Source: Firmicutes bacterium M10-2 (lineage in GTDB: Bacteria > Bacillota_I > Bacilli_A > Erysipelotrichales > Erysipelotrichaceae). From it: 47,205 bases of DNA. The DNA lies in NCBI GenBank assembly GCA_000403415.2, contig KE159692.1, forward strand, positions 1 to 47,205. The letters run 5' to 3'. Shown piece by piece: positions 1-47,205 of this stretch. Both the position numbers and the translations under genes were made by a program. The notes beneath the pieces are model-generated. The model saw nothing but the letters and a program-made list of their open reading frames with translations. It did no database searches and was not told the DNA's origin. Within the stretch, counting starts at the first letter, position 1; every line of letters begins with the position of its first letter.

Positions 1-87
1 CTGAATACATTCCGAACTCAGCAGTTAAGCACCCCAGCGGCGACGATAGTTGGCCTTGCGCCTGCGAAAATAGCACGTTGCCGGGTC
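1..87 (+). rRNA. rrf: 5S rRNA, 3' part
   Basis: The first bases match the conserved middle and 3' half of bacterial 5S rRNA, including the CCGAACTCAGCAGTTAAG segment and the closing GTTGCCGGGT end. The 5' part lies outside the window. A run of eight T (88-95) follows at once and probably ends the rRNA operon. The exact 3' end is uncertain by one or two bases. Confidence 0.9.
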
Positions 88-145
88 TTTTTTTTATGGA
101 GTATATCTTACAAATATCGATTTGATAATTTTTTCACAAAAGATG

Positions 146-154
146 TGGTATAAT
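146..154 (+). promoter_or_regulatory. Extended -10 promoter of cls
   Basis: TGGTATAAT is a perfect extended -10 element (TGn plus TATAAT). No well-spaced -35 is visible: a TTGATA at 122-127 is 21 bases away. Transcription should start near 161, so the leader would be only about 9 bases and begin with the ribosome binding site GAGGTG. Confidence 0.6.
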
Positions 155-169
155 CGATTCGAGGTGAAT

Positions 170-1705
170 ATGAGGCAAATATTAAAACTTTTAAAATCGA
201 AAGCATTTTATATTGTGGTATCTTTGATGTTGCAAATTTTAGCGTTATTTTTACCAATTATTTATTTTTCGCAAAGATTTCAAGTCTTTTATTTTTTTAT
301 GCTGATTCTTAGTGTGATTATCGCAATTCATGTATGCAATAGGGAGTCCGATACAAGTTCCAAATTACTTTGGGTTTTTTTGATTATGGCAGTACCTATA
401 TTTGGAGGCGCGACCTATTTATTGTTTGGAGGACGGAAAATTCCAAAAGCTTTAATGACAAAAGATCGGCAAGCATATTCAGATTATAAAAAGTATGCGC
501 TACAAAACATTCAGACACTTGAAAGCACCAACGGTGAAGATTATACACTTGATAAAATGATCTCGATGGCATGGTCGAATGGATATTTCCCGGTTTATGA
601 GAACTGCAAGACGCATTATTACAAATCTGGTGAAATGATGTATGAAGCATTTTTGAAAACTGTCAGGCAAGCGAAAAAATATATTTTTATCGAAACCTTT
701 ATATTGGATCATGGAAATATGTGGGATACTATTTTGGAAGTATTGATTCAAAAAGTAAAAGAAGGAGTCGATGTTCGGCTTATTTATGATGATTTTGGAA
801 CAATCACTCACTTAAAAGAAAATTATGAAGATTATTTAAATGGATTAGGCATCAAAACGTATTCCTTCAATAAGATACGCCCCCAGCTTGCGGTCCAAAT
901 GAATAACCGCGATCATCGGAAGATGATCATTGTGGATGGACTTTACGCCTATACCGGAGGAATCAATATCGCGGATGAATACATTAATACGAAGGAACGG
1001 TTTGGATACTGGAAAGATATGGGAATTTCAATTGAAGGCAAAGGGGTGGAAATGTTTACAATCTCCTTTTTGCAAATCTGGAATTATCAATCTCATCAAA
1101 ATTGTAAATACGATGATTTTCTATTACCCGATAAAGAATATAATTCGGTAAAAGGGCAAGGATATATCATTCCTTTTTCGGATTCCCCAACAGATGATGC
1201 CAATCCAGGAAAAAATATGCATCTTAATATGCTTAATGGGGCCGTTGATTATTTTTGGATCACCACTCCGTATTTGATCTTGGATGCGGAAATGATCAAT
1301 GCCTTGATTTTAGCCGTGAATAATGGGGTTGATGTTCGTATTGTCGTACCTGGAATTCCGGATAAGAAACTCGTCTATGAAGTGACAAAAAGCAATTATG
1401 AATATTTGATTAAAAAAGGCGTTAAAATTTATGAGTATACTCCGGGATTTATTCATGGAAAAGTATGTTTGAGTGATGAAGAAAGCGCTTTGGTAGGAAC
1501 CGTAAATATGGATTTCCGCTCTTATTATACCAACTATGAATGTGGGATCTGGCTCTATAAAACCCAATGCATTCCGGACATTAAACGCGACCTTGAAAGT
1601 ATTTTTGAACAATCTCATTGTGTCACATATGAAGAGTGCAGGCAGGTCAATCCAATGGTACGTTACTATCGCAATGTGCTCAGAATATTTTCTCCGCTTA
1701 TGTAA
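170..1705 (+). CDS. cls: Cardiolipin synthase
   Basis: This is a membrane phospholipase-D-superfamily enzyme that joins two phosphatidylglycerol molecules into cardiolipin, releasing glycerol. Over its 511 residues it has two N-terminal hydrophobic segments (about residues 10-55), a PLDc_N-type juxtamembrane region with WVFLIMAVPIFGG, and two HKD motifs: DHRKMIIVDG with its His near residue 249, and IHGKVCLSDE with its His near residue 429. Both copies are complete, so the enzyme should be active. The ATG at 170 is chosen because GAGGTG lies just upstream and because it follows the -10 element at the right distance. The ORF can be extended upstream to a TTG at 122, but that would place the start before the promoter. 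It is monocistronic and ends at a two-way terminator shared with fumC. Confidence 0.93.
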   Translation: MRQILKLLKSKAFYIVVSLMLQILALFLPIIYFSQRFQVFYFFMLILSVIIAIHVCNRESDTSSKLLWVFLIMAVPIFGGATYLLFGGRKIPKALMTKDRQAYSDYKKYALQNIQTLESTNGEDYTLDKMISMAWSNGYFPVYENCKTHYYKSGEMMYEAFLKTVRQAKKYIFIETFILDHGNMWDTILEVLIQKVKEGVDVRLIYDDFGTITHLKENYEDYLNGLGIKTYSFNKIRPQLAVQMNNRDHRKMIIVDGLYAYTGGINIADEYINTKERFGYWKDMGISIEGKGVEMFTISFLQIWNYQSHQNCKYDDFLLPDKEYNSVKGQGYIIPFSDSPTDDANPGKNMHLNMLNGAVDYFWITTPYLILDAEMINALILAVNNGVDVRIVVPGIPDKKLVYEVTKSNYEYLIKKGVKIYEYTPGFIHGKVCLSDEESALVGTVNMDFRSYYTNYECGIWLYKTQCIPDIKRDLESIFEQSHCVTYEECRQVNPMVRYYRNVLRIFSPLM

Positions 1706-1710
1706 AAATA

Positions 1711-1750
1711 AAAACCTTTTGATTTATTAAGTAATTCAAAAGGTTTTTTT
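1711..1750. terminator. Two-way terminator between cls and fumC
   Basis: A perfect 12-bp stem (1711-1722 with 1736-1747) has a 13-base loop, with T on one side and A on the other. It can therefore end transcripts of both convergent genes. Confidence 0.9.
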
Positions 1751-1762
1751 CTATTAATTCGA

Positions 1763-3136
1763 TTAAAAATTAATCATTTTTTTTGCGTCTACATATTCAT
1801 CGAATTCTGCTTCCGTTAAAAATCCTAAAGCCAATATCGCATCTTTCAGCAACAAATTATGTTCGTAGGCATATTGTGCTGCTTGGGCCGCTTTTTTATA
1901 TCCGATAATTGGGTTCAAACAAGTAACGAGCATCAGTGACTGATTGACATATTTCTCCATTTGTTTTTTATTCGCCTTTAATCCTTTTAAACAATGAATT
2001 GTAAAAGAATGTATTGAGTCACTGAGCAAACCGATCGATTGATCCAAATTGTAAGCAATCACAGGCATGAATACATTCAGTTCAAAATTTCCCTGACTTG
2101 CGGCGAATCCGATCGTTGCATCATTTCCCATGACTTGCACACAAACCATGGTCATCGATTCACATTGAGTAGGATTCACTTTTCCGGGCATGATAGAAGA
2201 ACCGGGTTCATTTGCAGGAATATCAATTTCATGAATGTTGCACCGTGGACCGCTTGCAAGCAATCTAATATCATTTGCGATTTTCATTAAATTTGCGGCA
2301 AGTCCTTTCAATGCACCAGATAGAAATACACAAGCATCTTTACTGGTCAATGCATGGAATTTATTTGGATCTGTCCGAAAAGGCAAATTCGTGTATTGAG
2401 AAATCAAATTGGTAACGACTTGATCGAAACCTTTGGGACAATTAATCCCGGACCCGACGGCTGTTGCCCCGCAAGCGAGTTCATAAATAAAAGTTAATGC
2501 ATGATCGATTTGTGCTTCGCTATGTTCGAGCATTGAACGGTATCCACTCAATTCCTGAGAAAAGTACAAAGGCGTAGCATCTTGTAAATGGGTTCGCCCG
2601 ATTTTTATGATCTCTTCGTTTTCTTTTTCGAGAATTTTTAATTGATCGATCATTTCATGAAGAGAAGGTTTTAATTTTTCGATGACTTCCAAAGCACACA
2701 TAATATGTAAAGCGGCCGGGAATGTATCATTAGAAGATTGAGAACAGTTAACCACATCATTGGGCGTTAAGATCTCTTTTTTGACGTATTCATTTCCGAT
2801 CATGGTGATTACTTCGTTTACATTCATGTTGGTTTGTGTCCCCGAACCTGTTTGCCAAACACTTAAAGGAAATTGATCTTCCCATTTTCCGGCAAGAATT
2901 TCATCGCAAACCCATGAAATGGTTCGCGCTTGTTCCTGATTGATTTTATGAAATTGTTCGTTTGCGTTTGCACAAGCTTTTTTTAAAATCATAAAACTTC
3001 TTATGATTGAAGTAGGCATTTTCTCCATACCAATTTTAAAGTTTTCCAAGCTGCGTTGAGTTTGGGATTTCCAGTATTTATCGCTGGGAACTTTGACTTC
3101 TCCTAGAACATCGCTTTCGATCCTGTATTTTTCCAT
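1763..3136 (-). CDS. fumC: Fumarate hydratase, class II
   Basis: This enzyme reversibly hydrates fumarate to L-malate and is a cytosolic, iron-independent homotetramer. The signature GSSIMPGKVNPTQCE is that of fumarases (aspartases have a PAKVNPV variant), and GRTHLQDATP and SQSSNDTFP are the other active-site stretches of the superfamily. Its length of 457 residues is normal. The ATG at 3136 is preferred over the GTG three codons upstream because AGG sits 8 bases before it. It stands alone on the minus strand, divergent from pullulanase. Confidence 0.93.
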   Translation of the reverse strand: MEKYRIESDVLGEVKVPSDKYWKSQTQRSLENFKIGMEKMPTSIIRSFMILKKACANANEQFHKINQEQARTISWVCDEILAGKWEDQFPLSVWQTGSGTQTNMNVNEVITMIGNEYVKKEILTPNDVVNCSQSSNDTFPAALHIMCALEVIEKLKPSLHEMIDQLKILEKENEEIIKIGRTHLQDATPLYFSQELSGYRSMLEHSEAQIDHALTFIYELACGATAVGSGINCPKGFDQVVTNLISQYTNLPFRTDPNKFHALTSKDACVFLSGALKGLAANLMKIANDIRLLASGPRCNIHEIDIPANEPGSSIMPGKVNPTQCESMTMVCVQVMGNDATIGFAASQGNFELNVFMPVIAYNLDQSIGLLSDSIHSFTIHCLKGLKANKKQMEKYVNQSLMLVTCLNPIIGYKKAAQAAQYAYEHNLLLKDAILALGFLTEAEFDEYVDAKKMINF

Positions 3137-3161
3137 TGTTTTCACCTATCCTTACGAAGTA

Positions 3162-3190
3162 TTTGTATAAGAATTACTCATGAAAGTCAA
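3162..3190 (-). promoter_or_regulatory. fumC promoter
   Basis: On the minus strand, TTGACT (3185-3190) is followed after 17 bases by TACAAA (3162-3167); a TATACA overlaps it at 15-base spacing. The layout suits a sigma-A promoter reading into fumC. Confidence 0.6.
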
Positions 3191-3194
3191 TGGA

Positions 3195-3225
3195 ATTTCA
3201 TTTATGAAATAGTCCATGGTAAAAT
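3195..3225 (+). promoter_or_regulatory. pulA promoter with overlapping palindrome
   Basis: TGGTAAAAT (3217-3225) is an extended -10 element. The palindrome ATTTCAT-TT-ATGAAAT (3195-3210, two perfect 7-base arms) covers the place where the -35 would bind, as expected for a repressor operator. The promoter call is from pattern. The regulatory role is inferred. Confidence 0.5.
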
Positions 3226-3254
3226 AATTAAGACGGGAAGGAGTCTTAATATAT

Positions 3255-5360
3255 ATGAGGATGAAAGAACCGTATGAAGCATATATAGATGATTATTCAA
3301 CCATTAACGTATATATGTCCAAGAATTTTTTTGAAGGAAAAAGTTCTTCGTTTCATTTAAAAGATTCACAAGGGAAGATCATTGGATTAAAGATCCAGCA
3401 AAGATCGGACCTATATAACGGATATACACATTACAAGTTATCCATCAATGATTCGCTTGAAGTAGGAGAAGAGTATTTTGTTTATGATGAACACTGTAAG
3501 ACGACCCCGGCACATTATTCACATATCGTAAAAACAGATCAGTTTTCAAGGGAGTTTATAAATATCCGTGACGATCTGGGGGTCGATTATACACCTGAAC
3601 GATCTATTTTTCGATTGTGGGCGCCAACTACAAAACGAATTTTGTTGGCTTATGGGCCGCAATCCGATCGAGTACTCGTAGAAATGAATAAGAAGCCTTA
3701 CGGACTTTTTGAAGTAGAAGTAGAAAAAGATCTTCATAATGTTCAATATTCCTTTTTAGTTCGAAGAGAAGGAGAATGGAAAGAGTGTCTCGATCCATAT
3801 TCTTTGTTTTCGACGACCAACGGAAAACAGAGCGTGGTGATTGATCTTGATCGTGTTAAATTACCTAAAAAGATCGATCTCGAACCTTTTCAAAATAACA
3901 CTGAAGCCATTATTTATGAAGCGAGCATCCGCGATATGACAAGTCAGCCAAATATCGGGATCAAGCATCCGAAAACCTTTGTCGGATTTACAGAAGAAAG
4001 CGAAATAACAAAAGAAAAAGACTGTGGATTTACATACATCAAAAGTTTGGGAATTACCCATCTTCAGTTGATGCCGGTTTTTGATTTCGGCAGTGTCGAT
4101 GAAGAATATCCGGATCAATACTATAACTGGGGATATGATCCGCTTCAATATCGGGTTCCAGAAGGAAGTTATTCGCTTGATCCTGAAGATCCAATTTCGA
4201 GAGTGAGTGAGCTGGCGCAACTGATCCATACATGTCATCAAAATGGAATTCGGGTGAATTTGGATGTAGTATTTAATCACGTATATGAAAAAGATCGTTT
4301 TGCGTTAGAAACACTTGTTCCTTATTATTACTTTTTAATGAATCAAAATGGCGAATTTTCCAATGGAAGCTTTTGCGGAAATGATATTGATACTCAGCCG
4401 ATCATGTCAAAACGTTATTTTATCGATACATGTCGAAAATTGATCAAGCTTTATGATATCGATGGATTTCGATTTGATTTAATGGGGATTCTCGATTTGA
4501 ATTTTATGAATCAGCTAGCAGAAGAATGCCGGCGAATTAAACCAGGATTCATGATTTATGGGGAAGGATGGAATATGCCGAGCTTTTTGCCGGAAAACTT
4601 ACGCGCTTCTCAGCAAAATCAAAATCAAATGCCGCACGTTGCTCATTTTTCCGATCGCTTTCGCGAAGTAATCCGCGGATCGAATGGCGATCTTGTTCAA
4701 AAGGGCTATTCAAACGGAAATTTGGATAAAATTACCGAAGCACAATCTGTTCTTTCTGGAAGCTGCAAAGATTTCGTATTCAGTTCGCCGCAAAAAGTGA
4801 TTAATTATGTGGAATGCCACGATAATCATACGATGTGGGATAAAAACCGGGTAGCCTGTCACGGGGAAACGCGTGATCAAAGAGAAAAGCGTCAAATACT
4901 GGCCAACGCAATGGTTTTGCTCGCTCAAGGAATTCCGTTTCTTCATGCCGGACAAGAATTTGGCCGTACAAAACAAAATCACGGCAATACGTACAATAGT
5001 CCCGACAACATCAATCTCATCGATTATGAACGAAGGAACCGGCATTTGCCGGTTGTCAATGCCACAAAAGAGCTCATCAAGATCCGCAAGGAGCATCCAT
5101 CTTTTCGCTTGAGCAATAGTGAGGATATATCTAACAATGTACATTTTGAAACTATTGAAAATCAAGTGCTGATCTATAAAGTCCAAAAAGACAATGATCA
5201 AAATTATGTCTTTTTTAATCCAACAGGACGTTATTTTCAATATACGATGCACCAAAGTGGTGAAATACTTTTTGACAGTGGCAACAACAACTATCGGAAT
5301 ACGACACAGTTGAACATCACTCCTTACAGTGTGATCGTCTACCATTTACAAGAAAATTAA
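3255..5360 (+). CDS. pulA: Type I pullulanase (GH13)
   Basis: A debranching enzyme that cuts alpha-1,6 bonds in pullulan, glycogen or starch-derived dextrins. It has no signal peptide, so it probably acts in the cytoplasm on stored glycogen or imported maltodextrin. An N-terminal pullulanase-type domain and a CBM48-like domain (FRLWAPTTKRILLAYG) precede the TIM barrel with the pullulanase signature YNWGYDP (about residue 289). The catalytic triad is complete: nucleophile D408 in FRFDLMG, acid/base E437 in YGEGW and D523 in CHDNH. The 701 residues are normal. AAGGAG at 3238-3243 supports a start at 3255; an ATG at 3261 is possible. No strong terminator is visible before guaB. Confidence 0.92.
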   Translation: MRMKEPYEAYIDDYSTINVYMSKNFFEGKSSSFHLKDSQGKIIGLKIQQRSDLYNGYTHYKLSINDSLEVGEEYFVYDEHCKTTPAHYSHIVKTDQFSREFINIRDDLGVDYTPERSIFRLWAPTTKRILLAYGPQSDRVLVEMNKKPYGLFEVEVEKDLHNVQYSFLVRREGEWKECLDPYSLFSTTNGKQSVVIDLDRVKLPKKIDLEPFQNNTEAIIYEASIRDMTSQPNIGIKHPKTFVGFTEESEITKEKDCGFTYIKSLGITHLQLMPVFDFGSVDEEYPDQYYNWGYDPLQYRVPEGSYSLDPEDPISRVSELAQLIHTCHQNGIRVNLDVVFNHVYEKDRFALETLVPYYYFLMNQNGEFSNGSFCGNDIDTQPIMSKRYFIDTCRKLIKLYDIDGFRFDLMGILDLNFMNQLAEECRRIKPGFMIYGEGWNMPSFLPENLRASQQNQNQMPHVAHFSDRFREVIRGSNGDLVQKGYSNGNLDKITEAQSVLSGSCKDFVFSSPQKVINYVECHDNHTMWDKNRVACHGETRDQREKRQILANAMVLLAQGIPFLHAGQEFGRTKQNHGNTYNSPDNINLIDYERRNRHLPVVNATKELIKIRKEHPSFRLSNSEDISNNVHFETIENQVLIYKVQKDNDQNYVFFNPTGRYFQYTMHQSGEILFDSGNNNYRNTTQLNITPYSVIVYHLQEN

Positions 5361-5363
5361 TTC

Positions 5364-5392
5364 TTGATTTCTCTTTTCTTGGTGTTTATAAT
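5364..5392 (+). promoter_or_regulatory. guaB promoter
   Basis: TTGATT (5364-5369), a 17-base spacer and a perfect TATAAT (5387-5392) lie just upstream of the ribosome binding site GGAGG. Confidence 0.8.
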
Positions 5393-5417
5393 TTAAAGAA
5401 AATATTTTGGAGGTAAC

Positions 5418-6929
5418 ATGGCAAAATTTTTTAAAGAACCATCTAGAACATTTAGTGAGTATTTACTAGTTCCGGGATATACCGGACCTGACTGCACACC
5501 GGATCGCGTATCCTTGAAAACTCCACTTGTGAAGTTCAGAAAAGGCGAAGAACCAGCTCTTTCTTTAAATATTCCAATGGTTTCTGCAGTAATGCAGGCT
5601 GTCAGTGGCGAGGAAATGGCATGTGCATTAGCCCGTGAAGGCGGAGTCAGCTTTATCTACGGAAGCCAGCCAATCGAATCTCAAGCAGAAATGGTAAAAA
5701 ACGTCAAATCAAGCAAAGCAGGATTCGTAGGTAGCGATTCAAATCTTTCCCCAGAATCGACTTTAGCCGATGTTTTGCGTTTGAAACAAAAAACCGGCCA
5801 TTCGACAATGGCAGTCACTGATACCGGAAAAAGAGACGGGACTCTTGTTGGATTGGTTACATCCCGCGATTTCAGAGAATCACGTATGGATAAAAAAACA
5901 AAAGTAAAAGAATTTATGACTCCATACGATAAACTGATTGTGGGAATGGATGGAATTTCTTTATCCGAAGCCAATGATATTATTTGGGATCATAAACTGA
6001 ATCAGCTTCCAATCGTTGATGAAGAACGTCACTTAAAAGCAATCGTGTTCCGTAAAGACTACGATTCCCATAAAGAAAATCCAAACGAATTGTTAGATGA
6101 CAATAAACGTTATGTAGTCGGAGCCGGGATAAACACACGCGACTATGCTCAACGTGTTCCTGCTCTTGTAGAAGCTGGGGTCGATGTTCTAGTCATTGAT
6201 TCTTCGGAAGGTTATTCTTGCTGGCAGGCGGATACAATCAAGTGGATTCGCGAACACTATGGCGACAGTGTAAAAGTAGGTGCAGGAAATGTTGTAGATG
6301 GTGACGGATTCCGTTTTCTGGCCGAAGCGGGAGCCGATTTTGTGAAAGTCGGAATCGGTGGCGGATCGATCTGCATTACTCGTGAACAAAAAGGAATCGG
6401 ACGTGGCCAAGCAACAGCGACATTGGATGTTGCTCAAGCACGAGATGAATATTACCGTAATACAGGAGTGTATATTCCGATCTGCTCAGATGGTGGAATT
6501 GTACACGATTATCATGTTACCTTGGCGCTTGCTTTTGGAGCCGATTTTGTGATGCTGGGAAGATATTTTGCCCGTTTTAAAGAAGCACCGAACAAACGCG
6601 TAAGCATCAACGGAAACTATATGAAAGAGTATTGGGGAGAAGGTTCGGCCCGTGCCCGAAACTGGCAAAGATATGATGTTGGCGGAGAAGGAAAAATGTC
6701 TTTTGTTGAAGGTGTCGATTCCTATGTTCCGTATGCAGGAAGTTTGAGAGACAATGTTGGATTGACGATTTCAAAGATCAAACATACGATGTGCAACTGT
6801 GGATGTTTGACCATTCCTGAACTGCAAAGAGATGCAAAAGTTACCTTGGTTTCTTCAACAAGTATTGTCGAAGGTGGTGCGCATGACGTTGTTGTGCGTG
6901 ATGAAAATATCGACGCAAAAGTACAATAA
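5418..6929 (+). CDS. guaB: IMP dehydrogenase
   Basis: It oxidises IMP to XMP with NAD+, the committed step of guanine nucleotide synthesis. The TIM barrel is interrupted by a CBS pair (roughly residues 95-225, including [20 protein letters not shown]). The catalytic cysteine is C319 in GSICIT, and the flap carries the Arg-Tyr pair in WQRYD. The loop after the cysteine reads [11 protein letters not shown] instead of the common bacterial RIVAGVGVPQ type, and the N-terminus ([10 protein letters not shown]) also departs from the standard form. It thus belongs to the divergent clade that also includes protist-like sequences. The 503 residues are typical. GGAGG is at good spacing before the ATG. 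Confidence 0.93.
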
Positions 6930-6952
6930 GAAGGTGTAAGCCTTCTTTTTTT
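6928..6952 (+). terminator. guaB terminator
   Basis: A seven-base-pair stem AAGAAGG/CCTTCTT with a six-base loop and a T run starts on the guaB stop codon. Confidence 0.85.
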
Positions 6953-6956
6953 CGTG

Positions 6957-6962
6957 TACAAT
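6957..6962 (+). promoter_or_regulatory. -10 element for a leaderless transcript
   Basis: TACAAT ends exactly seven bases before the A of the ATG at 6969, which would place the transcription start on the start codon. There is no ribosome binding site between the guaB terminator and this ATG. No good -35 is seen, because the expected region falls in the terminator hairpin. Confidence 0.45.
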
Positions 6963-6968
6963 AAATTC

Positions 6969-8108
6969 ATGAAGAAAAGCGAAGATCTATTAATGGATAT
7001 CAGCATCCTTTATCGGAGCACTCAAAAATATTATGATCGGAAATTAGAACCATATAACATTACGTATGCTCAATTGCCGATCTTGCTGTTTATATTTGAG
7101 GAAGAAGGAATTACGATGCAAAAAATCGTTGAAATGGGAAGTTACGATAAAGGAACCGTGACCAAAAACGTAAAAAAATTGGAATCGCTTCATTATGTGG
7201 AAATTGTTGCTTCGAAAGAAGACAAACGTGTAAAGCATTTATACACTACATATCAGGCGAAACAAATTATTGCGAAAATATATAAGATCCGAAATGATTG
7301 GTGGAACCATATCATTCAGGATATCGATAAAAAGCAGCTGAAATTATTTGAAAAAATGTACAGCTCCATGTGTTTGAAAGCCAATGAATACGCAAATCTC
7401 GATCTTGACGAGCTTCGATTTTACGAATGGAGAAAATGTGCTTTGAATGCATATCCAGGATATATCAGTACCGTGTTGAAGGTGGGGGGATGCAATCTCA
7501 GATGCCCGGGGTGTTGTAAAAAGCATCTTGTGTTTTTAAAAGACGAACAGCAGACAATCGGAATCCAAGATGTGAAAATGTATTTGGAACAAAATAATTC
7601 CAATATCCAAGCCGTATCGATTGAAGGAGGAGAAATTGGCCTTCATCCTAATCTTTCCGTATTTTTCCGATGGCTCAAAGAAAAAGGGTTTTTAGTTAAA
7701 GTGAACACCAATGGGATGTATCCTCAACTGCTTGAATACTGGATTTCGAATCAATGGGTTGATTTTGTTGAACTGGATTTGAAAGGTACAATGGAAGATT
7801 ATCCAAAAGTCAGCGGTATACATGATCTCGATACTCATCCTATCTTACAGACTTTGTCGATTTTATCCTCAAAACGTATTGATCACCGATTCACGACCAC
7901 TTTGATCAAAGAATTTCACAATGAAGAAAAGTTGATTGAGATTGCTAAACAGCTTGGAACCGAAGCTCACTGGATCTGGTATGCGTATAACGAAAAAGAG
8001 GAGAGCATTCAAAAAGGACTGCATAGTTTTTCAGCTCAGGAAATGCGGTTGCTGAAAGAAAAAGTCGAATCCTACGTAGGAAGGATCGAAATCAAATGCA
8101 ATAGGTAA
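6969..8108 (+). CDS. MarR domain fused to NrdG2-like radical SAM protein
   Basis: This 379-residue protein joins two domains. Residues 1-145 read as a MarR-type winged helix: helices around YNITYAQLPILLFI, a recognition region GSYDKGTVTKNVKKLESL and a wing KEDKRVKHLY. From about residue 165 it is a radical SAM domain: VGGCNLRCPGC gives the CxxxCxxC iron-sulfur motif (C175, C179, C182), followed by EGGEIGLHPNL and VKVNTNGMYPQLLEYW, close to the NrdG2 type of anaerobic ribonucleotide reductase activase. SAM cleavage is inferred from the intact motif. DNA binding by the first half is also inferred. The ATG at 6969 has no ribosome binding site. An ATP-cone gene follows after 12 bases with its own AAGGTG, so the two are very likely one operon. 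The substrate is unknown. Confidence 0.8.
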   Translation: MKKSEDLLMDISILYRSTQKYYDRKLEPYNITYAQLPILLFIFEEEGITMQKIVEMGSYDKGTVTKNVKKLESLHYVEIVASKEDKRVKHLYTTYQAKQIIAKIYKIRNDWWNHIIQDIDKKQLKLFEKMYSSMCLKANEYANLDLDELRFYEWRKCALNAYPGYISTVLKVGGCNLRCPGCCKKHLVFLKDEQQTIGIQDVKMYLEQNNSNIQAVSIEGGEIGLHPNLSVFFRWLKEKGFLVKVNTNGMYPQLLEYWISNQWVDFVELDLKGTMEDYPKVSGIHDLDTHPILQTLSILSSKRIDHRFTTTLIKEFHNEEKLIEIAKQLGTEAHWIWYAYNEKEESIQKGLHSFSAQEMRLLKEKVESYVGRIEIKCNR

Positions 8109-8120
8109 ATAAGGTGAACT

Positions 8121-9266
8121 ATGAAATATATTGTAGAAAAAAGAGATGGAACGCTCGTAGATTTTCAAATTGAAAAAATAAGTAATGTGATAAAAAAAGC
8201 GTTTGGCTCATTACATAAAGAATGGGATGATTCTATTATCGAGCTTTTGGCATTGCGAGTCACAGCCGATTTCGAACCGAAAAAACAAGGCAATCGGATT
8301 GGCGTCGAGCAAATTCAGGATAGTGTCGAAAAAGTCCTTTCCGAATCCGGATATACAGAAGTATCCAAAGCGTATATTTTGTATCGCAAACAAAGGGAAA
8401 ACGTCCGTAAATTAGTCGAAGGCATACAAGATCCCAATTCCTTGATTTCAAGTTATCTGGCTTCTTCCAATGCCGGATATCCATTATCGAATCCGTCAAT
8501 GGAAAAATATATCGTATCAACGCTTATACGGCATTTTTGGATGGACGAGATTTTCGATGAAGAAATCAGACAAGCGCTCAAAGAGAAAAAAATTGTCATC
8601 CATCATATGGATACTTTAAAATACGAACATGTGAATTTCGCTTTAAGCACAATCCGTTTACCGACAGATCCGGTAGAAAAGATCATTCGGGTCTTTTTAT
8701 TGATTGATGACCTCCAAAAATATTTTGCGAATCGGATTACGCTCATCGATGAGAACCATCAATTGAAAGAAAAAGAGATTGAATTAGTGTCCGGCGTGTA
8801 TAATCACGTGAAAATCAAAGAGAAGGCGATCGAGCCAAACCAAAATATCATGATCCATTTATACGATGCAGAGCCGAAAAAAATCGAACTTGCACAACGT
8901 ATTGGAAAAGTATTCCAGGAGGTGCTCGGCCAATTGGAACAGATTGGATTTTTTCAATGCAAAGAATGCGAATTGCTTTTTGATAAATCTTTTAAGAGCA
9001 CGATTTGTTTTGATCAAGAAGAAATCATACCATTTGAAAAAGAACAAGGATTTCGATATATCCGGAAAAAGGTTCTGGACGGAGATGATCTGTTCACGCA
9101 ATTGGACCACGAAGTGGCTCAACAAGTGGATTTTTTGTTTGATTATGTAGAGTATACTGCACAGTTCACCGATCTAAGTGATACAGATGCGATCGATACG
9201 CTTCAAAAAATTATCAAAAAAAATTATCCGTTTATCAATTCTTTCATGATTCAGCCAAAAATATAA
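8121..9266 (+). CDS. ATP-cone protein with NrdD-like N-terminus, no glycyl radical site
   Basis: Residues 1-95 form an ATP-cone (VEKRDGTLVDFQIEKISNVI, IQDSVEKVLSESG, YILYRKQRENVRKL), the nucleotide-sensing module of ribonucleotide reductases and NrdR. The next part (SYLASSNAGYPLSNPSMEKY, VIHHMDTLKYEHVNF) resembles the stretch after the cone in class III reductase NrdD. The rest is not recognisable, and at 381 residues the protein is far shorter than NrdD (around 700). There is no C-terminal RVCGY-like glycyl radical motif. Cysteines occur as CKEC with one more nearby. With an NrdG-like protein directly upstream, it may be a degenerate or repurposed partner. It could instead be a nucleotide-responsive regulator. 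The function is not known. Confidence 0.75.
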   Translation: MKYIVEKRDGTLVDFQIEKISNVIKKAFGSLHKEWDDSIIELLALRVTADFEPKKQGNRIGVEQIQDSVEKVLSESGYTEVSKAYILYRKQRENVRKLVEGIQDPNSLISSYLASSNAGYPLSNPSMEKYIVSTLIRHFWMDEIFDEEIRQALKEKKIVIHHMDTLKYEHVNFALSTIRLPTDPVEKIIRVFLLIDDLQKYFANRITLIDENHQLKEKEIELVSGVYNHVKIKEKAIEPNQNIMIHLYDAEPKKIELAQRIGKVFQEVLGQLEQIGFFQCKECELLFDKSFKSTICFDQEEIIPFEKEQGFRYIRKKVLDGDDLFTQLDHEVAQQVDFLFDYVEYTAQFTDLSDTDAIDTLQKIIKKNYPFINSFMIQPKI

Positions 9267-9285
9267 AAAAATTAAAATTAAGGGG

Positions 9286-9314
9286 TTGCTTTTGGAGATC
9301 GGGTTTGATATTAT
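9286..9314 (+). promoter_or_regulatory. tRNA-Leu promoter
   Basis: TTGCTT (9286-9291), a 17-base spacer and TATTAT (9309-9314) lie 26 bases before the tRNA. Confidence 0.7.
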
Positions 9315-9340
9315 AAGTGGGCAGTCAAGCAAAGATGAAT

Positions 9341-9427
9341 GCCCGGGTGGTGAAATTGGTAGACGCAGTGGACTCAAAATCCACCGGTAGCGATACCGTA
9401 CCGGTTCGAGTCCGGTCCTGGGCACCA
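9341..9427 (+). tRNA. tRNA-Leu (CAA)
   Basis: The 87-base gene folds as a long-variable-arm tRNA. The acceptor stem is GCCCGGG/CCTGGGC with one G-U pair, and the anticodon loop CTCAAAA gives anticodon CAA. The variable stem, GTTCGAGTC T-arm and an encoded CCA end are all present. Confidence 0.95.
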
Positions 9428-9438
9428 TATGTAAATTT

Positions 9439-9462
9439 ACGGGTCAATGACCCGTTTTTTTT
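9439..9462 (+). terminator. tRNA-Leu terminator
   Basis: The stem ACGGGTC/GACCCGT with a three-base loop is followed by eight T. It lies just before the mnmA ribosome binding site. Confidence 0.85.
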
Positions 9463-9489
9463 ATAGAAAAAGTGATTTTGGAGGAAAGC

Positions 9490-10638
9490 ATGAAAGTATT
9501 GTTAGGCTTAAGCGGAGGCGTAGATTCCGCCATAGCAGCATATTTGCTCAAAGAACAAGGATATGATGTAACTTGCTGTTTTATGCGAAATTGGGATAGT
9601 TTCGCAAACAACGATATTTTGGGAAATCCGACCATTATGGAAGGCGTATGTCCGCAAGAACAAGATTATATGGATGCAAAAGCAGTAGCCGATCATTTAG
9701 GACTTCCGTTGTTGCGCGTTGATTTTATCAAAGAATATTGGGATCAGGTTTTCGTGACTTTTTTGAAAGAATACGAAAAGGGGCGTACCCCAAATCCCGA
9801 TATCTTATGCAATAAATACATTAAATTTGATGCGTTTTTTGATTATGCTATGAAAAACGGATTTGATAAAGTAGCGACCGGGCACTACGCGTCAAATGAA
9901 ACGATCGACGGGTATACGTACATGACAAGAGCCCATGATCAAAATAAAGATCAAACTTATTTTTTATGTCAAGTGCCAGAACACGCAATTGCAAAAACGA
10001 TCTTTCCTTTAGGAAATATCGATAAGCCAAAAGTACGTCAGATTGCGAAAGATCTCGATCTCGAAAGTGTGATGAGTAAAAAAGACAGCACAGGTATTTG
10101 TTTCATCGGAGAAAGAAATTTTCGTGAATTTCTGACAAATTATTTACCAAGTAAAAATGGAAAAATAGTTGATGTAGATAGCGGAAAAGTGCTTGGTGAG
10201 CACATCGGGGTACTGTATTACACCATAGGACAACGCAAAGGATTGAATATTACTCATGACAAAGGACCATGGTTTGTAGCAGGAAAAGATGTCAAAAAGA
10301 ACATATTGTATGTGTGCCATCATACTAAAAAACACTGGCTCGAATCCGATGAAGCAATCGTAAGCGGCATCAATTGGCTTGTCAAAGATAAAAATGAAAT
10401 CCCCAATCAGTTGACTTGCAAATTTCGCTATCGTCAGCCTGATCAGGACGTAGCTCTGGAATGGATCGATGATACGACTGTACGTCTGCGTTATCCACAG
10501 AAAATAAGCGGAGTTACATGTGGGCAGGAAGCTGTATTTTATAATGGAAAAAAGTGTCTTGGAGGAGGAGTAATCGATTTTGTGTATCAAAACGGGAAAG
10601 ATCTTAATGAAATGATCATTGCGAAAGGAAAAGCATGA
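9490..10638 (+). CDS. mnmA: tRNA-specific 2-thiouridylase
   Basis: MnmA puts sulfur on U34 of tRNA-Lys, -Glu and -Gln, using ATP to adenylate the base and a persulfide cysteine as donor. The PP-loop motif SGGVDS is at residues 8-13. The conserved TPNPDILCNKYIKF and the catalytic segment STGICFIGERNF, with its cysteine, are present, as is the C-terminal beta-barrel. Its 382 residues are typical. GGAGG (9480-9484) before the ATG at 9490 makes this start better than the upstream one. It overlaps recD2 by ATGA, so the two are translationally coupled, as in the B. subtilis trmU-yrrC neighbourhood. Confidence 0.95.
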   Translation: MKVLLGLSGGVDSAIAAYLLKEQGYDVTCCFMRNWDSFANNDILGNPTIMEGVCPQEQDYMDAKAVADHLGLPLLRVDFIKEYWDQVFVTFLKEYEKGRTPNPDILCNKYIKFDAFFDYAMKNGFDKVATGHYASNETIDGYTYMTRAHDQNKDQTYFLCQVPEHAIAKTIFPLGNIDKPKVRQIAKDLDLESVMSKKDSTGICFIGERNFREFLTNYLPSKNGKIVDVDSGKVLGEHIGVLYYTIGQRKGLNITHDKGPWFVAGKDVKKNILYVCHHTKKHWLESDEAIVSGINWLVKDKNEIPNQLTCKFRYRQPDQDVALEWIDDTTVRLRYPQKISGVTCGQEAVFYNGKKCLGGGVIDFVYQNGKDLNEMIIAKGKA

Positions 10639-12752
10639 GCGAAACCATCAAGGCTCTTTTGGAACATGTAATCTTTGAAAACCCCGATAATCATTATGTG
10701 GTCGCCGCTTTTTCCGAAACAGAAGATTATCATTGCTTTACAGGTGCAGGGAAAATTATCGATCCCAAAGAGGATAATGAATACGAACTTGAAGGAGAAT
10801 ACGTCGAACATCCCAAATATGGAATGCAGTTCAAGATCCTGTACGCCAAGCTTATTCTTCCAACCAAAAAAGAAGCTGTAATCCATTTTCTGTCTTCCGA
10901 GCGCTTTCCAACCATTGGAAAAAAGAGTGCAGAAACTATTTACGAAACTCTTGGAGAAGACTGTCTTGAACAAATCCGAGCCAATCCCGATATCTTAAAG
11001 CAAGTGCCGCGTTTTCCGCAAAAAAAGATCGAAGTTATCAGCGACGGCATCAGCCAATTTACAGGATTCAATGACAATTATATCAAATTATTGGAATATG
11101 GATTGACTGATCGTCAAATCAACTTACTGGAGAATACTTATGAAGAAGAAGTTCTGGAAGTTGTCGAGGAGGATCCATTTCGCCCGCTTTATGAAATTTA
11201 CGGCTTCGGCTATAAAGGGGCATGCAAGATTGCAGACGCTATGCAGATCCCCGCAAACGATCTCAGAAGGCTGGAAGCGATGATCTACGAAATGTGCCGT
11301 CAAATGGCTATGAACTCAGGAAATACGTATATTCCTTACCCTATACTGCAAGAACGATTTAAGTCAGTGCGTCCCGAGAATTTCGAAGATGCATTGACTC
11401 ATCTTCTGCAAAATGGATATTTAAAAGCTGAAAACGAAAAGATCTTTCCTTTTTCGTTGTATGAAGATGAAAAAATTATTGCCAAGCGCTTGAATGAGCA
11501 TATTTTCGAAGTCGAATCAATCGAAAAAGAAGAAATCGATGCGCACATTCGAGATATTGAATTTATGCTCAATATCGAATATGACACAATCCAAAAACAA
11601 GCAATCCATATGTTTTTTTCAAATTCCGCTTCAATTTTGAACGGAGGACCTGGAACAGGAAAGACAACCACAGTCAAAGGAATTCTTCAAATTGCCAAAC
11701 AGCTTTATCCGGAAGCAGTGATCCAATTGTGTGCGCCAACAGGTCGGGCAAGCAAGCGCCTATCCCAATTATCGGACAATGATTCGAAAACCATTCATTC
11801 TTTATTGCGATGGAACTTGGATGACAATACATTCGGAAAAAATGAAAAAGATCCTCTCGATATCGATATTTTGATCATTGATGAATTTTCCATGGTTGAT
11901 ACTCATCTTTTTGCTTCGTTGTTAAAAGCTTTGCCTCCTTACTGCCGCATTCTGCTGATTGGAGATGAAGATCAATTAGAAAGTGTCGGCCCGGGAAAAG
12001 TATTCAACGATATTATCGAAAGCAAGATTTACCCCATTGTGCATCTTGAAAAGATTTTTCGTCAATCGAAAGGTTCGGGAATCGCTCAGCTTGCTAAATC
12101 AATTCGAGAAGAAGAAGCAATTGAATTTGAAGACGGGGCCAATTTTATTTCGCAGCCAACGAACTTTATCATCGAAGATCTGAAAAAGCATATTTCGGTA
12201 TACAGTGATCAAGAACGCCATGCTATGCAGATTGTTGCACCGATGTATAAGGGGAAGGCCGGGATTGATGCAATCAATATGGCGATGCAGGAAATGATCA
12301 ATCCCCCAATAAAAGGAAAGAATGAACTAAGAATCGGAAATTTTTGTTTTCGGGAAGATGACAAAGTGATGCTTTTGAAAAACCTACCCGAAAACGATGT
12401 GTACAACGGAGATATCGGAACGATCTGCGAAATTCAAGACCGGATCATCACGGTCGATTTCGGCAATCAAATCGTGGATTTTGCCAAAGACCATCTTTAT
12501 TATTTAAGCCATGCGTATTGTATCAGCGTTCATAAATCGCAAGGAAGCGAATACGATACCGTATATTGCGTGGTTGAACCGCAAACAGCCCATATGCTTA
12601 ATAAACGACTTTTGTATACAGCCGTATCCCGAGCAAAAAAAGAGTTGTTTCTGATTGGGGATGAACGATTGTTCAAACAAAAAATCCAGCAAAAACAAAG
12701 TCATATCCGGATGACGATGTTGAAAGAACGAATTGCCGAAGTCAGAAAGTAA
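10635..12752 (+). CDS. recD2: RecD-like DNA helicase
   Basis: A 5'-3' superfamily 1B DNA helicase of the RecD2 (YrrC) type, working without RecBC in DNA repair. It shows an N-terminal OB-like region, helix-hairpin-helix segments (about residues 85-190), Walker A GGPGTGKTTT, motif II DEFSMVD, motif III GDEDQLESVGPG, and the UvrD-like C-terminal AYCISVHKSQGSEYDTV and YTAVSRAK. Its 705 residues are somewhat shorter than B. subtilis YrrC. It starts within the mnmA stop codon. Confidence 0.93.
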   Translation: MSETIKALLEHVIFENPDNHYVVAAFSETEDYHCFTGAGKIIDPKEDNEYELEGEYVEHPKYGMQFKILYAKLILPTKKEAVIHFLSSERFPTIGKKSAETIYETLGEDCLEQIRANPDILKQVPRFPQKKIEVISDGISQFTGFNDNYIKLLEYGLTDRQINLLENTYEEEVLEVVEEDPFRPLYEIYGFGYKGACKIADAMQIPANDLRRLEAMIYEMCRQMAMNSGNTYIPYPILQERFKSVRPENFEDALTHLLQNGYLKAENEKIFPFSLYEDEKIIAKRLNEHIFEVESIEKEEIDAHIRDIEFMLNIEYDTIQKQAIHMFFSNSASILNGGPGTGKTTTVKGILQIAKQLYPEAVIQLCAPTGRASKRLSQLSDNDSKTIHSLLRWNLDDNTFGKNEKDPLDIDILIIDEFSMVDTHLFASLLKALPPYCRILLIGDEDQLESVGPGKVFNDIIESKIYPIVHLEKIFRQSKGSGIAQLAKSIREEEAIEFEDGANFISQPTNFIIEDLKKHISVYSDQERHAMQIVAPMYKGKAGIDAINMAMQEMINPPIKGKNELRIGNFCFREDDKVMLLKNLPENDVYNGDIGTICEIQDRIITVDFGNQIVDFAKDHLYYLSHAYCISVHKSQGSEYDTVYCVVEPQTAHMLNKRLLYTAVSRAKKELFLIGDERLFKQKIQQKQSHIRMTMLKERIAEVRK

Positions 12753-12762
12753 AAGAAAAAAT

Positions 12763-12791
12763 TTGCGAAAATCCATCGTTCCTGATAATAT
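12763..12791 (+). promoter_or_regulatory. alaS promoter
   Basis: TTGCGA (12763-12768), a 17-base spacer and TAATAT (12786-12791) give an expected start near 12798, the beginning of the T-box leader. Confidence 0.65.
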
Positions 12792-12797
12792 TAGGTT

Positions 12798-13011
12798 AGT
12801 TTGACAATGAAAAAGACAAGTAAGGCGCAAGTTTTACGAGCAAAAGAGACAAGGTGGATGGTGCAAACCTTGCGTAAACGCGTTCTGAAGCTGCTTTGGA
12901 GTTGGACCGCGTCCCGCGTTATCGGAATATGAGTGCATTTTTCAAAAATGAAAAATGAAGCAGGATGGTACCGCGTATTCATTACGTTCCTAGCAATAGG
13001 GACGTTTTTTT
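12798..13011 (+). promoter_or_regulatory. T-box leader of alaS
   Basis: The leader has the conserved T-box core TGGTACCGCG (12966-12975) and AGAGAC and GGTG-type segments of stem I. It ends in an intrinsic terminator (stem near 12984-12991 and 12998-13005, then a T run). A GCT at 12890-12892 in the probable specifier loop (after CTGAA) reads an alanine codon, in line with the next gene. Uncharged tRNA-Ala should favour the antiterminator. The specifier position is inferred from layout. Confidence 0.9.
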
Positions 13012-13030
13012 GTTGAAAAAGGAGAAAATG

Positions 13031-15661
13031 ATGAAACAATTAACAGGCAATCAAGTACGACAAATGTTCCTTGACTATTTTTCGCAGCAAGGGCATATGA
13101 TCGAACCCGGAGCAAGTCTGATCCCGAACAATGATCCGACACTGTTATGGATCAATGCCGGAGTTGCGGCATTGAAAAAATATTTTGACGGAAGCGAAAA
13201 ACCGCGCAGCAATCGGATTGCCAATGCACAGAAAAGCATTCGAACAAACGATATTGAAAATGTCGGAAAGACCGCAAGACACCACACATTTTTTGAAATG
13301 CTCGGAAACTTTTCAATTGGCGATTATTTCAAAAAAGAAGCGATTCCGTTTGCTTGGGAGTTTTTGACAAGTAAAGACTGGATGAGAATCGATAAAGAAC
13401 GTCTGTATGTTTCTGTATATACAGACGATGAAGAAGCGTACAAAATCTGGACAGAAGTGTGCCATGTCGATCCAAGCCACATTTTAAAAACCAATGAAAA
13501 CTTCTGGGAAATCGGAAAGGGTCCGGGAGGTCCGGATTCGGAAATTTTCTTTGATCGCGGAGAAAAATACGATCCTCAAGGATTGGGAGAACGTTTGTTT
13601 TTTGAAGAACTAGAAAATGATCGCTATGTCGAAGTGTGGAACATCGTATTTTCACAATTTGACTGTGATCCGGACTTGGATCGAAAAGATTATAAAGAAC
13701 TTCCGCAAAAGAACATTGATACCGGAATGGGACTCGAGCGTCTTGTTGCTCTCGTTCAAGACGGAGAAACGAATTTCGACACAGATCTTTTCTTGCCGAT
13801 TATTTATGCGACTGAAACGTATGCAAAATATCCTTATGAAGGAGAATACAAGATGGCGTATCGAGTTATCGCCGATCATATACGCACGATTACTTTTGCG
13901 CTAAGTGACGGAGCGAATTTTTCAAACAGCGGACGAGGATATGTGCTGCGCCGAGTGCTTCGTCGTGCAGCACGTTACGGGTTGAAACTTGGAATTGACG
14001 AACCGTTCCTTTATAAACTTGTTCCGGTTGTGAATGAAGTAATGAAGGATTTTTATCCGTATTTGTCCGAACATACCGAAATGAACGAAAAACTCATCAA
14101 AAACGAAGAAGAAACGTTCAAAAAAACCTTAAAGATCGGACAAACGCTTTTGGATGAGGAAATTGGCAAAGCGAAAGACGGGATTCTTTCAGGCGAAGTC
14201 GTGTTTAAATTATACGACACATACGGTTTTCCGTTTGAATTGACTCAGGAAATTGCCGAAGAACATGGTTTAAAGATCGTACGAGAACAATTCGACGAGC
14301 AAATGGCTTTGCAGAAAGAGCGTGCGAGAAATGCAAGAAACGTAAAAGATTCATTTGCTTCTCAAAACGAAGAACTCATGAACTTCACTACACCAAGCGA
14401 ATTTATCGGATATGATCACACGAATTGCGAAGGAGAGATCATCGCTCTGTTTAAAGACGGAAAAATGGTTGAAATGCTCGACGGGGAAGGCGATGTCATC
14501 TTTGATCGCACTTGTTTCTATGCGGAAAGCGGAGGGCAAGTTGCCGATACCGGAGAAATTCAGGCCCTTCACACAAAAGCAAAAGTAACAGATGTACAAA
14601 AAACGCGCAATTCGCAGCATTTGGTCAAAGTTCATGTTGAAGAAGGAACGCTGCACGTACATGACGTATGCTTCCAGCAAGTCGATATAACGCGCCGTAT
14701 GAAAACAACAGCAAACCATTCTTGCACACACTTGCTGCAAAGTGCTCTGAAACAAGTTTTGGGAGAACACATCCAGCAGGCAGGAAGTTTTGTCGGCCCG
14801 GATTATTTGCGATTTGATTTCCGCCACTTTGAAAAGGTGACACCGAAACAACTGGCTGAGGTGGAGAAACTCGTCAATCAATATATTACGAGCGGATATT
14901 CGGTTACGAAAGAGATTATGGATATCGAAGAGGCAAAGCAATCCGGGGCAACCGCTTTATTCAATGAAAAGTACGGAAGCAAGGTGCGCGTCGTGACGAT
15001 GGGGCCTGTATCGAAAGAATTCTGTGCAGGATGCCACGTAGAAAATACGGCACAGATTGGTGTATGCAAAATTATCGGCGAAGAAAGTATCGGATCGGAT
15101 TCGCGTCGTATTACCGCAAAAACCGGAATGAAAGCTTATGAAGAATTCGCCAGAGAACACGAACAACTGGAATCGATTGCGGCAAGCATGAAGCAAAAAG
15201 GCATCAAAGATATTGAGGAAAAAGTTGATGCTCAGGTTCAACATGCAAAAGCACTTCAAAAAGAGCTTGAGCAGCTGAAAAATCAAATTTTTGCCCTGCG
15301 ATCGAATGAATGGATTAATGAAAAAGAAAGAGTTGGAAACTTTGATCTGCTGATTAAAAAGACTCATGGTCTGGATGGCAAGGCGATGAAAGATATCGTA
15401 TCCAACCTCAAATCGAAAGATCCGCAGCTTGTGGTCCTTCTGATTGCAGCTGATGAGCATAAGGTCGTCTTTGTGGCCGGCGCCGGACAAGACGCGATTG
15501 CCAACAAGGTCAATGCCGGACAACTTGTCAAGATGGCAGCCAATATTTGCGGCGGAAACGGGGGCGGAAAACCGGATCTGGCCCAAGCCGGAGGAAAAGA
15601 CGCAGGCAAAGTGGATGAAGCTATTCAACTAATCAAAGATCTGCTTGCCGGATTGAAATAA
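13031..15661 (+). CDS. alaS: Alanine-tRNA ligase
   Basis: It charges tRNA-Ala and edits misacylated Ser and Gly. Class II motifs lie in the N-terminal half (RIANAQKSIRTNDIENVG, HHTFFEMLGNFSIGDYF, GLERLV). The editing domain has the zinc ligands HSCTHLL and CAGCHVE, and the C-terminal DHHA1 domain ends in GGGKPDLAQAGG. Its 876 residues match the family. Of the two adjacent ATGs (13028, 13031) the second has better spacing to GGAG at 13021. The T-box leader controls it. An AT-rich hairpin at 15668-15690 follows without a clean T run. Confidence 0.96.
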   Translation: MKQLTGNQVRQMFLDYFSQQGHMIEPGASLIPNNDPTLLWINAGVAALKKYFDGSEKPRSNRIANAQKSIRTNDIENVGKTARHHTFFEMLGNFSIGDYFKKEAIPFAWEFLTSKDWMRIDKERLYVSVYTDDEEAYKIWTEVCHVDPSHILKTNENFWEIGKGPGGPDSEIFFDRGEKYDPQGLGERLFFEELENDRYVEVWNIVFSQFDCDPDLDRKDYKELPQKNIDTGMGLERLVALVQDGETNFDTDLFLPIIYATETYAKYPYEGEYKMAYRVIADHIRTITFALSDGANFSNSGRGYVLRRVLRRAARYGLKLGIDEPFLYKLVPVVNEVMKDFYPYLSEHTEMNEKLIKNEEETFKKTLKIGQTLLDEEIGKAKDGILSGEVVFKLYDTYGFPFELTQEIAEEHGLKIVREQFDEQMALQKERARNARNVKDSFASQNEELMNFTTPSEFIGYDHTNCEGEIIALFKDGKMVEMLDGEGDVIFDRTCFYAESGGQVADTGEIQALHTKAKVTDVQKTRNSQHLVKVHVEEGTLHVHDVCFQQVDITRRMKTTANHSCTHLLQSALKQVLGEHIQQAGSFVGPDYLRFDFRHFEKVTPKQLAEVEKLVNQYITSGYSVTKEIMDIEEAKQSGATALFNEKYGSKVRVVTMGPVSKEFCAGCHVENTAQIGVCKIIGEESIGSDSRRITAKTGMKAYEEFAREHEQLESIAASMKQKGIKDIEEKVDAQVQHAKALQKELEQLKNQIFALRSNEWINEKERVGNFDLLIKKTHGLDGKAMKDIVSNLKSKDPQLVVLLIAADEHKVVFVAGAGQDAIANKVNAGQLVKMAANICGGNGGGKPDLAQAGGKDAGKVDEAIQLIKDLLAGLK

Positions 15662-15731
15662 AACGGAAAAATGAAATCGCTTTTCATTTTATAAAACTTA
15701 AGGTACAATACGTGTATATGTTAGGAGTGTG

Positions 15732-15989
15732 ATGAGAATGAGAGACGTTACAGCTACAATGACGTTTACGACAGAAGAAATTCGTCGCGAGAACATCAAA
15801 ACGATTCTTAGAGAGGTGAGCCAGGCATTGGAAGAAAGAGGATATAATTCCGAAAACCAAATTGCCGGTTATTTGATCAGCAATGATCCTGCGTATATTT
15901 CATCTCACAAAAATGCTCGTAATCTCATCCAGCGTATCGAAAGATACGAGATTATTGAAGAGCTCGTTCGAGCGTATTTGGAAAAATAA
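15732..15989 (+). CDS. ireB: IreB family regulatory protein (UPF0297)
   Basis: A small conserved Firmicutes protein of 85 residues, containing RRENIKTILREVSQALEERG and QIAGYLISNDPAYI, which define the family. In Enterococcus IreB is phosphorylated by the IreK Ser/Thr kinase and tempers cephalosporin resistance; that role here is by homology only. AGGAG at 15723 allows a start at ATG 15732 or 15738. A TACAAT at 15704-15709 may be its own promoter. Its stop overlaps the ruvX start (taATG), as usual for alaS-ireB-ruvX. Confidence 0.92.
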   Translation: MRMRDVTATMTFTTEEIRRENIKTILREVSQALEERGYNSENQIAGYLISNDPAYISSHKNARNLIQRIERYEIIEELVRAYLEK

Positions 15990-16414
15990 TGCAAAAGATC
16001 ATAGGTTTAGATCTTGGCAGCAAGACGTGCGGTGTGGCGATCAGCGATGCGCTCGGTATGATTGCACGCGCATTGACCACAGTTCGATTCGAGTCCGACG
16101 ATTATGATGCATGTCTGGATGATGTACTCACGATCTTAAACGAACAAAAAGTGAAAGAAGTGGTGCTCGGGCTGCCGAAACACATGAATGGTGATATCGG
16201 CATACGCGGACAGATTTCGATTGATTTCGCAAAAAAGCTTGAAGAGCATGGAATCAAAGTGGACTTGTGGGATGAACGATTGACGACAGTGAGTGCGGAA
16301 CGATTACTTATTCAAGGGGATGTTTCAAGAAAGAAACGGAAAAAAGTAATCGATCAAATGGCTGCTGTCCAAATTTTGCAAAGTTATCTAGATCGACAAA
16401 ACGGGGGATATTAG
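15989..16414 (+). CDS. ruvX: Holliday junction resolvase-like protein (RuvX/YqgF)
   Basis: This 141-residue RNase H-fold protein shows the start GLDLGSKTCGVAISD with the first acidic residue, LGLPKHMNGDIG, and WDERLTTVSAERLL. YqgF proteins act in 16S rRNA 5'-end maturation in E. coli and resemble Holliday resolvases. Which role applies here cannot be told from the sequence. It starts on the last base of the ireB stop codon. Confidence 0.93.
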   Translation: MQKIIGLDLGSKTCGVAISDALGMIARALTTVRFESDDYDACLDDVLTILNEQKVKEVVLGLPKHMNGDIGIRGQISIDFAKKLEEHGIKVDLWDERLTTVSAERLLIQGDVSRKKRKKVIDQMAAVQILQSYLDRQNGGY

Positions 16415-16428
16415 CTCTCCCGTTTTTT
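16401..16428 (+). terminator. Terminator overlapping the ruvX end
   Basis: The stem ACGGGGGA/TCTCCCGT (one G-U pair) with a seven-base loop is followed by six T. It contains the ruvX stop codon and lies 19 bases before the next gene, so it may attenuate rather than fully end the operon. Confidence 0.7.
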
Positions 16429-16446
16429 GGTAAGAGGAGGAAAAAA

Positions 16447-16704
16447 ATGTTAGATTCAAATAGTTTATATGTAACCGATGAAAATGGAAATGAAGTAAAG
16501 ATGACGATCTTATTTACATTTGATGCACCGGACGGTATTCAATATGTCGTGTTCCAAAGAGCGGGAAGCGATAACGGGGAAGTATTCGCATCACGTTATA
16601 ACGATGAAGGCCAGCTAATCCCAATCGAATCCGATGAAGAATGGGAAATGGTAGAGGAAGTCATCAATACATTTATTGAGGATGAAGAGAATGCCGAAGG
16701 CTAA
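16447..16704 (+). CDS. DUF1292 family protein (YrzB-like)
   Basis: An 85-residue acidic protein of the DUF1292 family, shown by VTDENGNEVKMTILFTFDAPD, YVVFQRAGSDNGEVFASRYND and WEMVEEVINTF. The family regularly follows ruvX in Firmicutes, and its function is unknown. GAGGAGG precedes the ATG. Its 3' end overlaps mltG by 14 bases. Confidence 0.9.
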   Translation: MLDSNSLYVTDENGNEVKMTILFTFDAPDGIQYVVFQRAGSDNGEVFASRYNDEGQLIPIESDEEWEMVEEVINTFIEDEENAEG

Positions 16705-17788
16705 GAGAAAGAGAAGGTTCCGTATTGGCAGAATCGTGCTGCTGATTGTTCTGTTATTTGCAGTCCTTGCACTTGCAGGGGTAGGATACGGCTATCTTAA
16801 TTTGCAGCCCAGAGGAAAAGGAACCAAAGAAATCGAATTTGTGATTGAAGAAGGCGAATCGTTTGATTCTGTTCTCCGTTCTTTGCAGGAACAAGAATTG
16901 ATCAAGAATGCTAATGTTGCATCTTTGTATGCAAAGTTGAGTCATCATCAAACATATTACGCCGGAGTATTTTTGTTAAATGATCAAATGAGTACCGAAG
17001 ATATCCTAAACTATATTGCCGATCCAAACAATATTATGGATAAATCCGTACGGTTTACGATTCCGGAAGGTCAATGGGCCAAGGAGATTGCCAAATCTCT
17101 TTCAAAGCAGCTGCCTTACACGGAAAAAGAAATTTTGGCGTTGTGGAATGATCAAAACTATATCAACACGCTTGCAAAGGATTATCCGTTCTTAGATCCG
17201 CAAGTGCTTGATAATAAGGATCTGAAAGTGAAACTGGAAGGATTCTTGTTTCCGGAAACGTATTTTATCGATCGAGATGCAACGCTTGACGAAATTACTC
17301 GGATGTTCCTGGACCAATTTGCTCAAGTATACAATGAGTACAAAAGTCAGTTCGAAAGCAGTTCGATGAGTGTGGAAGAAATCGTGACATTGGCAAGCAT
17401 TATCCAGTTTGAATCCGGATCAACCGACGATATGAAAGATATTTCAAGTGTGTTCCATAATCGTCTGAATCAAAATATGGATCTTCAGTCAAGCGTAACT
17501 GTTTGCTATGCGCTTTATGATGATTTTGACTCTCCGCAAGATTGCGAAACCCAATACGATATCGAATCTCCTTACAATACATATCTTATTTCCGGACTTC
17601 CGATCGGACCGATTCTAAATCCGGGCAAAGAAGCCATCGAAGCGGCCCTGGAGCCAAACAATACCGATTATTTATTCTTTGTGGCTGATATTTATAACGT
17701 TAAATCGAATCCGGGAAAAGTGTATTATGCCACAAATTACGAGGATCACCAAAAACTCATGGAAGAGCTTAATCTCGTAATTGAATAA
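16691..17788 (+). CDS. mltG: Endolytic murein transglycosylase
   Basis: MltG cleaves nascent peptidoglycan strands near the membrane and helps set glycan length. A basic N-terminus (PKAKRKRRFR) leads into one membrane helix (residues 12-34). A LysM-like region and the YceG catalytic domain follow, with LASIIQFESG, SSVFHNRLNQNMDLQSSVTVCYAL, ISGLPIGPILNPG and YLFFVADIYN. The glutamate in IIQFES is the probable catalytic residue. The glutamine before it is found in other family members and is not taken as a loss. The protein has 365 residues. The ATG at 16691 was chosen because GAGG lies 9 bases before it; two earlier in-frame starts (16676, 16682) have poor spacing. Confidence 0.9.
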   Translation: MPKAKRKRRFRIGRIVLLIVLLFAVLALAGVGYGYLNLQPRGKGTKEIEFVIEEGESFDSVLRSLQEQELIKNANVASLYAKLSHHQTYYAGVFLLNDQMSTEDILNYIADPNNIMDKSVRFTIPEGQWAKEIAKSLSKQLPYTEKEILALWNDQNYINTLAKDYPFLDPQVLDNKDLKVKLEGFLFPETYFIDRDATLDEITRMFLDQFAQVYNEYKSQFESSSMSVEEIVTLASIIQFESGSTDDMKDISSVFHNRLNQNMDLQSSVTVCYALYDDFDSPQDCETQYDIESPYNTYLISGLPIGPILNPGKEAIEAALEPNNTDYLFFVADIYNVKSNPGKVYYATNYEDHQKLMEELNLVIE

Positions 17789-17809
17789 GAAACAGCGAAT
17801 TGATATAAT
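17781..17809 (+). promoter_or_regulatory. greA promoter
   Basis: TTGAAT (17781-17786), a 17-base spacer and TATAAT (17804-17809) preceded by TGA form an extended -10. The -35 overlaps the end of mltG. Confidence 0.8.
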
Positions 17810-17836
17810 TGAAAATATGGTTAAGGAGTGAAAAAC

Positions 17837-18316
17837 ATGCCAAGCGAAAAATTTTATGTAACGCAAGAAGGGTATAATGATCTACAACGGGAACTTGAAG
17901 ATCTCGTCCATAACGTCCGCCCGCAAGTAATCGTAGAATTGCAGGAAGCACGTGCCCAAGGGGACTTGTCTGAAAATGCCGACTACGATGCGGCGCGTGA
18001 GCATCAGGCACAAGTCGAAGCGCGCATTCGTGAAGTTGAAGCAATTTTGAAACAAGCGGAAATCATCGAAGAATCCGAAGATGACAGTCACCAGAAAGTC
18101 ATCCACATTGGATCGGTCGTTACGATCGAAGATCTGAGCGATCATGAAATCGCAACGTATACAATCGTCGGTACGACAGAAGCGGATCCGTTTGAAGGAA
18201 AGATTTCCAATGAATCTCCGGTCGTCCAAGCTATCCTTGATAAAAAGGAAGGGGACATTGTGAAAATCGATAAGGCTGCAATACCTTATGAAGTAAAGAT
18301 CTTGGAAATCAAGTAG
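17837..18316 (+). CDS. greA: Transcription elongation factor GreA
   Basis: GreA enters the secondary channel of RNA polymerase and stimulates cleavage of backtracked RNA. Its 159 residues show the N-terminal coiled coil with the acidic tip DLSENADYDAAREHQ and the C-terminal FKBP-like domain (GTTEADPFEGKISNESPV). The ATG at 17837 lies 9 bases after TAAGGAG. The in-frame GTG at 17828 touches the ribosome binding site and is rejected. Confidence 0.95.
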   Translation: MPSEKFYVTQEGYNDLQRELEDLVHNVRPQVIVELQEARAQGDLSENADYDAAREHQAQVEARIREVEAILKQAEIIEESEDDSHQKVIHIGSVVTIEDLSDHEIATYTIVGTTEADPFEGKISNESPVVQAILDKKEGDIVKIDKAAIPYEVKILEIK

Positions 18317-18343
18317 TGAAAAATCGATTAAATAAGTACTGAA

Positions 18344-18385
18344 AAGAAAAATTTTGACAAAAAGGTCACAATTTTTCTTTTTTTT
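18344..18385 (+). terminator. greA terminator
   Basis: A 15-base stem with one mismatch (18344-18358 with 18365-18379) has a six-base loop and a T run. It contains a TTGACA that is part of the hairpin, not a usable -35 for the next gene. Confidence 0.85.
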
Positions 18386-18387
18386 CG

Positions 18388-18393
18388 TATATA
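18388..18393 (+). promoter_or_regulatory. -10 element for a probably leaderless comEA transcript
   Basis: TATATA (or the overlapping TATAAA at 18392) sits directly upstream of the comEA ATG, so the start of transcription would coincide with or nearly touch the start codon. No ribosome binding site is present between the terminator and the ATG. Confidence 0.4.
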
Positions 18394-18399
18394 TAAAGT

Positions 18400-18882
18400 A
18401 TGAAGAAAAATATTTTGACCATGATCTTAGGAATCATCTTTTTGTTCGCTCTGATCGGGCGATATGAACCGGTTGAGTTATCGAAAGCGCAAAACGACAC
18501 GATCGAAGTCGAAATTAAAGGGGGTGTTGTCAGTCCGGGAACTTATTTCCTGACTCGAGGAGCGAGTATCGAACAATTGATTAATCAAGCAGGAGGTTTA
18601 AGTGAAAATGCTGATCTGTCTTCTATTTCTCTGCTCACGGAGCTTAAGCACAATGATCTGATTGTTATACCGCTGCAGGATGATCAAACCCAAAGCCTAA
18701 TTTCCTTAAATGGGGCGACGAGCGAACAGCTACAGACATTACCGGGTATTGGCCCATCTACAGCTGATAAAATTATCGCGTATCGTAGCGAAACCCCATT
18801 TACAAGCCTTGAAGATCTTATGAATGTCAAAGGAATCGGAGAAAAGACGTTCGAAAAGCTAAAGGATCGAATTTGTTTATGA
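18400..18882 (+). CDS. comEA: Competence protein ComEA
   Basis: A membrane-anchored DNA receptor for transformation. Residues 4-20 are a hydrophobic N-terminal anchor. An SLBB-type domain follows (VEIKGGVVSPGTYFLTRGAS, IEQLINQAGGLSENADL), then a helix-hairpin-helix pair (SEQLQTLPGIGPSTADKIIA, LMNVKGIGEKTFEKL) that binds duplex DNA. It has 160 residues. It overlaps comEC by ATGA, and the two form the usual DNA-uptake operon. Confidence 0.93.
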   Translation: MKKNILTMILGIIFLFALIGRYEPVELSKAQNDTIEVEIKGGVVSPGTYFLTRGASIEQLINQAGGLSENADLSSISLLTELKHNDLIVIPLQDDQTQSLISLNGATSEQLQTLPGIGPSTADKIIAYRSETPFTSLEDLMNVKGIGEKTFEKLKDRICL

Positions 18883-20768
18883 ATAGCTGGCTGATCGTTG
18901 GAATTTGTTTTTGGACGACAACCTTGTTTCGCGACATTTATTTTATTTTCATCTTCCTTTTGTGTCTGATCTACTTGTCTTATCGTTTAAAAGAAAGGCG
19001 ATGGATCTTGATTTATGTCTTCTGTGTCTTTCTCTTTATCGCAACGACAGCGTATCCAAAATCTCCTCAACCTGGGCAATATACGGTGTATGAAATCAAA
19101 CAAAATTACGCGCTGGCAAGACAGGGGCGCCAACAACTTGTCATCTACGATGCGGAAGATCTCTCTTATTACGATCGTTTGGATGTAGAAAAAATCGAAT
19201 CGCTCCATTCTCTTGACAATTTATCTTTATTTTCTTTTGAAGAGCATATGGAGAAAAAAGGAATCCGTTTTTTTGCTTCCCGATATGCGAAAATTTCATC
19301 TTCCAATCATTACAAGGCAAAGATTTTTCGCTGGTTCAAAGAAAAAGAGGATCCGTTTTTGATGAGTGCCCTCTATCAGATCCATCAAAAAAATTCGTTT
19401 TTCGCTTCTTTAGGCGTGCCATTACTCATCCTTTTCACGAGTTTGGAAAGAAAGATGCGTAAATGGTGGTCAAGCATGTATTCGCATCCATTGATTGTCG
19501 TGTTGATGCTGGCATATGGCTTTTTCTTTCCTTTTCATCCTAGTCTTATTCGCCTGATCCTTATGCATATGGCAATGTGGCGATCGGAAAACTGGAAAGC
19601 ACATCAAAGTGTGATGCTTATCGGTTATCCTTTATGTGTAAGCGGAGGCAGTCTTGATCTGGCTTTGCTTGTTCCGGTCAGCTTTTTATGGATATCCAAG
19701 AAAGGATGGAATAAAAAACAGGAAATTTTCGCACGTTTTTTCATTTTGCTGGTTTTTCAGGTCTTATTTTTTTCTAAGATCGATCTTTTTTCGCTTTTCT
19801 TCTTTTTATGGTTCAAAAAGTTGTATGCTTTTTTGCTTTTAATCAAATTGTTGCCTTTTTCTTGGACATGGATGCGCGAATTGGAAGAAATGGAAACTTG
19901 GGAGAACGTTTTTTTTTCTTTGCGCCCTACGCTTCTTTTTACCGGAGCCTGCGTCTTTTTGTTTTGGCGTCTGGCAACAGATCATCGGTTTCGTTCCTTC
20001 GCAAAAACTGGACTTTTTTGTTTTGGAATATTGTTCATAACATTGTTTTGCAATCCGTTTTTCCATGTGTATATGCTTGATATCGGTCAGGGGGACTGCA
20101 CATTGATTGTCGAGCCTTTTCAAAAGAGTGTCATAATGATCGATGCAGGACAAAATATGTATCGCGACAATGTCGAACAGATTGTGGTTCCGTTTTTAAA
20201 ATCGAGAAATATCCGCAAGATCGACCTATTGATCGCTACTCACGATGATTTTGATCATAGTGGCGGAATCGAACAGCTTTGCGAAAGTTTTCCGGTCGAA
20301 AAAGTGATTAGGGATCCGGATGAAGAGATAGATGTGGAGTATCCGTTTCTTTCGCTGCTTTCCAAACGCGAAGCAAACAATGAAAACGATCAAAGCCTGA
20401 TTCATTATTTTGCGTATGACGGGCTGGAGTACTTATGGACAGGAGATGCAGGAATCGAGATTGAAAAGCAGTTGCTTGATCAATACGATTTGAGTGGGGT
20501 CGATATCTTGAAACTGGGTCATCATGGTTCGGCAACTAGTTCATCGTTTGATTTTTTGATGGAAACTGATCCTTTGCTGGCGCTTATTTCGGTGGGAGCA
20601 AACAATCGGTACGGGCATCCGCATCCAGATGTGCTTTCCTCTTTAAATGAGCTTGGAATTGATGCTTTGATGACAAAGGATGATGGCATGATCCATATTT
20701 TCACGTTAAAGAATTTACGGTTTTTCGAAACGGCAAAAGGGCGGATCGGAATGTTCGATCCAAGTTGA
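18879..20768 (+). CDS. comEC: Competence protein ComEC/Rec2
   Basis: The inner-membrane channel that takes single-stranded DNA into the cell. The N-terminal half is strongly hydrophobic (several helices at about residues 5-55 and 170-370). The C-terminal half is a metallo-beta-lactamase-like domain with DIGQGDCTLIV, the metal motif THDDFDHSGG and LGHHGSATSSS. The 629 residues are shorter than in B. subtilis (776), but all main parts are present. The ATG at 18879 overlaps the comEA stop; GGA in AAAGGATCG precedes it. Confidence 0.92.
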   Translation: MNSWLIVGICFWTTTLFRDIYFIFIFLLCLIYLSYRLKERRWILIYVFCVFLFIATTAYPKSPQPGQYTVYEIKQNYALARQGRQQLVIYDAEDLSYYDRLDVEKIESLHSLDNLSLFSFEEHMEKKGIRFFASRYAKISSSNHYKAKIFRWFKEKEDPFLMSALYQIHQKNSFFASLGVPLLILFTSLERKMRKWWSSMYSHPLIVVLMLAYGFFFPFHPSLIRLILMHMAMWRSENWKAHQSVMLIGYPLCVSGGSLDLALLVPVSFLWISKKGWNKKQEIFARFFILLVFQVLFFSKIDLFSLFFFLWFKKLYAFLLLIKLLPFSWTWMRELEEMETWENVFFSLRPTLLFTGACVFLFWRLATDHRFRSFAKTGLFCFGILFITLFCNPFFHVYMLDIGQGDCTLIVEPFQKSVIMIDAGQNMYRDNVEQIVVPFLKSRNIRKIDLLIATHDDFDHSGGIEQLCESFPVEKVIRDPDEEIDVEYPFLSLLSKREANNENDQSLIHYFAYDGLEYLWTGDAGIEIEKQLLDQYDLSGVDILKLGHHGSATSSSFDFLMETDPLLALISVGANNRYGHPHPDVLSSLNELGIDALMTKDDGMIHIFTLKNLRFFETAKGRIGMFDPS

Positions 20769-20799
20769 TTTGTGAGGAGTTTTCCTCCATACTAAAAAT

Positions 20800-21741
20800 A
20801 TGATATATATTTTACATGGAACAGATCTTTCAAGGATGAGTTTGAAGCTTGAACAGATCAAAAACAAATTTCACATTGAGCAGATGAGCACATACGATGC
20901 GATGGAAGAAAGCCAAATGGATGTTCTGCAGGAAATCGACAGCATTTTAATTTTCGATGATCCGAAAATGATCGTGATCAAAAACGCAACCTTTTTGAGT
21001 GCGAAAAATACTTCGCGATATGAAATCGATCCTTTTGTCCAAAGAAAAGATGTGGATCTTCTGATTGTCTTCTGCGTTCCGACTGAAAAGATCGATCAGC
21101 GAAAAAAAGCGGTGAAACTCTTATCACAGGATGCGCATATGATGGCTTGCGTCCGGCTTGATCAAAAAAGCCAACCGGGTTACATTCGAGAACAAATGAA
21201 AGAAGAAAACCTGACGATGGATGCAGATGCGTTTAAATATTTCGTCAGTCATGTAGGAATGGATTCCTTAAAGATCAGAAGCGAGATCATAAAACTTTCG
21301 ATCTATAACGAACATGTCTCTTTGGAAGATGTCAAAGCGCTGATGGTCAATGAGCCAATTGACGATGTATTTAAGATGACAGATGCGTTGTTTGATAAAA
21401 ACGGGCTGTTATTGCTTGCGTATTATCGGAATTTTCGGCAGCAAAATATGGAAACAGTCGCAATCGTCGCACTTTTGGCCAGTCAAATTCGTTTTTTGTT
21501 TCAAATATCGTTTCTGATGGATAAAAGAATGGGAAAGGAAGAAATCGCAAAAGAGCTCAAGGCTCATCCATATCGGGTGCAGCTGTCAATGCAGAAAGCA
21601 TCACGTTTTACTCCGGAAAGACTGCTTGGATATTTGAGTATGCTGGCCAATCTTGATCAGAACATGAAAAAAGGTAAGATCGATCCGGATGAGGGATTTG
21701 AAAACTTCGCATTGGCTCTTGAAGAAGAAAGAGAAAGCTGA
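20800..21741 (+). CDS. holA: DNA polymerase III subunit delta
   Basis: The clamp-loader subunit that opens the beta sliding clamp. Its 313 residues show the delta-family pattern: N-terminal AAA+-like fold without Walker residues (YILHGTDLSRMSLKLEQI, FDDPKMIVIKNATFL) and C-terminal GMDSLKIRSEIIKLSIY, VFKMTDALFDKN, LLASQIRFLFQ, HPYRVQLSMQKASRF. It follows comEC as yqeN does in other Firmicutes. No ribosome binding site is at a proper distance. A short hairpin GAGGA/TCCTC and a weak TACTAA (20790-20795) stand directly before the ATG, so it may be read as a leaderless message. Confidence 0.88.
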   Translation: MIYILHGTDLSRMSLKLEQIKNKFHIEQMSTYDAMEESQMDVLQEIDSILIFDDPKMIVIKNATFLSAKNTSRYEIDPFVQRKDVDLLIVFCVPTEKIDQRKKAVKLLSQDAHMMACVRLDQKSQPGYIREQMKEENLTMDADAFKYFVSHVGMDSLKIRSEIIKLSIYNEHVSLEDVKALMVNEPIDDVFKMTDALFDKNGLLLLAYYRNFRQQNMETVAIVALLASQIRFLFQISFLMDKRMGKEEIAKELKAHPYRVQLSMQKASRFTPERLLGYLSMLANLDQNMKKGKIDPDEGFENFALALEEERES

Positions 21742-21756
21742 TTGGTAAAAAAACGG

Positions 21757-21785
21757 TTCAAATCCGGAAAAAAATGTGATAAACT
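21757..21785 (+). promoter_or_regulatory. valS promoter
   Basis: TTCAAA (21757-21762), a 17-base spacer and TAAACT (21780-21785) precede the T-box leader. Confidence 0.55.
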
Positions 21786-21791
21786 AAACAA

Positions 21792-22008
21792 AAATGGCGA
21801 TGAATAAAAGGAGTAGTCTGGACAGATTGAAAGAGAGTCCTCGGGTGGTGGAAGAGGATATGAAGGAAAGACGAAGGTAGTTTAGGAGCCGGTCTCTGAG
21901 TTTAGTAAGAGATTCCGTGATGCTGCGTTAAAGCATTAAGGCATGCTGCTGCATGCGAATTAAGGTGGTACCACGTCAAGCACGTCCTTATGGATGTGCT
22001 TTTTATTT
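21792..22008 (+). promoter_or_regulatory. T-box leader of valS
   Basis: The T-box core GGTGGTACCACG is at 21964-21975. The terminator stem AGCACGTCC/GGATGTGCT (21979-21999) with a T run follows. A GTA at 21877-21879 in the likely specifier loop reads a valine codon, in line with valS. Low charging of tRNA-Val should allow read-through. Confidence 0.9.
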
Positions 22009-22024
22009 GGAAAGGAAAAAAGAA

Positions 22025-24637
22025 ATGCTAGAACCAAAATACGACCATAAAAAAGTAGAAAAAGATCGTTACGATCAATGGATCAAGGAAGGATATTTTA
22101 CGGCAGGAGATTTAAACAAGAGCCCTTACTGTATTGTGATCCCTCCGCCAAATGTAACCGGAAAACTTCATTTGGGACATGCGTGGGATACGACTATTCA
22201 GGATATCCTTTCACGGTACCAAAGGCTTCAGGGAAAAGATGTTTTATGGCTTCCGGGAATGGATCATGCAGGAATCGCTACCCAAGCCAAGGTCGATGCC
22301 CGTTTGAAGGACGAAGGAATTTCCCGATACGATATCGGTCGCGAGAAATTTCTTGATCGTGCTTGGGAGTGGAAAGAGGAATATGCTACGACGATTCGCC
22401 GACAATGGGCGAAGATGGGGTTGTCTTTAGATTACAGTCGGGAACGGTTTACGATGGATGAAGGCTTGTCGCAAGCTGTACGAAAAGTGTTTGTCGATCT
22501 TTATAACGATGGATTGATCTATCAAGGTGAACGAATCATCAACTGGGATCCACAGGCGAGAACGGCACTTTCCAACATTGAGGTCGAGCATAAAGAAATT
22601 ATGGGACACATGTATTATTTCAAATACAAAGTTGTCGAAACGGGAGAAGAATTGATCATTGCGACAACACGTCCGGAAACGATGTTCGCCGATCAGGCCA
22701 TCTTTGTCCATCCGGATGATGCACGCTATACTCATTTAGTTGGCAAGCATGCAATCAATCCGGCGAATGGAGATGAACTGCCGATTATGGCGGATGATTA
22801 TATCGACATGGAATTCGGAACGGCTGTCATGAAGTGTACGCCGGCTCATGATCCAAACGACTTTCAGCTGGCGAAAAAATACGGACTCGATATGCCGATC
22901 TGCATGAATGATGACGGAACCATGAATTCGATGGCTCACAAATACGAAGGGATGGATCGTTTTGAATGCCGTGAGGCTCTTGTTGCCGATTTCGAAAAGG
23001 CCGGAGTTGTCGATCATATCGAAGAGCATCCACATCAGGTTGGACATTCCGAAAGAACGGGTGTGATTGTCGAGCCGTACCTATCCAAACAATGGTTTGT
23101 CAAGATGAAGCCGTTGGCAAACGAAGTGTTGAAAAATCAAAGTGGCGATCAGAAGATTTCGTTCATTCCTCCACGTTTTAACCATACGTTCGAGCAATGG
23201 CTTGAAAATATCGAAGACTGGTGTATTTCGCGTCAGCTCTGGTGGGGACATCGTATTCCGGCATGGACCAACAAGGAAACCGGTGAAATTTATGTCGGGA
23301 TGGAAGATCCGCAAGATCCTGAAAATTGGGTTCAGGATGAAGATGTGCTTGATACATGGTTCTCAAGTGCGTTATGGCCGTTTTCTACACTTGGCTGGCC
23401 GCAGGATACGCCGGACCTTGAACGTTATTTTCCAAACAATGTGCTCGTCACAGGTTATGATATCATTTTCTTTTGGGTTGCCCGTATGGCGTTCCAGGCA
23501 CGCTACTGCATGAATAACCGTCCGTTCAAGGAAGTACTGATCCATGGATTGATTCGTGATCCGCAAGGAAGAAAAATGTCGAAATCTTTAGGAAACGGGG
23601 TCGATCCGATGGATGTGATCGCAGATAAAGGGGCGGATGCTTTGCGTTTCTTCCTAACGACAAATTCGGCGCCGGGACTTGATTTACGTTATGATGAAAC
23701 GAAGATCGATGCAGCATGGAATTTTATCAATAAATTGTGGAATGCTTCAAGATATGTGCTGATGCAGCTTGATGGTCAGGAATACGCTTTGTGTCAGGAA
23801 GATCTTATTCCTGCTTCGAAATGGATCTTAGAAAAGATGAATGAAACAATCGAAAGTGTTACAAACAACATGGATCGTTACGAAATTGCGATTGCAGGAA
23901 ACGAAGTGTATTCTTTTGTGTTCAATGTATTCTGTTCATGGTATATCGAATTGTCAAAACCTGCACTGAAAAACGGAACGCCAAAAGAAATCGAAAGCAC
24001 AAAAGCCACACTCGCGTTAGTGATGAAAAATATTTTGATCCTGCTGTCGCCATTCATTCCTTTTGTTTCGGAAGAAATTTATTTGAATATGCCGGGAGCG
24101 AAACGTTCGATTAATCTTGAATCGTGGCCGCAAAAGGTCGATATCGAAATGAGTCGGGAAGAAATGGATCAAATGGATATGCTGATTAGTGCGATTGGAA
24201 CAGTTCGTGAAATCAAGAACGAATATCATCTGAAACCATCCGAAGAAATCGTGATTTCTCTGCATGACGATCAAGGCGCTCCAATCCATATTTCGGAAAA
24301 CCTTGAAAGCTTGCTTTGCGGAATGGCGCACGTCCTCCTGAAAGAAGAACTGCACACAGAGGATGTTCTTTCTCGTACGATCGATCATGCAATACTTACA
24401 GTGGCAATGGACGATCTAATCAATCTTGACGAAGAAAAAGCAAAATGGGAAAAAGAAATCGTACGGTTGGAAAAAGAGGTTCTTCGCGGAGAAAAGATGC
24501 TTGCCAATCCTCGATTTGTCGAAAAAGCGCCGAAAGAAAAAGTGGAACAAGAACAGGGAAAACTTGCTTCTTATAAAGATCAGCTGAAGATCGCGAAAGA
24601 TCAGTTAAAAACAATAGAAGAGAAAATTATAGGATAA
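22025..24637 (+). CDS. valS: Valine-tRNA ligase
   Basis: A class I synthetase that charges tRNA-Val and edits Thr. The 870 residues show the HIGH-type motif PPNVTGKLHLGHAW, the CP1 editing domain (TTRPETMFADQAIFVHP), the KMSKS motif RKMSKSLGNGVDP, the anticodon-binding domain and a C-terminal coiled-coil arm rich in Lys and Glu. The ATG at 22025 follows AAAGGAAAAAAG. The longer reading frame upstream runs through the T-box and is rejected. Confidence 0.96.
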   Translation: MLEPKYDHKKVEKDRYDQWIKEGYFTAGDLNKSPYCIVIPPPNVTGKLHLGHAWDTTIQDILSRYQRLQGKDVLWLPGMDHAGIATQAKVDARLKDEGISRYDIGREKFLDRAWEWKEEYATTIRRQWAKMGLSLDYSRERFTMDEGLSQAVRKVFVDLYNDGLIYQGERIINWDPQARTALSNIEVEHKEIMGHMYYFKYKVVETGEELIIATTRPETMFADQAIFVHPDDARYTHLVGKHAINPANGDELPIMADDYIDMEFGTAVMKCTPAHDPNDFQLAKKYGLDMPICMNDDGTMNSMAHKYEGMDRFECREALVADFEKAGVVDHIEEHPHQVGHSERTGVIVEPYLSKQWFVKMKPLANEVLKNQSGDQKISFIPPRFNHTFEQWLENIEDWCISRQLWWGHRIPAWTNKETGEIYVGMEDPQDPENWVQDEDVLDTWFSSALWPFSTLGWPQDTPDLERYFPNNVLVTGYDIIFFWVARMAFQARYCMNNRPFKEVLIHGLIRDPQGRKMSKSLGNGVDPMDVIADKGADALRFFLTTNSAPGLDLRYDETKIDAAWNFINKLWNASRYVLMQLDGQEYALCQEDLIPASKWILEKMNETIESVTNNMDRYEIAIAGNEVYSFVFNVFCSWYIELSKPALKNGTPKEIESTKATLALVMKNILILLSPFIPFVSEEIYLNMPGAKRSINLESWPQKVDIEMSREEMDQMDMLISAIGTVREIKNEYHLKPSEEIVISLHDDQGAPIHISENLESLLCGMAHVLLKEELHTEDVLSRTIDHAILTVAMDDLINLDEEKAKWEKEIVRLEKEVLRGEKMLANPRFVEKAPKEKVEQEQGKLASYKDQLKIAKDQLKTIEEKIIG

Positions 24638-24638
24638 T

Positions 24639-25094
24639 ATGACAACAACACCTGAGAAAAATGAAAGAATATATGAATTGCTTTTAGATTTAATACAGCG
24701 TTTGAGGCGACGTTGGAAAGACGATATGCAATTGTATCCGACATTTAAGGCGAAAGATCTTGAGATGCTGGCCTTTCTTTATACAGCGGATCATCCGATT
24801 TCTATGCAGGAACTTGCTTCTTTCCTCAAAGTATCGGGTGCTGCTGCAAGTCAGAGCACAGCTGCGCTGGAGAAACGAAAGATCGTTCAGCGCACGCCAA
24901 GTCCGAAGGATCATCGGATCAACCATATTTCACTTCATCCTGAACTTTTAGCACGTTATGAAAACGAAAAAATCGAGATGAAAAAGACAGTGGAACGGTT
25001 CCAAGAGTATACAAACGAAGAATTCGATTTAGAGCGTTTGCTGGAAAAGATCCTGGAATTTGCCGAGCAGGACAATGAAAAAAATCCTTTTTGA
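24639..25094 (+). CDS. MarR-family transcriptional regulator
   Basis: A 151-residue winged-helix protein: QELASFLKVSGAAASQSTAALEKRKIVQRTPSPKDHRI shows the turn-recognition helix and wing of MarR. Its ligand and targets are unknown. It starts one base after the valS stop, so it is probably cotranscribed with valS. The next small gene overlaps its end by 20 bases. Confidence 0.85.
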   Translation: MTTTPEKNERIYELLLDLIQRLRRRWKDDMQLYPTFKAKDLEMLAFLYTADHPISMQELASFLKVSGAAASQSTAALEKRKIVQRTPSPKDHRINHISLHPELLARYENEKIEMKKTVERFQEYTNEEFDLERLLEKILEFAEQDNEKNPF

Positions 25095-25368
25095 TTGTTC
25101 GGTAATCGAAGATCCTTATTTGGCACTGGCTGCGTTTTTGGAAATCGATCCGGATGGGAATGTACCTTTGAAAAAAAAGATCATAAATTATGCAAAACCG
25201 GCAATTCTTGAAATCTTCTTTCGCGAAGAAGGAATCAGGAAATGGCCGAAGTTTATTGATTTTTTGGAAGAAGTTTCTCAGAAAAACCGTTGGATCTTCG
25301 TCATTTGGGGACCGAAAAAAGTAGAAATGTTGATCGCCAATGATCAGGCGAATCATGAAGTCGTGTGA
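25075..25368 (+). CDS. Small protein of unknown function
   Basis: A 97-residue protein starting MKKILFDCSVIEDP with an alternating hydrophobic pattern (ILFDCSVI, WIFVIWGPKKVEMLIA). It has no signal peptide or membrane segment, and I do not recognise the family. AGGA lies 7 bases before the ATG. The 20-base overlap with the MarR gene points to translational coupling and a shared role. Confidence 0.65.
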   Translation: MKKILFDCSVIEDPYLALAAFLEIDPDGNVPLKKKIINYAKPAILEIFFREEGIRKWPKFIDFLEEVSQKNRWIFVIWGPKKVEMLIANDQANHEVV

Positions 25369-25385
25369 TAAACACGACTTTTTTC
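25359..25385 (+). terminator. Terminator after the valS-marR unit
   Basis: The perfect stem AGTCGTGT/ACACGACT with a five-base loop and T run overlaps the last codons of the small gene. Confidence 0.88.
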
Positions 25386-25476
25386 GTGAAAAAGCGTGAG
25401 AGAAATCATTAAGAAAAGATTGTGCTAAAATAAAACTAATCAGAGGATCATGCATCTTTCTGGAAAGGATGACAGT

Positions 25477-26415
25477 ATGGCACAAGGATTATATGAAGTA
25501 TTAGGAATCAATAAAGACGCAACAGAAAAAGAGATAAAGAGCGCGTATAAAAAACTCGCTAAAAAATATCACCCTGATTTGAATAAGACGCCCGAAGCTG
25601 AAGTGAAGATGAAAGAAATCAACAAAGCTTATGAAATCTTATCGGATCAGAAAAAGCGAGCACTTTACGATGAATTTGGAGAAAAGGCGATTGAAGCCGA
25701 TTTCAATGAAGATATTTTGAACTCGTATAAGTATTCTTGGGCAAACCAGGGACAGCAAGGAGGTTTCGGTCCGGGAAACGGATGGCCGTTTGGCTTTGAT
25801 GATGACTTTTTGAGCAGTATGTTCCAAGGCGCCGGAAGTCAGGGAAGAGGTTCGTTCTATCAGGATTATCAGCCTAGACCAACGAAAGGAGAAGATCTGA
25901 ACGCGACCATCAATATCGATTTCATGAAGGCAGTTCAAGGAGGACCGGAAACAGTATCGTTTACGATCAATGACGGAATCAACCCGGCGAAAAATGTCAC
26001 GTACGAAGTAAAGATTCCGCAAGGTATCCGTGAAGGGCAAAAAATTCGTCTGGCGGGCAAAGGTCTTGCCGGAATTAACGGAGGTCCCGACGGAGATTTG
26101 TATTTGAACGTCCATATTCGTCCGGATAAGACATTCCGAAGAGAAGATGAGGATATTTATGTTGAGATTCCGGTTGATTTTACGGACGCACTGCTGGGAG
26201 CGAGTATCGATGTACCGACAATTGACGGCATGGTTTCAATCAAAATTCCTGCCGGAACGCAGCCGGGACAAAAGTTCCGTTTAAAAGGCAAAGGCGTCAA
26301 GACGCCTAAGAATACCGGAGATGAGTATGCGCAGATCAAAGTTGTTTTGCCAAAAGAATTGAGCGATGAACAAAAAGAGTTGATCGAAAAATTTAAAGAA
26401 ACGATGAAGAAATAA
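25477..26415 (+). CDS. DnaJ-like co-chaperone (CbpA type)
   Basis: An Hsp40 that stimulates DnaK. The J domain (residues 1-68) has the HPD motif in KYHPDLN. A Gly/Phe-rich linker follows (residues 85-125), then two C-terminal substrate-binding domains ([40 protein letters not shown]). The cysteine-rich zinc domain of true DnaJ is missing, so it is the CbpA/type II form. It has 312 residues. GGAAAGGA supports the ATG at 25477. An extended -10 (TGCTAAAAT, 25423-25431) lies upstream. Confidence 0.9.
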
Positions 26416-26425
26416 AAGAAAAATC

Positions 26426-26454
26426 GAACTATGGGATTGCTCATAGTTCTTTTT
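26426..26454 (+). terminator. Terminator after the DnaJ-like gene
   Basis: The stem GAACTATG/CATAGTTC with an eight-base loop is followed by a T run. Confidence 0.88.
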
Positions 26455-26567
26455 ACGATATTCTCCCAAAATATTAACAATTTTTTTCCGTTGAATAAAA
26501 CAACAAACTATTTTATTATTATACTTAAGTAAAAGTTAAATATATTTTGAAGAAGGGAGAAATACGA

Positions 26568-26987
26568 ATGATCGATCTTTATCCGAAATCAAAGCCGAAA
26601 AGTTTAAGGAAGATCAAATTTATCCATAAAAAAGATCAGCAGCGAATTTTGCTGAATGATACTCGTTGGATTTGTTTTGTCCCGGTGATTACTTTGTTGA
26701 TCTTATTTATTTGTGTGGGAAGTTTATCCGAGAAATTATATCATCAGTCGCTGCATATGGAGTATATGTTTTTTGCTTCATTTTGTGTATTTTGGCCTGT
26801 ATGGTCCTTTTGCCGAGGGTTAGGCATGTTTGTGGTGACAATGCTCATTCAAATGTTGATTTTGATTATGGGACTGCACCATGAATTTTCAAGTCATTTA
26901 ATTTATTTCGGGTACGTTATTCTTCCGAGTTTATTAGCCTGCAAGGATGCAGTAATTGGACTTGGAAGATTGTTCCGATTCCTGTAA
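26568..26987 (+). CDS. Hypothetical membrane protein
   Basis: A 139-residue protein with a basic N-terminus (KPKSLRKIKFIHKKDQQR) and four predicted membrane segments (about residues 40-60, 72-90, 92-112, 118-135). No family is recognised. GGGAG precedes the ATG at good spacing. An earlier TTG at 26547 is possible but has no binding site. It probably forms a unit with the next gene, which starts 25 bases downstream. Confidence 0.7.
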   Translation: MIDLYPKSKPKSLRKIKFIHKKDQQRILLNDTRWICFVPVITLLILFICVGSLSEKLYHQSLHMEYMFFASFCVFWPVWSFCRGLGMFVVTMLIQMLILIMGLHHEFSSHLIYFGYVILPSLLACKDAVIGLGRLFRFL

Positions 26988-27011
26988 AATAAATAAGAAA
27001 GAAGTGATTTG

Positions 27012-27605
27012 ATGAATGTTTGGGCTCAATTAGGAGTTGCTTTATTTCTTGCGGTAATCGTTTATTCGGTCGCAAAAAAAATAGTCCAGAACAAAATGGA
27101 AGATCGATATTTGGATTGGTTTGCTCAAGGAGAATACGAAAAGATCGAAGGTTCGATTCGATCGTTTCAGGGCAAGTGGCTATTCCCGTTATATAATCGG
27201 GAACATCTATTGCTGCAGGTTGCTCAGGTGCAAAACAATAAAGAAGAAATCGACAAATTATTCGAAGAGATGCTTTCGCAAAAGTTGACGCCGACCCAAA
27301 GACAGGAAACTGTCATGGCAGCGTTTGAATATTATGTATTTGAACAGGATCGTTTGAAGGCGAAACCTTTGTATGGTGAAATCAGGCAAAACTTCGATAA
27401 AAAGATTGCCCATCGCGCCAAACTGATGTATGAGGTATTTCTCAATCACAAGGCAGATCATATTGACGAGTTGCTGGAATTGCTTGAAAGTGTACCGGAT
27501 AGCGAAAAAGGAACGTGTTGTTTACTGTTGGCACAATCTTATAAAAACAAGCATGATGAACAAGAACAATTAAAATATGAACAACTGGCAAAACAGTACT
27601 TTTGA
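27012..27605 (+). CDS. Membrane-anchored protein with helical repeats
   Basis: A 197-residue protein with one N-terminal membrane helix (residues 3-22) and a soluble, largely helical part. Repeating stretches such as YLDWFAQGEYEKIEGSI, AAFEYYVFEQDRLKAKPLY and CLLLAQSYKNKHDEQEQL resemble TPR-like helix pairs. That similarity is only by pattern. Its function is unknown. It ends in a strong terminator. Confidence 0.65.
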   Translation: MNVWAQLGVALFLAVIVYSVAKKIVQNKMEDRYLDWFAQGEYEKIEGSIRSFQGKWLFPLYNREHLLLQVAQVQNNKEEIDKLFEEMLSQKLTPTQRQETVMAAFEYYVFEQDRLKAKPLYGEIRQNFDKKIAHRAKLMYEVFLNHKADHIDELLELLESVPDSEKGTCCLLLAQSYKNKHDEQEQLKYEQLAKQYF

Positions 27606-27631
27606 AAGATCGAAGAAATTCGATCTTTTTT
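27605..27631 (+). terminator. Terminator
   Basis: The perfect 10-bp stem AAAGATCGAA/TTCGATCTTT with loop GAAA is followed by T. It begins on the stop codon of the preceding gene. Confidence 0.9.
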
Positions 27632-27734
27632 AGTTGAGAGAAATCATTGTTCCGCGATTTTATCAAATAAAATCAATTTGTATTTGTTTGGCATGATTCC
27701 TGTGATAGTATCAAGAGTTTTGTGTAAAAGTATA

Positions 27735-28244
27735 TCCTTAGTAAATAATAGTTTCTACCAAAGGAAAACAGACACAAAGTATGGACCTCTCATACTTCGT
27801 AGTCCTAGATGTTTATTTTGCACACCAAGATAAGGTCCTGACCGAAAAGAAGTAGCCAATAATTTCAAAGAAGTCTATCGTTCCAAAACAATAATCGATA
27901 TAACAAGAAAAATATGAATCATGTTCATTGAAGATTTGAATAAACGACAAGAAAAGACTGTTTTAAGGACCAATGGAATCGAATGGGGATATAGTTTTTA
28001 TAAATAAATGTTGACGCTGCCACGGGGTATGCTTGATCTTATCGAAATGCAATACCAAATTTATTTCAGTTTTCCTTTTGATTGGAACATAACAAAAGAA
28101 ATTTTTCGTTTTAATGAAGAACTCAAAAAGAAAGACAAAGCCATTTATCATGGAAGTCATGGAACAATGGTACGTTTTATTCGTTTGCAGCCAACTGTTT
28201 TTTATCCGATTGTTAAGCTTTGTGAAAAACTGAGACGCTCTTAA
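27735..28244 (+). pseudogene. Decayed unidentified gene
   Basis: One reading frame gives protein-like sequence across this stretch but is broken by in-frame stops near 27837, at 27915 and at 28005. The longest open pieces are 27921-28004 (MFIEDLNKRQEKTVLRTNGI and on) and 28008-28244 (79 codons, RGMLDLIEMQYQIYFSFPFD and on). No ribosome binding site precedes the ATG at 28008. I do not recognise the family. The location next to surface polysaccharide genes suggests a lost polysaccharide gene. The rest of the 27632-28305 gap shows nothing else, apart from a weak TTGCTT/TTAAAT pair before the LCP gene. Confidence 0.4.
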
Positions 28245-28305
28245 CTCATTTTGCTTTTAGATAGAAAATATGATTAAATAGACACGAAATAAGAGAGGTA
28301 TTTTA

Positions 28306-29958
28306 ATGAACAAAGGATATCGAATATTTTCCGTTATCTTGACAATATTAACGGCCGTAATTACTGGTTATTCTATTTATCAGATCATAAAATTGGGAGT
28401 TTTGCCAATTCAGCTTCTCATACCCATCGTAGCAGCCATTATATTGATCGTTTTGATTTTGGCTCTTTTAGTACTTGTCATGGCAAAAGGAACATTTGCT
28501 CGAACTCTTTCAAGCATCATGATGGTTTTGATTTGCGGAATTATCGGGTTTGGCGGATTTAATATCTACAAAACAAGCAATATGTTGAAAAATATCACAA
28601 CATCAGAAGGAAAAGTAGCCAATATTATTTCGGTTGTCACTCTGAAAGACAGCAACATCGAAGATTTGAAAGGACTCAGAGACAAGAAGGTTGGTGTACT
28701 CAATACCCTTGATAGGGTAGGGACAGACAAATGTCTTGAAGCCATTGCGAATGAAAATATCATGGTTACTCAAACAGGATTTGACGGATTGATCGCAGAA
28801 GTGGCAGCCCTTTATGATCACTCGGTCGATGCCATCATCTTAAATGAAGCTCGGCGAGGAAGTATTGCCGACAATGAACAATACAGCAATTTTGATGGAG
28901 AAACAAAAGTCATTTACGAAACAACGTATTACACAGATGCTGCGCAAAGCAGTGCGAAGAAAGTAAATGATGTGACTCAGCAACCATTTACAGTATTGAT
29001 CAGCGGAAGCGATTCACGCAACGGATTTGCAGAAGTAGGACGCAGTGATGTGAACATGGTGGCAACAGTCAATCCGAACACACACACAGTTCTGTTGACC
29101 AGTATTCCACGCGACTACTATGTGACAACAGAATGTGATGAAGGATATGGCTGTGCACAAGGACAATTGGATAAATTGACCCATACCGGACTTCATGGTG
29201 TGGAAACCACAAAGAAAACGATCGAAAACCTGCTCGGTATCGAAATAAATTATACATTGCGGGTGAATTTCAACAGTGTCGTAAACTTGGTCGACGCACT
29301 TGGAGGTATTGATATCGAAGTTCCGCAAGGTTATGCAGTCGAATCATTCTGGACCAATCCGAATTACGGTGTACATGAAGGACTCAATCATTTGAATGGA
29401 GAGGGCGCTTTGGCTTTTGCCAGAGAACGATATGCTTATACCGAAGGAGATTTCCAGCGTGTCAAGAACCAACAAACAGTATTAATGGCTGTGGCCAATA
29501 AAGCATTGTCGCCAGCCATGATTGTAAATTATTCCCGTTTAATAGATGCTCTTGGAGGTGCTTTGGAAACAGATTTAAGTGATGAAGAAATCCAGGCTTT
29601 GATCCATTATCAAATCGATAACGAAGGAAATTGGAAATTTATTACAACAACACTTGACGGAACAGGCAGTACGGAATTCTGTGCCGAACTTGGCGATAAT
29701 GCGTACGTAACCATTCCAAACGATGCATCGGTTCAGTTTGCACGCACTCAAATTCAGGAAGTTTTGGAAGGCCAGCAAGTCACTCAAGATGCTCCTGAAA
29801 CGACAGAAGAGCCGACAACCGAACAACCTCAAGAAGACGTCCCGGTTGTTGAAGATCAAACGTATGTAGAAGATACAACAGGACAGGAAGATGTATATTA
29901 TCAAGAGGATCAAACGTATTATGATCCTTATGCAGTCGATCCTGAATACGGATATTAG
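28306..29958 (+). CDS. LytR-CpsA-Psr (LCP) family protein
   Basis: LCP enzymes move polyprenyl-phosphate-linked glycopolymers onto peptidoglycan or other acceptors outside the cell. This 550-residue protein has three N-terminal membrane helices (about residues 7-26, 33-59, 66-86). An extracellular segment resembling a solute-binding fold follows (VGVLNTLDRVGTDKCLEAIA, DAIILNEARRG), then a complete LCP domain with SGSDSR, RSDVNMV, SIPRDYYV, KLTH, LGGIDIEVP and FARERYAYTEGDFQRVKNQQ. The catalytic arginines are all present. The last 50 residues are rich in Thr, Glu, Gln and Tyr. GAGAGG precedes the ATG. Confidence 0.92.
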   Translation: MNKGYRIFSVILTILTAVITGYSIYQIIKLGVLPIQLLIPIVAAIILIVLILALLVLVMAKGTFARTLSSIMMVLICGIIGFGGFNIYKTSNMLKNITTSEGKVANIISVVTLKDSNIEDLKGLRDKKVGVLNTLDRVGTDKCLEAIANENIMVTQTGFDGLIAEVAALYDHSVDAIILNEARRGSIADNEQYSNFDGETKVIYETTYYTDAAQSSAKKVNDVTQQPFTVLISGSDSRNGFAEVGRSDVNMVATVNPNTHTVLLTSIPRDYYVTTECDEGYGCAQGQLDKLTHTGLHGVETTKKTIENLLGIEINYTLRVNFNSVVNLVDALGGIDIEVPQGYAVESFWTNPNYGVHEGLNHLNGEGALAFARERYAYTEGDFQRVKNQQTVLMAVANKALSPAMIVNYSRLIDALGGALETDLSDEEIQALIHYQIDNEGNWKFITTTLDGTGSTEFCAELGDNAYVTIPNDASVQFARTQIQEVLEGQQVTQDAPETTEEPTTEQPQEDVPVVEDQTYVEDTTGQEDVYYQEDQTYYDPYAVDPEYGY

Positions 29959-29967
29959 AAAGTAAAA

Positions 29968-29996
29968 AGGGGAGAAGCAATTCTCTCCTTCTTTTA
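29968..29996 (+). terminator. Terminator after the first LCP gene
   Basis: The stem AGGGGAGAA/TTCTCTCCT with one G-U pair and loop GCAA is followed by a short T run. Confidence 0.75.
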
Positions 29997-30007
29997 AAGG
30001 AGGACAA

Positions 30008-30355
30008 ATGAAAAAAATCCTAATTGGATATATTTCAAACCCAAAAGGAAGCGGATTAGACAATTATATTTATCATTTGGGCGATATTTAAAAAGGGGAA
30101 GATGTACAAATCGATCTTTTAAGCAGTGCCATTGATCAAGAGTTAAAAGATAAATATAAAGCTGACTCAAACATACCAAACGCTATGCGATCGAAAACCA
30201 ATATGATATCGCTTATTTCAATGTTTCGGAATCATTTAATTGTATCGGAAATCTTGCTTGCAAATATATTGTTCCGCAAATTATCTCGCATAGTCACAGT
30301 GCAGGAAATGATAATGAAAACAAGATTAAAAGAGAAATTTCGAAAATAGTGAACT
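30008..30355 (+). pseudogene. Glycosyltransferase remnant
   Basis: An ideal ribosome binding site AAAGGAGG precedes an ATG whose frame reads MKKILIGYISNPKGSGLDNY, a typical start of a GT4-type glycosyltransferase. A TAA at 30089-30091 interrupts it, and the frame goes on with GEDVQIDLLSSAIDQELKDK. A frameshift near 30180 then moves the homology to another frame (YAIENQYDIAYFNVSESFN, IISHSHSAGNDNENKIKREI). Only about the first 110 residues of the family remain. The 3' end runs into a UDP-galactopyranose mutase remnant, so a deletion joined the two genes. Confidence 0.75.
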
Positions 30356-30832
30356 TTGTATCAAAGCATTCCAATGGGAGGCTATATAAAAATGATCGAA
30401 AATATGATTGAAGTAAGACTCAATACGGATTATTTGAAAAACAAAAAGAATTTGGATGTTTTAGCGGAAAAGGTTGTTTACACAGGATTAATCGATGCGT
30501 ATTTTGATTATATGCTTGAACCACTCGAATATCGTTCGGTTTGTTTTGAGGTCGAACACTTAAATATAGATAACTTTCAAGGGAATGCGGCCGTTAACTA
30601 TACAGATTGCGACACACCATACACACGAATCATTGAACACAAATGGTTTGAATTCGGAAAAGACGATGAGGGAAACGATATTCCTACCACGAAGCAACTT
30701 ACCGATAAAGAGGCAAACATGATCTTCGGGCGCTTGGCAGAATATAAGTATTACTATATAGATAGTGTTATTGTATATGCTTTGAATCGGACTTTTTCTT
30801 TTCAAATACTCTTGACAAATATTCAAATATAA
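30356..30832 (+). pseudogene. glf: UDP-galactopyranose mutase, C-terminal remnant
   Basis: The 158-codon open frame matches the C-terminal part of Glf, which interconverts UDP-galactopyranose and UDP-galactofuranose. Conserved stretches are IPMGGYIKMIENMIEVRLN, VVYTGLIDAYFDY, LEYRSVCFEVEHL, FQGNAAVNYTD, YTRIIEHKWFEF and FGRLAEYKYYYIDSVI. The N-terminal FAD-binding half is gone. The usual YYP-containing segment between the EHK motif and FGGRLAEY is also deleted, in frame. The open frame has no ribosome binding site (TTG at its start), so it is treated as non-functional. Confidence 0.82.
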
Positions 30833-30848
30833 CTGAAACTAGTTAATA

Positions 30849-30877
30849 TACGTGAATTGGCCACGTACTATTTTTTT
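30849..30877 (+). terminator. Terminator after the glf remnant
   Basis: The stem TACGTG/CACGTA with a seven-base loop is followed by seven T. Confidence 0.8.
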
Positions 30878-30934
30878 GTATACATTTTTATATTATATTT
30901 TCTAAACAAATTTGGTTAGTAAGGAAGGAAACAT

Positions 30935-31630
30935 ATGGCAAAAAAAGTAAATCAATTCGATCTAGACGAGATTTTTCGACATTTACGGACAAACATTGAA
31001 TTTTCGCAAATGGACGAAGCAATTAAAGTGATCAATGTAGTGTCTACGAATCCGAATGAGGGAAAATCAACGGTTTCAACCAATCTTGCACGCATTTTTG
31101 CGGACAAGTATTCCCGCGTCTTATTGGTCGACGGCGACCTGCGAAATCCAAGTGATCATAAACATTACAAAGTCTCCAACGCAAGAGGACTCTCCAATTT
31201 ATTAAGTCGATATACTCCGGGAACAAATTTATTGAGCTATGACGAAATTGTTCAGCTTGAATTCCAAAACAATTCGACCCTTTATTTTATTCCGACAGGA
31301 AGCAGAGTTCCCAATCCTACTGAAGTTCTTTCTTCAAAGAAATTCGGAGAATTCATCAATGCCGCAAGAGAAATATTCGATTATATCATTATCGATTGTC
31401 CTCCGGTCAATCGTGTCAGCGACGGAATTCCGATTTCAAGCGTAGCTGACGGAACATTGTATGTCGTTTCTTCAAAAGAGACCGACAAACGAGCTGCAAA
31501 AGCGGCAATCAATGACCTGATCAGAAACGGAGCGAATATTTTCGGCATCGTGTTAACGAAAGTTGAAGAACTGTCCAATAATAAATATGGATATGGATAT
31601 GGATACGGAGGAAAGAATAACCATGAATAA
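30935..31630 (+). CDS. Capsule-type tyrosine kinase (BY-kinase, CpsD/CapB type)
   Basis: A cytoplasmic autophosphorylating tyrosine kinase that controls exopolysaccharide chain length and export. The 231 residues show Walker A PNEGKST (residues 40-46), Walker A' VLLVDGDLRNP (residues 62-72), Walker B IIIDCPP and a C-terminal tyrosine cluster YGYGYGYGG. It normally needs a membrane adaptor (CpsC/CapA with a Wzz domain) to be active, and none is found in the window. AAGGAAGG precedes the ATG. It overlaps the lipoprotein gene by 8 bases. Confidence 0.9.
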   Translation: MAKKVNQFDLDEIFRHLRTNIEFSQMDEAIKVINVVSTNPNEGKSTVSTNLARIFADKYSRVLLVDGDLRNPSDHKHYKVSNARGLSNLLSRYTPGTNLLSYDEIVQLEFQNNSTLYFIPTGSRVPNPTEVLSSKKFGEFINAAREIFDYIIIDCPPVNRVSDGIPISSVADGTLYVVSSKETDKRAAKAAINDLIRNGANIFGIVLTKVEELSNNKYGYGYGYGGKNNHE

Positions 31631-32192
31631 ATATCTTATGACCGGATCAGCCGCAGCCTGTTTATTAGCTGTGTCTTGCCTTTTTAGCGGATGCTCAAAA
31701 GATGAAGGCGTATCGCTTGAAAACGCAACTGAAGTCGCATTAGACGATTCTAACAACACACAAGACTCCGTGAGCAATTTGGAATCGACCGAAAAAGACG
31801 GAAAGTATGTCGTAAGTTTTGATGTAGATAACGGTACTTATACGTATACAATTGAAAAAAGCGGAATCATTGAAAATTGCGACTACAATAAAACAGGATC
31901 TCAAACACAACCGCAATCGGATCCGCAGTCAGAAAAACAAACTGAGCCGAAAGATACTGAATCTGGCGAAGAACACTCCCAGACGAATACAGAGGGCTTT
32001 ATTTCCGAACAGGAAGCACTCGATGCCGCCCTTAGCAATGCAGGCCTTGCCGAAAGCGATGTCACTGCAATTCAGACGACTCTCAATAAAAAACAAAAAG
32101 AATATACTGTGGAGTTTGTATACGGAGATGCCACAAATCAAGTGACAGTCGACGCTCAAACAGGTGAAGTACTCAGCTCCATCTTCATTTAG
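31623..32192 (+). CDS. Lipoprotein with PepSY-like repeats
   Basis: A 189-residue exported lipoprotein. The signal peptide ends in the lipobox LFSGC (cysteine near residue 24). A PepSY-like module (DGKYVVSFDVDNGTYTYTIE) is followed by a Gln/Glu/Ser/Thr-rich linker of about 45 residues and a second, clearer PepSY module (ISEQEALDAALSNAGL, EYTVEFVYGDATNQVTVDA). PepSY domains often inhibit proteases or sense the envelope; the role here is unknown. GGAGG at 31608 supports the start at 31623. The overlap with the kinase gene implies coupled translation. Confidence 0.85.
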   Translation: MNKYLMTGSAAACLLAVSCLFSGCSKDEGVSLENATEVALDDSNNTQDSVSNLESTEKDGKYVVSFDVDNGTYTYTIEKSGIIENCDYNKTGSQTQPQSDPQSEKQTEPKDTESGEEHSQTNTEGFISEQEALDAALSNAGLAESDVTAIQTTLNKKQKEYTVEFVYGDATNQVTVDAQTGEVLSSIFI

Positions 32193-32212
32193 AATATGAA
32201 GGGAAGAGCACT

Positions 32213-33577
32213 ATGACAAAACTCGGGGTATATAAAAATATCATTGAAGGGATCATGACAATCATTCTTGTCTGCATATTCCCTTTTTCTTTCAGTTTGA
32301 AGATTAAATTATTCATATTGTACTTTATAGTTATGCATTTAGCAGGACGTTACCGCGGAAAAGCAATGCTCGTATGGGATGAACTAAAATTATTGATGCT
32401 CGGATATTTTGCATACATATTATCCTCTTACTTGCTGTTGGACTACAATCCGATTTCGTGGAGCATGTGCGGATGGCTCGCCCTCTATTTGCTCATTCAT
32501 GCATTCTGCAATTTGATCGTCGCAAGATATACACACGTTATCTTTTGGAATCAGTTGAAAAAGAACGTATTGATTATCGGAGCCGGTCATACGGCCCAGC
32601 AGCTTTATCAAACGTGCAAAACCAATCGGTATTCGCTGCTGAATGTCAAAGGATTCATTGACTGCAACAACGATCCGTATTTGAAAAACGTTCATCAGGA
32701 AATCATCGAACAAGAACAACCTATTTATCCTTTAAAAGAGCTTGAAAAAGTTATCCAGGACCAGAACATAGAAACAGTATTGATTGCAATCCCGGAAATG
32801 AATCGATCGGATCAAAAAAAGATTATCGATCGAATCATAGACAAGGTAGAAACAATTAAGTATTTGCCAAGAACTGAAGGTCTTGTTACTTTTAACACCA
32901 GAATTGATGATTTTGACGGACAGCTTATGATATCGACCGCAGAAAGCGTTATTACAAATACAGAACGCGTTTTTAAACGTTTCATTGATATTTGCGCAGG
33001 ACTCGCCGGTATGATTGTGCTTGCGCCACTTACGCTGTATGTGCGTCATCTCAACCGGAAACAAGGAGATAGGGATCCGATCTTTTTCAAGCAAACAAGG
33101 ATTGGGGAAGATGGGAAAGAATTTACAATTTATAAATTTCGCACAATGGTCCCAAATGCTGAAAAGATCCTTGATGAACTCATGGAAAAAGATGAAAATA
33201 TCCGAAAGGAATATCAGGAAAACAAAAAGCTTCGCAATGATCCGCGAATCACAAAAGCAGGAGCTTTTCTAAGAAAAACAAGTCTGGATGAATTTCCTCA
33301 GTTCATCAATGTTTTCAAAGGTGATATGTCTTTGATTGGACCAAGGCCTTATTTACCAAGAGAAATACCCGATATGGGAGACTACTATGCCGATGTGGTC
33401 AGTTCCAAACCGGGAATTACCGGCATGTGGCAAACGCATGGACGCAGTGAAGTCAACTTTGAACAACGACTTGAACTCGACGAATACTATTATCGTAACT
33501 GGAGCTTGTGGCTCGATATGACTTTGCTCATTCGAACTGTCAAACAAGTTCTGGGCAACGATGAAGGCGCCATGTAA
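32213..33577 (+). CDS. Polyprenyl glycosylphosphotransferase (CpsE/WbaP type)
   Basis: It transfers a sugar-1-phosphate from a nucleotide sugar to undecaprenyl phosphate, the first step of capsule or exopolysaccharide synthesis. The 454 residues have four N-terminal membrane helices (to about residue 105), a Rossmann-like middle domain (VLIIGAGHTAQQLYQ) and the C-terminal catalytic domain (FKRFIDICAGLAGMIVLAPL, KFRTMVPNAEKILDEL, LRKTSLDEFPQFINVFKGDM, LIGPRPYLPRE, KPGITGMWQTHGRS). All motifs are present. No glycosyltransferase, flippase or polymerase gene follows, which is odd for such a locus. Confidence 0.92.
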   Translation: MTKLGVYKNIIEGIMTIILVCIFPFSFSLKIKLFILYFIVMHLAGRYRGKAMLVWDELKLLMLGYFAYILSSYLLLDYNPISWSMCGWLALYLLIHAFCNLIVARYTHVIFWNQLKKNVLIIGAGHTAQQLYQTCKTNRYSLLNVKGFIDCNNDPYLKNVHQEIIEQEQPIYPLKELEKVIQDQNIETVLIAIPEMNRSDQKKIIDRIIDKVETIKYLPRTEGLVTFNTRIDDFDGQLMISTAESVITNTERVFKRFIDICAGLAGMIVLAPLTLYVRHLNRKQGDRDPIFFKQTRIGEDGKEFTIYKFRTMVPNAEKILDELMEKDENIRKEYQENKKLRNDPRITKAGAFLRKTSLDEFPQFINVFKGDMSLIGPRPYLPREIPDMGDYYADVVSSKPGITGMWQTHGRSEVNFEQRLELDEYYYRNWSLWLDMTLLIRTVKQVLGNDEGAM

Positions 33578-33594
33578 AAGGAGGAACCCCCACC

Positions 33595-35001
33595 ATGAAA
33601 AACCCCTTTAAGAAAATTGGCTTTTACGCAAGTTTAATTGCATTTTGTTCGATTGTCATTCTGTTGTATCTGCTCGTATATATCAACGCCATACCGATGC
33701 GATTTATCGTATTGCTCGGGTTTATCTTGCTCGTTTTTTTGTATACATGCATTCGATTGTTCTTAAATCATCCAAGCATTTGGAAAAACATCATCGCTTG
33801 GGTCATTATTATTCCGTTGATTGTGACAACAAGTTTCGGGTCTTGGTATATTTACAAGACCAACCAGCTTTTAAATATCTGGTCTTGGGCCGATGATGGA
33901 ACGACCATTGATCAATATGTCGGATTGTATGTCAGCCAGGAAAGCACGATCGAACAGATCGATCAACTCGATCAAAAAAAGGTTGGTGTTTATCAATCTC
34001 AAAACGACCAATACAGTGAAAAAATGATCGATTACCTTCAAAAAAACAAAGTACATCCGACCTATGTTCATATCGATTCGATGGCTCAAATGATCGAAAA
34101 GCTGCGAAACAACGAAATCGATGCAATGATCGTTTTGCAGCCATTGCTGAAAGTCATCGAACAAAACGAACCTGCGTATAAAAAAGAACAGTTCAAACAA
34201 ATTATCTCTGTTCCGGTTACGATGAACAGCTCATTGCCGGAAACAAAAGATATCGATATTTTAAACGAGCCGTTTACTGTACTGATTTTGGGTACCAACG
34301 AATTCGGAGAAGTAAGCGCCGATAGTGCCAACTCCATCAATATTCTGGCAGCCATTGATCCGACTCGTAATAAAATTGTGCTGTTTTCTTTGCCAAAAGA
34401 AATGTATATCGATCATACCAAACTGAACTATCTTGGTATCGAAGGAACAAAAAAAGTTCAAGATGCGCTTCAGGAACAATTCGATATTCCAATCGATTAT
34501 TCAGTACGTGTGAATTTAACCGCTATGGTTCAGCTCGTTGACGAATTGGGCGGAATCGACATTTACAATCAACATGATTTCAAAGTTGGAAAGACCCGCT
34601 ATGAGAAGGGAAACCTTCATCTGAACGGAGAAAAAGCGCTCGAGTATATCCAAAACTATCCGAACGCATCCAATAAGCCAAATGAAGCCGAAATGATCGT
34701 GTTCGACAATATCTTGCATCAAATTCTTTCGTCCAATACACTGGCGCATTTTAATGAGATCAAAGAAACATTAGGAAGATCTGTCAATACAAATATGAAT
34801 AAGGAAACGATTGCTGAATTTGTCAAGCTCCAGCTTCTTAAAAACAAAGAGTGGACGATCGACATGTTCGGAGTCAACGGAACAAGCCAGGAGTTGGAAA
34901 TAGAACCACTCAAAGAACGATCGAAAGTGATCGTCATCGATGAAAAGACAAAAAGTGAAGTAAATCAAAAACTCATGAAAATTTTAGAAGCACAAGAATG
35001 A
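33595..35001 (+). CDS. Degenerate LCP-family protein
   Basis: A 468-residue protein built like the LCP protein at 28306: three N-terminal membrane helices, a solute-binding-like segment (KKVGVYQSQNDQYSEKMIDY, NEIDAMIVLQPLL) and an LCP fold (FTVLILGTNEFG, INILAAIDPTRNKIVLFSLP, LVDELGGIDIYN, LHLNGEKALEYI). The residues that bind the pyrophosphate in active LCP enzymes are changed: the RSD of the sister protein reads SAN, SIPRD reads SLPKE, KLTH reads KLNY, and the FARERY...R..NQQ stretch is replaced by EYIQNYPNASNKPNEAEM. It is an intact frame with AGGAGG upstream, so it is expressed but probably not a transferase. A structural or regulatory role is inferred. Confidence 0.82.
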   Translation: MKNPFKKIGFYASLIAFCSIVILLYLLVYINAIPMRFIVLLGFILLVFLYTCIRLFLNHPSIWKNIIAWVIIIPLIVTTSFGSWYIYKTNQLLNIWSWADDGTTIDQYVGLYVSQESTIEQIDQLDQKKVGVYQSQNDQYSEKMIDYLQKNKVHPTYVHIDSMAQMIEKLRNNEIDAMIVLQPLLKVIEQNEPAYKKEQFKQIISVPVTMNSSLPETKDIDILNEPFTVLILGTNEFGEVSADSANSINILAAIDPTRNKIVLFSLPKEMYIDHTKLNYLGIEGTKKVQDALQEQFDIPIDYSVRVNLTAMVQLVDELGGIDIYNQHDFKVGKTRYEKGNLHLNGEKALEYIQNYPNASNKPNEAEMIVFDNILHQILSSNTLAHFNEIKETLGRSVNTNMNKETIAEFVKLQLLKNKEWTIDMFGVNGTSQELEIEPLKERSKVIVIDEKTKSEVNQKLMKILEAQE

Positions 35002-35028
35002 CACCTTCTTGTGCTTTTTGCTTTTTTT
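34989..35028 (+). terminator. Terminator after the surface gene cluster
   Basis: The perfect 10-bp stem AGCACAAGAA/TTCTTGTGCT with a seven-base loop and two T runs includes the last codons and stop of the LCP gene. Confidence 0.9.
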
Positions 35029-35038
35029 ATGATCTTGG

Positions 35039-36132
35039 ATTGTCAAATTAAGTGCAACGTTTCCGAATAATACACTTCATATGGTGTTTTGTAGCCTAAA
35101 CATTTTCTAGGCCGTTTGTTCAGTTCATCTACTTTTTCTTGGATGTATTCTTCCGGTATATCGGTGAGATCTTTTCCTTTCGGAAAGTATTCTCTCAAAA
35201 GACCGTTTGTATTTTCGTTTGTTCCTCTATCCCATGGATGTCGTGGAAGCGGAAAATAAAATTGGACTTGATTCAGTTCTTCTGTTATATCCGGATGCGC
35301 AGTAAACTCTTTTCCTCGATCCGGGGTAATCGTGCAGAGTGGCTCCTCTTTTAGAAGTTGAATGGTCGCTTCTTTTACCAGAGCGCTTTTCTTCTTGGCT
35401 ATCTTCATGCATTTTAGAAATCTTCTGCTCTTTCTATCGACATATGTCACAAGACAGGCTTTTCCAGTCGCTCCGGCGACTGTATCTCCCTCCCAATCGC
35501 CAAGTCGTGAGCGATTATTGGCTTCTTCAGGACGATCTTTTAATTTATTGCTGATCTGGATCTTTCCTCGTTTTTCGATATAGTCCTTCCTATGCCTTGA
35601 TTTTCCTCTATGCCTTAGCTTTCGAATAGCTCCTCGATTGCCATGAGAGAGATTCTTTTCATCAAACATACCGGCATAGATCGCTCTATAGATCGTATTG
35701 TGACTGATCGACCAATCCGCTTTTTCATACTCTAATCTTCCAGCGATCTCTTCAGGAGACCATCGATGATTCAAGAAACAGTTACGTACCCATTCATAGC
35801 GAACAGGGTCATTCAATATTTTCTTTCTTCCACAATGTGTTCGTCTTTTCGAATACTTTGATTGGGCCATCGAAGGACTGTACTTGCCTTGGGAAGCATT
35901 CCTTTTCAATTCTCTGGAAATCGTTGATTTATTTCGGTGGAGTATTTTCGCGATCTTACAGATTGAGAAGCCTAAGAATGAATATTTTAGTATCTCTTCT
36001 CGCTCTTCTATAGTAAGATGAGTGTAGTGGTTCATAGATATGCCCTCCTGATTCATTTGGTTTGGTCACCATTAGTGTATCATGGGTGCTTCTATGTTCC
36101 ACTTTTTTTAGTGTTGCACTTAAAGTGTAAAT
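35039..36132 (-). mobile_element. IS30-family insertion sequence
   Basis: An element of about 1.1 kb bounded by imperfect inverted repeats of about 20 bases: ATTGTCAAATTAAGTGCAAC at 35039-35058, and the matching inverted copy at 36113-36132. The inner 11 bases TTAAGTGCAAC are identical. It carries one transposase gene on the minus strand. It sits between the LCP terminator and the tRNA-Lys terminator. The exact outer ends and any short target duplication cannot be fixed without an empty site. Confidence 0.85.
35043..36035 (-). CDS. IS30-family transposase
   Basis: A 330-residue DDE transposase that appears full length. An N-terminal helix-turn-helix of the IS30 type (MNHYTHLTIEEREEILKYSF, ISRELKRNASQGKY) leads to the catalytic core: GDWEGDTVAG with the first Asp, TPDRGKEFTAHPDI with the second Asp and GTNENTNGLLREYFPKG with the Glu. 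The start at 36035 follows AGGAGG at good spacing. An ATG seven codons earlier is possible, but the ribosome binding site lies after it. It is probably still active. Confidence 0.92.
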   Translation of the reverse strand: MNHYTHLTIEEREEILKYSFLGFSICKIAKILHRNKSTISRELKRNASQGKYSPSMAQSKYSKRRTHCGRKKILNDPVRYEWVRNCFLNHRWSPEEIAGRLEYEKADWSISHNTIYRAIYAGMFDEKNLSHGNRGAIRKLRHRGKSRHRKDYIEKRGKIQISNKLKDRPEEANNRSRLGDWEGDTVAGATGKACLVTYVDRKSRRFLKCMKIAKKKSALVKEATIQLLKEEPLCTITPDRGKEFTAHPDITEELNQVQFYFPLPRHPWDRGTNENTNGLLREYFPKGKDLTDIPEEYIQEKVDELNKRPRKCLGYKTPYEVYYSETLHLI

Positions 36133-36143
36133 TCAGGATAAAT

Positions 36144-36172
36144 AAAAAAACGACTTGTTTTCTGACAAGCCG
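36144..36172 (-). terminator. tRNA-Lys terminator
   Basis: On the minus strand the stem CGGCTTGT/ACAAGTCG (one G-U pair) with a six-base loop is followed by seven T. Confidence 0.8.
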
Positions 36173-36187
36173 CTTCATTGCTACAAA

Positions 36188-36263
36188 TGGTGGATCCTTA
36201 GGGATTCGAACCCTAGACCCACTGATTAAGAGTCAGTTGCTCTGCCAACTGAGCTAAGGATCC
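36188..36263 (-). tRNA. tRNA-Lys (CUU)
   Basis: A 76-base gene on the minus strand including the encoded CCA. The acceptor stem is GGATCCT/AGGATCC, the D arm contains AGCTCAGTTGGCAGAGC, and the anticodon loop CTCTTAA gives anticodon CUU. The T arm carries GGTTCGAATCC. Confidence 0.95.
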
Positions 36264-36395
36264 ATCTGAATGCTTAAAAATAATAGCACGATTTCCAAGT
36301 TATGACAAGAAAAAAAATAAATTTCTTTTGAATGCTCTCTACAAAAATAAAAGAATATCATTTCAACTTCCTTTCAAAAAATATACAATTTTCTA

Positions 36396-36424
36396 TTGAC
36401 TTTTATAGGTGAAATGCGTAATAT
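36396..36424 (+). promoter_or_regulatory. Promoter of the FAD-dependent oxidoreductase gene
   Basis: TTGACT (36396-36401), a 17-base spacer and TAATAT (36419-36424) form a strong sigma-A type promoter. Confidence 0.8.
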
Positions 36425-36453
36425 AAATTGGGTTTTGCGAAAAGGAGACTAAA

Positions 36454-37836
36454 ATGAGAAAATACGATATTGCGATTGTCGGCGCAGGTCCGGGAGGGAT
36501 CTTTGCAGCTTATGAGCTTCATAAACTTAATCCTCAATTGTCAATTGTGGTCATAGAAAAGGGAAAAGCCCTCCACCAAAGAAAGTGTCCAATTGACGGA
36601 AAGAAAATTAAGTCTTGTATTCATTGTCCTTCCTGTTCGATTATGAACGGTTTCGGAGGAGCAGGCGCTTTTTCGGATGGAAAATATAACATTACCAATG
36701 AATTCGGAGGCGATCTTTATCGGTATGTAGGTGCAGAACAAGCCATTGAACTGATGGAATATGTGGATGCGATCAACGTGGAAAACGGAGGCGCAAAAAG
36801 TCGGATGTTTACGAATGACCGCGCAGATATTGCCAAGCTCTGCTTGCAAAACGATCTGCATTTGCTCAAAGCAAAAGTTCGTCATTTAGGTACAGATATC
36901 AACTATATTGTGCTGGATCATTTGTATTCTTCTTTAAAGGATCATGTAAATTTCGTGTTCGATACGGAAGTAAATACGATTGAAAAAAGAGAAAATGAAT
37001 TTATTCTTTCCTGCCGTGAATTAAAATACTGCGCAGATCAAGTGATTATTTCAACCGGACGTTCGGGATCGAAATGGATGGAAGATATTTGCCGTTCTTT
37101 AAATATTCCGACAGAATCTTCGCGAATCGATATCGGTGTACGTGTCGAAGTGCCTTATGAAATTTTTTCACATATGACCGATGCACTGTATGAATCAAAA
37201 ATCGTTTATCGAACCAAACGATATCAGGATAAGGTTCGTACCTTCTGCATGAATCCTCATGGTGTCGTTGTTTCGGAAAATACAAATGGAATCATTACGG
37301 TCAACGGTCATAGCTATGAAGATCCAAAACGATTTACGAACAATACGAATTTTGCTTTGCTGGTGTCCAATCATTTTACAGAACCGTTTCATCAATCCAA
37401 TCAATATGGAGAATCGATCGCAAGACTTTCCAATATGCTTGGGGGTGGCGTGCTTGTGCAGCGGTTCGGGGATTTGATTCGCGGACAGCGTTCAACACCA
37501 GAACGGATCGAAAAAGGTTTTGTTACACCGACATTGCAGGCAACACCAGGCGATCTTTCTCTGGTAATCCCGAAAAGACAGCTAGATGATATTATCGAAA
37601 TGATTGAAGCGCTTGATAAAGTATGTCCGGGAACAGCAAGTGATGATACTTTACTGTATGGAATTGAAGTGAAATTTTATAATATGCAGGTTGAAGTAGA
37701 TGAAAATCTCGAAACGTGCGTAAAGGGATTGTACGTGATCGGAGATTGCTCAGGCGTTACACATTCTCTTTCTCATGCGAGTGCTTCCGGCGTATATGCG
37801 GCAAGAAAGATCATCGAAAAGAAAAAGCCACAATAA
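36454..37836 (+). CDS. FAD-dependent oxidoreductase, COG2509-like
   Basis: A 460-residue flavoprotein of the uncharacterised FAD-dependent dehydrogenase group. It shows the dinucleotide motif IVGAGPGGIFAAYEL at the N-terminus, a cysteine cluster CPIDGKKIKSCIHCPSC (about residues 46-62), GGAGAFSDGK, VIISTGRSGSKW, and the C-terminal FAD contact GLYVIGDCSGVTHSLSHAS. The substrate is unknown. AAAAGGAG precedes the ATG. It is monocistronic between its own promoter and terminator. Confidence 0.88.
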   Translation: MRKYDIAIVGAGPGGIFAAYELHKLNPQLSIVVIEKGKALHQRKCPIDGKKIKSCIHCPSCSIMNGFGGAGAFSDGKYNITNEFGGDLYRYVGAEQAIELMEYVDAINVENGGAKSRMFTNDRADIAKLCLQNDLHLLKAKVRHLGTDINYIVLDHLYSSLKDHVNFVFDTEVNTIEKRENEFILSCRELKYCADQVIISTGRSGSKWMEDICRSLNIPTESSRIDIGVRVEVPYEIFSHMTDALYESKIVYRTKRYQDKVRTFCMNPHGVVVSENTNGIITVNGHSYEDPKRFTNNTNFALLVSNHFTEPFHQSNQYGESIARLSNMLGGGVLVQRFGDLIRGQRSTPERIEKGFVTPTLQATPGDLSLVIPKRQLDDIIEMIEALDKVCPGTASDDTLLYGIEVKFYNMQVEVDENLETCVKGLYVIGDCSGVTHSLSHASASGVYAARKIIEKKKPQ

Positions 37837-37850
37837 CAAGAATCAAAAAG

Positions 37851-37888
37851 AAAACTGTGTGATTAAAAAGAGCACACAGTTTTTGTTT
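37851..37888 (+). terminator. Terminator after the FAD-dependent oxidoreductase gene
   Basis: A perfect 11-bp stem (37851-37861 with 37873-37883, ACTGTGTG/CACACAGT core) with an 11-base loop is followed by T. Confidence 0.9.
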
Positions 37889-37891
37889 TTA

Positions 37892-38240
37892 TTGGTGATC
37901 TTCCTGTCTGCAATATCATCACGAATCAACTGTTTTGCATAAATCGAAAATTTTAGCCTTCGAATATCCTGATCTGCATTTTTATTGAGATCGATCTTCT
38001 TTTGGAAAATTCTCCGTAAAAATAGGAGGAACCGGAATTGTATTGTTGATCAAAAGTGCTAGGATACATTCATGATTTTTCTCTATGATCTCAATTGCTG
38101 TTTATGGATTGCATCGTTTTCTATTTGAACGAAGGTCAAGAAGTGAAAGGAATGAGATGGTGGATACGATTGATTGCTGTAATATTTTTGTAAAAAGGGC
38201 ATCTTGTTTCATGCTTACATTCAGATTGGCTTTATGAAGA
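37892..38240 (-). pseudogene. Possible decayed gene on the minus strand
   Basis: No intact gene lies between 37889 and 38581. Read on the minus strand, the first half gives protein-like pieces in shifting frames: MKQDALFTKILQQSIVSTIS, then after a stop TAIEIIEKNHECILALLINN, then after another stop and a frame change QDIRRLKFSIYAKQLIRDDI. This looks like a gene broken by stops and frameshifts. I cannot name the family. Positions 38240-38480 show nothing I can interpret. Confidence 0.35.
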
Positions 38241-38483
38241 AACAAACAATTCGGATACTCCACATGGTAAATATTGGGAACTGCTTTTAAAAGTGAATAC
38301 CTTTTTCATCAAATTATCCTTTTGAAAAAGCTGCTCTTTCGAACAGCCTTCGTCAACTCAGGCAAGGTCTCTCCGGTTTGGACATCTTAAAGATGATTTT
38401 TAAGTTTATGGTAAAGGAAATTTAAAAAGAAATTAAGATTTGTCCGAAAGGAATAAAAATGCATATTTCATTTTTGATAATAA

Positions 38484-38492
38484 TGTTATAAT
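38484..38492 (+). promoter_or_regulatory. Extended -10 promoter of the CRISPR-Cas operon
   Basis: TGTTATAAT matches the extended -10 consensus perfectly. A weak TTTCAT lies 15 bases upstream. The leader to cas10 would be about 83 bases. It contains TTAATTGAATAT (positions about 38557-38568), which also occurs at the start of the first CRISPR repeat. Confidence 0.6.
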
Positions 38493-38581
38493 AAAAAATA
38501 AATAAAGCTTATATTTTAAAAGAAAAAATATTATGAAAAATCATTTTGTATTTAATTAATTGAATATAAAGAGGTAAAACG

Positions 38582-40909
38582 ATGAAAATAGAAAATCTTA
38601 AAAATGCATACGGAGGACTTTTGCATGATATTGGAAAATTTGCACAAAGGACTTTAGAAAAATCAGATTTAACACCAGAGGAAAAAGCGTTAACTCCTTT
38701 TCAAAAAAAAGGCGGTTATCATACACATTTGCATAGTGGATATACTTCTCGTTTTTTTCGTGAAGAGCTGAAAATGTATGATACGTTTGAAAAAGAAGTA
38801 AGCGAACATCATCTTTCTTCACCTACATCTAGCCAATTCGCAAAACAAATTGTTGCAGCAGATCGAATCGCTTCAAAAATAGACCGTTCTGATGAGCGTT
38901 CTGATCAAGAAACAAAAAATGAAAAAGGAACTTTTCAAACAGTGCGCCTTTCGTCAATTCTCGGAGAAGTGAATTTCGGTAAACCGAGTCAGAAATCTTG
39001 CTTTTCTTTGTCCTCTTTGAGCCAAAGCAATTATCCTTCGATAGATTATGTATTTCCTTCCAAAAAAGAGGCTGTACTTGAATATTCGATTTTATATCAA
39101 GAAATGCTTAAAGCGATGAGAAATTCCTCTTTTTCAGTGCAAGATATGACCTTTGACGCTTTCAATCGAATGTATGCCTTATTATATGAATATACAACAT
39201 TCATCCCGGCTTCAACGTATGAAGGAAATGAAACGTACGTAAGTTTATTTGATCATTTGAAATTGACTTCGGCAATTGCTTCGTGCTTAGAGCAATGCGA
39301 AAATAAAACGAATCCGAAATTTTATATGCTGGAATTTGATCTTTCGGGAATTCAGAAGTTTATTTTCAAAGTGACGGAAGGTGCAGAATCGAAAAGCCAT
39401 ATTGTGAAGTCTCTTCGCGGACGCTCGCTTTTTATCTCTTTGATTACTGATTACATTACTTATTCATATTTACATGCATTTGATTTATCACCAAGCAATA
39501 TTATTTTCAATACAGGAGGAGGAGCGGTACTTCTATTACCGTCTACTTTAGATTTTGAAGAACGTGTTCAAAAAACTTCAAAAGAATTGTTGGAAACTTT
39601 ATATCGAAAATTTCATACGGATATTACTTTTGTATATGCGGTTTTGGAATGTGATCAAAATGAGTTGGAACAATTTAAAACCGAAAAAGCGATTGTTTTG
39701 AAAGATCGACTGGAGAAAGAAAAATTTCGAAAATTTCAAGGCTTGATCCAAATGAAAGACTTTTTTGTGGAAAAACCGAAATTCAACCATGTTTGCGAAT
39801 TATGCGAAAGTGTATTTACCGAGCAATCTTATTGTGAAGTGTGTCAAACAATTTTGGATATTTCCGATTTCTTTGTTCGTAATGAAAAAATATATGTGGT
39901 GTTTGATTTTGATGATCAAATAAACGAGCAGACCGATAAAAAGGAAATTGTGCGAATTTCTATGGGATCTACGAATCTTTATTTAATGAATGAAGAAATA
40001 TATCAAAATGTTCCAGTTCAAAATTTATATGTAGAATCTATTAATCACGCTAGTATGGGCAATGTTCGGTATTTTGCAAATATGGTGCCATTTGATAGTT
40101 ATGGAGTCATGTCTTTAGAAAAAATTTGCGGATTGATACCTCCAGAATGGGGCGATCAAAAGTTAGGAATATTAAAAATGGATGTTGACGATTTAGGTGC
40201 GATTTTTGCTTACGGTCTTGATTCGAGAACAAGATCACTTTCGAAATTTTTAACGCTTAGTCGCTTGATGGAACTCTTTTTCGGAAATCACTTGGAAAGA
40301 ATTTGCTTGTTTGTATCGAAGCAAATGAATCCTGATTTAAAAGGAACGATGTTTTATATCAATTATGCAGGCGGAGATGATTTAGTTGTTTTGGGACCTG
40401 CAGCTGCTATTTTGTACTTGGCACAGGCAATCGATCAAAATTTGAATCAGTATACTCATAATCGAAACGTCACGATTTCGGGCGGTCTATTTATTCAAAA
40501 ACCGAAAGAACCAATTCGTTTCGGTGTCCAAAAAGCCGAAGAATACCTTACGAGATCAAAAAATAATTCTGGAAAAAACAGCATTACCCTTTTAGATACG
40601 ACCTGTACTTTTGCAGAATACGGAAAAGTTTTGGAACAGGCTAAAAAATATCGAATGTGGATTCGAGAAGGGAAAATTACACGAACGAATTTCTACAATA
40701 TAATGTCGATGCTAAACGTCAAAAAATTTGATGAATTGGCAAGACATATTCCAATTCTCTTTTATTCACTGAAAAGAAATATAGGAGATACAAAGATTCG
40801 TTCTGAATTGATCGAAACTATATCGAAATTAAGTGCGAATTCAATGCATGAACTTGAACAGCTTGTGTTGACAATGAAGCTTGCGATTATACAAACGAGA
40901 GGAGATTAG
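38582..40909 (+). CDS. cas10: Cas10 (Csm1), type III-A effector large subunit
   Basis: The signature subunit of the Csm complex. It cuts single-stranded DNA with its HD domain and makes cyclic oligoadenylate with its Palm domain when target RNA is bound. The HD site is intact (LLHDIGKFAQR, H15-D16), as is the Palm motif YAGGDDLVV (G597-D600). A zinc-type cluster CELC...CEVC lies around residues 407-420. The Palm 1 region (FDLSGIQKFIFKVTEG) is also standard. The 775 residues are normal. GAGG precedes the ATG. It is the first gene of a tightly packed operon. Confidence 0.95.
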   Translation: MKIENLKNAYGGLLHDIGKFAQRTLEKSDLTPEEKALTPFQKKGGYHTHLHSGYTSRFFREELKMYDTFEKEVSEHHLSSPTSSQFAKQIVAADRIASKIDRSDERSDQETKNEKGTFQTVRLSSILGEVNFGKPSQKSCFSLSSLSQSNYPSIDYVFPSKKEAVLEYSILYQEMLKAMRNSSFSVQDMTFDAFNRMYALLYEYTTFIPASTYEGNETYVSLFDHLKLTSAIASCLEQCENKTNPKFYMLEFDLSGIQKFIFKVTEGAESKSHIVKSLRGRSLFISLITDYITYSYLHAFDLSPSNIIFNTGGGAVLLLPSTLDFEERVQKTSKELLETLYRKFHTDITFVYAVLECDQNELEQFKTEKAIVLKDRLEKEKFRKFQGLIQMKDFFVEKPKFNHVCELCESVFTEQSYCEVCQTILDISDFFVRNEKIYVVFDFDDQINEQTDKKEIVRISMGSTNLYLMNEEIYQNVPVQNLYVESINHASMGNVRYFANMVPFDSYGVMSLEKICGLIPPEWGDQKLGILKMDVDDLGAIFAYGLDSRTRSLSKFLTLSRLMELFFGNHLERICLFVSKQMNPDLKGTMFYINYAGGDDLVVLGPAAAILYLAQAIDQNLNQYTHNRNVTISGGLFIQKPKEPIRFGVQKAEEYLTRSKNNSGKNSITLLDTTCTFAEYGKVLEQAKKYRMWIREGKITRTNFYNIMSMLNVKKFDELARHIPILFYSLKRNIGDTKIRSELIETISKLSANSMHELEQLVLTMKLAIIQTRGD

Positions 40910-40910
40910 T

Positions 40911-41387
40911 ATGGAACAATATAATAAACATTTTAGAAATTCCAATAGTCGATCGGATTTTAAATCCGGAAAGAATAATTTGGAATGGGAAAAACTGAAA
41001 AAGCCGAATAAACCTTTAAGTGAATATTATGCGGACAAAGAAAAATTACTTCTTCCCGAACAATATGCATACGAGGTAGCTCAAAAATTTAAGCCTATAT
41101 CGACTTCTCAACTCCGAAAAATACTCTCTCAGGTTAAGATTGCGAAATCAGAAGCAGAATCAGGACGTTTTAAAGAAGCAAAAAATAAATTATTTGCTCT
41201 GCTTCCTTTAACAGCATACAACGTGGGACGTTGCAAAAAAAGTGAACGACAAAAAATGAATCCCTTGTATCTGTTTTTAAAGGAAAATTTAAAACCGGAA
41301 ACTTTACAGACAGAAAAAGATATTTTTTTATTTGATGAATTGTTTACAAGCATCATCGCCTATCACAAATATTTGAAAGGAGAATAA
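40911..41387 (+). CDS. csm2: Csm2 (Cas11), small subunit
   Basis: The helical small subunit that lines the target-RNA channel of the Csm complex. The 158 residues have a polar N-terminus and the Csm2 pattern STSQLRKILSQVKIAKSE, LLPLTAYNVGR and LFDELFTSIIAYHKYLKG. The start at 40911 follows GAGAGGAG and lies two bases after the cas10 stop. An earlier in-frame TTG lies within cas10. Confidence 0.9.
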   Translation: MEQYNKHFRNSNSRSDFKSGKNNLEWEKLKKPNKPLSEYYADKEKLLLPEQYAYEVAQKFKPISTSQLRKILSQVKIAKSEAESGRFKEAKNKLFALLPLTAYNVGRCKKSERQKMNPLYLFLKENLKPETLQTEKDIFLFDELFTSIIAYHKYLKGE

Positions 41388-41391
41388 AAAT

Positions 41392-42018
41392 ATGCTTAAG
41401 AAAATACTTGTTTTAAACTACACAATGACACTGGTTACTGGTCTTCATATTGGTGGATCAAGTGATACATTCGATATTGGTGGAGCAGATTCCACGGTAA
41501 TCAAAAATCCTTTGACGAAAGAACCTTACATTCCTGGTTCAAGTCTGAAAGGGAAAATTCGCTCATTGCTTCGCAGAAGATATGGTTTAGATAACAATAT
41601 AATACGAAACTTATTTGAGCCGGTTGAGAAAAACGATTCAGGAAGTTTTGCGGATACGCGTATTTTATTTCGTGATGCTGTCTTGACAAATGAAAGCAAG
41701 GAAAAACTCAAAAGGCATCTTGGAGAGGGAGTTTTTACGGAAATCAAAGCCGAAAATTCAATTAATCCACTGACAGGCAAAGCCAAAGATCCTCGATTTA
41801 TTGAAAGGGTTCCTGCAAATACTGAATTTGAAGGGCAGTTTGTTCTTCAAGTTTACGAAGGAGATCCTGAAGAAGAAATGAAAAATTATCTTATCGAGGG
41901 GTTGAAACTTTTAGAATTGAATTACTTGGGAGCAAGCGGATCAAGAGGATACGGAAGAGTAAAATTCACATCACCTATTTTTGAGAAAGAGGATCCTTTT
42001 AAGGAAGAGGTGTTCTAA
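41392..42018 (+). CDS. csm3: Csm3 (Cas7), backbone RNase
   Basis: The backbone subunit that holds the crRNA and cuts target RNA at 6-nt steps. The 208 residues show TGLHIGGSSDTFDIGGADS, with the catalytic Asp at D33, exactly where the family has it, then PYIPGSSLKGKIRSLLRRRY, and a glycine-rich end YLGASGSRGYGRVKF. GAAAGGAG precedes the ATG. Confidence 0.96.
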   Translation: MLKKILVLNYTMTLVTGLHIGGSSDTFDIGGADSTVIKNPLTKEPYIPGSSLKGKIRSLLRRRYGLDNNIIRNLFEPVEKNDSGSFADTRILFRDAVLTNESKEKLKRHLGEGVFTEIKAENSINPLTGKAKDPRFIERVPANTEFEGQFVLQVYEGDPEEEMKNYLIEGLKLLELNYLGASGSRGYGRVKFTSPIFEKEDPFKEEVF

Positions 42019-42990
42019 ATGCAAACCTATCGCCTGATTTTTTCTTCGGTTTCTGTTTTGAATCAGATTCCGGATGCGCAGACAATTTTCGGTGCACTTT
42101 GCGGAATCATAAAGAAAAAAGATGGAGAAAAAGTGTTAAATGCATATTTGGATTCATTGAGAACAAATGAGCCGTGGTTTGTCCATTCTTCTATGTTTCC
42201 GCTTGACTTGTTTCCGTTTCCGAGCGAAAATTTGTTTTCGCTTGAATTTATCGAGAAATTCATAGACAGTCAGAAAGACGGAGAAAGTAAATTGTTCCTT
42301 TTTTCGGAATTTAAAAAATATAAAAAATTGAAGTATGTTTCTGTGGGAATTCTGACAGAATATATTCTATCCGGAAGGCTTGATCAGCTTCGTAAAGACT
42401 TATTGACCAAACAAGAGAAATTTTCAATAATTGAAGATCAGGAAATTTTGCGTTTAAGAGAAGAAACAATTACTTTTCAAAGTGTAAATGTTTTATCGAT
42501 AAGAAATAGTATAAGAAAGGACTCATTGGACAAGGATTTGTTTTATGAATCTCAGCTTTTTGTTCCAAAAGATCAACAATTTCAGGTTTTGGTTAAGACA
42601 GATCAAGATATAGGGCGAATCAGGTTGTACTTTTCTTTGTTGGAGTATACAGGAATAGGATCGAATCGTAGTGTAGGAATGAATAGCTTTCATCTTGAAA
42701 ATATAGAGGAATTCCATTTCGAAAATCAAAATGAACGAGCTTATTTATTATCAAAATGTATCCCGGAAAAAGAAGAATTTGATTTCGAGCAATCTTCTTA
42801 TCGTGTGGATTCAAAACTTTTTCGAGGGTCGAATACTTATGTATATGGAGACTATGTAGGCCGTTTTACCCGTTTGTTGGAAGGAAGCTTGTGTAAACCT
42901 GCAAAGAAAAAGGAATACTACGGGCAGCTGATTTCTATCTTTATGGACGGGAAAATAATTGATCATTACGGGATTGGAATGGTGGTGTGA
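42019..42990 (+). CDS. csm4: Csm4 (Cas5-like), crRNA 5' end subunit
   Basis: Caps the repeat-derived 5' tag of the crRNA and contacts Cas10. The 323 residues show the Csm4 pattern: an N-terminal RAMP strand, AQTIFGALCGII, SSMFPLDLFPFP, and the glycine-rich YTGIGSNRSVGMNSF. It starts on the base after the csm3 stop codon, so translation is coupled. Confidence 0.92.
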   Translation: MQTYRLIFSSVSVLNQIPDAQTIFGALCGIIKKKDGEKVLNAYLDSLRTNEPWFVHSSMFPLDLFPFPSENLFSLEFIEKFIDSQKDGESKLFLFSEFKKYKKLKYVSVGILTEYILSGRLDQLRKDLLTKQEKFSIIEDQEILRLREETITFQSVNVLSIRNSIRKDSLDKDLFYESQLFVPKDQQFQVLVKTDQDIGRIRLYFSLLEYTGIGSNRSVGMNSFHLENIEEFHFENQNERAYLLSKCIPEKEEFDFEQSSYRVDSKLFRGSNTYVYGDYVGRFTRLLEGSLCKPAKKKEYYGQLISIFMDGKIIDHYGIGMVV

Positions 42991-42993
42991 TTT

Positions 42994-44136
42994 ATGGCAA
43001 AAGTGAAAATAATAACTCCTGTTCATATAGGAGATGGAGAAAAAATAGAAGCTCCATGTTTTCATCGTATAAACGGGCAAGTAAATCGGTATCGATTTAC
43101 TGACTTGTTTGAACAGCTTCCGGTTTCAAAATTAACTGATTCCGAATTTTTGAATCGCTTACAAAAAAATTCTTCGTCAAGATCAGATTTGTATTCCGTG
43201 TTTAATCAAATCGACTATACGAAAATTCAACCTTTGTATTCAGTTTTTTATGAATGGGACGGAATTGCAAGTAATCGAGATGTTGCAAGTCAAGCAAAAA
43301 GTTGTGAAAAGCCTTATATTCCAGGATCGACTTTAAAAGGCGCAATCGAAAATGCATTTAATTATGCACTTCTTCTTCAATTTTACAAAAAAAAGAAGGA
43401 TCAAATTGAAGTTTTTTTGAATTCAAACCCAAGAATAACAGAAGGATATATGCTGAAAATGTTATTTGGTGATCCTTGTGATAAAGCTGATTCTTTTATG
43501 AAAGAATTTTATAGTTGTTTATCTTGTGCAGATATATATTTTGATCAAATCGAAGTGAATGATGCTAAGAGATGGAATATTTATAAAAAAAATTCTAACA
43601 AAATTCCTTTAGAAGCACCCGAGTGTATTATGGCAGGACAGGAAAGTACAATAAACAATTTAGTTCAATTTGATACGGTTAAAATAAAACAATTAAAAGA
43701 GGATGATAATTTTCCTCAGGAATATAGAAGGATTCTTTCATTTTTGAAAATTCCTAATATAGCTAAAGCGTGTAATTGGTATATAAAAGATATATTAAAA
43801 ATAGAACAATCTGAGGATTTACACAGATTTTATTGGGATTTTGAACCAATCAATCATTCAATTCAAGAAATAAAAACGTTGATTGCCAGCTGCCAACCAA
43901 ACCAGTTTTACTTACGTGTCGGAATGCATACGAATTATTTTGCAAAAACTGTAAGTGTGTTTTTTAAAGAAAAAATGCCGGAAATATATCAAGATAAATT
44001 CAATGATTTGTTTGCACCTGCCAAAAAGAGAGGAAGAAAATCTTCGGATGCGGAAAATATGCCGGTCACTCGGACGATTTTATTTAATGAAAGGGAAGGA
44101 AATATGCTGGCAGGTTTCATTAAGGTTGAATTATGA
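42994..44136 (+). CDS. csm5: Csm5 (Cas7-like), crRNA 3' end subunit
   Basis: Terminates the Csm backbone at the crRNA 3' end and helps recruit trimming nucleases. The 380 residues begin with a RAMP strand and ITPVHIGDGEKIE, followed by PYIPGSTLKGAIENAFNYAL and a C-terminal MLAGFIKVEL. It lies 3 bases after csm4 and overlaps the next gene by ATGA. The region is noticeably AT-rich. Confidence 0.93.
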   Translation: MAKVKIITPVHIGDGEKIEAPCFHRINGQVNRYRFTDLFEQLPVSKLTDSEFLNRLQKNSSSRSDLYSVFNQIDYTKIQPLYSVFYEWDGIASNRDVASQAKSCEKPYIPGSTLKGAIENAFNYALLLQFYKKKKDQIEVFLNSNPRITEGYMLKMLFGDPCDKADSFMKEFYSCLSCADIYFDQIEVNDAKRWNIYKKNSNKIPLEAPECIMAGQESTINNLVQFDTVKIKQLKEDDNFPQEYRRILSFLKIPNIAKACNWYIKDILKIEQSEDLHRFYWDFEPINHSIQEIKTLIASCQPNQFYLRVGMHTNYFAKTVSVFFKEKMPEIYQDKFNDLFAPAKKRGRKSSDAENMPVTRTILFNEREGNMLAGFIKVEL

Positions 44137-44870
44137 TCGTTAAATGTGACTTAATCGTAGAATTTCCTTTGGGTGCAGAATTTTATCGTACGTTGGATAT
44201 AGAAGTTTATAAGAAATTTTTACGGTTTTTAAAGTCATTAACCTGTTTTTCCATTGAAGAAAAATGTTCTTTTTGCACGCAAAGGGAAAACTGTCGTTAT
44301 TATCAATTCACAGGAAATAATTTTACTAAGTGTCCCGGAATTTTTATGAAGGTCGATCGATTCGGAAAAAATTATTTTCTTCCGAAAGAAAAAAAGATAT
44401 TCACATTTTATTTTATCGGAAATTGTGAGAAGTATTCCGATTTTACAGAAGTTTTTTTCCATTCTTTAGAAAATAAATTATGGGAGCATCCATTTTATTT
44501 AAAAGAAATCCGTAAAGAAAGATTGGAAGAAACGTTAATGAAAGGAAACAAAATCGAAATTGATACAGTTGTCGAAAATAAGCCGTTGGATCAAATTATT
44601 CAAGATCTTTTAAATGATTATCAAACTCAGTACAACTTCCAAAGCAATTTTTCTTGCGGAAAAATAAGTTCGATGCGTGAAATAAAAATACAGGAAGATG
44701 TTTGTTTTTTAGGAACTCGAAAAATAAGGCCGATAGGGAAAATCGGAACGTATTCGATTAAAAATATCGAGTTGCCGAAATTTTTACTGGAAATAGGAAT
44801 CGGGCAATGGAATTACTTAGGAGGTGGAAAATTTGCGATTAAAAATACGATTGACAAAGGATCGAATTGA
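44133..44870 (+). CDS. Second Cas6-family-like RAMP protein, Cys-rich
   Basis: A 245-residue protein in the place where csm6 often stands. It does not look like a CARF/HEPN protein: there is no RxxxxH motif and it is too short. It resembles the Cas6 branch (PF10040 type) that carries a cysteine cluster: CSFCTQRENCRYY with a later C and CPG (about residues 46-68), then FTFYFIGNCEKYSDFTEVFF, and near the end GTYSIKNIELPKFL and the glycine-rich GIGQWNYLGGGKFAIKN. No clear catalytic His/Tyr pair is seen in the N-terminal part. It may be a second crRNA nuclease, an inactive RNA-binding paralog or a Csm accessory factor. Its 3' end contains the ribosome binding site and start of cas6. Confidence 0.6.
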   Translation: MIVKCDLIVEFPLGAEFYRTLDIEVYKKFLRFLKSLTCFSIEEKCSFCTQRENCRYYQFTGNNFTKCPGIFMKVDRFGKNYFLPKEKKIFTFYFIGNCEKYSDFTEVFFHSLENKLWEHPFYLKEIRKERLEETLMKGNKIEIDTVVENKPLDQIIQDLLNDYQTQYNFQSNFSCGKISSMREIKIQEDVCFLGTRKIRPIGKIGTYSIKNIELPKFLLEIGIGQWNYLGGGKFAIKNTIDKGSN

Positions 44871-45552
44871 GCTTCCTGTAAATTATCAGGCAATTGTACA
44901 AGGGTTAATTTATTCAGCATTTTCGAAAGAGGGATACGGAAAATTCTTGCATGACGAAGGATATCGCGGAGAAAAAAGAAAATTTAAAATGTTTGTGTTT
45001 TCCAATCTTTTCGGAAAATTTAGATTGGAAGATAAAAAACTTATTTATGAAAATTACGTGGAATTTTATATCGGCTCTCAATCTGAACGATTTGTTCAAC
45101 AGGTATATGAATTCTTTATTCACCAAGAATGTGTAAAGCTTGGGATTAATAAGTTAAAAGTTGATACGATCCAAATTGAGAATTTACCTTATTTTTCCGA
45201 AAAAAAGAATGTGTGGATTCAAATGTTATCTCCAGTTACAGCTTATAAGGTCAATGAAGATGGAAAATTTGTTTATTATAAGCCTACAGATCCGGAATTC
45301 GAAGAAATGTGTATTCAAAATTTAGAAGAGAAAGCAAGGGCTTGGAACATGAAGGAATTTTCTGCGCAATTAAAAATTCAAGAAATAGAATTCGAAAAGA
45401 AAAGGATCGCTCATTTTAAAAATACATTCTATATTACTTATATGACAAAAATGAAGGTATTAGTGGATTATCCGACTTTATTGCTGTTATGGAATACGGG
45501 AATGTCATCGAAAGGTTCGGCTGGATTCGGAATGATTCGAGTATCTTTATGA
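44833..45552 (+). CDS. cas6: Cas6, pre-crRNA processing endoribonuclease
   Basis: Cuts the repeat RNA to make crRNAs. The 239 residues are canonical: RLKIRLTKDRIELPVNYQAI, QGLIYSAFSKEGYGKFLHDE with the probable catalytic H40 and Y27, FKMFVFSNL, YIGSQSERFV, and the C-terminal NTGMSSKGSAGFGMIRV. I choose the TTG at 44833, since AGGAGG lies 8 bases before it. The GTG at 44824 lies inside that ribosome binding site. It overlaps the previous gene by 38 bases and cas1 by ATGA. Confidence 0.93.
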   Translation: MRLKIRLTKDRIELPVNYQAIVQGLIYSAFSKEGYGKFLHDEGYRGEKRKFKMFVFSNLFGKFRLEDKKLIYENYVEFYIGSQSERFVQQVYEFFIHQECVKLGINKLKVDTIQIENLPYFSEKKNVWIQMLSPVTAYKVNEDGKFVYYKPTDPEFEEMCIQNLEEKARAWNMKEFSAQLKIQEIEFEKKRIAHFKNTFYITYMTKMKVLVDYPTLLLLWNTGMSSKGSAGFGMIRVSL

Positions 45553-46523
45553 AACCCGTTTATCTGTATGCCAGCGGTATTCTCAAACAAAAAGATTATT
45601 CGATATGTCTTTTAACCGAGGAAGAAGAACAATGCATTCCGATTGAACAAGTAGAAGAAATTTACTGCTTCGGTGAAGTGACCTTTAATAAAAGATTGTT
45701 AAAGCTTTTGAATACGCATAAAATATCTGTTTTATTTTTCGATTTTTATGGAAATTACATTGGACGATTTGCGCCGAATAGCCCTAAACAAGGAAAAGTT
45801 CTGATCGAACAAGTAAAAGCGTTTGAAAATCCAGCTCGAAAACAAACAATTCAAAATGGAATTCAAAACGCATCAGCTTCAAATATGCGGGCAGTTTTGA
45901 AATATTATCAGAAAAAAGGAAGAAATTTAGAAAAAGTTATTGGTAAGATCGATACTCTTCTTCAAACCGAACCATCGTATTCAATCTTATTATGGGAAGC
46001 TCAAGTCAAAAAAGCGTATTATCAAGGTTTCGATATTCTTTTAAAAGGTACAGAATTCCAATTCGAGCAGAGAAGTAAAAATCCTCCGAGAAATGAAATT
46101 AATGCAATGATGAGCTATGGATATTCTGTTTTATATGCCACGATTTTATCGATTATCAATCGAAGCCGACTTGTTCCCGAAATTAGTTTCATTCACAGTG
46201 TTGAAAAAACAGGCGCATCTCTTCAATACGATCTGGCAGACATTTATAAACCAGTGATTATCGACCGTATGATTTTCAAACTTGTACGAAAAAAGCAAAT
46301 TCGAAAAGACCATTTTATATTTTATGAGGATGGACGTTGCTATTTTAATAAAGAAGGAATCGGAATTTTTATGAATGCTTATTATGAAATGCTGAAAAGT
46401 ACCATTCAATATAAAGGAAAAAGTATTTCATACCATTCTTTATTGATCCGAGAAGTAAATCAGCTCGCAAATTATATTCTCAAGGAATCAAATGAGTATA
46501 AGCCATATATAATGAAGTGGTGA
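45549..46523 (+). CDS. cas1: Cas1, spacer integrase
   Basis: The metal-dependent integrase that inserts new spacers with Cas2. The 324 residues have the N-terminal beta domain (YLYASGILKQ, VEEIYCFGEVTFNKRLLKLL) and the helical catalytic domain with E150 (LLWEAQVKKAYY), H216 (SFIHSVEKTG) and D228 (SLQYDLADIYKP). The usual LAD/E signature is somewhat divergent but complete. The start at 45549 overlaps the cas6 stop; the longer frame from 45489 lies within cas6. No reverse transcriptase is fused. Confidence 0.95.
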   Translation: MKPVYLYASGILKQKDYSICLLTEEEEQCIPIEQVEEIYCFGEVTFNKRLLKLLNTHKISVLFFDFYGNYIGRFAPNSPKQGKVLIEQVKAFENPARKQTIQNGIQNASASNMRAVLKYYQKKGRNLEKVIGKIDTLLQTEPSYSILLWEAQVKKAYYQGFDILLKGTEFQFEQRSKNPPRNEINAMMSYGYSVLYATILSIINRSRLVPEISFIHSVEKTGASLQYDLADIYKPVIIDRMIFKLVRKKQIRKDHFIFYEDGRCYFNKEGIGIFMNAYYEMLKSTIQYKGKSISYHSLLIREVNQLANYILKESNEYKPYIMKW

Positions 46524-46528
46524 ACAAT

Positions 46529-46792
46529 ATGAATGTGATTTGTATGTATGATACCGAAAGTAAAAAATGTATTAAATTCCAGAAATTATTAAAACGATTC
46601 TTGTATCCAGTTCAAAAATCGGTTTTTCAAGGTACGCTTACTCCGGCACAGTTTAAACGATTGAAAGGCGAACTTGAGAAAATCACCGATAAAAATGATT
46701 CAGTTTATCTATTTTATACTTATAACGATAAAGCTCTTTATTATGATAATATAGGAAAAGAACTTAAAAATCGAAGAATCATTATGGACTGA
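46529..46792 (+). CDS. cas2: Cas2
   Basis: The structural partner of Cas1 in spacer integration. The 87 residues have a ferredoxin-like fold: MNVICMYDTESKK with D8, FLYPVQKSVFQGTLTPAQF and DSVYLFYTYNDKALYYDNIG. It starts 5 bases after cas1; a GTG at 46517 inside cas1 is less likely. The end of the CRISPR leader lies about 180 bases downstream. Confidence 0.93.
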   Translation: MNVICMYDTESKKCIKFQKLLKRFLYPVQKSVFQGTLTPAQFKRLKGELEKITDKNDSVYLFYTYNDKALYYDNIGKELKNRRIIMD

Positions 46793-46975
46793 CTTTCGAC
46801 CATCTTCGGAAAATATGAAAAAACAAAGAAATTTCTATGTATTTTTTTGTATAATATAAATAGATGGTCGAAATATTCTGTCTATATTTTGTGAACATTT
46901 TGATTTTTGATCAGAAAATTAATTTATTCGTTCAAAAATCAGAAACAAATAAAGAGTTTTTGTATATTTGGTTTA
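46793..46975 (+). promoter_or_regulatory. CRISPR leader
   Basis: AT-rich DNA between cas2 and the first repeat. TATAAT at 46850-46855 is a likely -10 for the array. A perfect 12-bp inverted repeat brackets it: TTTCGACCATCT at 46794-46805 and AGATGGTCGAAA at 46862-46873. The second arm would lie at the very start of the transcript. Confidence 0.7.
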
Positions 46976-47205
46976 ATTGAATATTGTTCTTATTAAGGGT
47001 TAAAGCTTTATATTTGCTTTTTTAGCAATGAACGCCTTCTTGAATTGAATATTGTTCTTATTAAGGGTTAAAGCCAATTTAAACTTGTATTAGTTGCTAA
47101 AAAAAATAAAATTGAATATTGTTCTTATTAAGGGTTAAAGCTCAATTTCTTTTCTGTTGAGGACGATCGTATCTTATTGAATATTGTTCTTATTAAGGGT
47201 TAAAG
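46976..47205 (+). CRISPR. CRISPR array, first four repeats
   Basis: Repeats of 31 bases start with ATTGAATATTGTTCTTATTA and end AGGGTTAAAGC. They lie at 46976-47006, 47044-47074, 47111-47141 and 47176-47205; the last is cut by the window edge. The three full copies are identical. Spacers are 37, 36 and 34 bases. The final C could be spacer-side, giving 30-base repeats, but it is constant in all three. Orientation follows the cas operon and leader, so the crRNA tag would be about GTTAAAGC. The array continues beyond the window. Confidence 0.97.

Follow-up and report, generated by a model that had tools for sequence, protein, structure and literature searches.

Two adjacent genes in the genome of Firmicutes bacterium M10-2 encode proteins, P1 and P2, that together resemble a novel type of switch governing the supply of DNA precursors. 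We consider it likely that the two proteins jointly regulate transcription of the anaerobic ribonucleotide reductase (RNR) operon (nrdD, a small ORF and nrdG) and derive from a former activase/reductase pair, in which P1 would bind a palindrome at nrdD and P2 would act as the sensor. Such a pair is a concrete candidate answer to how the anaerobic, and often only detected, RNR is controlled in an order (Erysipelotrichales) without a recognisable NrdR, the RNR-specific repressor of most bacteria (PMC9110341).

The window, meaning the whole stretch of 47,205 nucleotides that was analysed, is part of contig C12 of a 2.4 Mb genome (G000; 22 contigs, 99.8% complete), and P1, P2 and the features assigned to them lie on its forward strand. 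The open reading frame of P1 has two possible starts (6954 or 6969, ending at 8108), and the ATG at 6969 was taken as the start because it agrees with the homologues, giving a protein of 379 aa (6969-8108). Upstream is guaB, encoding IMP dehydrogenase (5418-6929), with an intrinsic terminator between it and P1 (6928-6947, forward strand). The frame of P2 (381 aa, 8121-9266) opens 12 bases past the P1 stop codon and is followed by a tRNA-Leu and a gene that we take to be mnmA-like.

The initial annotation had described P1 as a MarR-type N-terminus fused to a radical SAM domain with CxxxCxxC, GGE and NTNG motifs, and profile matches and motifs bear this out. P1 matches MarR_2 (PF12802, E 7e-10) over residues 29-87, gives a MarR-type match to 3s2w (E 8e-14), and matches Radical_SAM (E 8e-10) over residues 173-328; its score of 120 bits against NrdG2 (TIGR02495) is just short of the curated 131-bit cut-off. 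The motifs are CNLRCPGC (CxxxCxxC, residues 175-182, 7491-7514), GGE (220-222) and NTNG (246-249). Both folds are present in an AlphaFold2 model with a mean pLDDT of 81, in which residues 2-141 form a MarR fold (3bpx, Z 17.7), placing the winged helix within residues 1-145 where it had been proposed, and residues 147-375 form a glycyl-radical-activase fold (pyruvate formate-lyase activase 3cb8, Z 23.6). P1 thus has the winged-helix DNA-binding domain of the MarR family (residues 1-141, 6969-7391) and the CxxxCxxC radical SAM domain of an NrdG2-like activase (7407-8093), and no cognate glycyl radical substrate stands alongside, as P2 has no glycyl radical domain. Because CxxxCxxC is retained in the P1 of the window, a role for the cluster or for SAM is possible in this protein.

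P2 begins with an ATP-cone (PF03477, E 5e-20, residues 4-93, 8130-8399), which is modelled with confidence and has the fold of the cones of class III RNR (9d3x, Z 13.8) and of NrdR (7p37, Z 13.2). The sequence matches NrdD up to about residue 176, and a segment further on (residues 247-283, 8859-8969) aligns to the NrdD barrel of relatives (hhalign E 3.5e-4). In the model of P2, pLDDT is below 50 over most of residues 112-295, the C-terminal 70 residues are better modelled, and fold matches are confined to residues 1-107. Neither a glycyl radical motif nor an equivalent of the thiyl-radical cysteine of the NrdD barrel (MCCR) was found in P2, and the C-terminal glycyl radical domain with its Zn site is missing from P2 and the neighbouring genes. 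The earlier description of a gene 12 bases downstream with an ATP-cone and NrdD-like sequence but no glycyl radical motif is therefore confirmed; calling it a truncated NrdD is right in that the protein is shortened, but understates the change, as most of the barrel is gone too and one short segment of it is recognisable.

A split NrdD, with the glycyl radical domain encoded in a separate nearby gene, had been named as the simple explanation that would undo the reading of a repurposed pair. No such domain is encoded near the pair, and a full NrdD lies on another contig (C20), so this candidate was rejected. The full class III RNR operon on contig C20 consists of nrdD (736 aa), a 75-aa ORF and nrdG (173 aa), and because no class I or II RNR large subunit was found in this genome, it is the only RNR detected there. 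In a search for NrdR, none of 63 genomes of the order, the genome of the window included, exceeded the cut-off; 9 of 14 control genomes were positive.

Searches with P1 at a threshold of E 1e-40 across 316 genomes from 80 genera of the order yielded MarR-NrdG fusion relatives in 165 genomes and 38 genera, usually adjoining a complete NrdD-glutaredoxin protein. In a 395-genome sample of the class, full-length matches that include the MarR part came from this order and from one genus of another family, and the remaining matches covered the radical SAM half only; the relatives in Lachnospiraceae are activases without a MarR domain that adjoin a full NrdD. The search for the two genes side by side, suggested at the outset together with a check for a full NrdD/NrdG pair, finds the pair in relatives as well as a complete nrdD-nrdG in the genome of the window. 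Both proteins are present in another species of the genus (G001), at 59% identity for P1 and 50% for P2, and this retention indicates that the pairing is more than chance.

The operons were retrieved, P1 and the downstream proteins were aligned, and a tree of P1 was built. Downstream of P1, active operons encode a complete NrdD of about 790 aa. It has the equivalent of Cys79, the thiyl cysteine (MCCR), Zn cysteines and the RITGYY glycyl radical motif, and it carries a glutaredoxin-like tail with CPxC. The thiyl cysteine is missing in 23 operons, and the P1 tree requires three independent losses of catalysis, each forced by starred branches: in a main clade of 19 operons, the one in the window among them, in G025, and in G081/G116/G144. 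Catalysis has, on this tree, been lost at least three times, and the pair is the descendant of a working activase/reductase operon. Downstream proteins in the main clade are mostly 650-680 aa long and retain the Zn cysteines and the glycine, and the most reduced forms are those of the window (381 aa) and G001 (373 aa). In longer relatives (loci L067, L072, L073, L076 and L091-L098), the glycyl radical motif (RVxGYY) and the Zn cysteines are present without the thiyl cysteine. In two genomes (G015 and G068), P1 has also lost cluster cysteines of its radical SAM domain. The fusion has no adjoining NrdD in four genomes; at the g41 loci of this kind (L139, L142, L145 and L146), the next gene reads like a GH1 glucosidase, and three of these four g41 genomes have a glutaredoxin-type NrdD elsewhere.

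The pattern of conservation in the inactive clade is the reverse of that in the active operons. Mean pairwise identity in active operons rises from the MarR domain (0.47) through the radical SAM domain (0.54) and the ATP-cone (0.67) to the other NrdD segments (0.73-0.92), and the corresponding values in the inactive clade are 0.57, 0.37, 0.63 and 0.45-0.58, with the barrel at 0.45-0.57, leaving the MarR domain as the best-conserved part of P1. Between the two species of the genus of the window, the MarR domain is 75% and the radical SAM domain 47% identical, and in P2 the ATP-cone is 90% and the rest 36% identical. For pairs of inactive-pair genomes with measurable dS, dN/dS is 0-0.09 for the MarR domain, 0.02-0.11 for the ATP-cone and 0.08-0.17 for the radical SAM domain. 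By these measures the pair is under selection that is strongest on the predicted DNA-binding and nucleotide-binding domains, and constraint in the clade of the window has evidently shifted from the catalytic domains to the MarR domain and the ATP-cone.

Features upstream of the pair are also shared within the main clade. The gene immediately 5' of the pair is guaB at nearly all main-clade loci, a conserved purine-metabolism neighbourhood. A candidate -10 element, TACAAT (6957-6962, forward strand), ends 6 bases 5' of the P1 start codon in the window, and a candidate -10 hexamer ending about 6 bases before the start codon is found in 15 of 19 main-clade operons versus 1 of 68 active operons; Shine-Dalgarno sequences are rare upstream of P1 in the main clade. 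A -10 element so near the start codon, together with the rarity of Shine-Dalgarno sequences, suggests that the P1 mRNA is leaderless.

The upstream regions of active fusion operons have in common an 18-bp palindrome near the start codon, TAGTTGAANNTTCAACTA or TAGTTGGANNTCCAACTA, which stands before the operon's own start at 14 bits or more in 62 of 68 cases. A weight matrix was trained on the sites of active fusion operons only and then run on canonical nrdD promoters. All 20 scored inactive-pair genomes of the main clade and g41 have a site at the canonical nrdD, at 18.3-28.0 bits and with its 5' end 25-88 bp upstream of the nrdD start. As G025 and G307 have one too, the total is 22 of 22 testable inactive-pair genomes; G221 was left out of the count, its assembly holding no other nrdD. 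The best of 3000 shuffled promoters reached 13.7 bits, and no site was found at the nrdD promoters of 20 fusion-less genomes (best 12.0 bits) or of 4 more outside g41. Fisher's exact test of 22/22 against 0/20 gives p 2e-12, a value that is inflated by the relatedness of the genomes. In the genome of the window, TAGTTGAACGTTCAACCA lies about 40 bases upstream of the nrdD ATG and is the sole match in the genome at one mismatch or fewer. Of 17 genomes with an active operon, 8 have a site of at least 16 bits at the second nrdD, and a site is present there in 10 of 10 further g41 genomes. The palindrome, which varies with lineage (TTGGA in g41, TTGAA in the main clade), is shared by the fusion operon and nrdD.

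Each of the three catalytic losses falls in a lineage with a site at the canonical nrdD, as would be expected if control of the second enzyme preceded decay. We infer that the first enzyme, once it controlled the second, was free to decay into the regulator of the second.

A perfect one-to-one rule between fusion and nrdD operator was rejected, being broken in both directions. Five g41 genomes have the site with the fusion below threshold (G095, G105, G127, G129 and G141); the fusion of G141 may have been missed because the second NrdD is at a contig edge, and contig ends do not account for G105 or G129, which have the site without a detected fusion. Conversely, three SOLO genomes have the fusion and an NrdD without the site. 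At the pair's own promoter, a site of at least 14 bits is present in 8 of 19 main-clade operons, and the window and 10 others have no strong site there; within the window, a search for the operator gave two matches only, each with two mismatches, which equals chance expectation. A large regulon is not supported, as the genome of the window has 6 matches at two mismatches or fewer versus 16 for a backwards control, and only nrdD stands out. Extra palindrome sites in other genomes are mostly within unrelated open reading frames.

These exceptions bear on the possibility that the nrdD palindrome serves another MarR-type regulator and that the pair does something else. The five g41 genomes with sites and no detected fusion fit that account, as does the missing site at the promoter of the operon in the window; yet a single palindrome, with its lineage-specific variants, marks fusion operon and nrdD alike, and outside g41 the site is at none of 24 nrdD promoters from genomes without the fusion, which makes a separate regulator quite unlikely. 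The idea that the pair is a decaying pseudogene remnant of a second RNR operon draws on the stepwise shrinkage of NrdD, from about 790 through about 670 to 373-381 aa. However, dN/dS is well below 1 for all domains in the inactive-pair genomes, the frames are intact across the clade of 19 operons, and the MarR domain is more conserved than in active operons; pseudogenes were rejected on dN/dS and conservation, and we regard this explanation as extremely improbable.

Two further readings keep a function for the radical SAM domain. In one, P1 does regulate nrdD, with redox, iron or SAM as the signal, perceived through the [4Fe-4S] radical SAM domain, and P2 is an accessory or stabiliser. CxxxCxxC is retained in the window and in most relatives, and a cluster would fit the control of an oxygen-sensitive enzyme, but the two genomes whose P1 has lost cluster cysteines still have the pair and the nrdD operator, and no part of P1 evolves faster than the radical SAM domain, whereas identity within the genus reaches 90% for the ATP-cone of P2; we consider this reading unlikely. 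It is very unlikely, in our estimate, that P1 instead still functions as an activase, acting on the canonical NrdD or on some other protein, with P2 as an adaptor or inhibitor of NrdD/NrdG at the protein level. Intact radical SAM motifs in the window, the activase fold of the P1 model and the RVxGYY glycyl motif in most longer relatives would suit such an enzyme, but the canonical nrdD is followed by a dedicated nrdG, constraint is weakest on the radical SAM domain, and both the MarR domain and the nrdD operator would be left unexplained.

The preferred reading is that the pair controls nrdD through the DNA-binding domain of P1 and the ATP-cone of P2. The MarR domain would bind the palindrome at the nrdD promoter, and because this site is near the start of the transcript, P1 probably represses nrdDG. 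P2 would contact the NrdG-like half of P1 in the way that NrdD docks on NrdG, and ATP or dATP on its cone would set the affinity of P1 for DNA. ATP-cones sense ATP/dATP in the anaerobic RNR NrdD (PMC11226230) and in NrdR (PMC9110341), which makes dATP the natural signal for the pair, and high dATP would be predicted to shut nrdD down, as it does with NrdR. The initial annotation had proposed a repurposed pair that combines DNA binding with nucleotide sensing, such as a regulator of anaerobic nucleotide metabolism; this part is well supported, with the canonical nrdD promoter as the predicted target. Radical chemistry as part of the joined function is not supported, as conservation within P1 is lowest in the radical SAM domain in the clade, two relatives have lost cluster cysteines, and no glycyl substrate is left in the window; nothing was found in support of a modifying enzyme with a new target.

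In outline the pair resembles NrdR, the Zn ribbon and ATP-cone repressor of RNR operons (PMC9110341, PMC12176259, PMC12051234), in that an ATP-cone would serve the transcriptional control of RNR genes from an operator at an RNR promoter. It is not a member of the NrdR family: P2 has the ATP-cone fold but starts with it, there is no N-terminal Zn ribbon in the same chain, and DNA binding would fall to the other polypeptide, in which a MarR domain is joined to an NrdG-like one. The palindrome TAGTTGAANNTTCAACTA also differs from the paired NrdR boxes, and the ATP-cone of the pair is a remnant of NrdD. P1 is a MarR-family protein by fold and, as in that family, has a putative palindromic operator, recognised by comparison only, between promoter and start in active operons; unlike the family, it has a C-terminal radical SAM activase domain, an ATP-cone partner and an RNR operon as its predicted target. 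The likeness to class III RNR NrdD/NrdG (PMC11226230) is one of ancestry, with the gene order surviving in relatives that have a complete NrdD and its glutaredoxin-like tail; P2 has lost most of the barrel along with the thiyl cysteine and the glycyl radical domain, and P1 differs in having a MarR domain and a radical SAM half whose constraint has decayed.

Trigger enzymes are enzymes that also bind DNA, such as BirA and PutA. The ancestral active operon is comparable, with an activase that itself contains a DNA-binding domain and whose gene is preceded by an operator, but in the pair both partners have lost catalysis and apparently regulate only a paralogous enzyme. The open-access literature yielded nothing relevant on a MarR-NrdG fusion or on an RNR regulator in Erysipelotrichia. 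A rare graded series survives, from complete enzyme through inactive scaffold to ATP-cone remnant, and it illustrates how an enzyme, together with its activator, can end up regulating its own paralogue. Should P2 sense dATP, this would be a second recruitment of the ATP-cone for the transcriptional control of RNR. A bolder version, to which we give about even weight for and against, is that an RNR and its radical SAM activase became, in at least three independent events, a transcription regulator that senses dATP, is dedicated to the surviving paralogue and stands in for NrdR in this order, and that the glycyl radical of the longer relatives may itself act as a signal, for example of oxygen.

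Some additional loci were noted in the course of the comparison. G307 has, besides its inactive pair, an operon with a complete NrdG2 lacking a MarR domain and an NrdD-glutaredoxin, with the palindrome in front (L257:1082, G307:C106), and all three operons of this genome have a site. In another genome, a second copy of the palindrome (L264:1508, G013:C2) separates nrdG from an hcp-like gene (hybrid cluster protein). Finally, stand-alone ATP-cone proteins of 172-374 aa adjoin a B12-binding-type radical SAM gene in three fusion-less genomes (L084:5164-6288, L021:1273-1791 and L024:1438-2007), and these neighbours are possibly another ATP-cone/radical SAM pair.
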